Made by a program: the position numbers and the translations under genes. Below the pieces are notes generated by a model. That model saw only the letters and a list, made by a program, of their open reading frames with translations. It ran no database searches and had not been told where the DNA came from. From a virus, in IMG/VR virus record IMGVR_UViG_3300044703_000138, positions 1 to 46,317 of that record: a stretch of 46,317 bases of DNA; one strand, 5' to 3'. This document shows, piece by piece, positions 1-46,317 of this stretch; the stretch's first letter is position 1, and each line of letters begins with the position of its first letter.

Positions 1-252
1 TTAGCTGACCGCCTCCTTGCGGTTGTCCGAGTCTCCGTCCGAGTCACGGTCATTTGTGCCGGTTTCGTTCAGGGCTGCCAGCAGGGACTCAATGGCCACC
101 TGCACAGGTCCCGGCACACCACGCTTGTTGTTGTCAGACTCCCATTTGCTTATCGTCTGCCATCCGTGCGTTCCCATGCGCAGTGCCCTGGCCAAGCCCT
201 TCTGGGTGAGGCCGAGGCGCTTGCGCGCGGCGCGAAGCTCAGCCGGCGTCAC
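1..252 (-). CDS. Small XRE-type helix-turn-helix protein
   Basis: An 83-residue protein with a Cro/CI-type helix-turn-helix in its first ~60 residues (TPAELRAARKRLGLTQ followed by SKWES, the usual helix 2/3 pattern) and an acidic, Asp/Ser-rich tail. It is probably a DNA-binding regulator or an antitoxin-like protein; no toxin partner is recognisable. The open frame continues upstream to 375, but that part is Arg/Ser-rich and overlaps the coiled-coil gene in another frame. I therefore start at the GTG at 252, which overlaps the end of the upstream gene by 14 bases and suggests translational coupling. It is the most leftward gene seen, on the attL side of the integrase. TAA stop is at bases 1-3. 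Confidence 0.65.
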   Translation of the reverse strand: MTPAELRAARKRLGLTQKGLARALRMGTHGWQTISKWESDNNKRGVPGPVQVAIESLLAALNETGTNDRDSDGDSDNRKEAVS

Positions 253-430
253 GCATTTCACGGAGGATGGCGATCTCTTCGCTCTGGAGGTCGTACACGC
301 GCTGCATTCCTTCCTTCCGTGCGCGTTCGAGCTTTTCGATCTGCTCCGCGATCTTCGTCGTCTCTCGACTCTCAAGTTCGATGAGCCTGGGTATCTCGGC
401 CAGACGGGCCTTTTTGGTCAGTTCGTCCAC
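239..430 (-). CDS. Small coiled-coil protein
   Basis: A 63-residue, highly charged and predicted all-helical protein with heptad-like spacing of Leu/Ile (KKARLAEIPRLIELES and IEKLERARKE). It starts at GTG 430, preceded by a strong AAGGAGA ribosome site 7 bases upstream. It overlaps the HTH gene downstream by 14 bases, so the two are probably made together and may form a complex; that is inference. No family recognised. Confidence 0.6.
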   Translation of the reverse strand: MDELTKKARLAEIPRLIELESRETTKIAEQIEKLERARKEGMQRVYDLQSEEIAILREMRDAG

Positions 431-449
431 ACGATTTCTCCTTCTCAGG

Positions 450-464
450 CGGGGTCAGTCCCCG
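450..464. other. Short hairpin after integrase gene
   Basis: CGGGG-TCAGT-CCCCG, a perfect 5-bp stem with 5-base loop, in the 72-base gap between the integrase stop and the next leftward gene. No T-run follows on the minus strand, so it is not a classical terminator. It may modulate expression of the two distal genes. Confidence 0.35.
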
Positions 465-502
465 ATAATGTTTATAGCAGAGTCCCTATATCCCGCCAAG
501 CG

Positions 503-1582
503 CTATCTTCTGTCGCTCGCCCGCTTCGCCTCTTCCATATGGTCGGGATGATGGTGAGCGTAGAGTTCGACAGTCGTCGCGTAGGACTGCCCCAGCCATC
601 CGGCGATGTCCCAAAGGCCCACTCCATCTTGCGCGAACCACGTTCCGCGAGTGTGCCGCAGCGTATGCGGGGTGACGTCGACCAGCCCGGCCTTCTTGCA
701 GGCGGTGCCGAAGCTCCCCTGGCCATGACCTTCCTCGTCTACTCCGTCCCAACCTCCTCCGATATCCTTGATCGGCTTCCCCTTGTCGTGAAGCACGAAA
801 CCCACGTCCGACATCCGCCGGCGCCAGGCGAGCCTGAGGAAGGTGAGGAGGCGCGCCGGAATCGGGATATGCGCCCGGCCTTTGTTCGTCCGCCTGGAGC
901 CCTTGCGAAAGTCGATCCGGCCTCGCTCAAGGTCGACCTGGGGCCAACGAAGGGTGAGGATGGCCTGCTTCCTCGCGCCCGTGTAGAGCCCCAGCAGCAC
1001 GAATAGCGGCAGATAGAGGCGAACGTCGCCGCGGCCGGTCCTTGCGGCGCTCAGGAGCTTCGCGGCCTCTCCCCGAGTAAGCCAGCGGTCCTTGCCTTCC
1101 GGCTTCTCCGGCAGCTCGACATGCGGCGCGCGCTCGAGCAGCTTTTCGTGGACGGCGAAATTTAGGGCGGCGGTCAACGTGCCCAACTCGCGGCGGACCG
1201 TCCCGGCCGCGCGCTGGCGATGCTTGGCGTAGTTGCGGCACGTCGTCTTCGAAATGTCGCCGACGGTCTTGCCATCCCAGAACCCCAGCAAGGCATCGAT
1301 CGCGTAGCCGATGCGCGCGGGATCGGCGCGCGTAGGAGCGTGTTCGGTCCCATAGAGGTCTAGGACTTCTGCAATGGAAACATCGCGCGGATCACGAGGC
1401 CCGGCGCCACGGCTTCGGCGCTGTCGTTGGCCGATGATGTCGGCGAGAGCGCCTTCAGCATCGCCGCGGTCGCTCGTGCTGGCAGACTTGAGCCTTTCCC
1501 GGCCGGCCTCGTACCAGACGACGTACCAGCTCTGTCGCTTTGGGATCCACTTGAGGCGGGGGCCGCTATTCGGTCTTGGCAC
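503..1582 (-). CDS. int: Tyrosine-family phage integrase
   Basis: A 359-residue tyrosine recombinase that would integrate and excise the phage at the host tRNA-Arg gene. The N-terminal ~50 residues (GPRLKWIPKRQSWYVVWYEAG) look like the arm-type DNA-binding domain, residues ~70-150 are the core-binding SAM-like domain, and residues ~165-350 are catalytic. Visible active-site residues are Arg204 (TGARK), Lys234 (TNKGR), His306 and Arg309 (PHTLRH) and nucleophile Tyr341 (YAHHHP). The position usually His or Trp is Gln332 (WLGQS). It starts at GTG 1582, inside the excisionase-like frame, with GGAGG 16 bases upstream, so start use is somewhat uncertain. Its place near the left end fits attL lying just outside the window. 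Confidence 0.95.
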   Translation of the reverse strand: MPRPNSGPRLKWIPKRQSWYVVWYEAGRERLKSASTSDRGDAEGALADIIGQRQRRSRGAGPRDPRDVSIAEVLDLYGTEHAPTRADPARIGYAIDALLGFWDGKTVGDISKTTCRNYAKHRQRAAGTVRRELGTLTAALNFAVHEKLLERAPHVELPEKPEGKDRWLTRGEAAKLLSAARTGRGDVRLYLPLFVLLGLYTGARKQAILTLRWPQVDLERGRIDFRKGSRRTNKGRAHIPIPARLLTFLRLAWRRRMSDVGFVLHDKGKPIKDIGGGWDGVDEEGHGQGSFGTACKKAGLVDVTPHTLRHTRGTWFAQDGVGLWDIAGWLGQSYATTVELYAHHHPDHMEEAKRASDRR

Positions 1583-1758
1583 AAACTACTCACTTTTGCC
1601 TCCTCGAGGAAGGCAACCACGTCGGCGACGTCGTAGAGGATCGCGCGGCCTATGGAAATATGCTTCAGGCCCTTGAGGCGCATGGTGCGGACGAGGCTCT
1701 CGCTGGGCAGGTTGAATTCCGCTTTCACCTGCGCGGCCGTGAGGAGGCGCTGAGTCAC
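1360..1758 (-). CDS. Excisionase-like HTH protein, tail overlaps integrase
   Basis: Residues 1-58 form a MerR/excisionase-type winged helix: TAAQVKAEFNLPSESLVRTM, then IGRAILYDVADVVAFLEEAK. This is typical of phage directionality factors that sit next to the integrase. The frame, however, runs on for another ~74 residues over the first 223 bases of the integrase gene. Those residues are low-complexity (Ala/Ser/Arg) and do not resemble a domain. Both other frames have a stop within a few bases of the end of the HTH (around 1582-1592), so a one-base indel may have removed the original stop. GTG start at 1758. Functional call is good for the N-terminus only. Confidence 0.6.
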   Translation of the reverse strand: MTQRLLTAAQVKAEFNLPSESLVRTMRLKGLKHISIGRAILYDVADVVAFLEEAKVSSLCQDRIAAPASSGSQSDRAGTSSGTRPAGKGSSLPARATAAMLKALSPTSSANDSAEAVAPGLVIRAMFPLQKS

Positions 1759-1874
1759 CGGACAGGCCCCGCGCCAGCCGGGCGAAGCGCGTAGCGGCGA
1801 GACCCGCAGGGGCTCGATCTGCAGGACGAGAACGCGGTGACGCCGAAGGCGGCAGGCGCCCTGACTCTACTCAT
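1755..1874 (-). CDS. Possible 39-residue linking ORF
   Basis: An ATG-started frame (1874) that overlaps the stop of the upstream gene and ends in a GTGA overlap with the excisionase-like gene. That is the linkage pattern used by almost every gene in this operon. The product is Arg/Ala/Ser-rich with no recognisable domain, so the case rests only on position. The alternative is a 108-base untranslated spacer. Confidence 0.3.
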   Translation of the reverse strand: MSRVRAPAAFGVTAFSSCRSSPCGSRRYALRPAGAGPVR

Positions 1875-2928
1875 CCGGCCCTCCCGAAGGCTTGGGAGCG
1901 GCGGCGAGGGCTGCCTCGAATGCACGCATGGCATCTACCCCCGCCTGACGTTGTGGCCGTAACTCCTCGTTGCCGTCCGTGGCCGAGATCAACGCAGCAA
2001 CGGCCTCAGCAAGAGCGTGCCCAGCGCTTCGAAGTCCCCCCTCTGTGGAGGGGATGGAGGCGAGGGCACGACGGCGGTCCTGTTCCTCGACTTCGTCGGT
2101 CACCCGGTCGGGACACTCCCACCACAAACTTCCGTGGCAGGGGCATCGGTCATTGAGCGGCGGCGGAGCGAACGGTGCCCGCTCTACCGCCTCCTCGTCC
2201 GGTAGAGGTGCGGCGAGCGATTGCGGATCGAGCATGTCTGCAAAGGTGACGAGGCTCAGCCGCCGAAGGCCAAGCGCGGCCAGTATCTTGTCGGCGGGAT
2301 CGCGACGGCCGTTCAGCACATCGCTGACGTAGGCGGGGCTCAGACCGTTCGCCTTCGCCCATGCCTGCTGATCGCCGTTGCACTTGGCCCGGAGCAGGTT
2401 GCACACCCCATCTGGAGAGAAGAACGGGGTCGGCGCTTGCGGCTCGTCCGGCCCAGGTGCGATGGAGGTGGAGAGGGCGTTCAACAGCGCGAGACAATCG
2501 CTGATCGTGCCGCCGTTCCACGGCTCGTCATCGGGCGCGGTCGTGACGTGCTTGCCGGTCAACCTGTCGTGGATCATGCCGTGCTCAAGGTAGAAGCGGG
2601 GCTCTACCGCCTCCTCGTCCGGTAGAGCGATGGTGGCTTTCGGTTCCTCGGCTTCTTCCTGCCTGTCGAGCGCTTCATTCAGCGCCAGCCAGTCATCGTG
2701 CTCGACCTCATGGCGGGGCCCGGCCGGCCCGTCGAACTCAGTCGCGTTGTTGCACAGATCGAGCGCTGCCCGCACCACTGCCCGCTCCTCCGGTAGAGCC
2801 GGGGTGGCGCTCTCTAGGGCGTCGACCAGTTCTGCGACGAGGGCCGCCGCGTCATGATGCCCGCCGGGGTTCCGCTGCTCGATGGCGAAAATCTTGGCGC
2901 GTTCCAGCAGTTCGGGCTCACCGGGCAT
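1867..2928 (-). CDS. Unknown protein with internal HTH
   Basis: A 353-residue acidic protein of unknown function. Around residues 180-225 it carries a YdaS/Cro-like helix-turn-helix (QQAWAKANGLSPAYVSDVLNG, then a short DPADKILAALGLRR helix), so it may bind DNA. A small Cys cluster (RCPCHG, WECPD) follows at ~265-280. The segments LPDEEAVEPR and LPDEEAVERA are encoded by an exact 27-base direct repeat, and a weaker copy encodes LPEERAVVRA near residue 45. It overlaps the upstream Pro/Asn-rich gene by 11 bases. It may be a mosaic built by insertion of repeated linkers; that is inference. Confidence 0.7.
   Translation of the reverse strand: MPGEPELLERAKIFAIEQRNPGGHHDAAALVAELVDALESATPALPEERAVVRAALDLCNNATEFDGPAGPRHEVEHDDWLALNEALDRQEEAEEPKATIALPDEEAVEPRFYLEHGMIHDRLTGKHVTTAPDDEPWNGGTISDCLALLNALSTSIAPGPDEPQAPTPFFSPDGVCNLLRAKCNGDQQAWAKANGLSPAYVSDVLNGRRDPADKILAALGLRRLSLVTFADMLDPQSLAAPLPDEEAVERAPFAPPPLNDRCPCHGSLWWECPDRVTDEVEEQDRRRALASIPSTEGGLRSAGHALAEAVAALISATDGNEELRPQRQAGVDAMRAFEAALAAAPKPSGGPDE
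2181..2207 (-). repeat. 27-bp direct repeat, copy 1
   Basis: Identical to 2601-2627. Ends are mutually inverted (CTCTACCG and CGGTAGAG) and flank CCTCCTCGTC. Lies in the same reading frame as copy 2, inside the 353-residue HTH protein gene. Confidence 0.85.
2601..2627 (-). repeat. 27-bp direct repeat, copy 2
   Basis: Exact copy of 2181-2207. A degenerate third copy is at about 2784-2800 (GCTCCTCCGGTAGAGC), and a fragment GCGGTAGAGCGG is in the next gene near 3150. Confidence 0.85.
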
Positions 2929-3226
2929 GGTTAGGGTCTCCGGGGTTGGGGTTATTGGGATTATTGGGATTATTGGGCTGAGTGGGAGAGTTGGGTGGTT
3001 TGGGAAGGTTGGGCGATGCGCCAGCTACGCTGTCGCCGCTCTGCGAGGCATCGCCCTCAAAGCCTGACGGCTTTTCGCCCTTCGGGTCGCTGTTGCTATC
3101 GCGGTGCGCGGCCAAGGCGTCGGTAAGCACCTTCCCCAGCCCCTTGGAGCGGTAGAGCGGGCGGCCGTCGCGGTAGCCGAATAACTCCAGATCGATCAGC
3201 GGAATGCGGGTCACCCGACTCTTCAT
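2918..3226 (-). CDS. Small protein with Pro/Asn-rich tail
   Basis: A 102-residue protein. The first ~35 residues (RVTRIPLIDLELFGYRDGRP) look folded. The last ~30 are low complexity, with tandem PNN triplets encoded by a GGGTTATT-like short repeat at 2945-2980. Function unknown. ATG 3226 overlaps the stop of the upstream gene (ATGA), and its own end overlaps the next gene by 11 bases. Confidence 0.65.
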   Translation of the reverse strand: MKSRVTRIPLIDLELFGYRDGRPLYRSKGLGKVLTDALAAHRDSNSDPKGEKPSGFEGDASQSGDSVAGASPNLPKPPNSPTQPNNPNNPNNPNPGDPNHAR

Positions 3227-3486
3227 TTCACATCCCCAAAACTCGTCTTCCGCTTCCCATTGACATCGCTACGAACGGTGGCTGAGCGGCCGTTGGGATA
3301 GTGGCCGATGCACAGCCGACAGCGGCGGAATCGGTCGAACCACGAGACGGCGCAGTCCGGATCGCCCCATTCGGCGGGAGTGTTATGCTGGCGCAGCACC
3401 TCCCCGCCCTTGAGTGAGCCGATATCGCTCGCCTTCCAATCCTTCGGGACTCCACGTGGAACATCTATGCCGTATTCGGTCTTCAT
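3223..3486 (-). CDS. Unknown small phage protein
   Basis: An 87-residue protein starting MKTEYGIDVPRG. I choose ATG 3486 because it forms an ATGA overlap with the NinB stop. A single CRLC motif near the middle (RFRRCRLCIGHYPNG) could bind metal. Function unknown; co-translated with ninB. Confidence 0.65.
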   Translation of the reverse strand: MKTEYGIDVPRGVPKDWKASDIGSLKGGEVLRQHNTPAEWGDPDCAVSWFDRFRRCRLCIGHYPNGRSATVRSDVNGKRKTSFGDVK

Positions 3487-3878
3487 GCTGCCTCGTCCTT
3501 CTCGTTCGACCACTGGACCCCGTTCTCAGTCCCCCAGGCGAGAATGAATTCGATCAGATCGCTCATCTGCGACTTGCTCAGCCGCGAGGATCGAAAGCCG
3601 ATCGGGAAGGGCTCGCCTGAAAGCCCTGTCTCGAATTGGACCGCATGACCGCAGGCGTTCATGAAGACGGCCTTCCACACGTCCGCGGTCAATCGCCGGC
3701 CGCCCGGCATGGCGCGCGAGACATCGGAGAGCATCGCCCACAGCTTGTCGTTCTGCTCCAGCGTGCGCCTGGCCTCGCGGACGTTCAGGACAGACCCATT
3801 AGGCGCGATCCAGACGAGGCGTTCAGCCTCCTTCCGGGCCGACACGCTGCCAAGGATGAGGGTCTGACCGCTAGCCAT
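3483..3878 (-). CDS. ninB: NinB-like recombination mediator (lambda Orf family)
   Basis: A 131-residue protein matching the NinB/Orf family by its long conserved segment NDKLWAMLSDVSRAMPGGRR, the helix DVWKAVFMNACG and the final SQMSDLIEFILAWG. In lambda, Orf binds single-stranded DNA and SSB and helps load the annealing protein, replacing bacterial RecFOR. Here it lies in the same leftward operon as the ERF annealing protein and a YqaJ exonuclease, so it probably acts with them in phage recombination. Length is normal for the family. Its start overlaps the upstream stop by one base. Confidence 0.88.
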   Translation of the reverse strand: MASGQTLILGSVSARKEAERLVWIAPNGSVLNVREARRTLEQNDKLWAMLSDVSRAMPGGRRLTADVWKAVFMNACGHAVQFETGLSGEPFPIGFRSSRLSKSQMSDLIEFILAWGTENGVQWSNEKDEAA

Positions 3879-4114
3879 TAGAAGGTCATCTTCCGCAGCT
3901 TGGCGAGATGCCTTTCCAGCGCAGCGATCTTCCTCAGACGCCTTGCGTCGGCGTTTGCTATCGCCGCGGCACGGTCCGTAAAAACATCGCGGCCGAGGGA
4001 ATAGAATCCGTGCGGGCGAACGGTGACGTAGCTGCCAAGCGTGCGCTCGCCTTCGACTTCCTGCACAACTCCCACGCTGAGCGCGTACTTTGTCAGCCAG
4101 AATTTCTCAGCCAT
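3878..4114 (-). CDS. Unknown small phage protein
   Basis: A 78-residue basic protein (MAEKFWLTKYALSVGVVQEV, then a helical KIAALERHLAKLRKM tail). ATG 4114 is chosen because it overlaps the end of the HNH gene by 8 bases; the open frame extends further but is Arg/Pro-rich shadow sequence. It has the look of a small beta protein plus helix. Function unknown, sandwiched between NinB and a nuclease. Confidence 0.7.
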   Translation of the reverse strand: MAEKFWLTKYALSVGVVQEVEGERTLGSYVTVRPHGFYSLGRDVFTDRAAAIANADARRLRKIAALERHLAKLRKMTF

Positions 4115-4478
4115 CTCGCCTCGCCTCCTCCCATGCAAGCCGACCTGGCCAGAGCTTCCAGTACTCGGCCGCGGCTTCCAGCGAGCCGCCGGGCGGGATC
4201 TTGTAGTTGGCCTCGAAAGTCTCCCAGCCCCACGCATGCTGAACGCGGTGATGTTCCGAGCAGAGCGGAATGGAGTGCTTGTCGTGGACCTTGCGCCCCA
4301 TGCCCTTGTCGCCCGCGTAGTCGACGTGAGCGGCCTCCATTCGTCCTTCGCACCCGCCCTTGTCGACGAGCATGCAGGGGCGGCCCCTAAGCCACTGGCG
4401 GAAGCCTTCCGCGCGCAGGAAGAAGTCGGCCTTGCGGCTGTTCCGGTGGCGAGGGCGAGTGTCGACGCGGGCTAGCAT
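4107..4478 (-). CDS. HNH-type nuclease (DUF968/Ref-like)
   Basis: A 123-residue protein. It has the pattern GRPCMLVDKGGCEGRMEAAH, then HSIPLCSEHHRVQHAWG, which gives the Cys pair and His residues of an HNH/treble-clef nuclease of the kind found in phage recombination clusters (DUF968 and P1 Ref relatives). It may cut recombination intermediates or act with RecA/ERF; that role is by analogy. I choose ATG 4478, which overlaps the stop of the upstream zinc-finger gene. Confidence 0.72.
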   Translation of the reverse strand: MLARVDTRPRHRNSRKADFFLRAEGFRQWLRGRPCMLVDKGGCEGRMEAAHVDYAGDKGMGRKVHDKHSIPLCSEHHRVQHAWGWETFEANYKIPPGGSLEAAAEYWKLWPGRLAWEEARRDG

Positions 4479-4687
4479 TGGCTTACATTCCGAGCAGCTC
4501 GCCGCGCCCGCTGGCGTGCAAGCTCTCGCGCGTTCCAGCACGTTCGACAGGTGCGGCTGCCGCAGTGTGTGATGATCGTATTCTCGCGGGTGTAGGGGTG
4601 GCCCTCCCGGCAATGAGTCACGGCGCCGCGCCAGCCCGCGCCCTTGCGGAGCTCGGGGTTCTGGAAAAGGGTGTCGAGGGTGATCAT
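4472..4687 (-). CDS. Small zinc-finger protein
   Basis: A 71-residue protein with HCREGHPYTREN and, 10 residues later, CRTCWNARELARQRARR. Two Cys/His clusters followed by a basic helix resemble the small HNH-like zinc proteins common in phages. ATG 4687 overlaps the ERF stop (ATGA). A DNA or RNA binding role is likely but not specified. Confidence 0.65.
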   Translation of the reverse strand: MITLDTLFQNPELRKGAGWRGAVTHCREGHPYTRENTIITHCGSRTCRTCWNARELARQRARRAARNVSQC

Positions 4688-5337
4688 GCGGCCTTCTTCG
4701 TCACCAGCTCGACACGTGCGCGCGTGATCGCTTCCCCCACCCTCGCATAGGTCGGCGGCGCTGCGGTACGGGCAGACTTGATGAATGGAAGCTCGCGAGC
4801 CTTGATCGCCTCGACAGTCTCTTCGTCTGGGGCTCCATCGAGATCAAAGATGACGCTCTTTTCCCACGCGTCCCAGCCCTTCTCGGGCACCGCGGCGGCC
4901 GGCGGCGCGGGCTGCGAACGCGAGCGATTATTCGGCACCGCACCATGGGCGGTGGCGGCATTGCCATCATCGTCTTCCGGCGCGATCCCGACCATGGCGG
5001 CGAGGGCGTAGCGGCGCGCGTAAGTGAGCGCCGAGCCGTAGCCTTGCGCGTCCACCTTCGCGAGCGGGATGGTCAGCGTTTCGCTGAAATACTCGCCGCT
5101 GGAGTGGCAGAGCATGGTGGTCATCGCGACCACGCCCTCGGCGGCCTCGCCGGGGGCTTGAACGACCGCGATCTCGTTCGTCGAAAGCTGCTCGCGGCAG
5201 GCTTCCCATACGCTCGTCAGGTCAGCGTATTTGCTCTTGAAGTGCGGATTGGTGCTGTCTTTCCTTGCGCCGTCAAGGGAGCCTTGAACCTTGGCGAGCG
5301 CCGCGCTGATGGCGGCGATGTTCTCACTGTGCTGCAT
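4684..5337 (-). CDS. erf: ERF-family single-strand annealing protein
   Basis: A 217-residue protein of the ERF superfamily (P22 Erf). The core is residues ~5-125: ISAALAKVQGSLDGARKDST, FKSKYADLTSVWEACR, the central beta segment ending TLTIPLAKVDAQGYGSALTY and the signature ARRYALAAMVGIAPEDDDGN. It anneals complementary single strands made by the phage exonuclease, giving RecA-independent recombination and genome circularisation. The C-terminal ~80 residues are a variable tail. It overlaps its upstream neighbour by 14 bases and lies with YqaJ exonuclease, NinB and an HNH nuclease. Confidence 0.93.
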   Translation of the reverse strand: MQHSENIAAISAALAKVQGSLDGARKDSTNPHFKSKYADLTSVWEACREQLSTNEIAVVQAPGEAAEGVVAMTTMLCHSSGEYFSETLTIPLAKVDAQGYGSALTYARRYALAAMVGIAPEDDDGNAATAHGAVPNNRSRSQPAPPAAAVPEKGWDAWEKSVIFDLDGAPDEETVEAIKARELPFIKSARTAAPPTYARVGEAITRARVELVTKKAA

Positions 5338-5593
5338 TTGTCGTCTCCAGGAGGGGCGTTGCGACGATATCGAGTGCTTCCGCGACCATCATGTCGGCGG
5401 TGGCGCGGCCCGCGTTCGCGACTTCGTCCGCGACGATTTCGATCACACGCCGGGACAGTTCTGGACTGAGTCGCAGTTTGACCTCGCCATAGTCGCCGAC
5501 GACCTTGACCGTCGCTTCGAACGGGTCGGACGGCTTTGGCGTGACGGCATATCCCTTGGTGAGGCGGCGAATTTGGACAGAATCTAAGATCAT
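5324..5593 (-). CDS. Unknown small protein between exonuclease and ERF
   Basis: An 89-residue protein (MILDSVQIRRLTKGYAVTPK, then a beta stretch KVVGDYGEVKLRLS and a helical C-terminus). ATG 5593 sits directly after the exonuclease stop at 5595. The central VKLRLSPELSRRVIEIVADE could be a single-strand DNA-binding or accessory fold, but I do not recognise it. The constant company of erf and exonuclease suggests a recombination accessory. Confidence 0.65.
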   Translation of the reverse strand: MILDSVQIRRLTKGYAVTPKPSDPFEATVKVVGDYGEVKLRLSPELSRRVIEIVADEVANAGRATADMMVAEALDIVATPLLETTNAAQ

Positions 5594-5594
5594 T

Positions 5595-6446
5595 TCACGT
5601 CTCCTTGATGGTGAGGGCGCCAGCTTTTGAGCGTTTAATTTCGATGCCGGCCCCGTAGGCTCTGGACACATCCTCTTCGACCAGCGCCTTGAGCTCCTTG
5701 CTGGCGCCGGCGTGAGCCTTCGCTGCCTTCTGGTTGGCCAGCCAAACCGGAGCGTGCGCGCACCAGCTATTGGACAGCGACATGTCCACTTCGCGGGTGG
5801 CAAGCGCCTTGGGGGCAGGGGGTGGGGCAACGGCCACGGGGCAATCGCCGCTCTGAACGGCAACCCAGAAGCGCTCCTCGGCCGCCAGCAGCTCCTCCTG
5901 ATAGAGCCAGTCGGCAGCGACCTCGTAAATCTCCCACTTTGCGTTGCCGTAGATGACTGAAAGAATTGCAAGATCGACACCGCAGACGGCCATGTTATGC
6001 TGGAGCTGAGGAGCGTATCGTGCTAGGATTTCCTCAGGCTTAGACCACGCCCCGGTATGCTTCGCCTCCCAAACGGCATTGCCTCTTTCGGGCACCTGGC
6101 CGTCGAGAGTGCAGAGCCGCCACGGGTTCTTTGAACAGGCCGCCGACTTGCCCGCGTTGACGACCTCAAGGCCCGTCTCGCGCGAATACCAAAGGCGGTT
6201 GAACGTCTCGGTCCAGCAGCCGAGCTGGACGGGCAAGACGCGCGAAAGGTCATCGGGATCGCGCTCGCCGCGCTTCTCCTGCCACAGGTGCAATATGCGC
6301 GCTTCGTCGCCAGAGAGGATCGTATTCGCATCCGAACCGCCAACGCCGAAAGCGCGAGCCTTCGCCTGATCTACGGTAAGGCCGATATCCTCCAGCAGCG
6401 GCCAGACGCCGACAAAGCTGTTCGCAATAGGTGCCGTCGCCATCAT
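5595..6446 (-). CDS. YqaJ/lambda-exonuclease-type viral recombinase nuclease
   Basis: A 283-residue PDDEXK-family exonuclease. Motifs: GVGGSDANTILSG at residues 35-46, Asp115 in LCTLDGQV, the catalytic pair Glu127-Ala-Lys129 in VWEAKHTG, and YAPQLQHNM at 144-152, all in the order of the YqaJ family. It would resect double-stranded ends to make 3' single strands for ERF. The two adjacent ATG codons at 6446/6443 overlap the stop of the 55-residue zinc-ribbon gene. Length is usual for the family (~200-320). Confidence 0.9.
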   Translation of the reverse strand: MMATAPIANSFVGVWPLLEDIGLTVDQAKARAFGVGGSDANTILSGDEARILHLWQEKRGERDPDDLSRVLPVQLGCWTETFNRLWYSRETGLEVVNAGKSAACSKNPWRLCTLDGQVPERGNAVWEAKHTGAWSKPEEILARYAPQLQHNMAVCGVDLAILSVIYGNAKWEIYEVAADWLYQEELLAAEERFWVAVQSGDCPVAVAPPPAPKALATREVDMSLSNSWCAHAPVWLANQKAAKAHAGASKELKALVEEDVSRAYGAGIEIKRSKAGALTIKET

Positions 6447-6610
6447 TTCGCTCCTGCATGCTCGTGGAGATATTGAGAGGGATGGTCGCGGACCTCGCCG
6501 TAGGATGGGAGGTTATCGCAGACGCAATACGGGTGCAGCTCACCGCAGCCCGAGCAGCGATAGTCCTCAGGCTCCTCAGGCATCGGGTCACGATAGGTGA
6601 GAATGTTCAT
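6443..6610 (-). CDS. Small zinc-ribbon protein (55 residues)
   Basis: Read directly from the sequence. ATG 6610 has a strong GGGAGAGG ribosome site 6 bases upstream, and the TGA at 6443 overlaps the exonuclease ATG. The protein begins MNILTYRDP and has C-S-G-C-G and C-V-C-D, a likely four-Cys zinc site, then a His-rich end (DHPSQYLHEHAG). Function unknown; it is tied to the exonuclease by overlap. Confidence 0.75.
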   Translation of the reverse strand: MNILTYRDPMPEEPEDYRCSGCGELHPYCVCDNLPSYGEVRDHPSQYLHEHAGAK

Positions 6611-6702
6611 TCGACCTCTCCCGCATAGATGCGCCGGATTTCGGCGAGGACTTCGGGCGGCCAGACATCAGCTCGCCGCAGTCGGTAGGTCTGACGTGCC
6701 AC
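6607..6702 (-). CDS. Possible 31-residue ORF after homing endonuclease
   Basis: A GTG-started frame ending in an ATGA overlap with the next gene. It encodes a basic start and then WPPEVLAEIRRIYAGEVE, which has the look of a true protein C-terminus. It overlaps the end of the HNH endonuclease gene in another frame, without a clear ribosome site. It may be the surviving tail of a gene interrupted by the HNH insertion. Confidence 0.4.
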   Translation of the reverse strand: MARQTYRLRRADVWPPEVLAEIRRIYAGEVE

Positions 6703-7099
6703 TTGTTGCGGGCGCTCGGCCTTGGGCGCGCCGGAGCTGCTTGACCGTCCAGTAGCTGACGCCGAATCGCGCGGCGATCTCACGACGGCTCAGCTTAGAC
6801 GCGCGGATTTCCGAGACTTCGGCATCGCTGAGCCTGGCCCGTGGATGCCTCTCGCCCGCCTGATGTGTCCCATGTTCCCGTTTCTGCGCGGTGTTCGCCT
6901 TGGGCGTCTTCCATGCGAGATTGTCAGCGCGGTTATTCTGGCGATTGCCGTCTTGGTGCGCCGCCTGAGTCCCTGCCGGAGGCGGGCCGTGAAACGCCGC
7001 GCAAACGAGCCGATGCACACTGGCGCTAATTGAGCGGCCGCCGCGGCCCCGGCAATATACAAAGCAGTTCACGCCGAACGATCCAGTCAACACGCTCAC
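6668..7099 (-). CDS. HNH homing-endonuclease-like protein
   Basis: A 143-residue protein. Its N-terminal part has the HNH pattern VHRLVCAAFHGPPP, then AHQDGNRQNNRADNLAW. The C-terminal part is a small helix-turn-helix (LSRREIAARFGVSYWTVKQL) of the type fused to phage HNH homing nucleases as a target-binding domain. Such genes are selfish and move between phages. GTG 7099 overlaps the upstream DUF551 stop (GTGA). The gene fits seamlessly into the operon, so its entry did not break co-translation upstream. Confidence 0.88.
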   Translation of the reverse strand: MSVLTGSFGVNCFVYCRGRGGRSISASVHRLVCAAFHGPPPAGTQAAHQDGNRQNNRADNLAWKTPKANTAQKREHGTHQAGERHPRARLSDAEVSEIRASKLSRREIAARFGVSYWTVKQLRRAQGRAPATSGTSDLPTAAS

Positions 7100-7329
7100 T
7101 GTCCGCCCCCCTGCTTCTCTGGAGGAGCGGGGAGGGGCATCCAGTGGGTTGGGCGCTCAATTATCGGACGATCTTGCCAGCGGTCCTCGTACTGGTCGGA
7201 AAACCAACCTGCCCAGACGGTACTCCAGCCGGTGACGTAGACCTCGTCGCCATAGCTTTCGTCCCACGCGAGAAACTGCGTTCCATCGTTCGGCGCCGTC
7301 TCTATCGGCCTCCATGCTTCCCCGGTCAT
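7096..7329 (-). CDS. DUF551-type small protein, copy 1
   Basis: A 77-residue protein with the family pattern WRPIETAPNDGTQFLAWDE and the closing HWMPLPAPPEK. DUF551 proteins are common in prophages and have no known function. A diverged paralogue is at 9011-9253, sharing the start (M-T-x-E-A-W-R-P-I) and end (MPLPAPPEK), and the DNA of both ends is nearly identical. ATG 7329 overlaps the upstream stop (ATGA). Confidence 0.8.
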   Translation of the reverse strand: MTGEAWRPIETAPNDGTQFLAWDESYGDEVYVTGWSTVWAGWFSDQYEDRWQDRPIIERPTHWMPLPAPPEKQGGGQ

Positions 7330-7532
7330 GGCTTCACCACGCGGTAGGCGATGATGTCGAAGTCAGCGCTGTAGAGGTTTGCGCCAGTCGCGAAATGAGC
7401 CCACTGGTAGCATTTCGCCTCTCCGGGACCTCGCATCCCACGCCGCAGCTTGATCTCCACACGCGTATCCGGCTCGACAGGACATTTCCCGCCGTTCCAC
7501 TCGATCCACCCCTCTTCGGATGATGCTGTCAT
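7326..7532 (-). CDS. Small unknown protein, paralogue A
   Basis: A 68-residue protein with EEGWIEWNGGKCPVEPDTRV near the start and a final FDIIAYRVVKP. It resembles the small phage proteins that open with W-x-x-W-N-G-G-x-C-P-V. Its paralogue is at 9250-9450 and each copy is followed by a DUF551 gene, so the pair has been duplicated as a unit. ATG 7532 is set by the ATGA overlap. Confidence 0.75.
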   Translation of the reverse strand: MTASSEEGWIEWNGGKCPVEPDTRVEIKLRRGMRGPGEAKCYQWAHFATGANLYSADFDIIAYRVVKP

Positions 7533-8131
7533 GATGGGGCTCCAGGTTGAGTTTGGGCGTCTGCCCGCTCTTCGGCGGGCACCGCGCCACTCATGAACGG
7601 AGCCGCATTCGCGTCTCCGCCCTTCGGGTGAGTGTCGGCTGACGCAAGGCAGTTCGGGGCGATGTTCTTGCCGTAGCCGTCCTCTCCCCAGCAAGTGCCT
7701 AGCACCCCGCCGTTGCCGTCGCTCGGGTTGCCGCAGTACTCGCAGACGCGGCGATCTGGTTCGTCCAGCGGCGCCAACTTGCCAGCGACCACATTGCAGA
7801 AGAGGCTCTCGTTCTTGATGTAGTCGCGAGCCGGAAGGTCTTGGTCGCTGAGCACATCATCAACGACGATGAGGAAACCCTTTACCGTCTCGCGAACGAC
7901 GGTGGCGGGCCACGTTTCAAGGGAGCAGCCATCTTCGTACGCCCAGTCCGGCGGATAATATTTCCACGTCACCTGAACGCGCTGGCCTTCGCGGTAAAGC
8001 GGACGACGCAAGGCGCACCGGAAGTTGACCGTCGTCATGCCAAGGCCCTTAATGCCAGCGGCAACTTGCGCGCGGCGGGGGCAAGTGGCGCGCTCCACGG
8101 CGCAATTGAGGCAGGGCTGATAGAAGCTCAT
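7529..8131 (-). CDS. Cysteine-rich unknown protein
   Basis: A 200-residue protein. It begins MSFYQPCLNCAVERATCPRR (three Cys), then a beta-rich middle that looks like a small barrel (REGQRVQVTWKYYPPDW, WPATVVRETVKGFLIVVDDV) and a second zinc-like cluster at ~140-165 (CEYCGNP, then C and NCLA). This type is seen in several phages without known function. ATG 8131 overlaps the stop of the 32-residue membrane peptide. The C-terminal ~35 residues are disordered, Ala/Gln-rich. Confidence 0.7.
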   Translation of the reverse strand: MSFYQPCLNCAVERATCPRRAQVAAGIKGLGMTTVNFRCALRRPLYREGQRVQVTWKYYPPDWAYEDGCSLETWPATVVRETVKGFLIVVDDVLSDQDLPARDYIKNESLFCNVVAGKLAPLDEPDRRVCEYCGNPSDGNGGVLGTCWGEDGYGKNIAPNCLASADTHPKGGDANAAPFMSGAVPAEERADAQTQPGAPS

Positions 8132-8226
8132 GCCATCACCGCCAGCATCACGAGGGCTGCATCGGCCACGACACAGATCGCAGCGCAGAGGAGAAGGATA
8201 GGGATAGGAGGGAGGAAGCGGGTCAT
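8128..8226 (-). CDS. 32-residue membrane peptide
   Basis: Read from the sequence: ATG 8226 to TGA 8128, with ATGA overlaps at both ends. The peptide is one hydrophobic segment (PPIPILLLCAAICVV, then ALVMLAVMA) after a short MTRFL start, i.e. a likely single membrane helix. No homologue recognised. Its exact nesting between two genes argues for a real gene; it could be a small host-membrane effector. Confidence 0.6.
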   Translation of the reverse strand: MTRFLPPIPILLLCAAICVVADAALVMLAVMA

Positions 8227-8540
8227 GCTGCTTTCTCCACTCGAAAACTCTCTTCGATCTCCCCCGCAAATCCCTTGCGCTGGATCTCGGAATCCTTGAT
8301 GATGTCGTCGATGGCGGGACCCCTTCCATTCGGTCCCCAGAATCCAGCCGTCCCATAAGGCCCGCCCATGATCGGCCGGCTGAGATCGCGAGTGACCGCG
8401 GCGAGGTAGCGGCGGGCGGAATGGGTCAGGGCGTCGAGAATGAGCGTCGTTGCCCGGTCGCCCCTGTGAGAGACGTTGGCGAGGATGCAGCGCTCCAGGT
8501 TGCGCTTGTGCTCTAGGAGGATATCGCGCGCATCAGCCAT
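8223..8540 (-). CDS. Unknown small protein
   Basis: A 105-residue protein beginning MADARDILLEHKRNLERCIL. N-terminal half is helical, the middle is Gly/Pro-rich (PIMGGPYGTAGFWGPNGRGP), and it ends in a charged helix. I choose ATG 8540, which overlaps the upstream stop by 8 bases, over the ATG at 8555. Function unknown. Confidence 0.65.
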   Translation of the reverse strand: MADARDILLEHKRNLERCILANVSHRGDRATTLILDALTHSARRYLAAVTRDLSRPIMGGPYGTAGFWGPNGRGPAIDDIIKDSEIQRKGFAGEIEESFRVEKAA

Positions 8541-8751
8541 TGCCCTGCTCCTCAAGGATGGCGCGGACCTCTAGGCCGAGAGGGGTTTCCTCGTGCAGCA
8601 TGACGAGCTTGCTGATCGCATCGCGGGCGTACATACCGAACAGGCCGAGCGAAACGAGACGGCGTGCGCGCGGAAGTGATGCAGTGCATCTGGCCCGAAA
8701 CGCCGCCCGCTGCGCCAGATTCAGCTTCCCGGCTATCTTCCGTGCGGTCAT
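8533..8751 (-). CDS. Small basic helical protein
   Basis: A 72-residue protein starting MTARKIAGKLNLAQRAAF. It has a hydrophobic/basic middle (RRLVSLGLFGMYARDAISKL) and ends LEVRAILEEQ. Possibly winged-helix-like (LGL near residue 35), but not assignable. ATG 8751 by ATGA overlap with the zinc-finger gene. Confidence 0.65.
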   Translation of the reverse strand: MTARKIAGKLNLAQRAAFRARCTASLPRARRLVSLGLFGMYARDAISKLVMLHEETPLGLEVRAILEEQGNG

Positions 8752-9014
8752 GGCTGGCCCCAATTGTTGTTGAGGCTCTGCTGGGCGTAACAGCCGAGCG
8801 AGCGCTGGCCGTCGCCGTGGCCGGGCATCGACTGTTCGAGCCGTAGCGACGAGTTGAAGTCGCATTGGCGGCTGCAAACCCACCCGCCGTAATGGTTGGC
8901 TTTCGCGCGCTCGCCAGTTTCGGGAACGTAGGCGGGCTTGCCGGTGTGGTAGGGCGAGCCGTCAAGCTGCCGTCCGCACCCGCGACAAATCGCAATCGCC
9001 GGAAGGCCGCTCAT
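8748..9014 (-). CDS. Small treble-clef/zinc-finger protein
   Basis: An 88-residue protein with CRGCGRQLDG at residues 10-19 and WVCSRQCDFNSS at ~45-56, giving a CxxC...CxxxC metal site of the type found in phage zinc-finger proteins. The remainder is Gln/Asn-rich. ATG 9014 overlaps the stop of the second DUF551 gene. Function unknown. Confidence 0.7.
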   Translation of the reverse strand: MSGLPAIAICRGCGRQLDGSPYHTGKPAYVPETGERAKANHYGGWVCSRQCDFNSSLRLEQSMPGHGDGQRSLGCYAQQSLNNNWGQP

Positions 9015-9253
9015 TCCCCGTCCCCCCGCTTCTCTGGAGGAGCGGGGAGGGGCATGAAGTGGGAAACCTTGACGCTCGTTGAGCCTTCGCTGGGGCCATC
9101 AAGGTAAACGCGCCCATGCAACATGCGGCCTGTGCACACTCGCCAGTCAGGCTGGCCGACGTATTCGCATCCCTGCGCTCGTTGCGACCAACCAAAGATG
9201 TACGCACCGCTGCTCGGCGCCTCGGCTATCGGCCTCCATGCTTCCCTGGTCAT
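9011..9253 (-). CDS. DUF551-type small protein, copy 2
   Basis: An 80-residue paralogue of 7096-7329: same opening (WRPIAEAPSSGAYIFGW) and same close (HFMPLPAPPEK), with a diverged middle. Start ATG 9253, ATGA overlap. The first and last ~40 bases of the gene are almost identical to copy 1, including the stretch that encodes APPEK. Confidence 0.78.
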   Translation of the reverse strand: MTREAWRPIAEAPSSGAYIFGWSQRAQGCEYVGQPDWRVCTGRMLHGRVYLDGPSEGSTSVKVSHFMPLPAPPEKRGDGE

Positions 9254-9450
9254 GACGGCCTCACCTGATATGCGACCACGTTTGTGGCGTTGAACGGGAA
9301 GTCGAGATGATCCCAAGCAACGACGCTGGGTGAGACGCCCAAGATGCTGTCGAAGCCGTTGAGGTAGCGAACACGGACCGCCGTATCCGGCTCGACAGGA
9401 CATTCCCCGCCGTTCCACGGAATCCAGCCGTCTTCGTTCGTATCGGTCAT
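9250..9450 (-). CDS. Small unknown protein, paralogue B
   Basis: A 66-residue paralogue of 7326-7532, with EDGWIPWNGGECPVEPDTAV and a final NVVAYQVRPS. The conserved core DNA is nearly identical between the copies, while the middle differs. As in copy A it is followed directly by a DUF551 gene. Function unknown. Confidence 0.75.
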   Translation of the reverse strand: MTDTNEDGWIPWNGGECPVEPDTAVRVRYLNGFDSILGVSPSVVAWDHLDFPFNATNVVAYQVRPS

Positions 9451-9803
9451 GACTGCGCTCCAGGCTGGGCGATGTTCTTCGGACCCGCGCTGTCGCGTAG
9501 ACCGCGCTCGCGAATGATGATGCTCGCCAGCGGCGCCCACGTCGCCAGTTGGTAGCTATCGAAATACTCCAGCATTTCGGCCACGACTTGGTAGGCGCCT
9601 GAGACATCTGTGAAACAGCTGCTGTCGCGCGCGGCTATCTCCTTAGCGCGGTCTAAAAGCTTATGCTCGCAGAAGCCGTGAACGCGCTGGTTCTCCGCTG
9701 CGCACGACCTTGCGTTCGGCCAGTGGTTGTCCACAATGTAACCGGCCACGACGCCGGCGCATTGGTCGAAGGTTGGCACGCGTCCTGAACCCTGGTCGCT
9801 CAT
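9447..9803 (-). CDS. Unknown phage protein
   Basis: A 118-residue soluble protein with four scattered Cys and an acidic central helix (DVSGAYQVVAEMLEYFDSYQ). ATG 9803 and TGA 9447 both take part in ATGA overlaps. No family recognised. Confidence 0.65.
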   Translation of the reverse strand: MSDQGSGRVPTFDQCAGVVAGYIVDNHWPNARSCAAENQRVHGFCEHKLLDRAKEIAARDSSCFTDVSGAYQVVAEMLEYFDSYQLATWAPLASIIIRERGLRDSAGPKNIAQPGAQS

Positions 9804-10144
9804 CCCTGGGACTCCTGAGATGCACGGGCTCTCAGACTCGCGGCGGTGAAAGCGAGAGCGGGGGTGGCGGCATTGACGACAGGCATGCTATCGGGGTTCG
9901 GCCAGACGCACGCTCCGATGACGCCCTCGCATTCGCCAAGCTGCCAAGCGCACCCTTCCGGCAGCAGCAACATTGCGGCAGACTCGTATGCCTCGCTGTT
10001 AAGGAAGCGGCTAAACCTGTCGCGTTTGCCGAAGTCGCCGGTAGCGAGGAGCGCGTCGCCAGCTTCACGCAACAGCGACCACTGTTCATCCGCGCTCGCC
10101 TGTTCGCACCTCAAAGCAAGGGATAGGAGGGTGTCGGGGGTCAT
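9800..10144 (-). CDS. Unknown phage protein
   Basis: A 114-residue protein. The N-terminus is helical (LLSLALRCEQASADEQWSLL). The end is an Ala-rich AATPALAFTAASLRARA helix, a feature seen at the C-terminus of a family of short alphaproteobacterial phage proteins of unknown role. ATGA overlaps on both sides. Confidence 0.65.
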   Translation of the reverse strand: MTPDTLLSLALRCEQASADEQWSLLREAGDALLATGDFGKRDRFSRFLNSEAYESAAMLLLPEGCAWQLGECEGVIGACVWPNPDSMPVVNAATPALAFTAASLRARASQESQG

Positions 10145-10767
10145 GATGCCGGACCTTCAGGAGATTGGGCGTCCCCGGCTTCGCCGGTCGGGCTCTCGCC
10201 TTCGGCCGAGCCGCTACGCGTCTCGTCGGCTGTCGCCGCTTCGATCCCTGACGCTTCGGGAACAGCTTCGATCACCTGCCGAGCGGCGTAGTTGGGCCAA
10301 GAGAAGGCGATGGTAACGCCGCCCTCGTCCATATGGGTTATGCGCGAGAAAGCAGCGGGAAGGCCCGCGCCTTCCAATGCGATCACAGCCGCGAATAGAG
10401 TGGTGCGCCGCTCGGCGTAGGTCAGCGGGTCATGCTGGGCCGCCAGAAGCTCAATGCCCAGCGGCGTGATCCGCCAGCGCTGTTCCTGCGACTCTGGATG
10501 CTTCGGCCGCGACTTGCAAAGTCCTACCGCACGCGCGGCTTGAAGGGCATTCGAAAGCTGCCACGGCGCACGCATTTTCGACCAGCGCCCATTCGCCGGC
10601 AGCCATTGCAGCGCCCGTCGATATCGCCCGAGTAGCCGTATTCTCTCTGCGTTAGGGACACTGCTCTGCGAAGACGGCGCAGCCCGAAGGGCGGCAGAGC
10701 GGTCCTGCGAAGCAGGAATCGCCCCATCTCCTTGACTATCAAGGATATCTGCGATGGAGGGGGTCAT
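10141..10767 (-). CDS. Unknown protein, possible winged helix
   Basis: A 208-residue protein. After a disordered first ~40 residues, ~45-120 look folded (RYRRALQWLPANGRWSKM, then RWRITPLGIELLAAQ). The segment WRITPLGIELL is typical of the wing and last helix of a winged-helix domain, so DNA binding is possible. The last ~40 residues are Gly/Glu/Ser-rich and probably unstructured. ATGA overlaps with both neighbours. Confidence 0.6.
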   Translation of the reverse strand: MTPSIADILDSQGDGAIPASQDRSAALRAAPSSQSSVPNAERIRLLGRYRRALQWLPANGRWSKMRAPWQLSNALQAARAVGLCKSRPKHPESQEQRWRITPLGIELLAAQHDPLTYAERRTTLFAAVIALEGAGLPAAFSRITHMDEGGVTIAFSWPNYAARQVIEAVPEASGIEAATADETRSGSAEGESPTGEAGDAQSPEGPAS

Positions 10768-11594
10768 GCCGACTGACTCTCGCTGGCAGCTTCTTCCTCA
10801 GCCAGGCGCTTCATGTCGGCGAGCGCGTCGGCATTCGAACCATAGAAGCTGGGGAAACGATCGATGTTGGGGTCGCTGGCGAGATAGATCAGGCTCGCCG
10901 CGGCGGGGGTGCCCATCTTGGCTTCCAGCTTTTGCCCCTCTTCGCCAGCCAGCGTGACGACCCAGCCGGCGCGACAATGCGTCGTCTCGCATTTGTGCCA
11001 GTTCGACATGTCGAGCGCGCCCGGCGCCGACGCAGCGGCGTAGACGCGCTGGTGAATTTGGGGTATAATCGGGGCACCGCTCAGGACGGCACCGCGCAGG
11101 TCGGCACCGCGCAGGTCGGCATCGCTCAGGACGGCACCGCGCAGGACGGCACCGCTCAGGACGGCACCGCTCAGGACGGCACCGCTCAGGACGGCACCGC
11201 GCAGGTCGGCATCGCGCAGGTCGGCACCGCTCAGGACGGCACCGCGCAGGACGGCACCGCGCAGGTCGGCATCGCTCAGGACGGCACCGCGCAGGACGGC
11301 ACCGCTCAGGACGGCACCGCGCAGGACGGCACCGCTCAGGACGGCACCGCTCAGGACGGCACCGCGCAGGTCGGCACCGCTCAGGACGGCACCGCGCAGG
11401 TCGGCACCGCGCAGGACGGCACCGCTCAGGACGGCACCGCTCAGGACGGCACCGTTGCGATAGCCCCAGCGGACCGCGAGCCCGATCTTGACGCCGACAG
11501 TCGCATCCGGCGCGCAAGTGATCTCGGCCGTGAACTGAACCTTGTTCGTCCAGCGGTTGCGAATTTCGAATTGCTCAACTTCCCTGATAGCCAT
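10764..11594 (-). CDS. Pentapeptide-repeat protein
   Basis: About 276 residues. A ~48-residue N-terminal domain (EVEQFEIRNRWTNKVQFTAE) is followed by 25 uninterrupted pentapeptides of the type G/D-A-V/D-L-S/R, then a ~100-residue C-terminal domain with NWHKCETTHCRAGW. Pentapeptide repeats fold as a right-handed square helix with the size and charge of B-DNA. Some (Qnr, MfpA) protect or inhibit gyrase, but for phage proteins with this C-terminal domain the role is unknown. Three starts are possible (GTG 11600, ATG 11597, ATG 11594); AAGGA is best spaced (8 bases) for 11594. It ends in an ATGA overlap. Confidence 0.85.
   Translation of the reverse strand: MAIREVEQFEIRNRWTNKVQFTAEITCAPDATVGVKIGLAVRWGYRNGAVLSGAVLSGAVLRGADLRGAVLSGADLRGAVLSGAVLSGAVLRGAVLSGAVLRGAVLSDADLRGAVLRGAVLSGADLRDADLRGAVLSGAVLSGAVLSGAVLRGAVLSDADLRGADLRGAVLSGAPIIPQIHQRVYAAASAPGALDMSNWHKCETTHCRAGWVVTLAGEEGQKLEAKMGTPAAASLIYLASDPNIDRFPSFYGSNADALADMKRLAEEEAASESQSA
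11079..11453 (-). repeat. 25 x 15-bp tandem repeat
   Basis: Near-identical 15-base units (plus strand CGCTCAGGACGGCAC or CGCGCAGGTCGGCAC types) encode the pentapeptides. Only a handful of bases vary, in a few combinations. Because the unit is a multiple of three and lacks stops, several other frames are also open here; these are artefacts of the repeat. Confidence 0.95.
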
Positions 11595-11617
11595 CATCAC
11601 ATTCCTTCGTGCCGGGG

Positions 11618-11794
11618 TTAGAAAGGCGTTGGAGGCTGGACGATGCCGACAGCGGCGTCGCGAGCTTCGGCGAAGGCTTTCACCTCGTCGGCCAGCTCTC
11701 GCAGAATGTCGGCGGCGGTGTGGTACGCGCCATCCTCGGCGTAGATGCCCGCAAGCTCCGTGCGCTCTGCGATCCGCTCGTTGATGTCGCTCAT
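11618..11794 (-). CDS. 58-residue helical protein
   Basis: Read directly: ATG 11794 with GAAGGAA 6 bases upstream, TAA at 11618. It begins MSDINERIAERTELAGIYAE and continues with a helical AADILRELADEVKAFAEARD, ending VQPPTPF. Acidic, fully helical, no Cys. Function unknown. It sits between the first gene of the leftward operon and the pentapeptide gene. Confidence 0.75.
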   Translation of the reverse strand: MSDINERIAERTELAGIYAEDGAYHTAADILRELADEVKAFAEARDAAVGIVQPPTPF

Positions 11795-11856
11795 CTCAGT
11801 TTCCTTCGTGTTTCATCCCTCTCCGTGCCGCCGGGGGAAGCGGTACGGTCCGGGGG

Positions 11857-12147
11857 TCAGGCGGCGAGTTTCAGGGGTTCGGGAAATCGGGAAGCCAGAG
11901 CGGCTTCGACCTCTTCGCGGTGCTTCATGTAGGCGATGCAGCCGCTGGCCGCGTCCTTGAGCATCCAGTAATAGCAGAGGGCCTCAAGGCCGAGACGGGT
12001 GGCGCGATAGGCCATCGGGGGCACCAGCTCGACCAGCTCGATGCGCTCCAGATTGCGAGCGACGCGGAGGGCGGAGCCGTCGGCCGTGCGCGGCTCAAGC
12101 ATCACCCGGAACAAGAAGTCGGCTTGCGGCTTGGTGAGGGTCTGCAT
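11857..12147 (-). CDS. First leftward early gene, winged-helix-like
   Basis: A 96-residue protein directly behind the operator/promoter at 12174-12216, so it is the first gene released when the repressor leaves. KPQADFLFRVMLEP, then LRVARNLERIELVELV and YRATRLGLEALCYY follow the helix-helix-wing pattern of small winged-helix proteins, so it may be a regulator. The position resembles that of lambda N, but there is no Arg-rich N-like motif. Start ATG 12147. Confidence 0.75.
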   Translation of the reverse strand: MQTLTKPQADFLFRVMLEPRTADGSALRVARNLERIELVELVPPMAYRATRLGLEALCYYWMLKDAASGCIAYMKHREEVEAALASRFPEPLKLAA

Positions 12148-12173
12148 CGTTCGGCTCCCATGTGATGAGAGCC

Positions 12174-12216
12174 GGTATCTACAAGAGTTTTGTAGCTGTC
12201 AACAAGTTTTTTGTAG
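12174..12216 (-). promoter_or_regulatory. Leftward early promoter with two repressor operators
   Basis: Two dyads lie 21 bp apart centre to centre: 12179-12195 (CTACAA-GAGTT-TTGTAG, perfect) and 12200-12216 (CAACAA-GTTTT-TTGTAG). On the minus strand a TTGACA (12202-12197) lies between and partly within them, with TAGATA (12181-12176) or GATACC (12179-12174) as the -10. Repressor bound here would block the promoter. The same dyad occurs three times between cI and cro. Confidence 0.75.
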
Positions 12217-12218
12217 GA

Positions 12219-12548
12219 TCAGTCTTTCCATTCCCACTCAGGCAGTTTTGCCAGGCGGTCGACCTCTTTCATCCGCTCGCCGTTGCTCCAGCTGTAGACC
12301 GCAAAATACGCCACGAACGAAAGGCCGACCGCGAGCCCGGATTGCCACCAGCCCCCAAGGCCAACAACGTTGTACACGGTTAGCCATATGGCAGCGGTGA
12401 CGCCATTGGTATACAGTCCGGCGTGAACGCCCCACGCGGCGTCGAGAGCAAGCCTGTCCCGCTCTGCTATCGCGTGTTCCAGCCACTCATGGTATTTGGC
12501 TAGACGGAGCTCCAAGTCGGCCATCCGCACGTGCGGATCATCCTTCAC
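12219..12548 (-). CDS. Membrane protein downstream of repressor
   Basis: A 109-residue protein with an N-terminal amphipathic helix (LELRLAKYHEWLEHAIAERD), two likely membrane helices (~ residues 45-65 and 70-88: TAAIWLTVYNVVGLGGWW, LAVGLSFVAYFAVYSW) and a charged tail. GTG 12548 overlaps the repressor stop by 11 bases; ATG 12524 is an alternative. It is the only gene sharing the repressor transcript, so it is probably expressed in the lysogen. A superinfection-exclusion or lysogenic-conversion role is plausible but is inference. Confidence 0.7.
   Translation of the reverse strand: MKDDPHVRMADLELRLAKYHEWLEHAIAERDRLALDAAWGVHAGLYTNGVTAAIWLTVYNVVGLGGWWQSGLAVGLSFVAYFAVYSWSNGERMKEVDRLAKLPEWEWKD
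12523..12538. other. 16-bp perfect palindrome
   Basis: ATCCGCAC-GTGCGGAT, without spacer, exactly at the junction of the repressor stop and the start region of the membrane protein gene. No T-run follows, so it is not a terminator in either direction. It may be a protein site or an RNA hairpin covering the start. Confidence 0.5.
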
Positions 12549-12924
12549 GGGCGCGCTCGAGAATTATCCTGCCTACCAGCTCGCCATCGCGGGTGTGAAT
12601 CAGGAGCTCGCCGCCGGCACTGAGGCCGGTCCGGTCCCCCGCCTTAGTTGTAGGAGCCAACAGCAAGTCGTCTACCTCGCCGCTCTCAAAGGCTCCTCGT
12701 ACATGGCGCCACCATGGAGGAAGCTTCGCCGGCCCCCTATCTTCAGTCGCATTTTCGATTGCGGAAAGCTGCTGTTGGGTGATGTTGATCGGATCCCCCT
12801 GAACGCGAGCGCGAGCTAAGGCCGCCCTTGCTACCAGGGTGCCCGAGCACTTATCGCCCCGATCTTCCCGCTGCCTTGCCAGCCACTTCCCGGCCGCGAT
12901 CACATCCGATTTGCCCGTGCCCAT
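12538..12924 (-). CDS. CI-like prophage repressor (HTH only)
   Basis: A 128-residue protein facing the cro-like gene. Residues ~10-80 look like a lambda-repressor-type HTH: GKWLARQREDRG, then QQQLSAIENATEDRG and KLPPWWRHVRGAF. The remainder (~45 residues, DGELVGRIILERAR) has no S24 peptidase Ser/Lys signature, so RecA-stimulated self-cleavage of the lambda type is not expected. I choose ATG 12924. A TAGAAT -10 ends 8 bases before this ATG and there is no ribosome site, which fits a leaderless message as for lambda cI. It is the best candidate for binding the CTACAA-N5-TTGTAG dyads. Confidence 0.7.
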   Translation of the reverse strand: MGTGKSDVIAAGKWLARQREDRGDKCSGTLVARAALARARVQGDPINITQQQLSAIENATEDRGPAKLPPWWRHVRGAFESGEVDDLLLAPTTKAGDRTGLSAGGELLIHTRDGELVGRIILERAREG

Positions 12925-12935
12925 AGGAGCATATT

Positions 12936-13001
12936 CTACAAGTGAATTTGTAGCTTGTGCTCTACAAAATCCTTGTTGCACGGGCGACAAAAGTCTTGTA
13001 G
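12936..13001. promoter_or_regulatory. Switch region with three operators (OR-like)
   Basis: Three dyads in the 88-base gap between cI and cro: 12936-12953 (CTACAA-GTGAAT-TTGTAG, perfect), 12962-12978 (CTACAA-AATCC-TTGTTG) and 12985-13001 (CGACAA-AAGTC-TTGTAG). Centres are ~25 and ~23 bp apart. The first covers the TAGAAT (12938-12933) -10 of the repressor promoter. The other two cover the probable rightward promoter in front of cro. This mirrors the three-site lambda OR. Confidence 0.8.
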
Positions 13002-13012
13002 CTTCTGCGGCT

Positions 13013-13228
13013 ATGAGCATGACAGCCCTAGAGCGCGCCGTCGAAAAGGCGGGCAGTCAGTCCAGCTTCGCGGAAGCGGTCGGAACCTCTCAGCAACTGG
13101 TGTCCTACTGGCTGTCCAAAGGAAAGCCGCTGCCCGCCGAATTCGTCCTGCCAGCAGAGGCCAGGCTGGGGATTTCCAGACACGATTTGCGGCCTGACAT
13201 CTACCCTGTCGAGAGCCAGGCAGCGTGA
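13013..13228 (+). CDS. YdaS/Cro-like regulator
   Basis: A 71-residue HTH protein. After MSMTALERAVEKAGSQSSFA it has the turn and recognition helix EAVGTSQQLVSYWLSKGKPL and ends IYPVESQAA. This is the classical YdaS/Cro arrangement found opposite phage repressors. It is the first rightward gene after the three operators, so it would be made on induction and shut off the repressor promoter. ATG 13013; a second ATG at 13019 is possible. Confidence 0.85.
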   Translation: MSMTALERAVEKAGSQSSFAEAVGTSQQLVSYWLSKGKPLPAEFVLPAEARLGISRHDLRPDIYPVESQAA

Positions 13229-13557
13229 CCGCCTCAGTCCTCCACGATGTCCTGTTCCCCTTTTGCGTAGCGCTCCAGCGCCCGCCGGCCTCGTGCCAGA
13301 TATTCTTCAAGGTCCGCGACGGCCATCGCCCGTTCGATCCGAACGCCTCCGGTATGGTCGACGACGCGGGCCACACCCTTTCGAATCTGAACGGCGGGCG
13401 GCCCGTCAAGGTGAACAACGACATTGGTTTCCAAAGCTCTTCTCCATACCACGGAGAATCGCCCGAGCCCTCGGGCAGCCTTCCGGGCTTTGAGCATAAA
13501 ACCGGAACAGCGCAACTAACCTCGGTTAATCGCTCGGCTTTCGCGAGGGCCGCATGA
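13225..13557 (+). CDS. Questionable ORF following cro
   Basis: A 110-residue frame with GTGA overlap at cro and ATGA overlap at the next gene. Its third-codon positions are richer in G/C than the first (my count ~73% against ~62%), as expected for a real gene here. The product, however, is Ser/Pro/Asn-rich and unlike a folded domain. The opposite strand carries a more protein-like frame (13234-13515). Only one is likely to be the real gene; I leave both. Confidence 0.35.
   Translation: MTASVLHDVLFPFCVALQRPPASCQIFFKVRDGHRPFDPNASGMVDDAGHTLSNLNGGRPVKVNNDIGFQSSSPYHGESPEPSGSLPGFEHKTGTAQLTSVNRSAFARAA
13234..13515 (-). CDS. Possible antisense gene in early right operon
   Basis: A 93-residue frame with the convincing stretches VVVHLDGPPAVQIRKGVARV, DHTGGVRIE and a charged helix ADLEEYLARGRRALERYAKG. 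It would be transcribed against the rightward operon just after cro. The start is TTG 13515 (GAGG 5 bases upstream) or ATG 13497. Codon statistics are ambiguous against the overlapping plus frame. Function unknown. Confidence 0.45.
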   Translation of the reverse strand: MRCSGFMLKARKAARGLGRFSVVWRRALETNVVVHLDGPPAVQIRKGVARVVDHTGGVRIERAMAVADLEEYLARGRRALERYAKGEQDIVED

Positions 13558-13706
13558 CTGCTCGCCCCATCGACGCGCTCGCTGAAGCTCTGGCCGAAGG
13601 CGCGCCCAGCGTCCGCGCAGCCGCTCGTTCCATCGGCATATCTCAGAACATGGGAGCCCGGCTCTTTCGGCAGATGTGCCGCGAGCTCGGGCCGCAGGCG
13701 GTCTAG
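13554..13706 (+). CDS. 50-residue HTH-like protein
   Basis: Read directly: ATG 13554, TAG 13704-13706. The product begins MTARPIDALAEALAEGAPSV and continues RAAARSIGISQNMGARLFRQ, a helix-turn-helix of the resolvase/transposase-like (helix 2 AAARSIG, helix 3 SQNMGARLF) type. A tiny DNA-binding protein is likely. The next gene starts one base later. Confidence 0.65.
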   Translation: MTARPIDALAEALAEGAPSVRAAARSIGISQNMGARLFRQMCRELGPQAV

Positions 13707-13862
13707 ATGTCGATGGGCCTCACCCGAGCTGCCGTCGGCACATTCCCTTATCCGCACAGGACTGTGGCTGAGGTTGAGCGGGGCCTGCCCATCTGCCCGA
13801 GCTGCTCCTTTCCGGCGAGCCTTCGGGAGTTCTGTCAGTGCCCTTGGCGGAAGGCCTCCTAG
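13707..13862 (+). CDS. 51-residue zinc-binding protein
   Basis: ATG 13707 directly follows the upstream TAG. Four Cys in the pattern CPSC (residues 30-33) and CQC (43-45) suggest a zinc knuckle. It ends PWRKAS. Function unknown. The following methyltransferase begins one base after its stop at 13862. Confidence 0.6.
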   Translation: MSMGLTRAAVGTFPYPHRTVAEVERGLPICPSCSFPASLREFCQCPWRKAS

Positions 13863-14447
13863 ATGGACGGGGGGCGCATCGACTTCGTCGACCGGGCTGA
13901 CGCTGCTTCGCAGTCGAGCCCGCAAGCGGTCTCGAGCATAGCCGCCATCCCATTGCGCGAGCGCGTGCTGGACGTGTGCTGCGGCTCGCGCATGTTTTGG
14001 TTCGACCGCCAGCACCCTGACGCGCTGTTCGTCGACAACCGCGCCGAGGCGCATTCCCTGCCCGACAAGTCCAGCCGCGGCGGAAGCCGGGAGCTTGTCG
14101 TCGATCCCGACCTGGTGGCCGACTTCACCGCCCTGCCGTTCGAGGATGGCAGCTTCGCGCTCGTTGCGTTCGACCCCCCGCACCTCGTCCGCAACGGCCG
14201 CAGCGGGTGGCTGGCGAAGAAGTACGGCAAGCTCGACGCCGACTGGCGGGACGACCTGCGGAAGGGTTTTGCGGAGTGCTTTCGCGTCCTCCGCCCCGAT
14301 GGCGTCCTCGTCTTCAAGTGGAACGAGCATGAAATTCCGGTTTCCGCCGTCCTCGCGCTGACTCCCGAGCAGCCGTTGTTCGGCAACCGCTGCGGAAAGT
14401 CCGCGAAGTCGCACTGGCTCGTCTTCATGAAGCCGCGGGAGGCCTAA
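13863..14447 (+). CDS. Class I SAM-dependent methyltransferase
   Basis: A 194-residue protein. Motif I is unusual but typical of a phage family: LDVCCGSRMFWFD at residues 36-48 with FVDNR following. The catalytic-type motif is FDPPHLVRNG at 103-112, then KYGKLDADWRDDLRKGF and VLVFKWNEHEI. The DPPH motif is related to the DPPY of amino-methyltransferases, so a nucleic-acid substrate is likely, but it is not shown. It lies in the early right operon and may modify phage or host DNA against restriction. Confidence 0.85.
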   Translation: MDGGRIDFVDRADAASQSSPQAVSSIAAIPLRERVLDVCCGSRMFWFDRQHPDALFVDNRAEAHSLPDKSSRGGSRELVVDPDLVADFTALPFEDGSFALVAFDPPHLVRNGRSGWLAKKYGKLDADWRDDLRKGFAECFRVLRPDGVLVFKWNEHEIPVSAVLALTPEQPLFGNRCGKSAKSHWLVFMKPREA

Positions 14448-14450
14448 CCC

Positions 14451-14660
14451 ATGTCCTCCCCCATCCACACCATAGCGATAGCCGTCTTGATCGTTGGCAT
14501 TGTTGTCGTTGCTGTCGGGATCGAGGTGGTTTTCGCCATTGAACGGGCTCGCCGGCAGTCGTCTGAGAATATCTTTGACGATGACGCCCAGGGCGACTGG
14601 CCGGCGATACCTTCCGTCTCTCCTCCTCCTTTCCATGAAGCGGAGATAGTCCGTGAATAG
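14451..14660 (+). CDS. Small single-pass membrane protein
   Basis: A 69-residue protein with one long hydrophobic helix (residues ~6-28, IAIAVLIVGIVVVAVGIEVV), then a charged turn (ERARRQ) and an acidic, Pro-rich cytoplasmic-type tail. It overlaps the CII-like gene by 8 bases. No family recognised; an accessory gene acting at the host membrane is possible. Confidence 0.55.
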   Translation: MSSPIHTIAIAVLIVGIVVVAVGIEVVFAIERARRQSSENIFDDDAQGDWPAIPSVSPPPFHEAEIVRE

Positions 14661-15123
14661 CAACTCTGTCGTTCCGAAACCGCACCCTCTAACGGAAGAC
14701 GAGTTCCACGATGTCCTAATGGAGGACTGGTCCCGGCTGACTTCGAAGCTGGGCGGAAAAGGAAAATTCGCTCTTGCCGCGGGTCTTACCGTTCGCCAGC
14801 TCGGCAACATCCACAAGGGCAGCACGCCCAACGCAATTCACATCTTCAACATACTCGCCGCCGACGAAACAGCTATAGCAGCGGTGCTTCGCAAGTACAA
14901 CCTTCGCGCAGTCCCGGCCGACGCAATTTGCTCAAGCGATCCGGGGACACTACCCCTCGCCACGCTTCTTCATCACGTCGCCCAGGCCGAGCATCCCGAA
15001 AGCCATGGGGGAGTGGCGATAACCGAACACGAGGCGCGTTCGATCCCCGAGGAAGAGTTGCTCAAGGTCGAGCGGCTGATCGCCCATATCCGCCAGCTTC
15101 GCAAGCCGAAGGCCGTGGCATGA
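14653..15123 (+). CDS. CII-like HTH regulator
   Basis: A 156-residue protein. It has a helical N-terminus (EDEFHDVLMEDWSRLTSKLG), then an HTH GKGKFALAAGLTVRQLGNIH with KGSTPNAIHIFNILAADE, a form common in sphingomonad and rhizobial prophages at the cII position. The C-terminus is a helical segment (EEELLKVERLIAHIRQLRK) that could form the oligomer. It could control the lysis/lysogeny choice. GTG start 14653, ATGA overlap at the end. Confidence 0.65.
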   Translation: MNSNSVVPKPHPLTEDEFHDVLMEDWSRLTSKLGGKGKFALAAGLTVRQLGNIHKGSTPNAIHIFNILAADETAIAAVLRKYNLRAVPADAICSSDPGTLPLATLLHHVAQAEHPESHGGVAITEHEARSIPEEELLKVERLIAHIRQLRKPKAVA

Positions 15124-15395
15124 CTCTAGAGCGTGAAATATCACTCTCCCAAGCGCAAACTCCGCGAGAGATCGCGGACCTGCTCACCAAGGGACAGAAA
15201 CTCACCCTTCTGGCCATGCCCGACCAGCGGCCGAAAAGCTTTCGTACAGCGCACCGCCACGCGAAGGTAGGTTTCGTCTCCCTGCCGTTTCGCCTTTGCC
15301 ATCCCTGCTCGCTCGGGCCGCCGATGAAAGAGCGGCTGACTGCCCTCGGCCTCGCCGTGAAATCTGTCCTGATCGAAGGGGAGATGGCGACGTGA
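15120..15395 (+). CDS. Small winged-helix-like protein
   Basis: A 91-residue protein: TPREIADLLTKGQKLTLLAM, a basic middle with two Cys, then PPMKERLTALGLAVKSVLIE. ALGLAV near the end looks like the final part of a small winged helix, as in several phage early proteins. ATG 15120 overlaps the upstream stop; the GTGA at the end opens the next gene. Function unknown. Confidence 0.65.
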   Translation: MTLEREISLSQAQTPREIADLLTKGQKLTLLAMPDQRPKSFRTAHRHAKVGFVSLPFRLCHPCSLGPPMKERLTALGLAVKSVLIEGEMAT

Positions 15396-15676
15396 GCGCA
15401 TGGCCCGTCACCCGCGAGGAAATCGCTGAATTTTGTCAAGCAGTCCTCGCCGACAACATGCCTCGGCATGGGGAACCTTGGCAAACGATAGCCTACTACA
15501 TCAACTCTGGGCGCAAACGCGCCTACCGCATGGGCCGCGAGGACGGCGCGAAATACGGCCCGCTAGACTGCGATAGCCGATTGAAGCCTTTGGTCGAGAC
15601 CGGCACGGGCTCGATCCGCGAAGCGGACGAAAGCGGCGGTGCCGGAACGGCAATCGCCCAAGGCGATCTCCCATGA
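15392..15676 (+). CDS. Unknown early protein
   Basis: A 94-residue protein that starts at GTG 15392 (GTGA overlap) with TREEIAEFCQAVLADNMPRH. The first ~55 residues look folded and helical, and the rest is Gly/Ala/Glu-rich. No family recognised. Confidence 0.6.
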   Translation: MSAWPVTREEIAEFCQAVLADNMPRHGEPWQTIAYYINSGRKRAYRMGREDGAKYGPLDCDSRLKPLVETGTGSIREADESGGAGTAIAQGDLP

Positions 15677-15825
15677 CCCTCCCCACACATGAAGCCGGAT
15701 GCAGGATGCCTACCGAGCAAGGCATTTCGCGCGCCGACGAGGTTCATCGGACTCAAGCCGAGCTCGACAACATATCCTTCCTAAAGGCCCTCAAGCGCTA
15801 CTTCGACAAGGGAGGGAAGGGGTGA
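15673..15825 (+). CDS. 50-residue helical protein
   Basis: Read directly from ATG 15673 (ATGA overlap) to TGA 15825 (GTGA overlap with rusA). It ends with a basic amphipathic helix NISFLKALKRYFDKGGKG. Nested overlaps on both sides support it as a real gene. Function unknown. Confidence 0.6.
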   Translation: MTLPTHEAGCRMPTEQGISRADEVHRTQAELDNISFLKALKRYFDKGGKG

Positions 15826-16148
15826 CTCTCGAGCTTCCCTGGCCGTCCTCGAGCCTTTCCGGCCACAACACCGGACATTGGCGGAAGAAGGCTGGCATCG
15901 TCGCTCAGCATCGCGACTGGGCGAAGTCGGCTACGCTCGCTGAGGGAAAGCCAAATATCCCAGCTGGCGACATTCAGCTGATCGTCGCTTTCTATCCGCC
16001 GAATCGCCGCGGCGACCGGGTCAACTTCCCCAACCGGATGAAGCCCTATTTCGACGGCATAGCTGATGACCGCTTCCTTCCGTCCTATCAATTCGGCGAG
16101 CCCGTCAAGCACGGGAAAGTCGTCATCGGGATCGAGGTGGCGGAGTGA
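15822..16148 (+). CDS. rusA: RusA-like Holliday junction resolvase
   Basis: A 108-residue protein with the RusA fold pattern: LPWPSSSLSGHNTGHWRKKA at the start, the beta strand IQLIVAFYPP, and the acidic/basic active-site segment RRGDRVNFPNRMKPYFDGIA, where Asp65, Lys74 and Asp78 are the likely catalytic residues. RusA dimers cut Holliday junctions and in phages resolve replicating concatemers before packaging. GTG 15822 is set by the overlap with the upstream gene. Length is close to E. coli RusA (120). Confidence 0.88.
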   Translation: MTLELPWPSSSLSGHNTGHWRKKAGIVAQHRDWAKSATLAEGKPNIPAGDIQLIVAFYPPNRRGDRVNFPNRMKPYFDGIADDRFLPSYQFGEPVKHGKVVIGIEVAE

Positions 16149-16471
16149 TGTTGCATCGCATTCTCGTCGCCGATGTTCAGCGCGCTGTCGCGGCGCGTTT
16201 CGGACTCACGCAAGAGGAGCTTACGGGCCGGTGCCATTGTCGCGCCCATTCTCATCCGCGGCAACTGGCCATGTACCTCAGCAAGCAACTGACCGGACAG
16301 TCCAACCTCGCCATAAGCAGGCGCTTCGACCGCGACCCGACAACTACGACATTCGCTCGACGACAGGTGACACGGCGACGGGCAGATGATCCGGCTCTGG
16401 ATGCTATCATCGTCGAGATCACCGCCCAACTGTCCCAGCCCTCCATGTCGAAGGAGGGGGTATGCGGATAG
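16145..16471 (+). CDS. DnaA domain IV-like DNA-binding protein
   Basis: A 108-residue protein that looks like the C-terminal DNA-binding domain of DnaA alone: VADVQRAVAARFGLTQEELT, then RQLAMYLSKQLTGQSNLAIS and the signature-like FDRDPTTTTFARRQV, matching the RDHTTV region of DnaA. It lacks the ATPase part. It may mark the phage origin or compete with host DnaA. Start GTG 16145 or ATG 16148. Confidence 0.72.
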   Translation: MMLHRILVADVQRAVAARFGLTQEELTGRCHCRAHSHPRQLAMYLSKQLTGQSNLAISRRFDRDPTTTTFARRQVTRRRADDPALDAIIVEITAQLSQPSMSKEGVCG

Positions 16472-17160
16472 ACCTTGAAGGTGAGGGCGCATCCTCGCTG
16501 CGCGAGGACCGGGCCGGCGGTCCTTCGGACCTGAGCCGCTCTGCGTCTCAGCCGGAGGCGCTCGTCCCATTGCGCAAGATGCGCTTCGCCTATGCCGACC
16601 CGCCCTATCTCGGGCGCGGCGAATATTACCGCGCCCAACATCCAGACGCAATGTCGTGGAACGATCCCGAGACGCATTGCGCGTTAATCGAGCGCCTGCA
16701 GGCTGACTTCCCGGACGGCTGGGTTCTCAGCCTGAGTGAGCGCAGCCTGCGGACGATACTTCCGATGTGCCCGCCGGAAGCGCGCGTTGGCGCCTGGATA
16801 ACGGACCGCGCCCGCTATGCCGGCAAGGCCGTCCCAGTCCGCAAGCATTTCGAGCCGGTGATATTCATGGGGGGCCGGCCGTACAGCGACACCGGCAACC
16901 GCGCCGCCGACTTCATCATTACGAAGCAGGAGCGCCAACCTGCAGGCCAGCCCCGATATGCGATGGTGAAGCAGGACATTCGTGCCGGCAAGATATTCGT
17001 CGGCAAGAAGCCTGCCGCCTTTGCGAGGTGGGTATTCGAGCTTCTCGGCCTCGCCGCGGGCGACGAGCTGGTCGACCTTTTTCCCGGATCCGGCGCCATC
17101 TCAGATGCTCTGGAAAAGTGGCGCGCTCAACTCTCCATGTTCACCGGCGAAGCCGCATGA
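16462..17160 (+). CDS. DPPY-type DNA methyltransferase
   Basis: A 232-residue protein with the amino-methyltransferase motif YADPPYLG at residues 44-51 and, near residue 210, the SAM-binding motif DLFPGSGAISDALEKW. The order DPPY before FxGxG is that of the beta class. It probably methylates adenine N6 or cytosine N4. No endonuclease partner is nearby, so it is an orphan phage methylase, likely protecting phage DNA or marking it for regulation. The first ~39 residues may be untranslated, with M40 as an alternative start. It ends in an ATGA overlap. Confidence 0.85.
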   Translation: MRIDLEGEGASSLREDRAGGPSDLSRSASQPEALVPLRKMRFAYADPPYLGRGEYYRAQHPDAMSWNDPETHCALIERLQADFPDGWVLSLSERSLRTILPMCPPEARVGAWITDRARYAGKAVPVRKHFEPVIFMGGRPYSDTGNRAADFIITKQERQPAGQPRYAMVKQDIRAGKIFVGKKPAAFARWVFELLGLAAGDELVDLFPGSGAISDALEKWRAQLSMFTGEAA

Positions 17161-17918
17161 GCGGCTATCTCCGCATCATCAGTTGGGATCGCCTCCAGCA
17201 CTACAAGGACCGCAACCCTCCTTGGATCAAGCTGCACCGCGATCTCCTGACCAGCGAGACCTGGGTTTCCTCGTCTCATGACGACCGCGTGCTAGCAGTT
17301 GCTATCATGATGCTAGCAGCCGCTACGGGAAACCGCGTGCCGGCCAATCCGCGGTACATTCAGCGTGTCGCGTACCTCGAAAGGGAGCCTGACTTCGCCT
17401 CCCTTATAGCCCTTAAGTTCATGGAAATAATAGAAGAAAAAGCCGCTGCTAGCAAGACGCTAGCATCCGCTAGACCAGAGACAGAGAACAGAGAACAGAA
17501 AGAAGATTCAGTAGAAGCTGACGCTTCTACTGGCGCTGACGCGCCGAAAGCCCCGTCAGCGATCGACCTGAAAGCCGCCGTTTTCGCTTCTGGCGTCCCG
17601 CTCCTGCAAAGCACCGGGTCCACAGACCGCAACGCCCGCTCGATGCTTGGAAGGTGGCGCTCCAGCCATGGAGACGCCGCCGTGCTTGACGCGCTCGCCG
17701 CTGCCACCGCGCAAGCCGTTTCGGACCCCATCCCCTGGATCATTCGCAGACTGGAAAACGGAAATGGACGACGTCAACCTGCCGCCTCACGGCCATCGCC
17801 CGCCCTCGAGCTCTACAAACGTGGTGCGCTTCGAGAGGCCGAAGAAGCGGATATCGGCGAAGACGGAGCGCTTGATCGGGGAGCTTGGGCTACGCTACCG
17901 CCCCTCGGCACAGGCTGA
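17157..17918 (+). CDS. Phage replication initiator-like protein
   Basis: A 253-residue protein beginning ISWDRLQHYKDRNPPWIKLH, then RDLLTSETWVSSSHDDRVLA, the N-terminal region of a common phage replisome-organiser group, followed by a disordered middle (Glu/Ser/Ala) and a helical C-terminal domain (SMLGRWRSSHGDAAVLDALA, then PWIIRRLE). It is expected to bind the phage origin and recruit helicase, like lambda O. The start overlaps the methyltransferase stop. Iterons are not evident in the gene. Confidence 0.72.
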   Translation: MSGYLRIISWDRLQHYKDRNPPWIKLHRDLLTSETWVSSSHDDRVLAVAIMMLAAATGNRVPANPRYIQRVAYLEREPDFASLIALKFMEIIEEKAAASKTLASARPETENREQKEDSVEADASTGADAPKAPSAIDLKAAVFASGVPLLQSTGSTDRNARSMLGRWRSSHGDAAVLDALAAATAQAVSDPIPWIIRRLENGNGRRQPAASRPSPALELYKRGALREAEEADIGEDGALDRGAWATLPPLGTG

Positions 17919-18216
17919 CCTGGAGGAGCATGCCGCGGGGCTGGCGCTGCTGACCACGGACGTTGCGGAGGTTCCGCCCAACATCCTCGAGGAAGCTATC
18001 CGCCGGCACGTAGTCCGCAGCCCCTACATGCCCAAGGCTAGCGAGCTGATCGCCGAGGCGCAGAAGATCGTCAAAGAGGTAGGCAACCGCCCATCCGGCT
18101 ACCCCGACAACCGCGCCCTGGCGACCCGCTACAACGAGAGCATGACGCCAGAGCATCGCGCCAGTGGCCTGCGCTGGCACGGCGACGACCACGATCTGCG
18201 GCTGGAACGGACATGA
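17764..18216 (+). CDS. Putative replication partner protein
   Basis: A 150-residue protein overlapping the replication initiator by 155 bases in another frame. The part after that overlap (DLEEHAAGLALLTTDVAEVP, then LEEAIRRHVVRSPYMPKASE) is well formed and helical and resembles the regulator/loader proteins at the lambda P position. A start inside the overlap (ATG 17764) is the best, with GTG 17821 the alternative. Helicase loading is inferred from position only. Confidence 0.6.
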   Translation: MDDVNLPPHGHRPPSSSTNVVRFERPKKRISAKTERLIGELGLRYRPSAQADLEEHAAGLALLTTDVAEVPPNILEEAIRRHVVRSPYMPKASELIAEAQKIVKEVGNRPSGYPDNRALATRYNESMTPEHRASGLRWHGDDHDLRLERT

Positions 18217-18274
18217 GACCGCCCGCAAACACTTGTAACACAACGACAATTCCAGGCATGAGGGAGGGGTAGGG

Positions 18275-18844
18275 GTGAGCGACTGGTGCATCCTTCGAAC
18301 AGCGTCACGTCATACGATGGGCCTCGCGGCTTCGTTGGCGAAGGACGGCTACAACGTGTGGACTCCGATCGAACATCGGACGATCCGCATACCGAGGGCT
18401 AACATCCGCCGGCCAATCACCCTCCCGATCATGCCAAGCTACGTGTTCGCGCGCGTTCAGCATCTGGTCGACCTCCTCGAGCTGGCGAACATGCCGGTCA
18501 AGCCTCGCCGTGGCGCCGGGTTGAGGGAGCCCGCCCATGCGAATTTCTCGGTCCTCCACTGGCACGACAAGATCCCGCTCGTGGCCGATAGAGACCTTGA
18601 GCAGCTTCGCAAGATAGAGGCTAAGCGCACTCCGGCCAGAAAGGCGGACAGGGCATTCTCCAGGGACGCGACGGTCAAGGTCGACGGCGGTAGCTTCGGC
18701 GGCATGGTCGGGATCGTCGAGCGCTCGGACAGGGGACAAACGCTCGTCTGCTTCAATGAGCGCTACACCGTGAAAATAGCCACTTGCCTGCTGAATCTGG
18801 ATGAGGTATCTAATTACCAACCCGCCGCATTGAAAGCGGCTTAG
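18275..18844 (+). CDS. NusG/RfaH-like transcription antiterminator
   Basis: A 189-residue NusG paralogue. The N-terminal NGN-type domain (WCILRTASRHTMGLAASLAK, then DGYNVWTPIEHRT and ITLPIMPSYVFARVQ) keeps the W-x-x-x-x and LPGYVF-like landmarks. The C-terminal KOW-type segment is FGGMVGIVERSDRGQTLVCF. NusG paralogues travel with RNA polymerase and suppress pausing and termination at chosen operons. Lying after the replication genes and before the late operon, it takes the place of lambda Q. GTG 18275 follows GAGGGAGGGG. Confidence 0.85.
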   Translation: MSDWCILRTASRHTMGLAASLAKDGYNVWTPIEHRTIRIPRANIRRPITLPIMPSYVFARVQHLVDLLELANMPVKPRRGAGLREPAHANFSVLHWHDKIPLVADRDLEQLRKIEAKRTPARKADRAFSRDATVKVDGGSFGGMVGIVERSDRGQTLVCFNERYTVKIATCLLNLDEVSNYQPAALKAA

Positions 18845-18975
18845 GGGAGCGAGCATCCGGACCATAGAGTCCGCTTCTCCGAGCGAAAGCCCGGCAGGCT
18901 CTCTCCCGCAGCGTAGACCGGGAAGGTGCAACGCACCGCGCCGGGAAATTCCTAAAACTCGTCCAAAATTCCCCA
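18845..18975 (+). promoter_or_regulatory. Structured untranslated RNA before late operon
   Basis: The 146-base gap after the NusG-like gene has no ORF but three stem-loops in a row: CGGAC/GTCCG (18858-18873), CCCGG/CCGGG (18890-18922) and GGTGC-AAC-GCACC (18925-18937). The first is enclosed by GGAG/CTCC. No T-run follows any of them. Candidate loading site (ops/put-like) for the NusG-like protein or leader of the late message. A promoter is not recognisable. Confidence 0.5.
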
Positions 18976-18990
18976 GTGCGAGGGTGCGTA

Positions 18991-19377
18991 ATGGCTGACT
19001 TGCTCAGGCCTGTAGACCTGCAGCCCGTGCCCGTTTCCCGTGTGGATGCGAGCTTCCGGCACAGCGGGGTCTACTTCCTCTTCCACGCTGGTGAGGTGGT
19101 CTATGTAGGCCAGTCGAACAGCGTTCTACGCCGTATCGGCGAGCATATGTCGGATTGCAGAAAGGCGTTCGACTCGGTTGCATTCATCGCTTGTCAGGCC
19201 CTCAACCGCCTTTGGCTGGAGGCTCAGTACATCGAGCGTTTCAGGCCCCGGTATAATCAGCCGGAGATCCAGGAGATTCCCGAGCTGACTCGAAAGCGTC
19301 GGAGCGGCAGGCGCAGTGCGCAGAGGCGCAATCGTCGGAAGTTTCTGGCTGAGCAGTCTGCGGTCTACCAAGCATAG
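18991..19377 (+). CDS. GIY-YIG nuclease
   Basis: A 128-residue protein of the GIY-YIG superfamily: SGVYFLFHAGEVVYVGQS with the GVY (26-28) and YVG (38-40) motifs, Arg48 (LRRIGEH), Glu77 (WLEAQYIERF) and Asn89 (RYNQP). All catalytic positions are present. The C-terminus is a basic tail (RKRRSGRRSAQRRNRR). Being first in the late operon next to terminase, it may be a homing nuclease or help in DNA packaging, as HNH nucleases do in other phages. ATG 18991. Confidence 0.85.
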   Translation: MADLLRPVDLQPVPVSRVDASFRHSGVYFLFHAGEVVYVGQSNSVLRRIGEHMSDCRKAFDSVAFIACQALNRLWLEAQYIERFRPRYNQPEIQEIPELTRKRRSGRRSAQRRNRRKFLAEQSAVYQA

Positions 19378-19485
19378 TTTTGTCATCATGATAATCGCTC
19401 CAGGCGCCGAGCACGAAGCCGAAAGTTACATGCAACGCCGCATGGTGCGCCCAGCGGCCCCCATCACGCTACGGGGTGATGGCTT

Positions 19486-19563
19486 CTATCCCCGCCGCCC
19501 CTCAGCCAAACCGCACACACCCTCGAGCAAGGGCGGCAGTGCTGTTGCGCGCGGCGGGGATAG
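19486..19563. repeat. 13-bp perfect inverted repeat
   Basis: CTATCCCCGCCGC at 19486-19498 and its exact complement GCGGCGGGGATAG at 19551-19563, with a 52-base loop, in a gap of ~200 bases between the GIY-YIG nuclease and three tiny genes leading into terminase. It could be a packaging-site element, a terminator-like RNA structure without T-run, or a protein site. Confidence 0.6.
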
Positions 19564-19581
19564 ATTCGCAGGAGACATGCT

Positions 19582-19755
19582 ATGGTGATCCGGCTCGGCC
19601 GCTTGTGCGGCTCTATGGTCTTCAACTATCGCGGACACGACAGGCGTGGTCTGAACCGGTTCGCCAACGGCTACGGCTTGCGGATCGGGAATGTAGTGGG
19701 CCGCGTCTGGCGACTAGGCGACAACGACTATTCCCTATCCCGTCTGAGCAAGTAG
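19582..19755 (+). CDS. 57-residue basic protein
   Basis: ATG 19582 with AGGAG 7 bases upstream. Product begins MVIRLGRLCGSMVFNYRGHD and has beta-like strands (GYGLRIGNVVGRVWRLGDN). No TM, no family. Good codon use supports it. Confidence 0.65.
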   Translation: MVIRLGRLCGSMVFNYRGHDRRGLNRFANGYGLRIGNVVGRVWRLGDNDYSLSRLSK

Positions 19756-19760
19756 AGCCC

Positions 19761-19898
19761 ATGTCCCTCGCAGCCATCTTCCTCATCATCGCCCTCATCC
19801 TCTTCATCGTGGATGCGATAGGCGTTGCATCGAGGATCAACCTCCAGTCCGCCGGCCTCGCGTTCATCGCCGCAGCCATGCTCGTGCCGATGGTGTGA
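19761..19898 (+). CDS. 45-residue membrane peptide
   Basis: Nearly wholly hydrophobic: MSLAAIFLIIALILFIVDAI, then SAGLAFIAAAMLVPMV, i.e. two short membrane helices with a polar turn (ASRINLQ). Small membrane peptides of this kind are common near phage terminase. TGATG overlap with the next gene. Confidence 0.65.
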   Translation: MSLAAIFLIIALILFIVDAIGVASRINLQSAGLAFIAAAMLVPMV

Positions 19899-20035
19899 TG
19901 GGATACCGCTGCTTCAACTGCCAGACGGTCGTCACGAACGGCCGACATGGCTACGTCGAATGCATCAAGGCGCAGCGCTCTTTGCGCTACCGACTGATCG
20001 GCTGGCTATTGGCGCGGTTGGGTGTGAGGGTGTGA
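19898..20035 (+). CDS. 45-residue zinc-ribbon protein
   Basis: Begins MGYRCFNCQTVVTNGRHGYV with a CxxC and a third Cys (VEC); the second half is a basic amphipathic helix ending in WLLARLGVRV. TGATG overlaps on both sides, tying it to the terminase small subunit. Confidence 0.6.
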   Translation: MGYRCFNCQTVVTNGRHGYVECIKAQRSLRYRLIGWLLARLGVRV

Positions 20036-20646
20036 TGGCGCTGTCTCCCAAGCAGGAACGCTTCGTCGCCGAGTACCTACTCGACCTCAACGCGACACAG
20101 GCTGCGATCAGGGCTGGCTACAGCCGAGACACAGCCCGCTCCATCGGCAGCGAGAACCTGACGAAACCCGACATCGCGGCGGCGGTCGAAAAAGCCATGG
20201 CCGAGCGCTCGATCCGCACCGAAATTACCGCGGACAAGGTGTTGCGCGAGCTTGCCAGGATCGGCTTCTCGGATATCCGCCGCGCCGTGAAATGGCACTC
20301 GCAGGTCAACGTCGCCACGGTCGACGCCGATGCTGACATGGAAGCTCTTGCCGGAGAGGGCGCGCTACGGTTCGCCGTCGCCAATCAGGTGGAGCTGGTT
20401 TCGAGCGGCGAGATCGATGACGAAACCGCGGCGGCTGTAGCCGAGATAAGCCAGTCGTCCACCGGCGCCTTGCGGATCAAGATGTACGACAAGCGCGCAG
20501 CTCTGGTCGACATCGGCAAGCATTTGGGGATGTTCAAGGAACGTGTCGAGCTTAGCGGCCATATTGCCACAGAGCCACTTGGCCTATCCGAGCTTCTTGG
20601 AGTCCTTGGACAGGCGGCTCGGGAAGGGGACGCCGGAGTCCATTGA
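20035..20646 (+). CDS. terS: Terminase small subunit
   Basis: A 203-residue protein of the Terminase_2 type: LSPKQERFVAEYLLDLNATQ, AAIRAGYSRDTARSIGSENL, then PDIAAAVEKAMAER, an N-terminal HTH that recognises the packaging site, followed by an oligomerisation region and a C-terminus that contacts the large subunit (SELLGVLGQAAREGD). Start ATG 20035 overlaps the upstream stop. The end overlaps terL by 104 bases. Confidence 0.92.
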   Translation: MALSPKQERFVAEYLLDLNATQAAIRAGYSRDTARSIGSENLTKPDIAAAVEKAMAERSIRTEITADKVLRELARIGFSDIRRAVKWHSQVNVATVDADADMEALAGEGALRFAVANQVELVSSGEIDDETAAAVAEISQSSTGALRIKMYDKRAALVDIGKHLGMFKERVELSGHIATEPLGLSELLGVLGQAAREGDAGVH

Positions 20647-22078
20647 GGCAGCGCGTTGGCTGTGTCTGAACGACCTGTTTTTCCTGCTCACAGTTGGTCT
20701 TCACAGAGGGGATGCTTTGAACCCTTGGGTCTTCGCACGATGCAGGGAAGTCCAGTCCGCGCCCGACGGCTATCTCGATCTCTGGGCACGCGAGCATTAC
20801 AAGTCGACGGTCATCACCTTCGCCAAGACGATCCAGGACATCTTACGCGATCCCGAGGTGACGATAGGCATCTTCAGCCACACCCGCCCGATCGCCAAGG
20901 CATTCCTCCGTCAGATCAAGCAGGAGCTGGAGACCAACGAGACGCTGAAGGCGTGGTTTCCGGGGATATTGTGGGAGAACCCGCAGAAGCACTCGCCCAA
21001 GTGGTCCGAGGACGAAGGGATCGTCGTCAAGCGGCACTCGAACCCCAAGGAAGCAACGGTCGAAGCCTGGGGTGTGGTGGACGGGCAGCCTACGTCCAAG
21101 CACTTCGCCATCCTCATCTATGATGACGTGGTGACCAAGGAGTCCGTATCTACCCCCGAGATGATGCTGAAGACGACGAACAGCCTGGCACTGTCCTACA
21201 ACCTCGGCAGCATCGGGGGTGTTCGCCGCTTCATCGGCACCCGCTATCACCTCAACGACACGTACAAGACGGTCATCGACCGGGGCACGGCCAAGCCGCG
21301 GCTCTACCCGGCGACGAAGGACGGAAAGGTTGAGGGCGAGCCCGTCTTCCTCACCCGAGAGCAGCTGGCGGACAAGAGAGCGGATATGGGCCCCTACGTC
21401 TTCGCCTGCCAGATGCTCCAAGACCCCAAGGCGGACGAGACACAGGGCTTCAAGCAGGAATGGTTGCGCTACGCTTCAACCGATCCCCGTCACCTGAATA
21501 TCGTCATCGTCATCGACTCGGCCAGCGCGAAGAAGAAGACCAGCGACTACACGGCCGGATGGGTTCTGGGCCTCGGCGCCGACCGCAACATCTACGTCCT
21601 GGACATGGTGAGAGACCGTCTGTCGCTCACCCAACGCGCCGATCTGGTGATGGGCTGGCACCGGCGCTGGCAACCGATGGCGGTAGGCTACGAGCAATAC
21701 GGCATGATGGCCGACATCGAGCATATCGAAGATCGGCAGGCGCGGGAGAATTACAGGTTCACGATCACGCCCCTCGGCGGGACCATGGCCAAGGTCGACC
21801 GCATTCGCCGGCTCATCCCCTGGTTCGAGAAGGGGCGGGTGTTCCTCATGCCCCAACTCGTGAAGACGAATTACGAGGGCAAGGCTCTGGACCTGACCAA
21901 GGCATTTGTCGACGAGGAGTATCTTCCGTTTCCCGTGGCGGCGCACGACGACATGCTCGACTCGATGGCGCGCGTTCTGGACGAGGACTTGCCCGTCACC
22001 TTCCCGCTGGCGATGGCCTGGGAAGACGAGGATGAAACCGAGCGCGAGCGCGGGCGGTCGAAGGTTACAGGCTACTGA
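20543..22078 (+). CDS. terL: Terminase large subunit
   Basis: A 511-residue packaging motor. ATPase: deviant Walker A WAREHYKSTVITF (residues 81-93, typical of this TerL group), Walker B ILIYDDV (190-196) and the coupling motif RFIGTRYH (229-236). The nuclease half starts at VIVIDSAS (Asp325) and ends with AHDDMLDSMA, supplying the metal-binding acidic residues. It cuts and pumps concatemeric DNA through the portal. The start (GTG 20543) lies inside terS in another frame. Confidence 0.95.
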   Translation: MSSLAAILPQSHLAYPSFLESLDRRLGKGTPESIEAARWLCLNDLFFLLTVGLHRGDALNPWVFARCREVQSAPDGYLDLWAREHYKSTVITFAKTIQDILRDPEVTIGIFSHTRPIAKAFLRQIKQELETNETLKAWFPGILWENPQKHSPKWSEDEGIVVKRHSNPKEATVEAWGVVDGQPTSKHFAILIYDDVVTKESVSTPEMMLKTTNSLALSYNLGSIGGVRRFIGTRYHLNDTYKTVIDRGTAKPRLYPATKDGKVEGEPVFLTREQLADKRADMGPYVFACQMLQDPKADETQGFKQEWLRYASTDPRHLNIVIVIDSASAKKKTSDYTAGWVLGLGADRNIYVLDMVRDRLSLTQRADLVMGWHRRWQPMAVGYEQYGMMADIEHIEDRQARENYRFTITPLGGTMAKVDRIRRLIPWFEKGRVFLMPQLVKTNYEGKALDLTKAFVDEEYLPFPVAAHDDMLDSMARVLDEDLPVTFPLAMAWEDEDETERERGRSKVTGY

Positions 22079-22089
22079 GGAGACCACCC

Positions 22090-22404
22090 ATGGCCCGCTA
22101 CCGCAAAGGCACCAACGACGCTGACGGCGACGGCAAGAAGGGCGGCAGCCTCAAGGCCGGCTCCCGCTTCGTCAAGGGCACGACCGACCACGACGCGGAT
22201 GGGAAGATGGGCGGATCGCTACCGAAAGGAGACAGCATGGCCAAGGGAACGAAGAAGGCGGCGAAGCCCAAGAGGGCAGTCCCGCCTCAGCCGCAAGTCG
22301 AAGGCGACGATGTGCCCGCACGCAAGCAGGCCGTCGCGGAGCAGTTCAGCGAGGCCGACGCCATAGCCGAAGCGACCCTCGGCCGGCAGATGAGGGGCTG
22401 GTAG
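22090..22404 (+). CDS. Unknown protein with internal duplication
   Basis: A 104-residue basic, low-complexity protein. KGTNDADGDGKKGGS is followed at ~17 residues by KGTTDHDADGKMGGS, a duplicated Asp/Gly module that could bind cation. It then has a Lys/Pro-rich linker and a C-terminal helix (AEQFSEADAIAEATLGRQ). GAGGAG lies 8 bases before the ATG. Probably a structural or head-assembly accessory. Confidence 0.65.
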   Translation: MARYRKGTNDADGDGKKGGSLKAGSRFVKGTTDHDADGKMGGSLPKGDSMAKGTKKAAKPKRAVPPQPQVEGDDVPARKQAVAEQFSEADAIAEATLGRQMRGW

Positions 22405-22655
22405 TGGCAGGCGCGGACCTTGACGCGCAATGCCGCGCCATCCTTGACTGGATGGAGCGCAAGCGTCGCTCCAATGACCACCAGGCCGTCCTCCTATCGG
22501 AGGCCCGCGACGAACTCGGCTCAGCTTTCTGCGACAAGGCTTTTGAGACGCTGATCCGGCAAGGTGTCATCCATGCCGTATTTCCCGAAAGCAGACCCGG
22601 TGACAGCGGGCGGCAATTCTGGGACTTCGCGCATCTGACAGCGGATGTCGCCTAG
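22404..22655 (+). CDS. Small winged-helix-like protein
   Basis: An 83-residue protein: LDWMERKRRSNDHQAVLLSE, then FCDKAFETLIRQGVIHAVFP, which looks like a winged helix. It overlaps the upstream stop by 1 base (GTG 22404) and the portal start by one base. Role unknown. Confidence 0.6.
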   Translation: MAGADLDAQCRAILDWMERKRRSNDHQAVLLSEARDELGSAFCDKAFETLIRQGVIHAVFPESRPGDSGRQFWDFAHLTADVA

Positions 22656-24721
22656 TGGCCATCCTCGACGCCGTTCCTGACGAGCCTGTACCCGAAATGG
22701 ACGGCGTCTCCGCGCTGGGCGAAGAGGTCGTCGAACCCTCGCCTATCGAGAAGCTGTTGATGCTGGCGAGCAAGGCCGGCGACTTCTCGGAAGCGCTCGG
22801 CCTTGAAGACCTTCACCGCATCGGGCAGGATGTCTGCGAGGATTACGACAAGGACAAAGCCGACCGGCGCGACTGGGAGGAGATCGCCAAGGAGGCGCTG
22901 AAACTCGCCAGCCAGGAAGCGAAGGGCGAGGCCAAGAGCTATCCCTGGCCGGGTTGCGCGAACGTCAAGTACCCGCTCCTGACGACGGCGGCCCTGCAGT
23001 TCAACGCTCGCGCCTATCCGGCCATCGTCAAGGGCGACGAAGCGATCAGCGTCAAGGTCGTGGGGCAGGACCGCGGGCGCCCGATGATGGGACCGGACGG
23101 CCAGCCGGCGATGGGCCTCAACGGACAGCCCGTTCCGCCGCAGATGATCGCCCAGATGCCTCCGGAGATGCAGTCCCAGCTTCAGCCGGTGTGGGCGGTT
23201 CCGCCGGGCGGCAAGGCGAGCAGAGCCCAAAGGGTGGCGGAATATCTCAACACCGTCCTCTTCTACCGGATGGTGGATTGGGAGAGCGACACCGACACGC
23301 TGACGATCCAGCTCCCCATCGTCGGCTGCGCGTTTCGCAAGGTATGGTTCGACTCCTCGTGCCGGGAGCAGAAAGCGGCCTTCGTCTCGGCCTTGCGTAT
23401 CCACGTTCCTCAAGGCGCCCGGAGCTGCGACACGACGCCCAGGCTGACGGAAGAAATTCCAGACGTCTATCCGCACGAGATCAACGAGAAGATGCGCTCG
23501 GGCTTCTACCGCGACATCACGCTCACGGGTTCGGCGCTGGAAGGCGATCTTGAAGCCTCGCTCGTGGCCGAGGACGAGAAGGACAAGGGCCGACTCCTTC
23601 TGGAGCAGCACCGGCTGATGGATCTGGACGAGGACGGGCTTGACGAGCCCTACATCCTGACGGTCGACTACGAAACCCGGCGCGTTCTGAGGATCGAAGC
23701 GAATTTCGCGCCTGAGGACGTGAAGCAGACTGAGGAAGAAGAGCCCCGCGTCCTCTCGATCGCCCGCGGCAAATTCTACGTCAAGTATGACTTCTTCCCC
23801 CACCCCGAGGGCAAATTCTACGGGCTCGGCTTGGGCCATCTGCTCCACCAGCACGGCGAGGTCATCAACGCGCTGGTGAACCAGATCATCGACGCCGGCG
23901 CGGCTCAAGCAGCCGGCGGCGGGTTCATCGCCTCAGGGGTGAGGCTCCAGGCTCGGGGCGGGGGTTCGATGGTCCGCTTCTCGCCGGGCGAGTATAAGAC
24001 CGTCGACGTTCCCGGCGATCAGCTTCGCAACGCGATCTACGAGCGGACGCTGCCCAATGTGTCCCCGATCACGTTCCAGGTGCTGGAACTGATCCTCGGG
24101 GCAGCGAGGGACATTTCGGGGGTGAAGGACGTCATCACGGGCGATGCTTCGAACATGGGACAGGTCGGAACCACCTTAGCCCTGATCGAGCAGGGACTTC
24201 AGGTCTTCAACGCCGTCTACAAACGCATCTACCGAGCTCTGAAAGAGGAATTCACCCTCATCTACCGCAACGTCGCCAAATACGGAGGCGAAGAGGCGGC
24301 GAGGGACTATGCCGAGATCATGGATGACCCCTCGGCCAATTTCGAGGCGGACTTCAACCAGAAGGACATGGACATCCGGCCGGTTTCGGACCCGTCGAGC
24401 GTCACGCGGATGCAGAAGATGGCGCGGGCACAGGCCATCCTCGGGACAGCGAATATCCCCGGAGCGAATCCCGTCGCCATCCTCAAGCGAGTCTACGAGG
24501 CGATGGACGTCGAGAATCCGGAAGAGCTTATCATGCAACCGCCCTCCCCGCCCCCGCCCGATCCGAAGGTCATGGCCGCGGCAGAGAAGGATATGAGCGT
24601 GGCCGGGCTCAATCAGGCCAAGACGGCTCAGACGGCGGTCGAGACGGAGCTGAGCAAGGCTCGAGCCCACATGGACGCGTTCAAGGTCGGCGCCGACGTC
24701 GGAATGGCCGATGCAGCCTAG
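22655..24721 (+). CDS. P22-type portal protein
   Basis: A 688-residue portal (P22 gp1 is 725). Landmarks: DRRDWEEIAKEALKLASQEA, KSYPWPGCANVKYPLLTTAA, VYPHEINEKMRSGFYRD, FFPHPEGKFYGLGLGHLLHQ and SGVKDVITGDASNMGQVGTT, all typical of the P22-like portal family. The C-terminal ~60 residues are helical, as in the P22 barrel. It forms the dodecameric ring for DNA entry and exit. It starts at GTG 22655. Confidence 0.93.
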   Translation: MAILDAVPDEPVPEMDGVSALGEEVVEPSPIEKLLMLASKAGDFSEALGLEDLHRIGQDVCEDYDKDKADRRDWEEIAKEALKLASQEAKGEAKSYPWPGCANVKYPLLTTAALQFNARAYPAIVKGDEAISVKVVGQDRGRPMMGPDGQPAMGLNGQPVPPQMIAQMPPEMQSQLQPVWAVPPGGKASRAQRVAEYLNTVLFYRMVDWESDTDTLTIQLPIVGCAFRKVWFDSSCREQKAAFVSALRIHVPQGARSCDTTPRLTEEIPDVYPHEINEKMRSGFYRDITLTGSALEGDLEASLVAEDEKDKGRLLLEQHRLMDLDEDGLDEPYILTVDYETRRVLRIEANFAPEDVKQTEEEEPRVLSIARGKFYVKYDFFPHPEGKFYGLGLGHLLHQHGEVINALVNQIIDAGAAQAAGGGFIASGVRLQARGGGSMVRFSPGEYKTVDVPGDQLRNAIYERTLPNVSPITFQVLELILGAARDISGVKDVITGDASNMGQVGTTLALIEQGLQVFNAVYKRIYRALKEEFTLIYRNVAKYGGEEAARDYAEIMDDPSANFEADFNQKDMDIRPVSDPSSVTRMQKMARAQAILGTANIPGANPVAILKRVYEAMDVENPEELIMQPPSPPPPDPKVMAAAEKDMSVAGLNQAKTAQTAVETELSKARAHMDAFKVGADVGMADAA

Positions 24722-24959
24722 CCGAGACGACTTCGCTCGCTGGCGCGACGATCATGTGACGCGCTGGGTCATGCGGGCGCACGAGACCATGGCCGAGGCC
24801 TGCCGGCAGGAGTGGCTGGGGATATCGTGGGGGAACGGCAGCGCCAACGCAGGCGCGCTGAGCGAGCTCAGGACAAGGGCGGACACGTACATGGCCCTTT
24901 CCCAAAGCACCTACGAGGGCTTCTGCGAGACGAATGGAGACGAGCCGAGTGAGGAATGA
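24711..24959 (+). CDS. Small protein between portal and GroES
   Basis: An 82-residue acidic helical protein (MQPSRDDFARWRDDHVTRWV, then ALSELRTRADTYMALSQSTY). It overlaps the end of the portal gene by 11 bases. Similar small proteins follow portals in P22-like phages; function unknown. Confidence 0.65.
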   Translation: MQPSRDDFARWRDDHVTRWVMRAHETMAEACRQEWLGISWGNGSANAGALSELRTRADTYMALSQSTYEGFCETNGDEPSEE

Positions 24960-25290
24960 CAGCGGGCTGCGGCCGATGGAATATAACGTCGTGGTCGAGA
25001 TGGACCCGACGGAAGAGGTCACCAGGGGCGGGATCATCCTCCCCTCGAGCAAGACGGACAGGGACAAGCTCGCGACGGAAGAAGGGGTACTGGTGGCATT
25101 GAGCCCGCACGCCTTCACCTACGAGGCGTGGCCGGAGGGCGAGACACCTCCCCAGGCCGGCGATCGAGTCCTGATCGCTCGCTATGCCGGCGCCATCCAC
25201 GAGCGGGGCGGGAAGACGTTCCGCATCCTGAAGGACAAGGACATCGTCGCCGTCGTCGAGCCGTCACAGGCTCTGGCCGCGGTCGCTTAG
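24949..25290 (+). CDS. Phage-encoded GroES-like co-chaperonin
   Basis: A 113-residue Cpn10-family protein. It has GLRPMEYNVVVEMDPTEEVT, the mobile-loop/roof-like segment RGGIILPSSKTDRDKL, and the strands EEGVLVALSPHAF and GDRVLIARYAGAIHE, ending RILKDKDIVAVVE. All these map on GroES in order. Like T4 gp31, it may enlarge the GroEL cage so that the phage capsid protein can fold. GTG 24949 is preceded by GGAG 9 bases upstream, with ATG 24934 as an alternative. It lies next to portal and scaffold genes, as expected for a folding helper. Confidence 0.85.
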   Translation: MRNDSGLRPMEYNVVVEMDPTEEVTRGGIILPSSKTDRDKLATEEGVLVALSPHAFTYEAWPEGETPPQAGDRVLIARYAGAIHERGGKTFRILKDKDIVAVVEPSQALAAVA

Positions 25291-25299
25291 GAGAGCATC

Positions 25300-25713
25300 A
25301 TGGCCAACGTGGTATATCCCAAATACAAGGAAGCCCTGCTGAACGGCTCGGCCAATTCGGCGCTCACGGGCTCGGGAACGACGGGGCTCTATGCGGCGCT
25401 GGTCGATACGGGCACCTATACCTATTCGTCATCGCACGAATTCTATTCCAGCCTTTCGGGGGTGGTCGGGACGGACCAAGAAGTCACCTCTCCGACCCTG
25501 ACCAACGGCCTCGTTGACGGGGGGGACGTCACCTATACCGCGGTCACGGGCAACAGCGTTGAGGCCATTGTCCTCTACCGCAAGAATGCGGGCGCGAACA
25601 CGACATGGCGCCTGGTCGCCTACATCGACACGAGCGTGACGGGCCTGCCGGTCACGCCCAACGGCGGCAACATCGTCACTACGTGGAACGCGAGCGGGAT
25701 CGTGCAGCTATGA
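25300..25713 (+). CDS. Unknown structural protein
   Basis: A 137-residue protein rich in Thr/Gly/Ser and beta strands (YPKYKEALLNGSANSALTGS, YTAVTGNSVEAIVLYRKN). The composition is that of a virion surface or head protein. GGAG is 8 bases before the ATG. Confidence 0.65.
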   Translation: MANVVYPKYKEALLNGSANSALTGSGTTGLYAALVDTGTYTYSSSHEFYSSLSGVVGTDQEVTSPTLTNGLVDGGDVTYTAVTGNSVEAIVLYRKNAGANTTWRLVAYIDTSVTGLPVTPNGGNIVTTWNASGIVQL

Positions 25714-25994
25714 GCAAGAGGAAAAAGGCCATGGCGCAGTCCGCCGTTTTGTATTTCAACGTCAACGATCCGGTCTGGTTCTACGACACCGAGGAGCCCA
25801 CGGACCCGTATCCGGCGCCCGGCGTGGTGCTGGAGCAGACCGGCGAGAACGATTTCAAGGTCGAAATCACTCTTCCCGACATGTCCACTCGGATCGTGAA
25901 GCACGTCGGCGCGCAGCAGCCGGCCGTCGATCCGGACCCGTCACCTTCGGTGCGCTGGATCGAGCTGCGCGAGCGCGAGGTTGGTGAACTCTAG
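25710..25994 (+). CDS. Unknown small structural protein
   Basis: A 94-residue protein with a central beta sheet (PVWFYDTEEPTDPYPAPGVV, NDFKVEITLPDMSTRIVKHV) resembling a small barrel. ATG 25710 by ATGA overlap. Function unknown; probably virion. Confidence 0.65.
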   Translation: MSKRKKAMAQSAVLYFNVNDPVWFYDTEEPTDPYPAPGVVLEQTGENDFKVEITLPDMSTRIVKHVGAQQPAVDPDPSPSVRWIELREREVGEL

Positions 25995-26028
25995 GGTCAG
26001 TACCCGCCCTTTTGCCGGAGGGTGAACC

Positions 26029-27546
26029 ATGAGCACGGCAGGCCCTAACTCACCCTCTAGCGTCACCAGCGAACTTGTCTTCGGCGGAACTGTTAGTTGG
26101 TCTTTTCTCGGCGGCGACGCCACGGCCTCGGACGACAGCTACGCGAGCATAACACTGTCTCCGGAGGACTCCTCCTACGCCCTTCGCTGCACTGATTTCG
26201 GGTTTACTAACAGCGATGTCCCGCTGGGCGCAACAATCGACGGCATCTTTGTTGAGGTTGAAGCAAGCCAGTCCGGAGACGCCGTGAATAGCGGAGCGTT
26301 TCTGGTCCATGATGGCGCAGAAATAGGGATCGATTTTTCTGCCGGTTTCACCCCGGATGGGACTGACACCTATTGGCCGCTAGGTGGCCCGGCTGAAACG
26401 GGTAGCAGCGGCGTTACGCAAGCCATGGTTGTCGATACCAGCTTCGGCATCGACATTTATTTTTTCGCTCCTTCTCTCGGGTCCGGCTCGACCGTCTTAG
26501 TCGATCATGTCCGCATGACCGTCTATTACACGGAGGCGGGCGGCGGCACTCAGACTCTAACCCCGTCCCTCGTCACCAATTCGCAGACCTTCTACGCCCC
26601 AACCGTCGCCCGCGGCACCATCACGCTGACACCAGCCCTCGTCACCAACAGCCAGACATTCTACAGCCCTACGGTCAGCCGGGGCGCCGTCACCCTTTCT
26701 CCCTCGCTGCTGACGAACGCCCAAACCTTCTACGCGGCAACAGTCGCACCTGGAGCCGTCAGCCTCGCGCCGACTCTGGTTTCCAATGCTCAGACGTTCT
26801 ACGGGCCAGCCGTCGCGCCCGGAACGATCACGCTCACGCCGAACTTGCTCACCAACACCGGCTCATTCTTCGCGCCGGCCGTCTCGACCCTGGACACGCT
26901 GGCGCCGCCGCTCGTCGCCAGCTCGACCGCATTCTTCGCCCCCTCGGTTGCAGCCGGGCCCGTCTCTCTCGCCCCACCGCTGCTCACGAATAGCCAGACT
27001 TTCTACACCCCGGCTGCTGCTGCCACATATTCGCTCTCGCCGTCCCTGCTGACGAATGTTCAGGCTTTCTACGGGCCCACAGTTTCGGCCGGTGCCGTCA
27101 CCCTGGCGCCCGCGCTCGTTACGAACAGCCAGACGTTCTACGGTCCGACGCTCACCATTGGCCCCGCCACACTTGCCCCCGGCCTGCTGACCAACGCAAA
27201 CCAGTTTTTCGCCGCGACGGTAACGCCCGGCTCGGTCACTCTAACTCCGGCCCTCCTCGCCAATTCGCAGAGCTTCTTCGGGCCTGCGGTCTCATCGCTC
27301 TACAGCCTGTTTCCGACGCTCACGACGAACCCGTCATCCTTCTTCTCGCCTTCGGTCTCGTCCGAGATCACCCTGTTCGCGCCCCTGCTCGTCAATACGA
27401 GCATTTTCTACCCGGCCAGCCTTCGCCTCTCGAAGTTTCCCTTTACCCGCGACGATCCCCCCGATGCTTGGACCGTCGCCAACGATGCTTCGCCCTCAGG
27501 CTGGTCCTTCGTTCGAGATCCAACACCTTCCCCTTGGGGGCCATAG
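26029..27546 (+). CDS. Repetitive virion surface protein
   Basis: A 505-residue protein. Residues ~1-175 form one beta-rich domain (TSELVFGGTVSWSFLGGDAT, VLVDHVRMTVYYTEAGGG). This is followed by 13 imperfect repeats of ~23 residues of the form L-x-P-x-L-x-T-N-x-Q-T-F-Y-x-P-T-V, and a short tail (PFTRDDPPDAWTVAND). Each repeat looks like two beta strands, so the whole may be a long fibre. It precedes the scaffold and capsid genes, so a head fibre or decoration is plausible. The Shine-Dalgarno GAGGGTGA is clear. Confidence 0.75.
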   Translation: MSTAGPNSPSSVTSELVFGGTVSWSFLGGDATASDDSYASITLSPEDSSYALRCTDFGFTNSDVPLGATIDGIFVEVEASQSGDAVNSGAFLVHDGAEIGIDFSAGFTPDGTDTYWPLGGPAETGSSGVTQAMVVDTSFGIDIYFFAPSLGSGSTVLVDHVRMTVYYTEAGGGTQTLTPSLVTNSQTFYAPTVARGTITLTPALVTNSQTFYSPTVSRGAVTLSPSLLTNAQTFYAATVAPGAVSLAPTLVSNAQTFYGPAVAPGTITLTPNLLTNTGSFFAPAVSTLDTLAPPLVASSTAFFAPSVAAGPVSLAPPLLTNSQTFYTPAAAATYSLSPSLLTNVQAFYGPTVSAGAVTLAPALVTNSQTFYGPTLTIGPATLAPGLLTNANQFFAATVTPGSVTLTPALLANSQSFFGPAVSSLYSLFPTLTTNPSSFFSPSVSSEITLFAPLLVNTSIFYPASLRLSKFPFTRDDPPDAWTVANDASPSGWSFVRDPTPSPWGP

Positions 27547-27555
27547 GAGCCGCAC

Positions 27556-27906
27556 ATGCCGCAGAGCCCGCTATCGTCCGTCAAGACGGCCCGCCTCCTC
27601 TCCGCCGCGGCGACGGTCAATGCGACCGTCGTCAAGGCCGCTGCGGGCACGCTCAAGCGCATCGCCGGCTACAATGCCCGGGCGAGCGCCGTCTACCTGA
27701 AGCTGTACGACATGACGTCCACCCCCGCTTCGACCGACACTCCGCGCAAGACGATCTACCTGCCCGCCTCGGCTGCGTTCGATCTGGAGCAGGACGCCTA
27801 TTTCGGGACAGGAATCGCCTATCGAATGACGACGGCCGGGGCCGACAACGACACCGGCGCTCTGACTGCCGGCGATATTCTCGCGTTCAGCGCCGACTAC
27901 ATCTGA
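27556..27906 (+). CDS. Small virion protein
   Basis: A 116-residue beta-rich protein (VKTARLLSAAATVNATVVKA, AGYNARASAVYLKLYDMTST, FDLEQDAYFGTGIAYRM), typical of small head or decoration proteins found near the capsid gene of podoviruses. No catalytic features. GGAG is 7 bases from ATG. Confidence 0.7.
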   Translation: MPQSPLSSVKTARLLSAAATVNATVVKAAAGTLKRIAGYNARASAVYLKLYDMTSTPASTDTPRKTIYLPASAAFDLEQDAYFGTGIAYRMTTAGADNDTGALTAGDILAFSADYI

Positions 27907-27966
27907 GATTCCCGCAGAGGGATGAAGTCGCCCGGCTGATCGGGCTTATCAACGAGGAGAGCCTAG

Positions 27967-28767
27967 ATGGCTGACGAACCCGACGCCCTTGAGGGCGCCG
28001 AAGCCGAAGCCGCGCGCGCAGAGGCGGGCGGAACGGGCGATCAACCGCAGCAGCCGAAGACCGTGGAGGAATTAGCCTCCGATCTCGGCTGGAAGCCCAA
28101 GGACCAATGGCAGGGCGATGAAACGCTCTGGCAGCCGGCGGAAACCTTTCTCCGCGCCCCCGTGGAGCGCAAATACGACAGCAAACGCGAGTTGAAGGGC
28201 CTTCGCGACCAGCTCGACCGAGTCACCCGCACCTCGTCGCAAATCCTCGCCGACAAACTGGCCGAGAAGGACGCGCAGCTTGCCCTTCAGCAGGCTAAGG
28301 CGGTTGAGGACGGCGACAACGCCGCTGTCGACCGCGTCGTCAAGGCCAGGATCAAGCTGCAGGAAAGCGCCCCATCGTCCGACCCCGGCCTTCCGTCCGA
28401 GACCGTCGCGTTCATGGAGGACAATAAGGACTGGTTCGGCAAGGACCGCCTCGCCACGGCGCACGCCAAGCGCGTCGCCGCCGAATTGGCGCAAGATGGG
28501 GAACCTGTCGACGTCCAGCTTCGCGAGGCCCTGCGATCGGTCAAGAAGAGTTTCCCCGAGCTATTCCCCAAGGCGAAGGAGGCGCCCGGCACGCAAACGG
28601 GAGCGAGCCGCGCCACTCGCACGGACAGCCGGGTCAAGGGCTTTGCCGACATGCCGCCTAACAGTCAGAAAATGGCTCGGGACTATGAGAAGCGCCACGG
28701 GGTCAAACCCGAGGATTTCGCCAAGAGCTACTGGGCTGACCAAGCTGAAATTCAGAGGAGGGCCTGA
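27967..28767 (+). CDS. Putative scaffolding protein
   Basis: A 266-residue hydrophilic, acidic then basic, largely coiled-coil protein (LADKLAEKDAQLALQQAKAV). It has the motif DLGWKPKDQWQGDE near residue 40, which recurs in phage scaffold proteins, and a helical C-terminal domain (YEKRHGVKPEDFAKSYWADQ) that would touch the coat protein. It is placed just before the coat genes, as in P22 gp8. GAGGAG lies before the ATG. Confidence 0.75.
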   Translation: MADEPDALEGAEAEAARAEAGGTGDQPQQPKTVEELASDLGWKPKDQWQGDETLWQPAETFLRAPVERKYDSKRELKGLRDQLDRVTRTSSQILADKLAEKDAQLALQQAKAVEDGDNAAVDRVVKARIKLQESAPSSDPGLPSETVAFMEDNKDWFGKDRLATAHAKRVAAELAQDGEPVDVQLREALRSVKKSFPELFPKAKEAPGTQTGASRATRTDSRVKGFADMPPNSQKMARDYEKRHGVKPEDFAKSYWADQAEIQRRA

Positions 28768-29228
28768 TGGCCGCAACATCGAGAGCGCGGGCCGACCGCC
28801 AGACCGAAGAGCGCACAGAGCGCCGCCGCCGCAGCGACACGAACATCGACGGGGGACAGCGGCTGAAGCTCGCCATCCCGCCTGAAGTCGGAGCGCGGCT
28901 CAAAGCCGAAGGGCGCACCCCCCGCTGGATCAATGACGAAGGCAATCGGGTGCACAACCTTACTCGGCTCGACGATTACGACAAGGTCGCAGGAGTCGGG
29001 CCTGTCCACGTCGGCACCGGCAAGGACGGAAAGCCGATCAAGGCGCACCTCTACAGCAAGCCCGCGGCATTCATCCATGAGGACGAGGCCAAGCGGGACG
29101 AGCGGCGCCGGGAGACGGAACGCGCTCTGCTGCGGGGCAAGAACCCCGAGGACCCCATCGCCGGCGACGACAGCTTCTACGCTGATCCCGCCAACAAAAT
29201 CCAACACGGGGAGCGGCGCTCCCCCTGA
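28767..29228 (+). CDS. Unknown head-gene-region protein
   Basis: A 153-residue charged protein: RADRQTEERTERRRRSDTN, then LAIPPEVGARLKAEGRTPRW and DRRRETERALLRGKNPEDPI. It is found in other podoviruses between scaffold and coat. Its start overlaps the scaffold stop. Function unknown. Confidence 0.7.
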   Translation: MAATSRARADRQTEERTERRRRSDTNIDGGQRLKLAIPPEVGARLKAEGRTPRWINDEGNRVHNLTRLDDYDKVAGVGPVHVGTGKDGKPIKAHLYSKPAAFIHEDEAKRDERRRETERALLRGKNPEDPIAGDDSFYADPANKIQHGERRSP

Positions 29229-29244
29229 CTAGGGAATCTTCAAC

Positions 29245-29820
29245 ATGGCAAACGAAAACATTGCGTTTGGGCTCAAGCCCGTGCGCATGGCGGACGGCTC
29301 GCCGTACAACGGAGCTTTGGACAGGTACTTCGTCCCCAGCACCAACGGCACCGCCCTCTACCAGGGCGATCCGGTCAAGCTGGCCGGGTCCGCGGATACG
29401 GCGGGAGTCGCCACGGTCACGCATTGCGCGGCCGGCGATACCATCACCGGAGCTGTGGTCGGGTTCGAGGACCCCGCATCGATGGCGCTCGGCTACCGGG
29501 CGGCGTCGACCAACTCCTATGTCTTGGTCGCTCACGCCCAGGACCTCCTGTTCGAAATTCAGGAGGACGGGGTGGGGGGCGCCATCGCTGCGGTCGATAT
29601 CGGGCTCAACGCCGACATCATCGTGGCGGCGGGATCGTCCTACACGAAGCGCTCCGGTGTCATGCTGGATACGTCGACCAAGAACACGACGGCCACGCTT
29701 GCGCTTCGGATCGTGGGCCTCGCCCAGCGTCCGGACAACGCCCTCAGCGCCAATGCCAAGGTGCTGGTGACCCTCAACAACACGACCGAATCGCCGGGTA
29801 CGGCGTCGGCCGGCCTCTAA
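29245..29820 (+). CDS. Head decoration-like protein
   Basis: A 191-residue protein, compact and beta-rich: ENIAFGLKPVRMADGSPYNG, ALYQGDPVKLAGSADTAGVA. It has the pattern of capsid-associated decoration or stabilising proteins that precede the major capsid gene. Function inferred from its place next to the coat protein. Confidence 0.7.
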   Translation: MANENIAFGLKPVRMADGSPYNGALDRYFVPSTNGTALYQGDPVKLAGSADTAGVATVTHCAAGDTITGAVVGFEDPASMALGYRAASTNSYVLVAHAQDLLFEIQEDGVGGAIAAVDIGLNADIIVAAGSSYTKRSGVMLDTSTKNTTATLALRIVGLAQRPDNALSANAKVLVTLNNTTESPGTASAGL

Positions 29821-29837
29821 ACGGAAAGGATTGAGCT

Positions 29838-30740
29838 ATGAGCGTTCAGACTCGCTCCGACCTGCCCAGCCTTCTGTGGCCGGGCCTCCATGCACTCTTC
29901 GGGACGGAATATGCGAAATGGGAGAAGGTCTACACCAAGATCTTCGACGTTCGCTCGTCCGACAAGGCCTCTGAGAAGGTTGCCGAGCTCACCGGGCTCG
30001 GCCTCGCTTCGGTCAAGGCCGAGGGCGCGTCCATCGTCTACGACAAGCCCGGTCAGGGTCCGGAGACGACCTTCACCCACGTCACCTACGGCCTCGGGTT
30101 CATGATGACCCGCGAGGCCGAAGAGGACAATCAGTACCGGGACATCGCCGAGAACAACACCAAGGCGCTCTCCTGGTCGATGGGCACCACCAAGGAGATC
30201 GTCCACGCGAACATCCTCAACCGGATGCAGAATAGCTCCTATGTCGGAGGGGACGGGAAATCGCTGGTCGCCAGCGATCACCCGACCGCCAACGGCACTC
30301 AGAGCAATCTGCTGACGGCGGCGGATGCGAGCGAGGCGATGTTCGAAGACGCCTTCACCCTCATCATGGCGGCGAAGACGAGCCGGGGGCTTCCGATCAA
30401 GGTTCGCCCGGTGCGGATCATCGCAGGGCCGGGTCAGATTTTCAACCTGACCCGCATCTTCGAAAGCGTCGCGCGCGTGGGAACCGCCAACAACGACGTC
30501 AACGCCCTGAAGACCCTCGGCATGGCGCCGGAAATCGTCCTCAATCCCTATCTGGACGACGCCGACGCCATCTTCATCCAGACCAACGTGCCCAACGGCC
30601 TGATCTCGTTCCAGCGCCGAGCGCTGGATTTCGAGAAGGACTCGGACTTCGACACCGAGAACCGCAAGCAGAAGGCCACCGAGCGCTATTCGGCCGGCTG
30701 GGGCGACTGGCGGTCGATGTACGGCAACGCCGGGGCTTAG
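29838..30740 (+). CDS. Major capsid protein
   Basis: A 300-residue coat protein. Landmarks: LPSLLWPGLHALFGTEYAKW, SVKAEGASIVYDKPGQGPET, VTYGLGFMMTREAEEDNQY, then LDDADAIFIQTNVPNGLISF, consistent with the HK97-fold gpT-like coat family. It is shorter than P22 gp5 (430) and lacks its telokin insertion. GGAAAGGA is 8 bases before ATG. A strong terminator follows. Confidence 0.85.
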   Translation: MSVQTRSDLPSLLWPGLHALFGTEYAKWEKVYTKIFDVRSSDKASEKVAELTGLGLASVKAEGASIVYDKPGQGPETTFTHVTYGLGFMMTREAEEDNQYRDIAENNTKALSWSMGTTKEIVHANILNRMQNSSYVGGDGKSLVASDHPTANGTQSNLLTAADASEAMFEDAFTLIMAAKTSRGLPIKVRPVRIIAGPGQIFNLTRIFESVARVGTANNDVNALKTLGMAPEIVLNPYLDDADAIFIQTNVPNGLISFQRRALDFEKDSDFDTENRKQKATERYSAGWGDWRSMYGNAGA

Positions 30741-30753
30741 CCTGTGAGGGAGG

Positions 30754-30791
30754 GCCCCGCGCCCTAGTTCAAAGGCGGGGCAACCATTTTT
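30754..30791 (+). terminator. Rho-independent terminator after coat gene
   Basis: Stem GCCCCGC/GCGGGGC (30754-30760 with 30775-30781), a 14-base loop, then AACCATTTTT. It sits between the coat gene and the next structural gene, so it would make coat the most abundant product while some polymerase reads through. The NusG-like antiterminator would raise read-through. Confidence 0.8.
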
Positions 30792-30812
30792 CAAATGCAA
30801 GGAGCCCAGACG

Positions 30813-31337
30813 ATGGGAACCACCAACTTCAACGACTTGGCCGTCGACACCATTTCACTGGGCGGCACGGCCATTGCGGCGACGGCGGACGAGATCAACC
30901 GGGCCGTGGATGTGTCGGCGCGGATCGTCAACGTCACCGCAGCCACCCTCACCGCTACCGAGGCCCTTCACGACAGCAAGATCGTCACGCTCAACCGGGC
31001 CGGGGGCATTGCGGTGACCTTGCCGGCGGCAACCGGATCGGGGGCGCGTTATCGCTTCATCGTCGGGACCACCTTCACGACCGCGGGCACGATCAAGGTC
31101 ACTGGCGACGACACGATGGCGGGCAATGCCATCATCGCCCAGGATGGCGGCGACACGTCGGTCATGTTCGAGGCCGGCGCCACCGCGGACACGATCACGA
31201 TGGACGGCTCGACGACCGGCGGCCTCAAGGGCGCCGAAGCCGAGCTGATCGACATCGCCGCCGATCTCTGGTTCGTGCGCTACGTCAGTGCCGCGACGGG
31301 GACCGAGGCGACTCCGTTTAGCGCGACGGTGACCTAG
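30813..31337 (+). CDS. Capsid-associated protein
   Basis: A 174-residue protein rich in Ala/Thr/Gly with beta strands. TISLGGTAIAATADEINRA at the start is a repeat-like motif seen in phage surface proteins, with GGIAVTLPAATGSGARYRFI in the middle. I choose ATG 30813 because AGGAG lies 7 bases upstream; ATG 30795 is also in frame. Probably on the virion surface. Confidence 0.7.
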   Translation: MGTTNFNDLAVDTISLGGTAIAATADEINRAVDVSARIVNVTAATLTATEALHDSKIVTLNRAGGIAVTLPAATGSGARYRFIVGTTFTTAGTIKVTGDDTMAGNAIIAQDGGDTSVMFEAGATADTITMDGSTTGGLKGAEAELIDIAADLWFVRYVSAATGTEATPFSATVT

Positions 31338-31339
31338 GC

Positions 31340-31570
31340 ATGGACGGCGGGCCGTGGGGCGTTTGCGACCGCTGCGGTTTCAAGGTCCGCCATCGCAAGC
31401 TCCGCAAGGAATGGACCGGCAACATGGTCTGTCCCGAATGCTGGGACCCACGCCCGCCGCACACCAAGCCTCCGAAGGTCAGGCCTGAGGGGCTTCCGGT
31501 CAGGGACGCCCGTCCTGAGCCGCCGCCGATATTCCGCGAGGAAGGTGAGTTGGGAGGGGACGACCTATGA
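31340..31570 (+). CDS. Phage zinc-ribbon protein
   Basis: A 76-residue protein with CDRCGFKVRHRKLRKEWTGN and VCPECWDPRPP (two CxxC), a well-conserved zinc ribbon in tailed phages' head-tail region. It starts 3 bases after the upstream stop and overlaps the gp4-like gene (ATGA). Function unknown; may bind RNA or be a minor virion component. Confidence 0.8.
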   Translation: MDGGPWGVCDRCGFKVRHRKLRKEWTGNMVCPECWDPRPPHTKPPKVRPEGLPVRDARPEPPPIFREEGELGGDDL

Positions 31571-32232
31571 CGACCTCCGGCGTCACCTCCTGGTCGTTGA
31601 CGGCCCGCGAGATCGTGCGCGCGGCGATGGGCGAGTTGGCGGCGATCGAACCCGGAACCGAGCCGGATGACGATGAGCTTCAGGACTGCCTCCTCCGGCT
31701 GAACGCCATGTTGAAGAGCTGGCAGTTGAGAGGCGTCGGGCTGACCCATCAAACCTCGGGCACGGTGACGACTGTCGCGGGCTCGGCCTCGGGGACTCTG
31801 GACGCGGGCATCCGCTCCATATCCTCTGCCCGGCTTGTCGTCTCGTCGACCCAGGATCGCCCGCTCTTCGCAATCGACCGGACCCGCTACCTCTCGCTTC
31901 CGAACAAGGCCCAGGCGGGCTCCCCGACGATGTACTATTTGTCCCGCCAAGGGCCGGCTCCGGAGATATTCCTGTGGCCTGTCAGTGCCACGGCGACGAC
32001 GGTCAGGATCGACTACGACCGCGTCGTTGAGACAGTGACAGACGGTGCCGAGACGCTCGATATCAGGTCTGAGCTTCAGGAGGCCGTCTACTCGAACCTC
32101 GCCCTTCGCATCGCGGGGATATTCGGGGCTCAGATTCCGCCAGAGCTGGCGAAGCGCGCAACCGACCTCGAGCGCCAGATGTACGACGCCGAGCGCCCGG
32201 ACAGCTACTTCTTCGAAGCCGATTGTGCCTGA
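31567..32232 (+). CDS. P22 gp4-like head-tail adaptor
   Basis: A 221-residue protein of the gp4/DNA-stabilisation group: LTAREIVRAAMGELAAIEPG, DDDELQDCLLRLNAMLKSWQ, LQEAVYSNLALRIAGIFG, then AKRATDLERQM. gp4 binds the portal, closes the filled head and has lytic activity in P22; that activity is not evident here. ATGA overlap upstream. Confidence 0.83.
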   Translation: MTTSGVTSWSLTAREIVRAAMGELAAIEPGTEPDDDELQDCLLRLNAMLKSWQLRGVGLTHQTSGTVTTVAGSASGTLDAGIRSISSARLVVSSTQDRPLFAIDRTRYLSLPNKAQAGSPTMYYLSRQGPAPEIFLWPVSATATTVRIDYDRVVETVTDGAETLDIRSELQEAVYSNLALRIAGIFGAQIPPELAKRATDLERQMYDAERPDSYFFEADCA

Positions 32233-33610
32233 TCTCGCGATCAGCAAGGGCGTAAGGCGGCGCGACAGGGGTGCGCTCCGCCCTTCGGTTCTGTTCAACA
32301 TGTTCCTCGAGAAGGACGAGGAGGCGCCCGACGGCTTCGCCCGACAGTCTCGTCAAGGGCTGGGAATATATTCGACCATTGGCGGCGGTCCGATCAACGG
32401 CCTGTTCTCTAAGCCTGGCGTGCTGGGCGGGGACCTTTTCACGCTCTCGGGGTCGACGCTTTACCGCGGAACGACGGCGCTGGGCTCGATCGATGGGGCG
32501 GGCCCAGCTTCGTTCGCCGCCTCGGCCACGGAGCTAGTCGTCACTCGCGGAAGCACCGCCTACAGCTACAACGGATCGAACCTCGCCGCCATCGCCTTTC
32601 CCGACGCAGCCAATGTCCGGGCCGTCGCCTATCTGGGCGGCTATTTCCTGTTCATCCAAAGCGGGACCCATCACTTCTACTGGTCGAGCTCGGGCAACGC
32701 CCGAACGATAGATGGGCTGGATTACGCTTCGGCCGAGAGTGCCGCCGACGCCTTGCTGGACGTTTACGTCGTCAATGACGGCCTGTGGTTTCTCGGCGAG
32801 GAGACGGTTGAACTCTGGCAGCTTACGGGCGCTCTTGACGCCCCTTTCGCCCGCGTTGAGGGCTTGCTGCTGAAGAAGGGCCTGGCGGCTACAGGCGCGG
32901 CCTGCGAGGCGGACAACACTCTCTTCTGGTGGGGGCACGATCACCGCATCTATCGCGGCTCCGACGGAGTGCCGCTGGGCGTGTCGGACAACGGGATCGA
33001 GGAGCGGCTTCAGGATTCGACAACGAGGGACATGTTCTCCTTCACCTATGAGGGAGCCGTCTTCGTCGCCGCCAGAACCGACGCTGGGACTTTCGTCTAC
33101 AATGTCGGCACCAATAGCTGGTCCGAATACGGCACCTTCGGAAGGACGGGCTGGCGGGTCCAGAGCGCAGCCGGCGTTGGGGGCGACACCGTTTTCGGAG
33201 ACGATACGGACGGCACGATCTGGCGGTTCGAGGAAGACAATTGGGACGAGGGATCGACGTTCGAGCGGCGCCTGTCTGCGGGCTTCACCCTTTCCGGCGG
33301 CGTCGTGACTGTTCACAGGATCGGGCTGCTCGGCAATCCTGGTTCGACGTCGACCCTCTCTGGACAGGGCGCTGATCCGCTGGTCGAGTTTCGGTCCTCT
33401 CGGGACAACGGGAGGACATGGGGCCCGTGGCGGCAGGCGAAGCTCGGCGCACAGGGGAAATACCGTCAGAGGATCGAGAAGCGCCGATGGGGGCTGTTCG
33501 ACCGGGCGGGAGGAATGTTCGAGGCGAGGGTGACGGACCCGGCCCCATTTCGAGTCAGCCGCTGGTTCGCCAATGAGCCCTCCGGCGGCCGGGGAGGGAA
33601 TGCGGCGTGA
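32225..33610 (+). CDS. P22 gp10-like tail hub protein
   Basis: A 461-residue protein with the beta-propeller-like pattern of P22 gp10 (packaged DNA stabilisation): LEKDEEAPDGFARQSRQGLG at the start, FIQSGTHHFYWSSSGNART, ETVELWQLTGALDAPFARVE and WRFEEDNWDEGS, then EFRSSRDNGRTWGPWRQAKL. It extends the gp4 ring and anchors the tailspikes. GTG 32225 overlaps the gp4-like stop. Confidence 0.85.
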   Translation: MPDLAISKGVRRRDRGALRPSVLFNMFLEKDEEAPDGFARQSRQGLGIYSTIGGGPINGLFSKPGVLGGDLFTLSGSTLYRGTTALGSIDGAGPASFAASATELVVTRGSTAYSYNGSNLAAIAFPDAANVRAVAYLGGYFLFIQSGTHHFYWSSSGNARTIDGLDYASAESAADALLDVYVVNDGLWFLGEETVELWQLTGALDAPFARVEGLLLKKGLAATGAACEADNTLFWWGHDHRIYRGSDGVPLGVSDNGIEERLQDSTTRDMFSFTYEGAVFVAARTDAGTFVYNVGTNSWSEYGTFGRTGWRVQSAAGVGGDTVFGDDTDGTIWRFEEDNWDEGSTFERRLSAGFTLSGGVVTVHRIGLLGNPGSTSTLSGQGADPLVEFRSSRDNGRTWGPWRQAKLGAQGKYRQRIEKRRWGLFDRAGGMFEARVTDPAPFRVSRWFANEPSGGRGGNAA

Positions 33611-34209
33611 CCCTGAGGCTGACCAGGCTGGACGCGGGGATACCGATAGTCACCAAGGACGGGAGGCCGTCGGCGCAATTCCTGAGGATCGTCAACGGAG
33701 CCTTTGCAGCCATCGAGACGGCCTTCAACGGACTTGAGGGCGCGGTTGTAGCCATCGCTGCGGCCCAGGCGGCAGCCGCAGCAGCGAACGCCGCTGCCGT
33801 TGCTGCCCAGACGGCGGCGGACGACGCAAATGCCGTGGCGGAAGAGATAACGGCTTCGGACAGCCTGTCGAAAAGCTGGATAGAGAATTTCACCCCCCCG
33901 GTTGTGAGCGCCGACAATACCGGGCTGGTTACGATAGCCGACCACGACCGGCACTACGGGAACGGGGACATCGTATCGGTCGACAGCGACACTTTGGCGA
34001 CGGGCGAAGCCGTCGGGACGGTCGTCTACGTTTTCTATGTCGATGCTGCGAGGGAGGGCGGGGCCGTCACCTACCAGTATTCGACCACGGAAGCCGACGC
34101 TGCTCAGGTCGGCGACACTCACAATGTCGGCGCCGTCGAGATACCGGCGGCGGGAACGGCCAGTGGAGGCTATGCGCGCCCGCCCGGCTATGGGGGTGTT
34201 CAGGAATGA
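33607..34209 (+). CDS. Structural protein with Ala-rich coil
   Basis: A 200-residue protein. N-terminal VTKDGRPSAQFLRIVNGAFA, then a ~40-residue Ala-rich coiled coil (AAQAAAAAANAAAVAAQTAA), then a beta-rich C-terminal domain. This is the shape of a small tail fibre or adaptor. ATGA overlaps on both sides. Confidence 0.7.
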   Translation: MTLRLTRLDAGIPIVTKDGRPSAQFLRIVNGAFAAIETAFNGLEGAVVAIAAAQAAAAAANAAAVAAQTAADDANAVAEEITASDSLSKSWIENFTPPVVSADNTGLVTIADHDRHYGNGDIVSVDSDTLATGEAVGTVVYVFYVDAAREGGAVTYQYSTTEADAAQVGDTHNVGAVEIPAAGTASGGYARPPGYGGVQE

Positions 34210-34625
34210 TCCGGCGCGAGACGGACACCGATCTGATCGACCGAATTTCCAACCTGCCGGAGGTGCGGCCCCACATCTGCTACCACGACCGCGCCCTGGA
34301 CTGGAGCCCGGCGGTAGAGAACTGTATCATACTTTCAAACGGTGTCGACGCCGTAGCCGCCTTCGAGGAAGGAAACCTCAAGGGCATTTATCAGGCGCAC
34401 ACCATGTTCGCCCCGTCGTGCCGGGGGCGCCTCGCTATCGAAGCCGGGCGGGCAATGCTCAAATGGATGTTCGATCATGGAGCTAGCGGCATTTGGGGGG
34501 CGACTCCGATGAGCAATCGGGCCGCACGATGGTTCAATCGCCAGATCGGCGGAAGCGTGGTCGGTCAAGACACATTCGAGGCCGAGGGGCCTGTCGAGCT
34601 GTTCGTGTTCGGGAAGGCGGTGTAG
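34206..34625 (+). CDS. GNAT-like (DUF2824) phage protein
   Basis: A 139-residue protein. TDTDLIDRISNLPEVRPHIC at the start, then YQAHTMFAPSCRGRLAIEAG, FDHGASGIWGATPMSNRAAR and WFNRQIGGSV match the phage DUF2824 group, an N-acetyltransferase-type fold found beside ejection proteins. Whether it binds acetyl-CoA is not visible. It lies between tail and ejection genes. Confidence 0.75.
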   Translation: MIRRETDTDLIDRISNLPEVRPHICYHDRALDWSPAVENCIILSNGVDAVAAFEEGNLKGIYQAHTMFAPSCRGRLAIEAGRAMLKWMFDHGASGIWGATPMSNRAARWFNRQIGGSVVGQDTFEAEGPVELFVFGKAV

Positions 34626-34627
34626 GA

Positions 34628-35485
34628 ATGGCTACTGCTGCAATCGCCGCCGGCGCCTCTATTTTGGGCGGCATTCTCGGCGGCAAGGGTCAGAAGAGCG
34701 CTGCCAAGGCGGCAGCGAATATCCAGGCCAACGCCTCCCACGAGGCCAACGCGCTCACCCGCGACATCTACAACCAGAACGTCGGCTACATGACGCCCTA
34801 CATGACGTCTGGGCAAACGGCGAACAGCGCCTTCATGGAATTGCTTGGCCTGCAGAACCCGGCGCCTTCGGCATTTGCGGGCATGCCGGCCGCGGGCGGG
34901 GGCGCTTCCTACCCCTACGCTTTCGAAGGACCCGGTTTGGACGGCCGGATGCCCCGAGCTCCGGAAGACATGATGTCGGGGCCGGGAATGACCGGCAGCC
35001 CCGCAGCATTCGGCAACTATCAGTATGGAGCCCCTGCCCCGACAGGAGTCCCCTCGGTTCCGAGCGCGCGTTCCGCATTCGACACCTATCGAGGGTCGAC
35101 CGGCTACGACTTTCGCTTCAACGAAGGCACCCGCGCCCTTCAGTCGGCTTTCTCTCGCAATCTGGAGAGCGGTGCCGCATCCAAGGCCGCCATCCGCTTC
35201 GGGCAAGACATCGGATCCGACGAATTCGCCCGCTACATGGACTTGCTCAGGGGACAGCAGCAGCTCGGCTTCGGCGGCGCTTCCGCATTGGCCGGTGTCG
35301 GGCAGAATTTCGCCGACACCGTCAACAGCTCGAACCGTCTTGCCGCCGATGCGGCGTCGAATGCCAGGCTCTACAGCGGACAGGCCAACGCTCAGATGTG
35401 GCAGGGGCTCGGCTCCAGCTTCGGGCAGGCCCTCGGGGCCTTGGGAAGCAGCGGCCTGCCGAGCTTCAAGGTGGGAGGCTGGTAA
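34628..35485 (+). CDS. P22 gp7-like ejection protein
   Basis: A 285-residue protein: hydrophobic N-terminus AAIAAGASILGGILGGKGQK, then KAAANIQANASHEANALTRD, YMTPYMTSGQTANSAFMELL, and a helical SANRLAADAASNA-like region ending GQALGALGSSGLPS. This is typical of the pilot protein that enters the host membrane and periplasm with the DNA. ATG 34628. Confidence 0.8.
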   Translation: MATAAIAAGASILGGILGGKGQKSAAKAAANIQANASHEANALTRDIYNQNVGYMTPYMTSGQTANSAFMELLGLQNPAPSAFAGMPAAGGGASYPYAFEGPGLDGRMPRAPEDMMSGPGMTGSPAAFGNYQYGAPAPTGVPSVPSARSAFDTYRGSTGYDFRFNEGTRALQSAFSRNLESGAASKAAIRFGQDIGSDEFARYMDLLRGQQQLGFGGASALAGVGQNFADTVNSSNRLAADAASNARLYSGQANAQMWQGLGSSFGQALGALGSSGLPSFKVGGW

Positions 35486-35625
35486 TGGACAGGCGCGAGG
35501 AAATCGCCGCGCTCGAGCGCAAACTTGCCGCCCGCCGTGATCGGCCAGGGTTTCAGGCGAATGTCGCCGGGATCGAAGCCCGTATCGCCCAGCTAAAAGC
35601 CGAGGAGTCCGCGAATGGCGGTTGA
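35485..35625 (+). CDS. 46-residue coiled-coil protein
   Basis: MDRREEIAALERKLAARRD and ARIAQLKAEESANGG. The TAATG overlap with the ejection gene and the 11-base overlap with the next one support it. Wholly helical, role unknown (possibly an assembly partner of the ejection proteins). Confidence 0.65.
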   Translation: MDRREEIAALERKLAARRDRPGFQANVAGIEARIAQLKAEESANGG

Positions 35626-37078
35626 CTGGTCGCTTCTCGGCCCTCCCCCTGACATTGGCGGAGCGATCCGCCAGGGCATGGAATATGGGCGCACGGTCCG
35701 ACAGCGCGGCGCACAGCAGAGCGCCTTTGCGGCTTTGGCCAAGAACCCGAATGACCCCGAGGCCTTGGCAAGCCTCGCGTCGACAGGGCCTGAGGGCATG
35801 CGAACGGCATGGGCATTCCAAGACCGAGCGCGCGAGAGTCATCAGCGAGAATTGAGGCAGAGCATCTTCAGTCCTGCTTCGCCGCAGCCGTCGGCTTTCT
35901 CAGCCCCGGCCCCCGATCCTGCGGCGGCTGTGTCTGCTCCCGCAGCGATCGCTCCCCAACCCGTGCCGGCGGCCTCTCCGACCATCGGCTCGCCCTCGCA
36001 GGCGGCGGGCGCAGCGCGTCCAGGATACAATCTTGACGCCCTTCACCAACTGTGGGCCGAAGACCCTGATGCGGCCAAACAGATCATGGCCTACCTTCAG
36101 GATCAGGACGAGGCGTCACGGAAGGCGCTGGGCGCGAAATATTCCGCAGCGGCGCCGGTCTATCTGGAGCTGATGCGGCTGCCCCCAGAGGAACGCCCGG
36201 CCGCGCTTCAGTCCGCCGCGTCGTACCTGACCCAGGCGGGTCTTACGCCGGAGGAAATCGCCGCGATCAAGCTGGATGACCGCAGCCTCCACCTCTACGG
36301 GGCCATCGGCGCGGGGATCGAGCATTACCGAACCGTCATGGGGCCGGAGAAATACGGCGAAGGCCAGACGGCGGTCGATCCGTTTACGAACCATCCCCTG
36401 TTCCGTACCCCCAAGCAGGGCTCAAGCCGCGTCGGCTACGACGAGCAGGGCAGGGAATTCACCTATACGACGCCGGGCGATCCGGGGTTCGGCCTGGGGG
36501 ACGTTCCCGGTTTCACGGCGCCGACGCTTACCACGGGCGGCGGCTCACAGGCGGCGCCTGGCGGCGGGGGTCAGCCGCGGGGCACGCGCAACAACAACCC
36601 CGGCAACCTTCGCGCTTCCGACTGGACCAAAGGGCAGCCCGGCTACAAGGGTGTAGACAGTGCCGGTTATGCCGTTTTCGACAGCGAGGAGAGCGGCCGG
36701 CGAGCGGGGGAAACCCTGCTGCACAACTACCTGACGCGCGGGTTCGATACGCCGGCCAAGATCGTTGGGCGTTGGGCCCCGGCCGGCGAAAACACTCCTG
36801 CGCAGGTGGCTAATTACACGGCCCATATAGCCGAGCGGCTTGGCATCGGACCGAACGATCCCGTGACCGGCGACATGGTGCCGCGGCTGTTCGATGCGCA
36901 GCGCGAGTTCGAGAACGGCACATTTCGGGGGCCTGGCAGGGCGGCGGCCTCGGGGCCAAGCTATACTGGCGGCACGCGGCCCGGCGGCAAGAAGAAGCCT
37001 TCCGAAACGCGAGTCTTGGGCGGGAAGACCTATTACAAGATCGATGGGCGCTGGTACGATAATGTGGAGGGCACGTGA
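35615..37078 (+). CDS. Ejection protein with muralytic NPGN domain
   Basis: A 487-residue protein. Its N-terminal ~75 residues are helical (SAFAALAKNPNDPEALASLA), then a Pro/Ala-rich linker and a helical domain (ALHQLWAEDPDAAKQIMAYL). The C-terminal region ~325-445 has RGTRNNNPGNLRASDW, then GYAVFDSEESGRRAGETLLH and VGRWAPAGENTPAQVANYTA. The NNNPGN and following segments are the mark of virion-associated peptidoglycan-cleaving proteins. It would bore through the cell wall during DNA entry. It is the only peptidoglycan hydrolase candidate in the window. Confidence 0.78.
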   Translation: MAVDWSLLGPPPDIGGAIRQGMEYGRTVRQRGAQQSAFAALAKNPNDPEALASLASTGPEGMRTAWAFQDRARESHQRELRQSIFSPASPQPSAFSAPAPDPAAAVSAPAAIAPQPVPAASPTIGSPSQAAGAARPGYNLDALHQLWAEDPDAAKQIMAYLQDQDEASRKALGAKYSAAAPVYLELMRLPPEERPAALQSAASYLTQAGLTPEEIAAIKLDDRSLHLYGAIGAGIEHYRTVMGPEKYGEGQTAVDPFTNHPLFRTPKQGSSRVGYDEQGREFTYTTPGDPGFGLGDVPGFTAPTLTTGGGSQAAPGGGGQPRGTRNNNPGNLRASDWTKGQPGYKGVDSAGYAVFDSEESGRRAGETLLHNYLTRGFDTPAKIVGRWAPAGENTPAQVANYTAHIAERLGIGPNDPVTGDMVPRLFDAQREFENGTFRGPGRAAASGPSYTGGTRPGGKKKPSETRVLGGKTYYKIDGRWYDNVEGT

Positions 37079-40065
37079 TGACCGAAGTCACCGATCCCGC
37101 CCTCATCGCGCAGCTTGAGCAGCCGCAGACGCAAATAAACCAGATGCCGAGCGAGGTCGATATCCCTGGAGACCCGAAGCTTGCGGGCGACGAATATCTG
37201 GCCTCCCTCAATCCCGCCATGGCGTCTCAGGTCAAAATGCTCGCTGACGGGCGGCTTAACATTCCGACGGGGATGGCGCTCGCCAAGCCGTATTGGCAGA
37301 GCCTGCTTCAGGCGACGGCCCAGTACGATCCGTCCTTCGATGCGGCGAATGCCGCGACACGCCGCAAGACTAGACTGGAGTTTACCTCCGGTCAGGCAGC
37401 CCGCAACATTACCTCGTTCAACACGGCACTGGGCCATCTCGACACGCTGTCCCACGCCGCCGCCGCGCTGGACAACGGCTCGTGGCAGAAGATCAACAGT
37501 CTCCGCAACTGGTGGAGGGAAGAGACCGGCGACCCGCGCATCAATGCGTTCAACACGGCGAAGACTGCCGTCGTCAACGAGATTGACCGCGCCTTCAAGG
37601 GCAGCGCACCCACTGTTTCCGGCATTACCGAATGGGAATCGGCTATCAATGCGTCCCAGTCACCGGAGCAGCTCAAGGCCGCGATCAAGCAGATGGCGGA
37701 CCTTCTGGGCTCTCGGGTTAAAGCTCTCGGCGAGCAATATGATGCGGGGATGGGCCGATCGTCAGATCCGATCAACCTTCTCGATCCCCACGCCCAGGAT
37801 GTCATGCGGCGCTACAACTGGAGCGCTACCGCTACCCCTGGCGCCCCTCTCGACCCAACAGGGGAGGGAGACATTGGTTTCAACAATCGCCGCGAAGTTT
37901 TGGGCCTGCCAAAAGGGGCCGAGGGCTTCCCGCGCGAACTAGAGACGGCAATGCAGGCCGGAACCGCCGTTACGCCTGCCGACATTATCCGTTTTGGCAA
38001 GGAACGCGGTTTCGTCATCGATCCCGGTCAGGCCCGTGCCGCAGCCGCGGCTCTGGCGAAGGGAGTGATGCCGGACGTCCGGACGCCTCAATTTGCGAAA
38101 GTCGACATTGGTGACGCCCGCGGCAAGGGAGGAGTGCCCGAAAGCCTCGATGCGAATATCAGGGGCGTTGCTGACACGATGACGATGGGCTTGGCCAGTG
38201 AGGGCGCTGCCGGTCTCGAGAGTGTCTTCGGCAGCAATTCCAAGCGCTACAATATGGCGAAAGAGAACGCCATCGACGACTATGACGAGCAGCACCACGC
38301 AGTAGCTCGTTTTCTGGGCCAATTGGAGGGCGGGCTTGCCCTCCCCAGCGGAATTACGGGCGCCGCGAGAACGGCAGGGATCACTGCATTCCGGGCGGCC
38401 CTGCGGTCAGGTGTTCCACGTGAAGCCGCAGCCGCGCTCGCGCGTCAGGCCGCGCGCCAAGCGGGGGCTGTACGCGCAGGCCGCGAAGGCGCCGCCTACG
38501 GCGCGGCTTATGGCGCCGGCTCTGGCGAGGGGAACATTCTGGATCGCGCGGATGACGCTATTGGCGGGGCGTTGACGGGGTTTGCTACTGGCCGCGGAGC
38601 GCCCGCGGTGGCAAATGCGTTCGGCGCTGCTACTGGCCGCGCGCGAAATGCCTTTGGCGACATAGCCGCCCGCCTCAACATCGACCCCACCCCGGCAACG
38701 GTGGGAGGGCGTGCGGCGTCTGCGTTGCAGACCGTCCTTTTGAATGCTCCCGGATCGAGCATTCCCGTTCAAGGTGCCGTCGAGAGAGAAGCTTCCCAGT
38801 TGGGGGACGCGGCGCGGGCCACGGCAGCGCAGATGGGGCCTGTCGTGTCTCGGGAAGAAGCTGGCAATGCGGTGACGCGCGGAGCAAGGGCTTATGGACG
38901 CTTGGGCTCGACCCAAGGTCGCCGCCTTTACGCGGAACGCGATCGACTGATGGGCGGACCGGACGTTCCTGTCACCATGGCGTCGACACACACCGCTTTC
39001 CGGGACTTCGCTCAGCAGTATCCAACGTCTCCCATGCTTGAGGCCTTGCGGATTCATCCCGCAATCCGCCGTCTTGAAGAAGCGACTTCTGGCAGCCCTA
39101 CCCTAACGCTTGCCGAAGCGGGTGACGCCCTCTCGTTCGCCAGAACACAGTTGCGCAATCTCCGCTCTCGGCAGAAGATTAGCCGCCAGGAGGAAGCTCA
39201 GGCTGGCCAACTCGAGCAGGCCATCGAAGACGACGTCATGCGCGCTGCGCAAAACGCGGATTTGGCAGCGGGTCGGACAAGCGGGTCGGGGTCCGCTCAG
39301 GGCGCTCAGCAGGCCGCCGACGCGCACTGGGCGAACCTGCGTCGCACGACGGACGGCGCTATGAAAGTTGCAACTCGCGCCAGTCGGGACGATCTCGCTG
39401 TTTCGGGTTCCCAGGTTTATAATGACCTGTTCGGGACGATCACAGAGGGGAGGTCCAATCTGAGGCGATTCGATCAGATGTGGGGCAACCTTCCTCGGGC
39501 TGCGCGCCGCACCTTCTCTGCCACCGCCTTTCATGATCTCGGGCGCGCGACTCCAGGGCAGCAAAATGCGGAAGGCACCGCCTGGTCGTTCAACACATTT
39601 TTGACCAACTGGGACAAGGTTGACGACTCAGTAAAGCGCCGCGTGTTCGGGGAAGCCGACTACCAGCGTGTTCGAGACATCGTTAGCTATTCCGACCGCC
39701 TGAAGAGTTTGGGCAGAGGCCGCAACACGTCGAACACGGCCCGACACAGCCTGGCCGGCGCGTGGGGCGCTACGGTGATGTCTTCCTTGTTGATGGGAAA
39801 TGAAACTGCGGCGGCGACTGCTGCTGCCGGATTCCCGGCGATGGCGTTCGTAGGCGAGACATTCATGCGCTCCCCTCAGGGGCGCCGCTGGCTGGCGACT
39901 GCTCTTAGAACGGCGGCCAGCGGGAGTCCGGGCCGCCCTCAGTTGCGGGCTCTGACGAACAGGCTCAAAAGCCTTGCCGCTACCGACCCGGCTATAGAAG
40001 AGGACGTATTGGGTTTGCGCAAAAAGCTGATGGATACGCTGGGGACAAACGATACGAACGACTAG
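37075..40065 (+). CDS. Large internal virion (ejection) protein
   Basis: A ~995-residue helical protein (GTG 37075 or ATG 37078), the longest gene here. Regions: FNTALGHLDTLSHAAAALDN, a Gly/Ala-rich segment ~455-500 (ARQAARQAGAVRAGREGAAY), helical ANAFGAATGRARNAFGDIAA and ending SLLMGNETAAATAAAGF, then a basic tail. This resembles the large ejected protein of podoviruses (P22 gp16/gp20 place) that forms the periplasmic conduit. Some hydrophobic stretches could enter the inner membrane. Confidence 0.75.
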   Translation: MMTEVTDPALIAQLEQPQTQINQMPSEVDIPGDPKLAGDEYLASLNPAMASQVKMLADGRLNIPTGMALAKPYWQSLLQATAQYDPSFDAANAATRRKTRLEFTSGQAARNITSFNTALGHLDTLSHAAAALDNGSWQKINSLRNWWREETGDPRINAFNTAKTAVVNEIDRAFKGSAPTVSGITEWESAINASQSPEQLKAAIKQMADLLGSRVKALGEQYDAGMGRSSDPINLLDPHAQDVMRRYNWSATATPGAPLDPTGEGDIGFNNRREVLGLPKGAEGFPRELETAMQAGTAVTPADIIRFGKERGFVIDPGQARAAAAALAKGVMPDVRTPQFAKVDIGDARGKGGVPESLDANIRGVADTMTMGLASEGAAGLESVFGSNSKRYNMAKENAIDDYDEQHHAVARFLGQLEGGLALPSGITGAARTAGITAFRAALRSGVPREAAAALARQAARQAGAVRAGREGAAYGAAYGAGSGEGNILDRADDAIGGALTGFATGRGAPAVANAFGAATGRARNAFGDIAARLNIDPTPATVGGRAASALQTVLLNAPGSSIPVQGAVEREASQLGDAARATAAQMGPVVSREEAGNAVTRGARAYGRLGSTQGRRLYAERDRLMGGPDVPVTMASTHTAFRDFAQQYPTSPMLEALRIHPAIRRLEEATSGSPTLTLAEAGDALSFARTQLRNLRSRQKISRQEEAQAGQLEQAIEDDVMRAAQNADLAAGRTSGSGSAQGAQQAADAHWANLRRTTDGAMKVATRASRDDLAVSGSQVYNDLFGTITEGRSNLRRFDQMWGNLPRAARRTFSATAFHDLGRATPGQQNAEGTAWSFNTFLTNWDKVDDSVKRRVFGEADYQRVRDIVSYSDRLKSLGRGRNTSNTARHSLAGAWGATVMSSLLMGNETAAATAAAGFPAMAFVGETFMRSPQGRRWLATALRTAASGSPGRPQLRALTNRLKSLAATDPAIEEDVLGLRKKLMDTLGTNDTND

Positions 40066-40388
40066 TTGTGTCTCCAGCCCTTCAGCGACAGCCACGCTCG
40101 AATGAGGAGTGGCCGCTGTTCGTAAAGGACAGCCTCGGGGCCGCATAGCCCATTTTCAGACCTCAAGTTTTCCGTTCTCTTCCACGCGCTGGTTTGCACC
40201 TCGTCACGGCGATGCAGCTCCATATTCAGACTTAACCAGTGATTGCAAAATCCGCGGTGAGACCCGGTCCTAGGCCCATAGACGCAATTCCGGCAAGAAA
40301 GCCGCGGGGGACGCCTCGCGCTATTTAGAAACTCGCGGCGCTCCGCGTATGCCAGCCTGACAGCCTCACGTCGCTTTTCCGGCTTCAC
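40062..40388 (-). CDS. Antisense Cys-rich moron protein
   Basis: A 108-residue protein on the strand opposite to the late operon, between the ejection protein and tailspike genes. SCRNCVYGPRTGSHRGFCNH, then LCGPEAVLYEQRP gives four Cys in a pattern seen in small phage-borne proteins that end in CGPEA-x-x-x-E. The N-terminus is basic helical (EKRREAVRLAYAERREFL). It starts at GTG 40388. Its own promoter is needed, so it may be made in the lysogen. Function unknown. Confidence 0.65.
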   Translation of the reverse strand: MKPEKRREAVRLAYAERREFLNSARRPPRLSCRNCVYGPRTGSHRGFCNHWLSLNMELHRRDEVQTSAWKRTENLRSENGLCGPEAVLYEQRPLLIRAWLSLKGWRHN

Positions 40389-40433
40389 CGCCCAATCTTA
40401 GCCTCATCCCCGAGCTGCCGCAACGGAGAAGCC

Positions 40434-42101
40434 ATGCCCCTCTTCATCCCCCCCGTCGTTCGCGCAACGGACGCCAGCGCCAACGCTCTTTCAGGGGCCA
40501 AGAGGTATTTCTATGTCTCAGGAGGGCTCGTGCTTGCGGCCGTCTACGCCGACGCCGGCCTGACCACTCCGCTCGCAAATCCTCTCGTGGCCGATTCCGG
40601 CGGGCTTTTCGCACCAACCTATCTCGATCCCGCCGTCATCTATCGCCTTGTGGAGAAGAAGGCGAACGGGGACCTGATCCAGGACATCGACCCCTATAAC
40701 GACGCCTTCACCATCGGCGCGGGAGCCGTGGCGAGGACCTTTCCCGACAAGCTGGCCGATATCGTCTCCCTGCTCGACTTCATCCCCACGAGCCTCCACG
40801 CCGCCATCCGCGCCCGCACGAGCACGGCGGATGTCGGTTCCTATATTCAGGCGGCGATCGATTATCTGGACAGCCTCGGCGGCGGAACCCTCTATTGTCC
40901 CGAGGGGCTCTATTCCAAGAGCGCCGTCGTCAACCTCAAGAAGAATGTCACGATCCAGGGCGCCGGCAGAAAGGCGACGGTATTCCGCCACACCGGGAAC
41001 GGCAACGGCTTCGCGTCCACCTGGGCGATCAATTCCTCAACCGTGGTCGATATCATGCTTCGGGACTTCGGGATCGTCTCGACAACGACGACTACGCTCC
41101 CCCTCGTGGCGCAGCCCACGGTCAACTCCTCCAACACCGGCCATGGCATCTATGAGCAGGGCGGCGCCTATGTCTGCATCCACAACGTCAGGGTCTACGG
41201 CTTCAAATTCGGGATCACCTATAACCAGACCGAGCTGGCGGAAATCGACCTCTGCCTTTGCGAATTCCAGAGCTACTGCAACATCTACCTAGCTAACACC
41301 GGCGGCGTCCTCGGGACAGAGGACGCGGGCTACACGAACCGGATCACCATCTCGCGCTGCCAGCTCAACTCCGGAGGCAGCTACAACATCGTGGACGACG
41401 GCGGGCTTGCCCACGTCTACCGCGACAACAATTATAACGGGGCGGGCAACTACCACGTCCGCGCTGCGGGCGTTTCGAACCTCACCATCATTGCCGGAGA
41501 ATGGGAGGCGGCGGCGAACGGATGTGTGCTGCTGACCAGCATCTCAGCGGGGGCGGTGCAGGCCTCGGTCGGCGTGGGCGCGTGCGGGACGGCGCTGCTG
41601 CTCAACAACTTCTTCGCCTGCCCCGCGCTCAAGCCTGGCCTGATGATCGGCGCCTGCAACCACGTCCATATGGTCGGCGTGACGTTCACCTCAACCGGAA
41701 GCGCCGCCGTCGCCGCGGTCCAGGGCATGAACAACGTCAACAAGCTGACCGAGGCGGGCACTTCCTATGAGCCGACCATCAACCCCCTGTTCGACACTGC
41801 AGGCGTCTCGACCAGCCGTATTCGCTCCGAAACCGCCGTCATCATGGGCGAGGCCACCTACGACCCGCCCAGCCTTGCTACGGGGGCCATCGGTGCTGCG
41901 ACAACGGTGACGGTCACTGGAGCCGCTTTGGGGGACTTCGTCGAAAATGTGAGCTTCAGCATCGATACCCAGGGCGTCGAGCTTGGGGCCCGGGTTTCGG
42001 CCGCGAACACGGTCACGATCATCCCCCGCAACCCGACGGCGGGGACCATCGACCTCGCCTCCGGCACCCTCAGGGTTCAGGTCCGCAGGAGGGTCTACTG
42101 A
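40434..42101 (+). CDS. Tailspike with beta-helix (pectate-lyase fold)
   Basis: A 555-residue protein. The N-terminal ~110 residues (LFIPPVVRATDASANALSGA, then DPYNDAFTIG) look like the virion-anchoring part. From ~135 there is a right-handed beta-helix (IQAAIDYLDSLGGGTLYCPE, KKNVTIQGAGRKATVF, VCIHNVRVYGFKFGIT) ending near 470. A final ~75-residue beta domain (NVSFSIDTQGVELGARVSAA) follows, similar to trimerising caps. It probably binds and cleaves a host surface glycan, so it defines host range. Confidence 0.88.
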   Translation: MPLFIPPVVRATDASANALSGAKRYFYVSGGLVLAAVYADAGLTTPLANPLVADSGGLFAPTYLDPAVIYRLVEKKANGDLIQDIDPYNDAFTIGAGAVARTFPDKLADIVSLLDFIPTSLHAAIRARTSTADVGSYIQAAIDYLDSLGGGTLYCPEGLYSKSAVVNLKKNVTIQGAGRKATVFRHTGNGNGFASTWAINSSTVVDIMLRDFGIVSTTTTTLPLVAQPTVNSSNTGHGIYEQGGAYVCIHNVRVYGFKFGITYNQTELAEIDLCLCEFQSYCNIYLANTGGVLGTEDAGYTNRITISRCQLNSGGSYNIVDDGGLAHVYRDNNYNGAGNYHVRAAGVSNLTIIAGEWEAAANGCVLLTSISAGAVQASVGVGACGTALLLNNFFACPALKPGLMIGACNHVHMVGVTFTSTGSAAVAAVQGMNNVNKLTEAGTSYEPTINPLFDTAGVSTSRIRSETAVIMGEATYDPPSLATGAIGAATTVTVTGAALGDFVENVSFSIDTQGVELGARVSAANTVTIIPRNPTAGTIDLASGTLRVQVRRRVY

Positions 42102-42400
42102 TGCCCCCACGTCAGCCCAAGCCCGAAGGCGAGAACGTCCTTCTCCAGCAGCTCGTGCAAAGCCTTGCCGACCTCGGCGAGATCAAGGGCCAACTCCGCG
42201 AGCTCATCCACACCGGCAACAGCAACTCGACCAAGCTGGACGCGCTGGGAATACGCGTTGCGGCCTTGGAGACCGAGCGCAGCCGCAGGGAGGGCGCGGC
42301 CGGGCTGGTGCAGATGATCCTCAAGTCGCCGCTCATCGCGTGGCTGGCGGCCATCGCAGCGACCCTCTGGGCGGTGGCGACTGGGAAGCTGCATCCATGA
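42101..42400 (+). CDS. Coiled-coil membrane protein of lysis region
   Basis: A 99-residue protein: a coil (LLQQLVQSLADLGEIKGQLR, then VAALETERSRREG) ahead of one C-terminal membrane helix (LIAWLAAIAATLWAVATG). Single-pass proteins of this shape are found in phage holin/antiholin clusters. It starts at the tailspike stop. Confidence 0.7.
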   Translation: MPPRQPKPEGENVLLQQLVQSLADLGEIKGQLRELIHTGNSNSTKLDALGIRVAALETERSRREGAAGLVQMILKSPLIAWLAAIAATLWAVATGKLHP

Positions 42401-42663
42401 ACGACGGCAACTCGAAAGGCTGGTCCTTCGATGCTTTCGAGACGTGGGTCCGATCCGAGCTGACCGGCTACAACCGGGCGATAGATGCGGCCCTCGTGGC
42501 GAGGAAAGAAGAAGCGGTGCATCACAACGGCCTCATCGACCAGATGAAGGACCAGCAAGGCAAGTTCGTGACGCGCGGCCAGCTCGCGGCGACGATCATT
42601 GCCGCAGTCGGCGGGGTCGGGACGCTGATCGGCGTGCTCAACTATTTCGGGGGAGGATCATGA
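42397..42663 (+). CDS. Small membrane protein, possible holin partner
   Basis: An 88-residue protein with one membrane helix near the C-terminus (LAATIIAAVGGVGTLIGVLN) after a polar helical part. Similar in plan to the preceding gene, so perhaps diverged copies or partners. ATG 42397 (ATGA overlap). Confidence 0.65.
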   Translation: MNDGNSKGWSFDAFETWVRSELTGYNRAIDAALVARKEEAVHHNGLIDQMKDQQGKFVTRGQLAATIIAAVGGVGTLIGVLNYFGGGS

Positions 42664-42959
42664 CTCCCTTTCTCGATCCCAAATTCGTGATCGCCTATAC
42701 GATCATCCTCGGCTTTGCCCTCGCCTATATCCACGAGCCCAGCGAGACGATGAACGGCGCGCTGATCGCCGCTTTCGCCGGCGCCTGGGGCTTTTACCTC
42801 GGGAGCAGCAACAGCAGCTCCGTGATCCGCGAGCAGGCCGGCAAGGCTCTCGATCTCGCCCTTTCCACCGCGCCGACCCCGCCTCAGCCGGATATTGCCC
42901 TGAAGCCCGGGGAGACGGCCACGGTCGGCACCGAACCCCCTGAGGAACCCCGACCATGA
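42660..42959 (+). CDS. Putative holin
   Basis: A 99-residue protein with two membrane helices in the first ~50 residues (FVIAYTIILGFALAYIHEPS, then MNGALIAAFAGAWGFYLGSS) and a charged Pro-rich tail. Size and two-helix form suit a class II/III holin. ATGA overlaps on both sides. Exact member of the holin group is unknown. Confidence 0.65.
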   Translation: MTPFLDPKFVIAYTIILGFALAYIHEPSETMNGALIAAFAGAWGFYLGSSNSSSVIREQAGKALDLALSTAPTPPQPDIALKPGETATVGTEPPEEPRP

Positions 42960-43393
42960 CCGAACCCCATCCCTGCGACCTTCCCGACGTCGTTGCCGCC
43001 ATATTGGCCGGGGAGATTCCCATGCCTGAGGAAAAAGTAATGACGCAAACCACTTTGACAGACGGCTCGCCAGTAACGCTCGACCATCGCGAAATCGATC
43101 CGTCTACCGGCATGCAAAAGGCCTACGTCGTTCTCAGTGCGGCAGAGCGCGCCAAGGGCTTCGTCGAGCCGGTGAGGCGCTCTTACCGACACGAGCGTTG
43201 CGGGACGGTTACGACGATGGGGCAGGCGTTGGCCGAGACTTACGCCCGCGAGCCCGAATTCTACAGTGGCACCTTTTGCGTCCGCTGTCACGCCCATTTC
43301 CCTGTCGGCGAGGACGGCGAATTCGTCTGGGATGGGACGGCTCAAAAGGTTGGGACTCGAAGCGCATCATCGAACGAGGAGGAACCGAAATGA
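42956..43393 (+). CDS. Conserved phage zinc-type protein
   Basis: A 145-residue protein. The last ~70 residues carry ERCGTVTTMGQALAETYARE, then FCVRCHAHFPVGEDGEFVWD, a domain with Cys pair (CxxC) widely conserved in small phage genes near the lysis cassette. The first ~60 residues are variable. Function unknown. Confidence 0.72.
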   Translation: MTEPHPCDLPDVVAAILAGEIPMPEEKVMTQTTLTDGSPVTLDHREIDPSTGMQKAYVVLSAAERAKGFVEPVRRSYRHERCGTVTTMGQALAETYAREPEFYSGTFCVRCHAHFPVGEDGEFVWDGTAQKVGTRSASSNEEEPK

Positions 43394-43704
43394 AGCTGCT
43401 GCTCTACGCTGCCATCGCCGCCACGGCGCTCGCATCGCCTGCCTATGCCCAGCCTTCCCCCGAGCGCGTGGCCACGCTTGAGGAGGCTGGCATGGCCGCC
43501 ATCCGCGAGATCGACGGCGTCATCTACACCATCGAGAACCGCGAGGACGGGGGTCCGGTCGACAATGCCCTGGTCGCGAGGCTGAACGCCGCCGTCGACG
43601 CCCTCTACGAAGTCGTCAGCGACGGCCAGTTCATTTGCGACGAGCACCCCGAGCGGTGCCGTGACGAACCAGCTCCGAAGATCACGAAAGGAGAGAGACT
43701 ATGA
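43390..43704 (+). CDS. Secreted small protein of lysis region
   Basis: A 104-residue protein with a classical signal peptide (LLLYAAIAATALASPAYAQP, cleavage after AYA). The mature part is acidic and helical (LEEAGMAAIREIDGVIYTIE). It sits between holin-like genes and a lipoprotein, so a periplasmic lysis or spanin-related role is possible. Confidence 0.65.
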   Translation: MKLLLYAAIAATALASPAYAQPSPERVATLEEAGMAAIREIDGVIYTIENREDGGPVDNALVARLNAAVDALYEVVSDGQFICDEHPERCRDEPAPKITKGERL

Positions 43705-44048
43705 AGCTGTTGTCGATCCCCGCGCTCGCCGCGGCGCTTTCCGGCTGTGCGGCCCTCCAGACGGGTATCGGCTCCAACCCTCAGGCTGTGGCCGGTGCTG
43801 CCATTGCCGTCGAGGCGCGCGCCGGCACGCATTGCGCCGCCCGCGCGGGTGCCGGCAAGGAGACCCTGAGTCAGCGGCGGGTGAGGCTCGAATACGAGCG
43901 GATCGGGTTCGACATGGCCGTGTCGCCAATGCTGAGCGAAGGGGCCAAGCAGGGGGTCGACAAAGCGAGGGACGTGACGAATGGCCTCTGTCCGCCGATG
44001 CCCGTCCGCCCTGTCCCGCCTGCAGAAGCTCCCGCTCCCGGCGAGTAG
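43701..44048 (+). CDS. Lipoprotein, possible outer-membrane spanin
   Basis: A 115-residue protein. KLLSIPALAAALSGCAALQT contains the lipobox LSGC, with Cys16 as the lipidated residue. The mature part is rich in Ala and charged and ends Pro-rich (PVRPVPPAEAPAP), as in Rz1-type outer-membrane subunits. An Rz-like inner partner is not clear. Being the last late gene, it fits the end of a lysis module. Confidence 0.62.
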   Translation: MKLLSIPALAAALSGCAALQTGIGSNPQAVAGAAIAVEARAGTHCAARAGAGKETLSQRRVRLEYERIGFDMAVSPMLSEGAKQGVDKARDVTNGLCPPMPVRPVPPAEAPAPGE

Positions 44049-44303
44049 GTCAGGCGGCGCCGTATGCAGTCCCATGGACAAGACCCGCTTTGTCAACGCG
44101 AGTGCATACAGGCGGGCGTTATGTAACTCGTTCGCCGCGAGGGTCTAAGTTGCCAAGAAGGCGGAAAGCGGGGGACAGGAACAGCCCGCAGCCAGTTGTC
44201 GAACCCGGCCCGCAGCCTCACTCCCCACCATCCCTGACGGTCGGATAACTAGCTTCGAGACGACGATATGATACCGACTTACCGACTCGGTCGCGTATCG
44301 TCT
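44049..44303. other. Convergent intergenic region with hairpin
   Basis: 255 bases between converging operons. The only gene-like frame I see is the tail of a plus frame ending at 44248. At 44262-44302 GACGATA pairs with TATCGTC (7-bp stem) around an inner CCGAC/GTCGG-like core. No long T-run, so it is only a candidate two-way terminator. Confidence 0.45.
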
Positions 44304-44594
44304 TCATGATCCCTGACGGGCATGGTCGATCATGGCTTGCCAGACCTCTCCAGCGGCTTCAGCGCTAACAAGGCAACAGCCCGTGAGAACGCCCTCTTCG
44401 GCGACCTTGGCCCTTGCCCCCTCATCCGGCTCACGCAGCTCGTCCAGGATGGCGTCGACTTTGCGCAGATACTGGTCGCGCCAACAGACGCCCGCCGGGT
44501 GCGCGCCGGGGAACCTGACCCATGCCGGCGCGTCAGGGTCTTTCCCGTCGGCGACCGCAAGCGCCCGCGCCAACCTCTCCTTCATCGTCTTCAT
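44304..44594 (-). CDS. Unknown small phage protein
   Basis: A 96-residue protein: KTMKERLARALAVADGKDPD, WRDQYLRKVDAILDELREPD, then EAAGEVWQAMIDHA. This form (charged helix, central WRDQYLRKVDAIL) is common among small prophage proteins near the right end. It begins directly at the upstream stop. Last gene of the rightmost minus cluster. Confidence 0.7.
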   Translation of the reverse strand: MKTMKERLARALAVADGKDPDAPAWVRFPGAHPAGVCWRDQYLRKVDAILDELREPDEGARAKVAEEGVLTGCCLVSAEAAGEVWQAMIDHARQGS

Positions 44595-44771
44595 CTACTC
44601 TCCCTCCGCTACGGTGTGAGCAACTACCTCAAAATTTGCGGTAGTTCGTTCATATTCGCCAGCCGCGGTTCCATCACCGCAGGCTCGGCAGGGGACGCGC
44701 TCCTCACTGTCCTCCACCAGCCAGTAGCCGAAACCGAGACATTCATCGCAAACCCGCCGTTCGTCAGTCAT
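44595..44771 (-). CDS. 58-residue DnaJ-type zinc-finger protein
   Basis: Two CxxC pairs: RVCDECLGFGYW and VPCRACGDG, in the spacing of a single DnaJ-like zinc finger. ATG 44771 overlaps the upstream gene by 8 bases. Function unknown; may act as a protein-contact module. Confidence 0.68.
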   Translation of the reverse strand: MTDERRVCDECLGFGYWLVEDSEERVPCRACGDGTAAGEYERTTANFEVVAHTVAEGE

Positions 44772-45045
44772 TCGACTCTTCCTCTCTATTTGAGGGTATG
44801 AGGCTGCGGATGGCATCCATCGCGGCGACAAGCGCGCGATCCCAAGGAGTCCCTCGTTCACAGCGTTGCTCGGCAACAACGTGCAGGGCCGCGTCCAGAA
44901 TCTCACGCTGCGCCTGTACGATGGCACGAGTGACCAGCTTATCACCGAGGTTCCCCGCACCGGCACGCAAGGTCGTTGCTATCGCTGACCAGCCTTCCGC
45001 TTCGTAAGTCTCGGCCAGTATCTCCTCAGCCCTTCTTATCGTCAT
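44764..45045 (-). CDS. Unknown helical protein
   Basis: A 93-residue helical protein (IRRAEEILAETYEAEGWSAI, then AIVQAQREILDAALHVVAEQ). ATG 45045 overlaps the upstream stop (ATGA). No family. Confidence 0.68.
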   Translation of the reverse strand: MTIRRAEEILAETYEAEGWSAIATTLRAGAGNLGDKLVTRAIVQAQREILDAALHVVAEQRCERGTPWDRALVAAMDAIRSLIPSNREEESND

Positions 45046-45326
45046 GGTCGGTGTCCTTGGTGACTAAGGTTGGGCGGGCGCGGCTTGTAATGCTGGAGCG
45101 CGTGCGCTCTCCGCTCGTCCATGTCACAGGGCGGGCCCAGGTCGACCACTACCTCCTTATCGCGGACGCCCTCGATGATCGGCAGGGTGTGCGGGCCGGA
45201 GTGGGCGCCGCAGTTCGCGCTCGTCAGCAGTGCCTCGCAGAACGAGCAATGCCTGCGCTTCAGCCACGCCCGCTCCAAACGAGACAGCGAGGCCATAACG
45301 CGTTTCGGCTTCGCGAGATCAGTCAT
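45042..45326 (-). CDS. Small zinc-type protein
   Basis: A 94-residue protein with RRHCSFCEALLTSANCG and a later C and H (PPCDMDERRAHALQHY). The start ATG 45326 overlaps a 16-codon ORF. Unknown role. Confidence 0.66.
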   Translation of the reverse strand: MTDLAKPKRVMASLSRLERAWLKRRHCSFCEALLTSANCGAHSGPHTLPIIEGVRDKEVVVDLGPPCDMDERRAHALQHYKPRPPNLSHQGHRP

Positions 45327-45373
45327 TCCACCCTCCCATCCAACCTATCTATCTCGGCGAGAATGTCGGTCAT
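45323..45373 (-). CDS. 16-codon ORF nested between two genes
   Basis: MTDILAEIDRLDGRVE, with ATGA overlaps at both ends (start 45373-45371 with the stop of the upstream gene, stop 45325-45323 with the start of the next). It is either a micro-gene or a translational relay that hands ribosomes across a gap. Confidence 0.4.
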   Translation of the reverse strand: MTDILAEIDRLDGRVE

Positions 45374-45771
45374 GCCGAGTAGTTCGGAAGCAGCCGTGGC
45401 ATCTCGCCAGTCTCGTAGGCGGTGGCGATCCTCTCCCGAACCTCCTGCCCGACCAGTCTCCCATCCGGCAGCACGACGTTCGCCAGAAACTCGTCTTCGA
45501 ACAGGACAATGCCGCTCGCTACGGCCTCGAGCTTCGCCTTGATGACCAGCAGCAAGGCGCGCATGGCGACGCGGCGACTCTGCGCGTCACGATCCTTGAG
45601 ACCGATGTAGAACCGGACCTGCCGGCCTTCCTTGGTGAAGGCGATCAGCCCTTCGTCCTCGCCCAGCATGTAGGCAAACTGGGCGCCATCGTAGCGGGCG
45701 ACGACCGCGCGAATGTCGGCTATGCTCTGCTCGACCGAAACCTTCGTGGTGTCCGCGTATCGACGGCCCAT
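45370..45771 (-). CDS. Conserved phage protein of unknown role
   Basis: A 133-residue alpha/beta protein: VEQSIADIRAVVARYDGAQF, then RQVRFYIGLKDRDAQSRRV, ALLLVIKAKLEAVASGIVLF and ENFLANVVLPDGR-like end with EVRERIATAYETGEMPRLL. A common hypothetical in prophages. ATG 45771 directly follows the end of a truncated frame. Confidence 0.78.
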   Translation of the reverse strand: MGRRYADTTKVSVEQSIADIRAVVARYDGAQFAYMLGEDEGLIAFTKEGRQVRFYIGLKDRDAQSRRVAMRALLLVIKAKLEAVASGIVLFEDEFLANVVLPDGRLVGQEVRERIATAYETGEMPRLLPNYSA

Positions 45772-45882
45772 CTAACTCTCCTGTCCTTGGTAATGTCCGA
45801 GCTTCCCCGCCCGCTTCGCGCTTCGTTCTGCGTCGAAAGCGGCTGAAATCAGCCGATCCACTCTCTCAGAAGCGGCCTTGGC
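45772..45882 (-). pseudogene. Phage frame interrupted at attR
   Basis: The minus frame just right of the last complete gene encodes ASERVDRLISAAFDAERSAK and stops at 45772, abutting the next start. It has no own start between here and the attR core, except a weak GTG near 45858. In the circular phage its 5' end would lie beyond attP on the integrase side. The remainder to 46047 is a readthrough of the tRNA and host DNA. Confidence 0.5.
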
Positions 45883-45932
45883 CTGCCCTCCGAAGGCAGA
45901 GGCCACAGGTTCGAATCCTGTCGGGTGCGCCA
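45883..45932 (+). other. attR: 3' part of tRNA-Arg(CCG)
   Basis: Anticodon stem CTGCC/GGCAG around loop CTCCGAA (anticodon CCG at 45890-45892), a 5-base variable loop, T-arm ACAGG-TTCGAAT-CCTGT, then CGGGTGC, G and CCA at 45930-45932. The acceptor 5' strand and D-arm are missing to the left. This is the crossover end of a prophage that used the tRNA gene. The fragment starts at the anticodon stem, so the crossover core lies between there and the 3' end. Confidence 0.88.
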
Positions 45933-46086
45933 CCCATTTTTGCGGATCGGAGAGATTTCCGATCTTGAAGGGCCGAAATATCGACCGCATTGCCGGGCGA
46001 TGCAGACCCGCGGCTTCGGGAAAGGTAGCGCCGGCCGACGGCTCCACCGCGCGCGGCGAGCAATCTTGCCCGAGCTCAAGAATGAC
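45933..46086. other. Host intergenic region with hairpin
   Basis: After the tRNA end comes CCCATTTTTG and then GATCGGA-GAGATT-TCCGATC (45944-45963, 7-bp stem). I see no gene in these 154 bases. The hairpin may help end transcription of the tRNA but has no T-run after it. Confidence 0.45.
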
Positions 46087-46317
46087 TCAGCCGCTCCCTC
46101 CCTCAAATCCCCGGAGAGCTTCCTCTCTCGCCGCCTCGAACCGGGCACGCGCCGCTGCCTCCTGCTCATGGAAGGTCGACTCGGCTTCTTCCATCTGCCG
46201 CTTCGCGCGTTCCGCCACCTCGGTGAATTCCCGTTGGGCCGTTTCTACCCGTTCGAGATATTCGCGTTGCGCCTCCTCGATCCGGCGGGCAGCTTCCTCG
46301 GCGGGGCCCCTTGTCAT
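46087..46317 (-). CDS. Host coiled-coil protein (edge of window)
   Basis: A 76-residue, Glu/Arg-rich helical protein (AARRIEEAQREYLERVETAQ, then KRQMEEAESTFHEQEAAARA). The ATG coincides with the window edge, so the gene may begin further upstream. It resembles bacterial coiled-coil proteins such as short F0 b-like or stress-type helical proteins, but is not identified. It marks host DNA outside the prophage. Confidence 0.55.
   Translation of the reverse strand: MTRGPAEEAARRIEEAQREYLERVETAQREFTEVAERAKRQMEEAESTFHEQEAAARARFEAAREEALRGFEGGSG

Follow-up and report, generated by a model that had tools for sequence, protein, structure and literature searches.

LoaP, a specialised NusG paralogue, suppresses termination after binding to a hairpin in the leader, and it has been described as the sole NusG-like protein of bacteria for which binding to a specific RNA element is known (PMC12691694). 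RfaH is recruited by the ops DNA hairpin, in which a four-base loop is closed by C:G (PMC5995543). Lambdoid phages carry Q at the border between early and late genes, and put elements act in cis without a phage protein. In an alphaproteobacterium, GafZ functions in antitermination of structural gene clusters (PMC11150451). To our knowledge, no pair of a NusG-like protein and an RNA element has been known in phages, and a literature search, restricted to open-licence full texts, found no account of a phage-encoded NusG paralogue accompanied by a leader RNA.

The locus described here lies in a virus record of 46,317 bases, the whole of which is referred to as the window. It encodes a NusG paralogue tightly associated with a conserved RNA of coding-strand polarity, which has a fixed place before the late genes.

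A NusG paralogue gene at the early/late border

Integrase and recombination genes occupy the minus strand at the left of the window. The rightward early genes include a RusA-like gene (15699-16148) and a replication gene (17160-17918), after which the NusG-like gene follows; two closely spaced terminator-like hairpins are present on the minus strand at 17447-17532, opposite the early rightward genes. 3' of the leader, the order is GIY-YIG, small and large terminase subunits, portal, major head protein (29838-30740) and further structural genes (Table 1), and a GroES-like co-chaperonin gene is located amid the head genes (24934-25290; PHROG 3188, 2e-14). The NusG-like gene and its leader sit at the early/late border. 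A GIY-YIG nuclease gene heads the late side in the window (18976-19377) and in relatives L012 and L026, and HNH genes do so in others.

An initial annotation, made from the sequence alone, had claimed a 189-residue NusG paralogue at this position, and this claim holds. The gene product matches Pfam NusG (25.2 bits vs a cut-off of 22.2) and, over residues 2-162, the PHROG 6386 profile (E 4e-21), whose name 'transcription antiterminator' is an annotation with no tested function behind the label. An AlphaFold2 model based on an alignment of 30 relatives has a pLDDT of 90; the modelled NGN aligns with the RfaH NTD (Z 10.0, 99 of 101 residues at 2.4 A), and the model also matches PDB entry 8f5g, 'NusG-RNA complex', which we take to be a LoaP complex. 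The superfamily criterion for NusG, an NGN followed by a KOW, is met according to Pfam, the model and the PDB matches. The CTD is modelled as a plain KOW beta-barrel, and therefore no RfaH-like refolded state is suggested. Among named NusG paralogues, UpxY is the top NCBIfam match; the cut-offs of the UpxY family (NF033644, 44.9 bits vs 100) and of the RfaH family (TIGR01955, 18.2 bits vs 144.5) are not reached.

The further claim that no Q-like gene is present holds for the ORFs tested: neither the NusG-like protein nor its neighbours at 14.9-20.6 kb match a Q-family PHROG, which does not prove absence or exclude a Q elsewhere. The claimed 146 bases without an ORF hold up to the ATG at 18991, and become 131 bases if the GTG at 18976 is the start; no gene is called within the gap in either case. 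The claimed terminator within the late operon is present as a site (GCCCCGC..GCGGGGC, AACCA, TTTTT) directly 3' of the major head protein gene, and is non-canonical in that its T run begins late; a consensus scan did not call it. A role as antitermination target is plausible, but it is an inference without transcription data and remains no more than a possibility.

Table 1. Positions of the features discussed, in window coordinates unless a relative is named
Feature	Location	Strand	Basis or remarks
NusG paralogue (NGN + KOW), proposed antiterminator	18275..18844	+	GTG start, 189 aa; Pfam, PHROG, AlphaFold2 model, PDB matches
P1 hairpin GCCGC-ATTGAAA-GCGGC, gene's end	18824..18840	+	z -2.96; conserved and covarying in relatives
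P2 three-way junction, two hairpins	18845..18907	+	z -2.65; same shape, other stem sequences in L015, L018
P3 hairpin, outer CCGG/CCGG, inner GGTGC/GCACC	18918..18944	+	aligned in eight near relatives
3' motif AATTCCTAAAACTCG	18947..18961	+	divergent variant of relatives' ops-like mini-hairpin; also in L018, L019, L094
GIY-YIG nuclease gene, first behind leader	18991..19377	+	Pfam 27.9 bits; alternative start GTG at 18976
Terminase small subunit	19825..20646	+	PHROG 51, 8e-41; true start probably inside ORF
Terminase large subunit, late-gene start	20543..22078	+	PHROG 38, 8e-54
Candidate intrinsic terminator, possible target	30754..30791	+	sequence and fold; absent from consensus scan list
Cargo interval (PEP-CTERM-like)	L067:10722-11426		
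Cargo interval	L055:10755-11138		
Cargo interval	L028: 10561 to about 11330		
Cargo interval	L039: 10543 to about 11600		
Cargo interval	L012: 10553 to about 10830		

Structure and covariation of the leader RNA

Protein-based scans recovered 72 IMG/VR loci, some of which are duplicates of one contig, and four loci in Sphingomonas/Sphingobium genomes, with NusG-like proteins of 27 to 64% identity. Inspection of the DNA behind each gene's stop codon revealed a recurring layout, consisting of P1, P2, P3 and a short 3' motif. This structured RNA is found in about 50 divergent relatives, which are metagenomic viruses and Sphingomonadaceae prophages; the identified hosts of the phage/prophage family are Sphingomonas-type bacteria. 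No clear element was seen 3' of the NusG-like gene in L027 and L060. From about position 10665 of L060, homology to L058 stops 11 bases past the NusG-like stop codon and no terminase follows; L060 is likely a prophage truncated inside the leader. Searches with three family members found no isolated-phage record with a relative, and wider class and phylum searches found no further RNA-bearing member (of the hits, only L101 and L104 had readable proteins, and these look RfaH-like; L100, L102 and L103 are unresolved).

In relatives, P1 is a hairpin of the form GCCGC-NNNN-GCGGC, and the stop codon frequently lies in its loop. In the window, P1 is located within the gene, upstream of the stop codon, and therefore the RNA begins within the NusG-like ORF. 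P2 occurs in three subtypes, namely a hairpin with a GAUCU/UGCG internal loop, a simpler hairpin, and a three-way junction, the last of which is that of the window and its nearest relatives. The window P2 has outer (GGGAG/CTCCC) and inner (GAGC/GCTC) stems and two hairpins (CGGAC/GTCCG and CCGaGC-GAAA-GCcCGG); the same shape is predicted for L015 and L018, and roughly for L001. The three consecutive stem-loops of the initial annotation are more accurately given as P1 in the gene end, a three-way junction with two hairpins, and P3. The window loops (CAUAGA, GAAA and AAC) do not meet the criterion of a LoaP-type UNCG hairpin, and UUCG/UACG loops are present in only some relatives. Rfam gave no match at gathering scores in the window or seven relatives, nor did 18700-19100 yield any when E values up to 1 were allowed.

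In 42 of 50 loci, the 3' motif is able to fold into a two-pair hairpin whose loop has 3-4 nt and whose stems are mostly GC/GC or CC/GG (for example, TGC-GAAA-GCGTGG); this mini-hairpin is similar, not identical, to ops. As a caution, 45% of random 18-mers can also form such a hairpin, and the motif position was chosen by eye. The window's own 3' motif does not form the C-N3/4-G hairpin. The exact ops element GGCGGTAGNNTG is absent from the window, and its one-mismatch matches fall outside the leader. These matches number 10 vs 3.4 expected, possibly owing to codon usage, and one of them (18686-18697, plus strand) lies within the KOW-coding part of the NusG-like gene. An exact ops core, GCGGTAGC, in the 3' motif of L026 was not weighed, as that locus contains this 8-mer three times. 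Right after the 3' motif, at the start of the late region, tRNA-like sequences were recognised by eye in L023, L031, L039, L059, L063, L070 and L092.

Folding energy supports the window structure beyond chance only in parts: P1 and P2 are moderately unusual (Table 1), and the z values of P3 and the whole gap are +0.14 and -1.10. Averaged across 50 relatives, z is -0.73 vs -0.60 for the downstream stretch (p 0.17), and folding energy was discarded as evidence, the element being no different from flanking DNA.

Conservation and covariation across relatives place the leader beyond chance. A covariance model, R1, built from six ungapped sequences, found the element behind NusG-like genes in relatives outside its training set (E 5e-12 to 0.02, with lower certainty at higher E). 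The remainder of the 1 Mb searched gave no comparable match; in L063, a reverse-strand match overlapping the element (0.06) reflects palindromy. R1 also gave secondary matches in other parts of the window, at E 0.3 or higher, which were discarded as weak. In 19 sequences of the GAUCU subtype, which aligns best, compensatory changes alter both sides of 14 of the 17 pairs, 90.9% of cells are paired vs 32-63% when the partner is slid, and none of 500 shuffles reaches any of the five measures used. Because this alignment was fitted to the structure, the counts are biased towards it, and the argument rests on the size of the difference from the slid controls. In 13 of the 19 sequences, the inner P2 stem is closed by a G-U pair; this would be A-C on the opposite strand, and the functional molecule is therefore coding-strand RNA. 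For P3 and the mini-hairpin, an alignment made without fitting to the structure gives weaker but still positive support. With a MAFFT alignment of all elements, RNAalifold recovered no more than three pairs, all in P1, owing to the differing lengths of P2 and P3, and the seed and covariance model were used instead.

The covariation test does not extend to the window's three-way-junction subtype. For that subtype, a small hand-made table shows stem sequences that differ with pairing retained, and the outer stem of P3 is altered on both sides in L013 and L036 among the eight near relatives aligned.

Association of the RNA with its gene and with the late genes

A blind R1 search of 299 host-family genomes gave two strong matches outside the training set (1.2e-11 and 3.7e-6), both directly behind NusG-like genes of 52-55% identity. 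Weak matches (E about 0.005) had no adjoining NusG-like gene and were judged to be chance. A protein-alignment search of the same 299 genomes matched 9, including both with strong R1 matches. When DNA downstream of further paralogues was inspected, the element was found in L091, L092, L093 and L098 (L090, L095 and L096 were not included), and L094 bears a reduced element with the window's own 3' motif. The initial annotation's idea that the leader belongs with this gene thereby survived the check in relatives, where the leader is conserved, covarying and co-occurring in a blind search.

In at least 44 of 50 loci, the first large gene on the downstream side encodes a terminase, belonging to one of four families. 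At least six phages (L012, L024, L028, L039, L055 and L067) have a single gene inserted between the NusG-like gene and the RNA, and despite the insertion the RNA still precedes HNH/GIY-YIG, tRNA or terminase genes. The RNA is therefore a leader of the late operon and not the 3' tail of the nusG-like transcript. Displaced copies were located by R1 and by reading, as most matches from an automatic motif scan for them were due to chance. The cargo slot holds unrelated genes in different phages, including PEP-CTERM-like and lipoprotein-like genes.

RNA subtype tracks protein clade, with 4 changes vs a shuffled mean of 19.6; such co-segregation is expected anyway of adjacent genes with a shared history and is no proof of contact. 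More telling for a protein-RNA partnership is a comparison of L022 with L074, a prophage of Sphingomonas PAMC 26621. The flanking DNA of the two is about 87% alike. Their first 41 codons are almost exactly shared, the gene from codon 41 onward and P1, P2 and P3 differ, and the two are alike again at the mini-hairpin GGTTGTCCTACGGC. The RNA and most of the protein were thus once swapped as one cassette. This exchange is a single event, and its breakpoints also depend on where homology exists.

A proposed late antitermination module, its alternatives and known systems

The best reading is late antitermination by the NusG paralogue loaded at the leader RNA, which is considered likely although there are no transcription, binding or expression data. 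In this model, the early rightward operon, with its RusA-like and replication genes, would end with the gene for the specialised paralogue, and polymerase continuing past that gene would make the structured RNA, P1-P2-P3 and the short 3' motif. The paralogue would recognise this cis-element during synthesis, load on that same polymerase instead of host NusG, and ride it through the terminase, portal, head and tail genes, where it would suppress both pausing and termination. The module may take the role that Q proteins play in lambdoid phages. Action of the paralogue and leader on the late operon is well supported on anatomical grounds, and the initial proposal of a late antitermination system stands to the same extent; that the protein binds the RNA, is loaded there and antiterminates is inferred. 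There are reservations: covariation leaves the window subtype untouched apart from the small hand-made comparison, no ops-like hairpin forms in the window's 3' motif, and folding energy does not separate the element from its surroundings.

Three alternatives were considered. The RNA might be the 3' end of the nusG-like message, with an autoregulatory or stabilising function that sets the level of the protein. The frequent position of the stop codon in the P1 loop and the usual start of the RNA at the gene end favour this explanation, but in the six phages with an intervening cargo gene the RNA remains with the late genes, and this makes it unlikely. It is similarly improbable that the RNA antiterminates by itself as HK022 put does or mainly serves host Nus factors, or that the paralogue acts mainly on translation coupling, as the RfaH CTD does, instead of on termination. 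The elaborate leader RNA counts for the former and the action of the RfaH CTD in translation (PMC7819879; PMC12691694) for the latter; however, the gene-RNA pairing and joint cassette exchange imply the protein as partner, and the plain KOW barrel of the model does not point to an RfaH-like refolded state. A DNA packaging site (cos/pac) read by terminase and unrelated to the NusG-like protein would agree with the many inverted repeats and the position just before terminase genes in most relatives, but is very unlikely in view of G-U pairs that point to RNA of one strand, the presence of the same element ahead of four unrelated terminase families, blind searches that place it behind NusG-like genes only, and its exchange along with the NusG-like gene in an event that left the terminase side unchanged.

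Within the preferred reading of late antitermination, a bolder version can be entertained only tentatively, in which dual recognition of structured RNA and an ops-like DNA mini-hairpin combines the principles of LoaP and RfaH. The first NGN helix would read the non-template DNA mini-hairpin at the RNA 3' end, and later NGN residues and the KOW would read the P1-P3 RNA. The L022/L074 exchange fits this version, in that the first 41 residues and the mini-hairpin stayed and the remaining protein and the RNA changed together.

If the preferred reading is true, this would be a second, different NusG-like/RNA pair after LoaP, and a Q-independent way for temperate phages to turn on late genes. With about 50 protein/RNA pairs, a natural chimera and three RNA subtypes, the choice of operon by NusG paralogues becomes directly testable. 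The pair would also serve as a marker of the early/late border in many unclassified phages and as a compact antitermination part.

Among known systems, lambdoid Q and GafZ of the Caulobacter gene transfer agent resemble the phage module in early/late border position and proposed role, but they are not NusG paralogues and their known or proposed loading sites are in the late promoter. UpxY of Bacteroides gives the best NCBIfam score of a named paralogue; the phage protein is nevertheless far below that family's cut-off, and UpxY serves capsule operons, not phage late genes. RfaH shares the NGN fold, and the C-N3/4-G 3' hairpin of most relatives resembles ops GGC-GGTA-GCGTG (PMC5995543); unlike RfaH, which serves cell-envelope operons in trans, the phage protein scores below the RfaH cut-off and is accompanied by extra structured RNA, with no exact ops in the window. 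The LoaP/dfn system of Bacillus velezensis likewise joins a specialised NusG paralogue to a leader RNA structure of a long operon, and has terminator readthrough results (PMC12691694), whereas readthrough in the phage system is inferred. LoaP reads one UNCG hairpin; the phage RNA is larger, has no conserved UNCG loop, occurs in phages of Sphingomonadaceae and is encoded next to its own NusG-like gene, in front of late genes. Features of both RfaH (ops) and LoaP may be present in this system. That a specialised NusG paralogue works with a recruitment element is a known principle; what appears to be new is this particular pair of protein and RNA, and its use as a late switch in phages.
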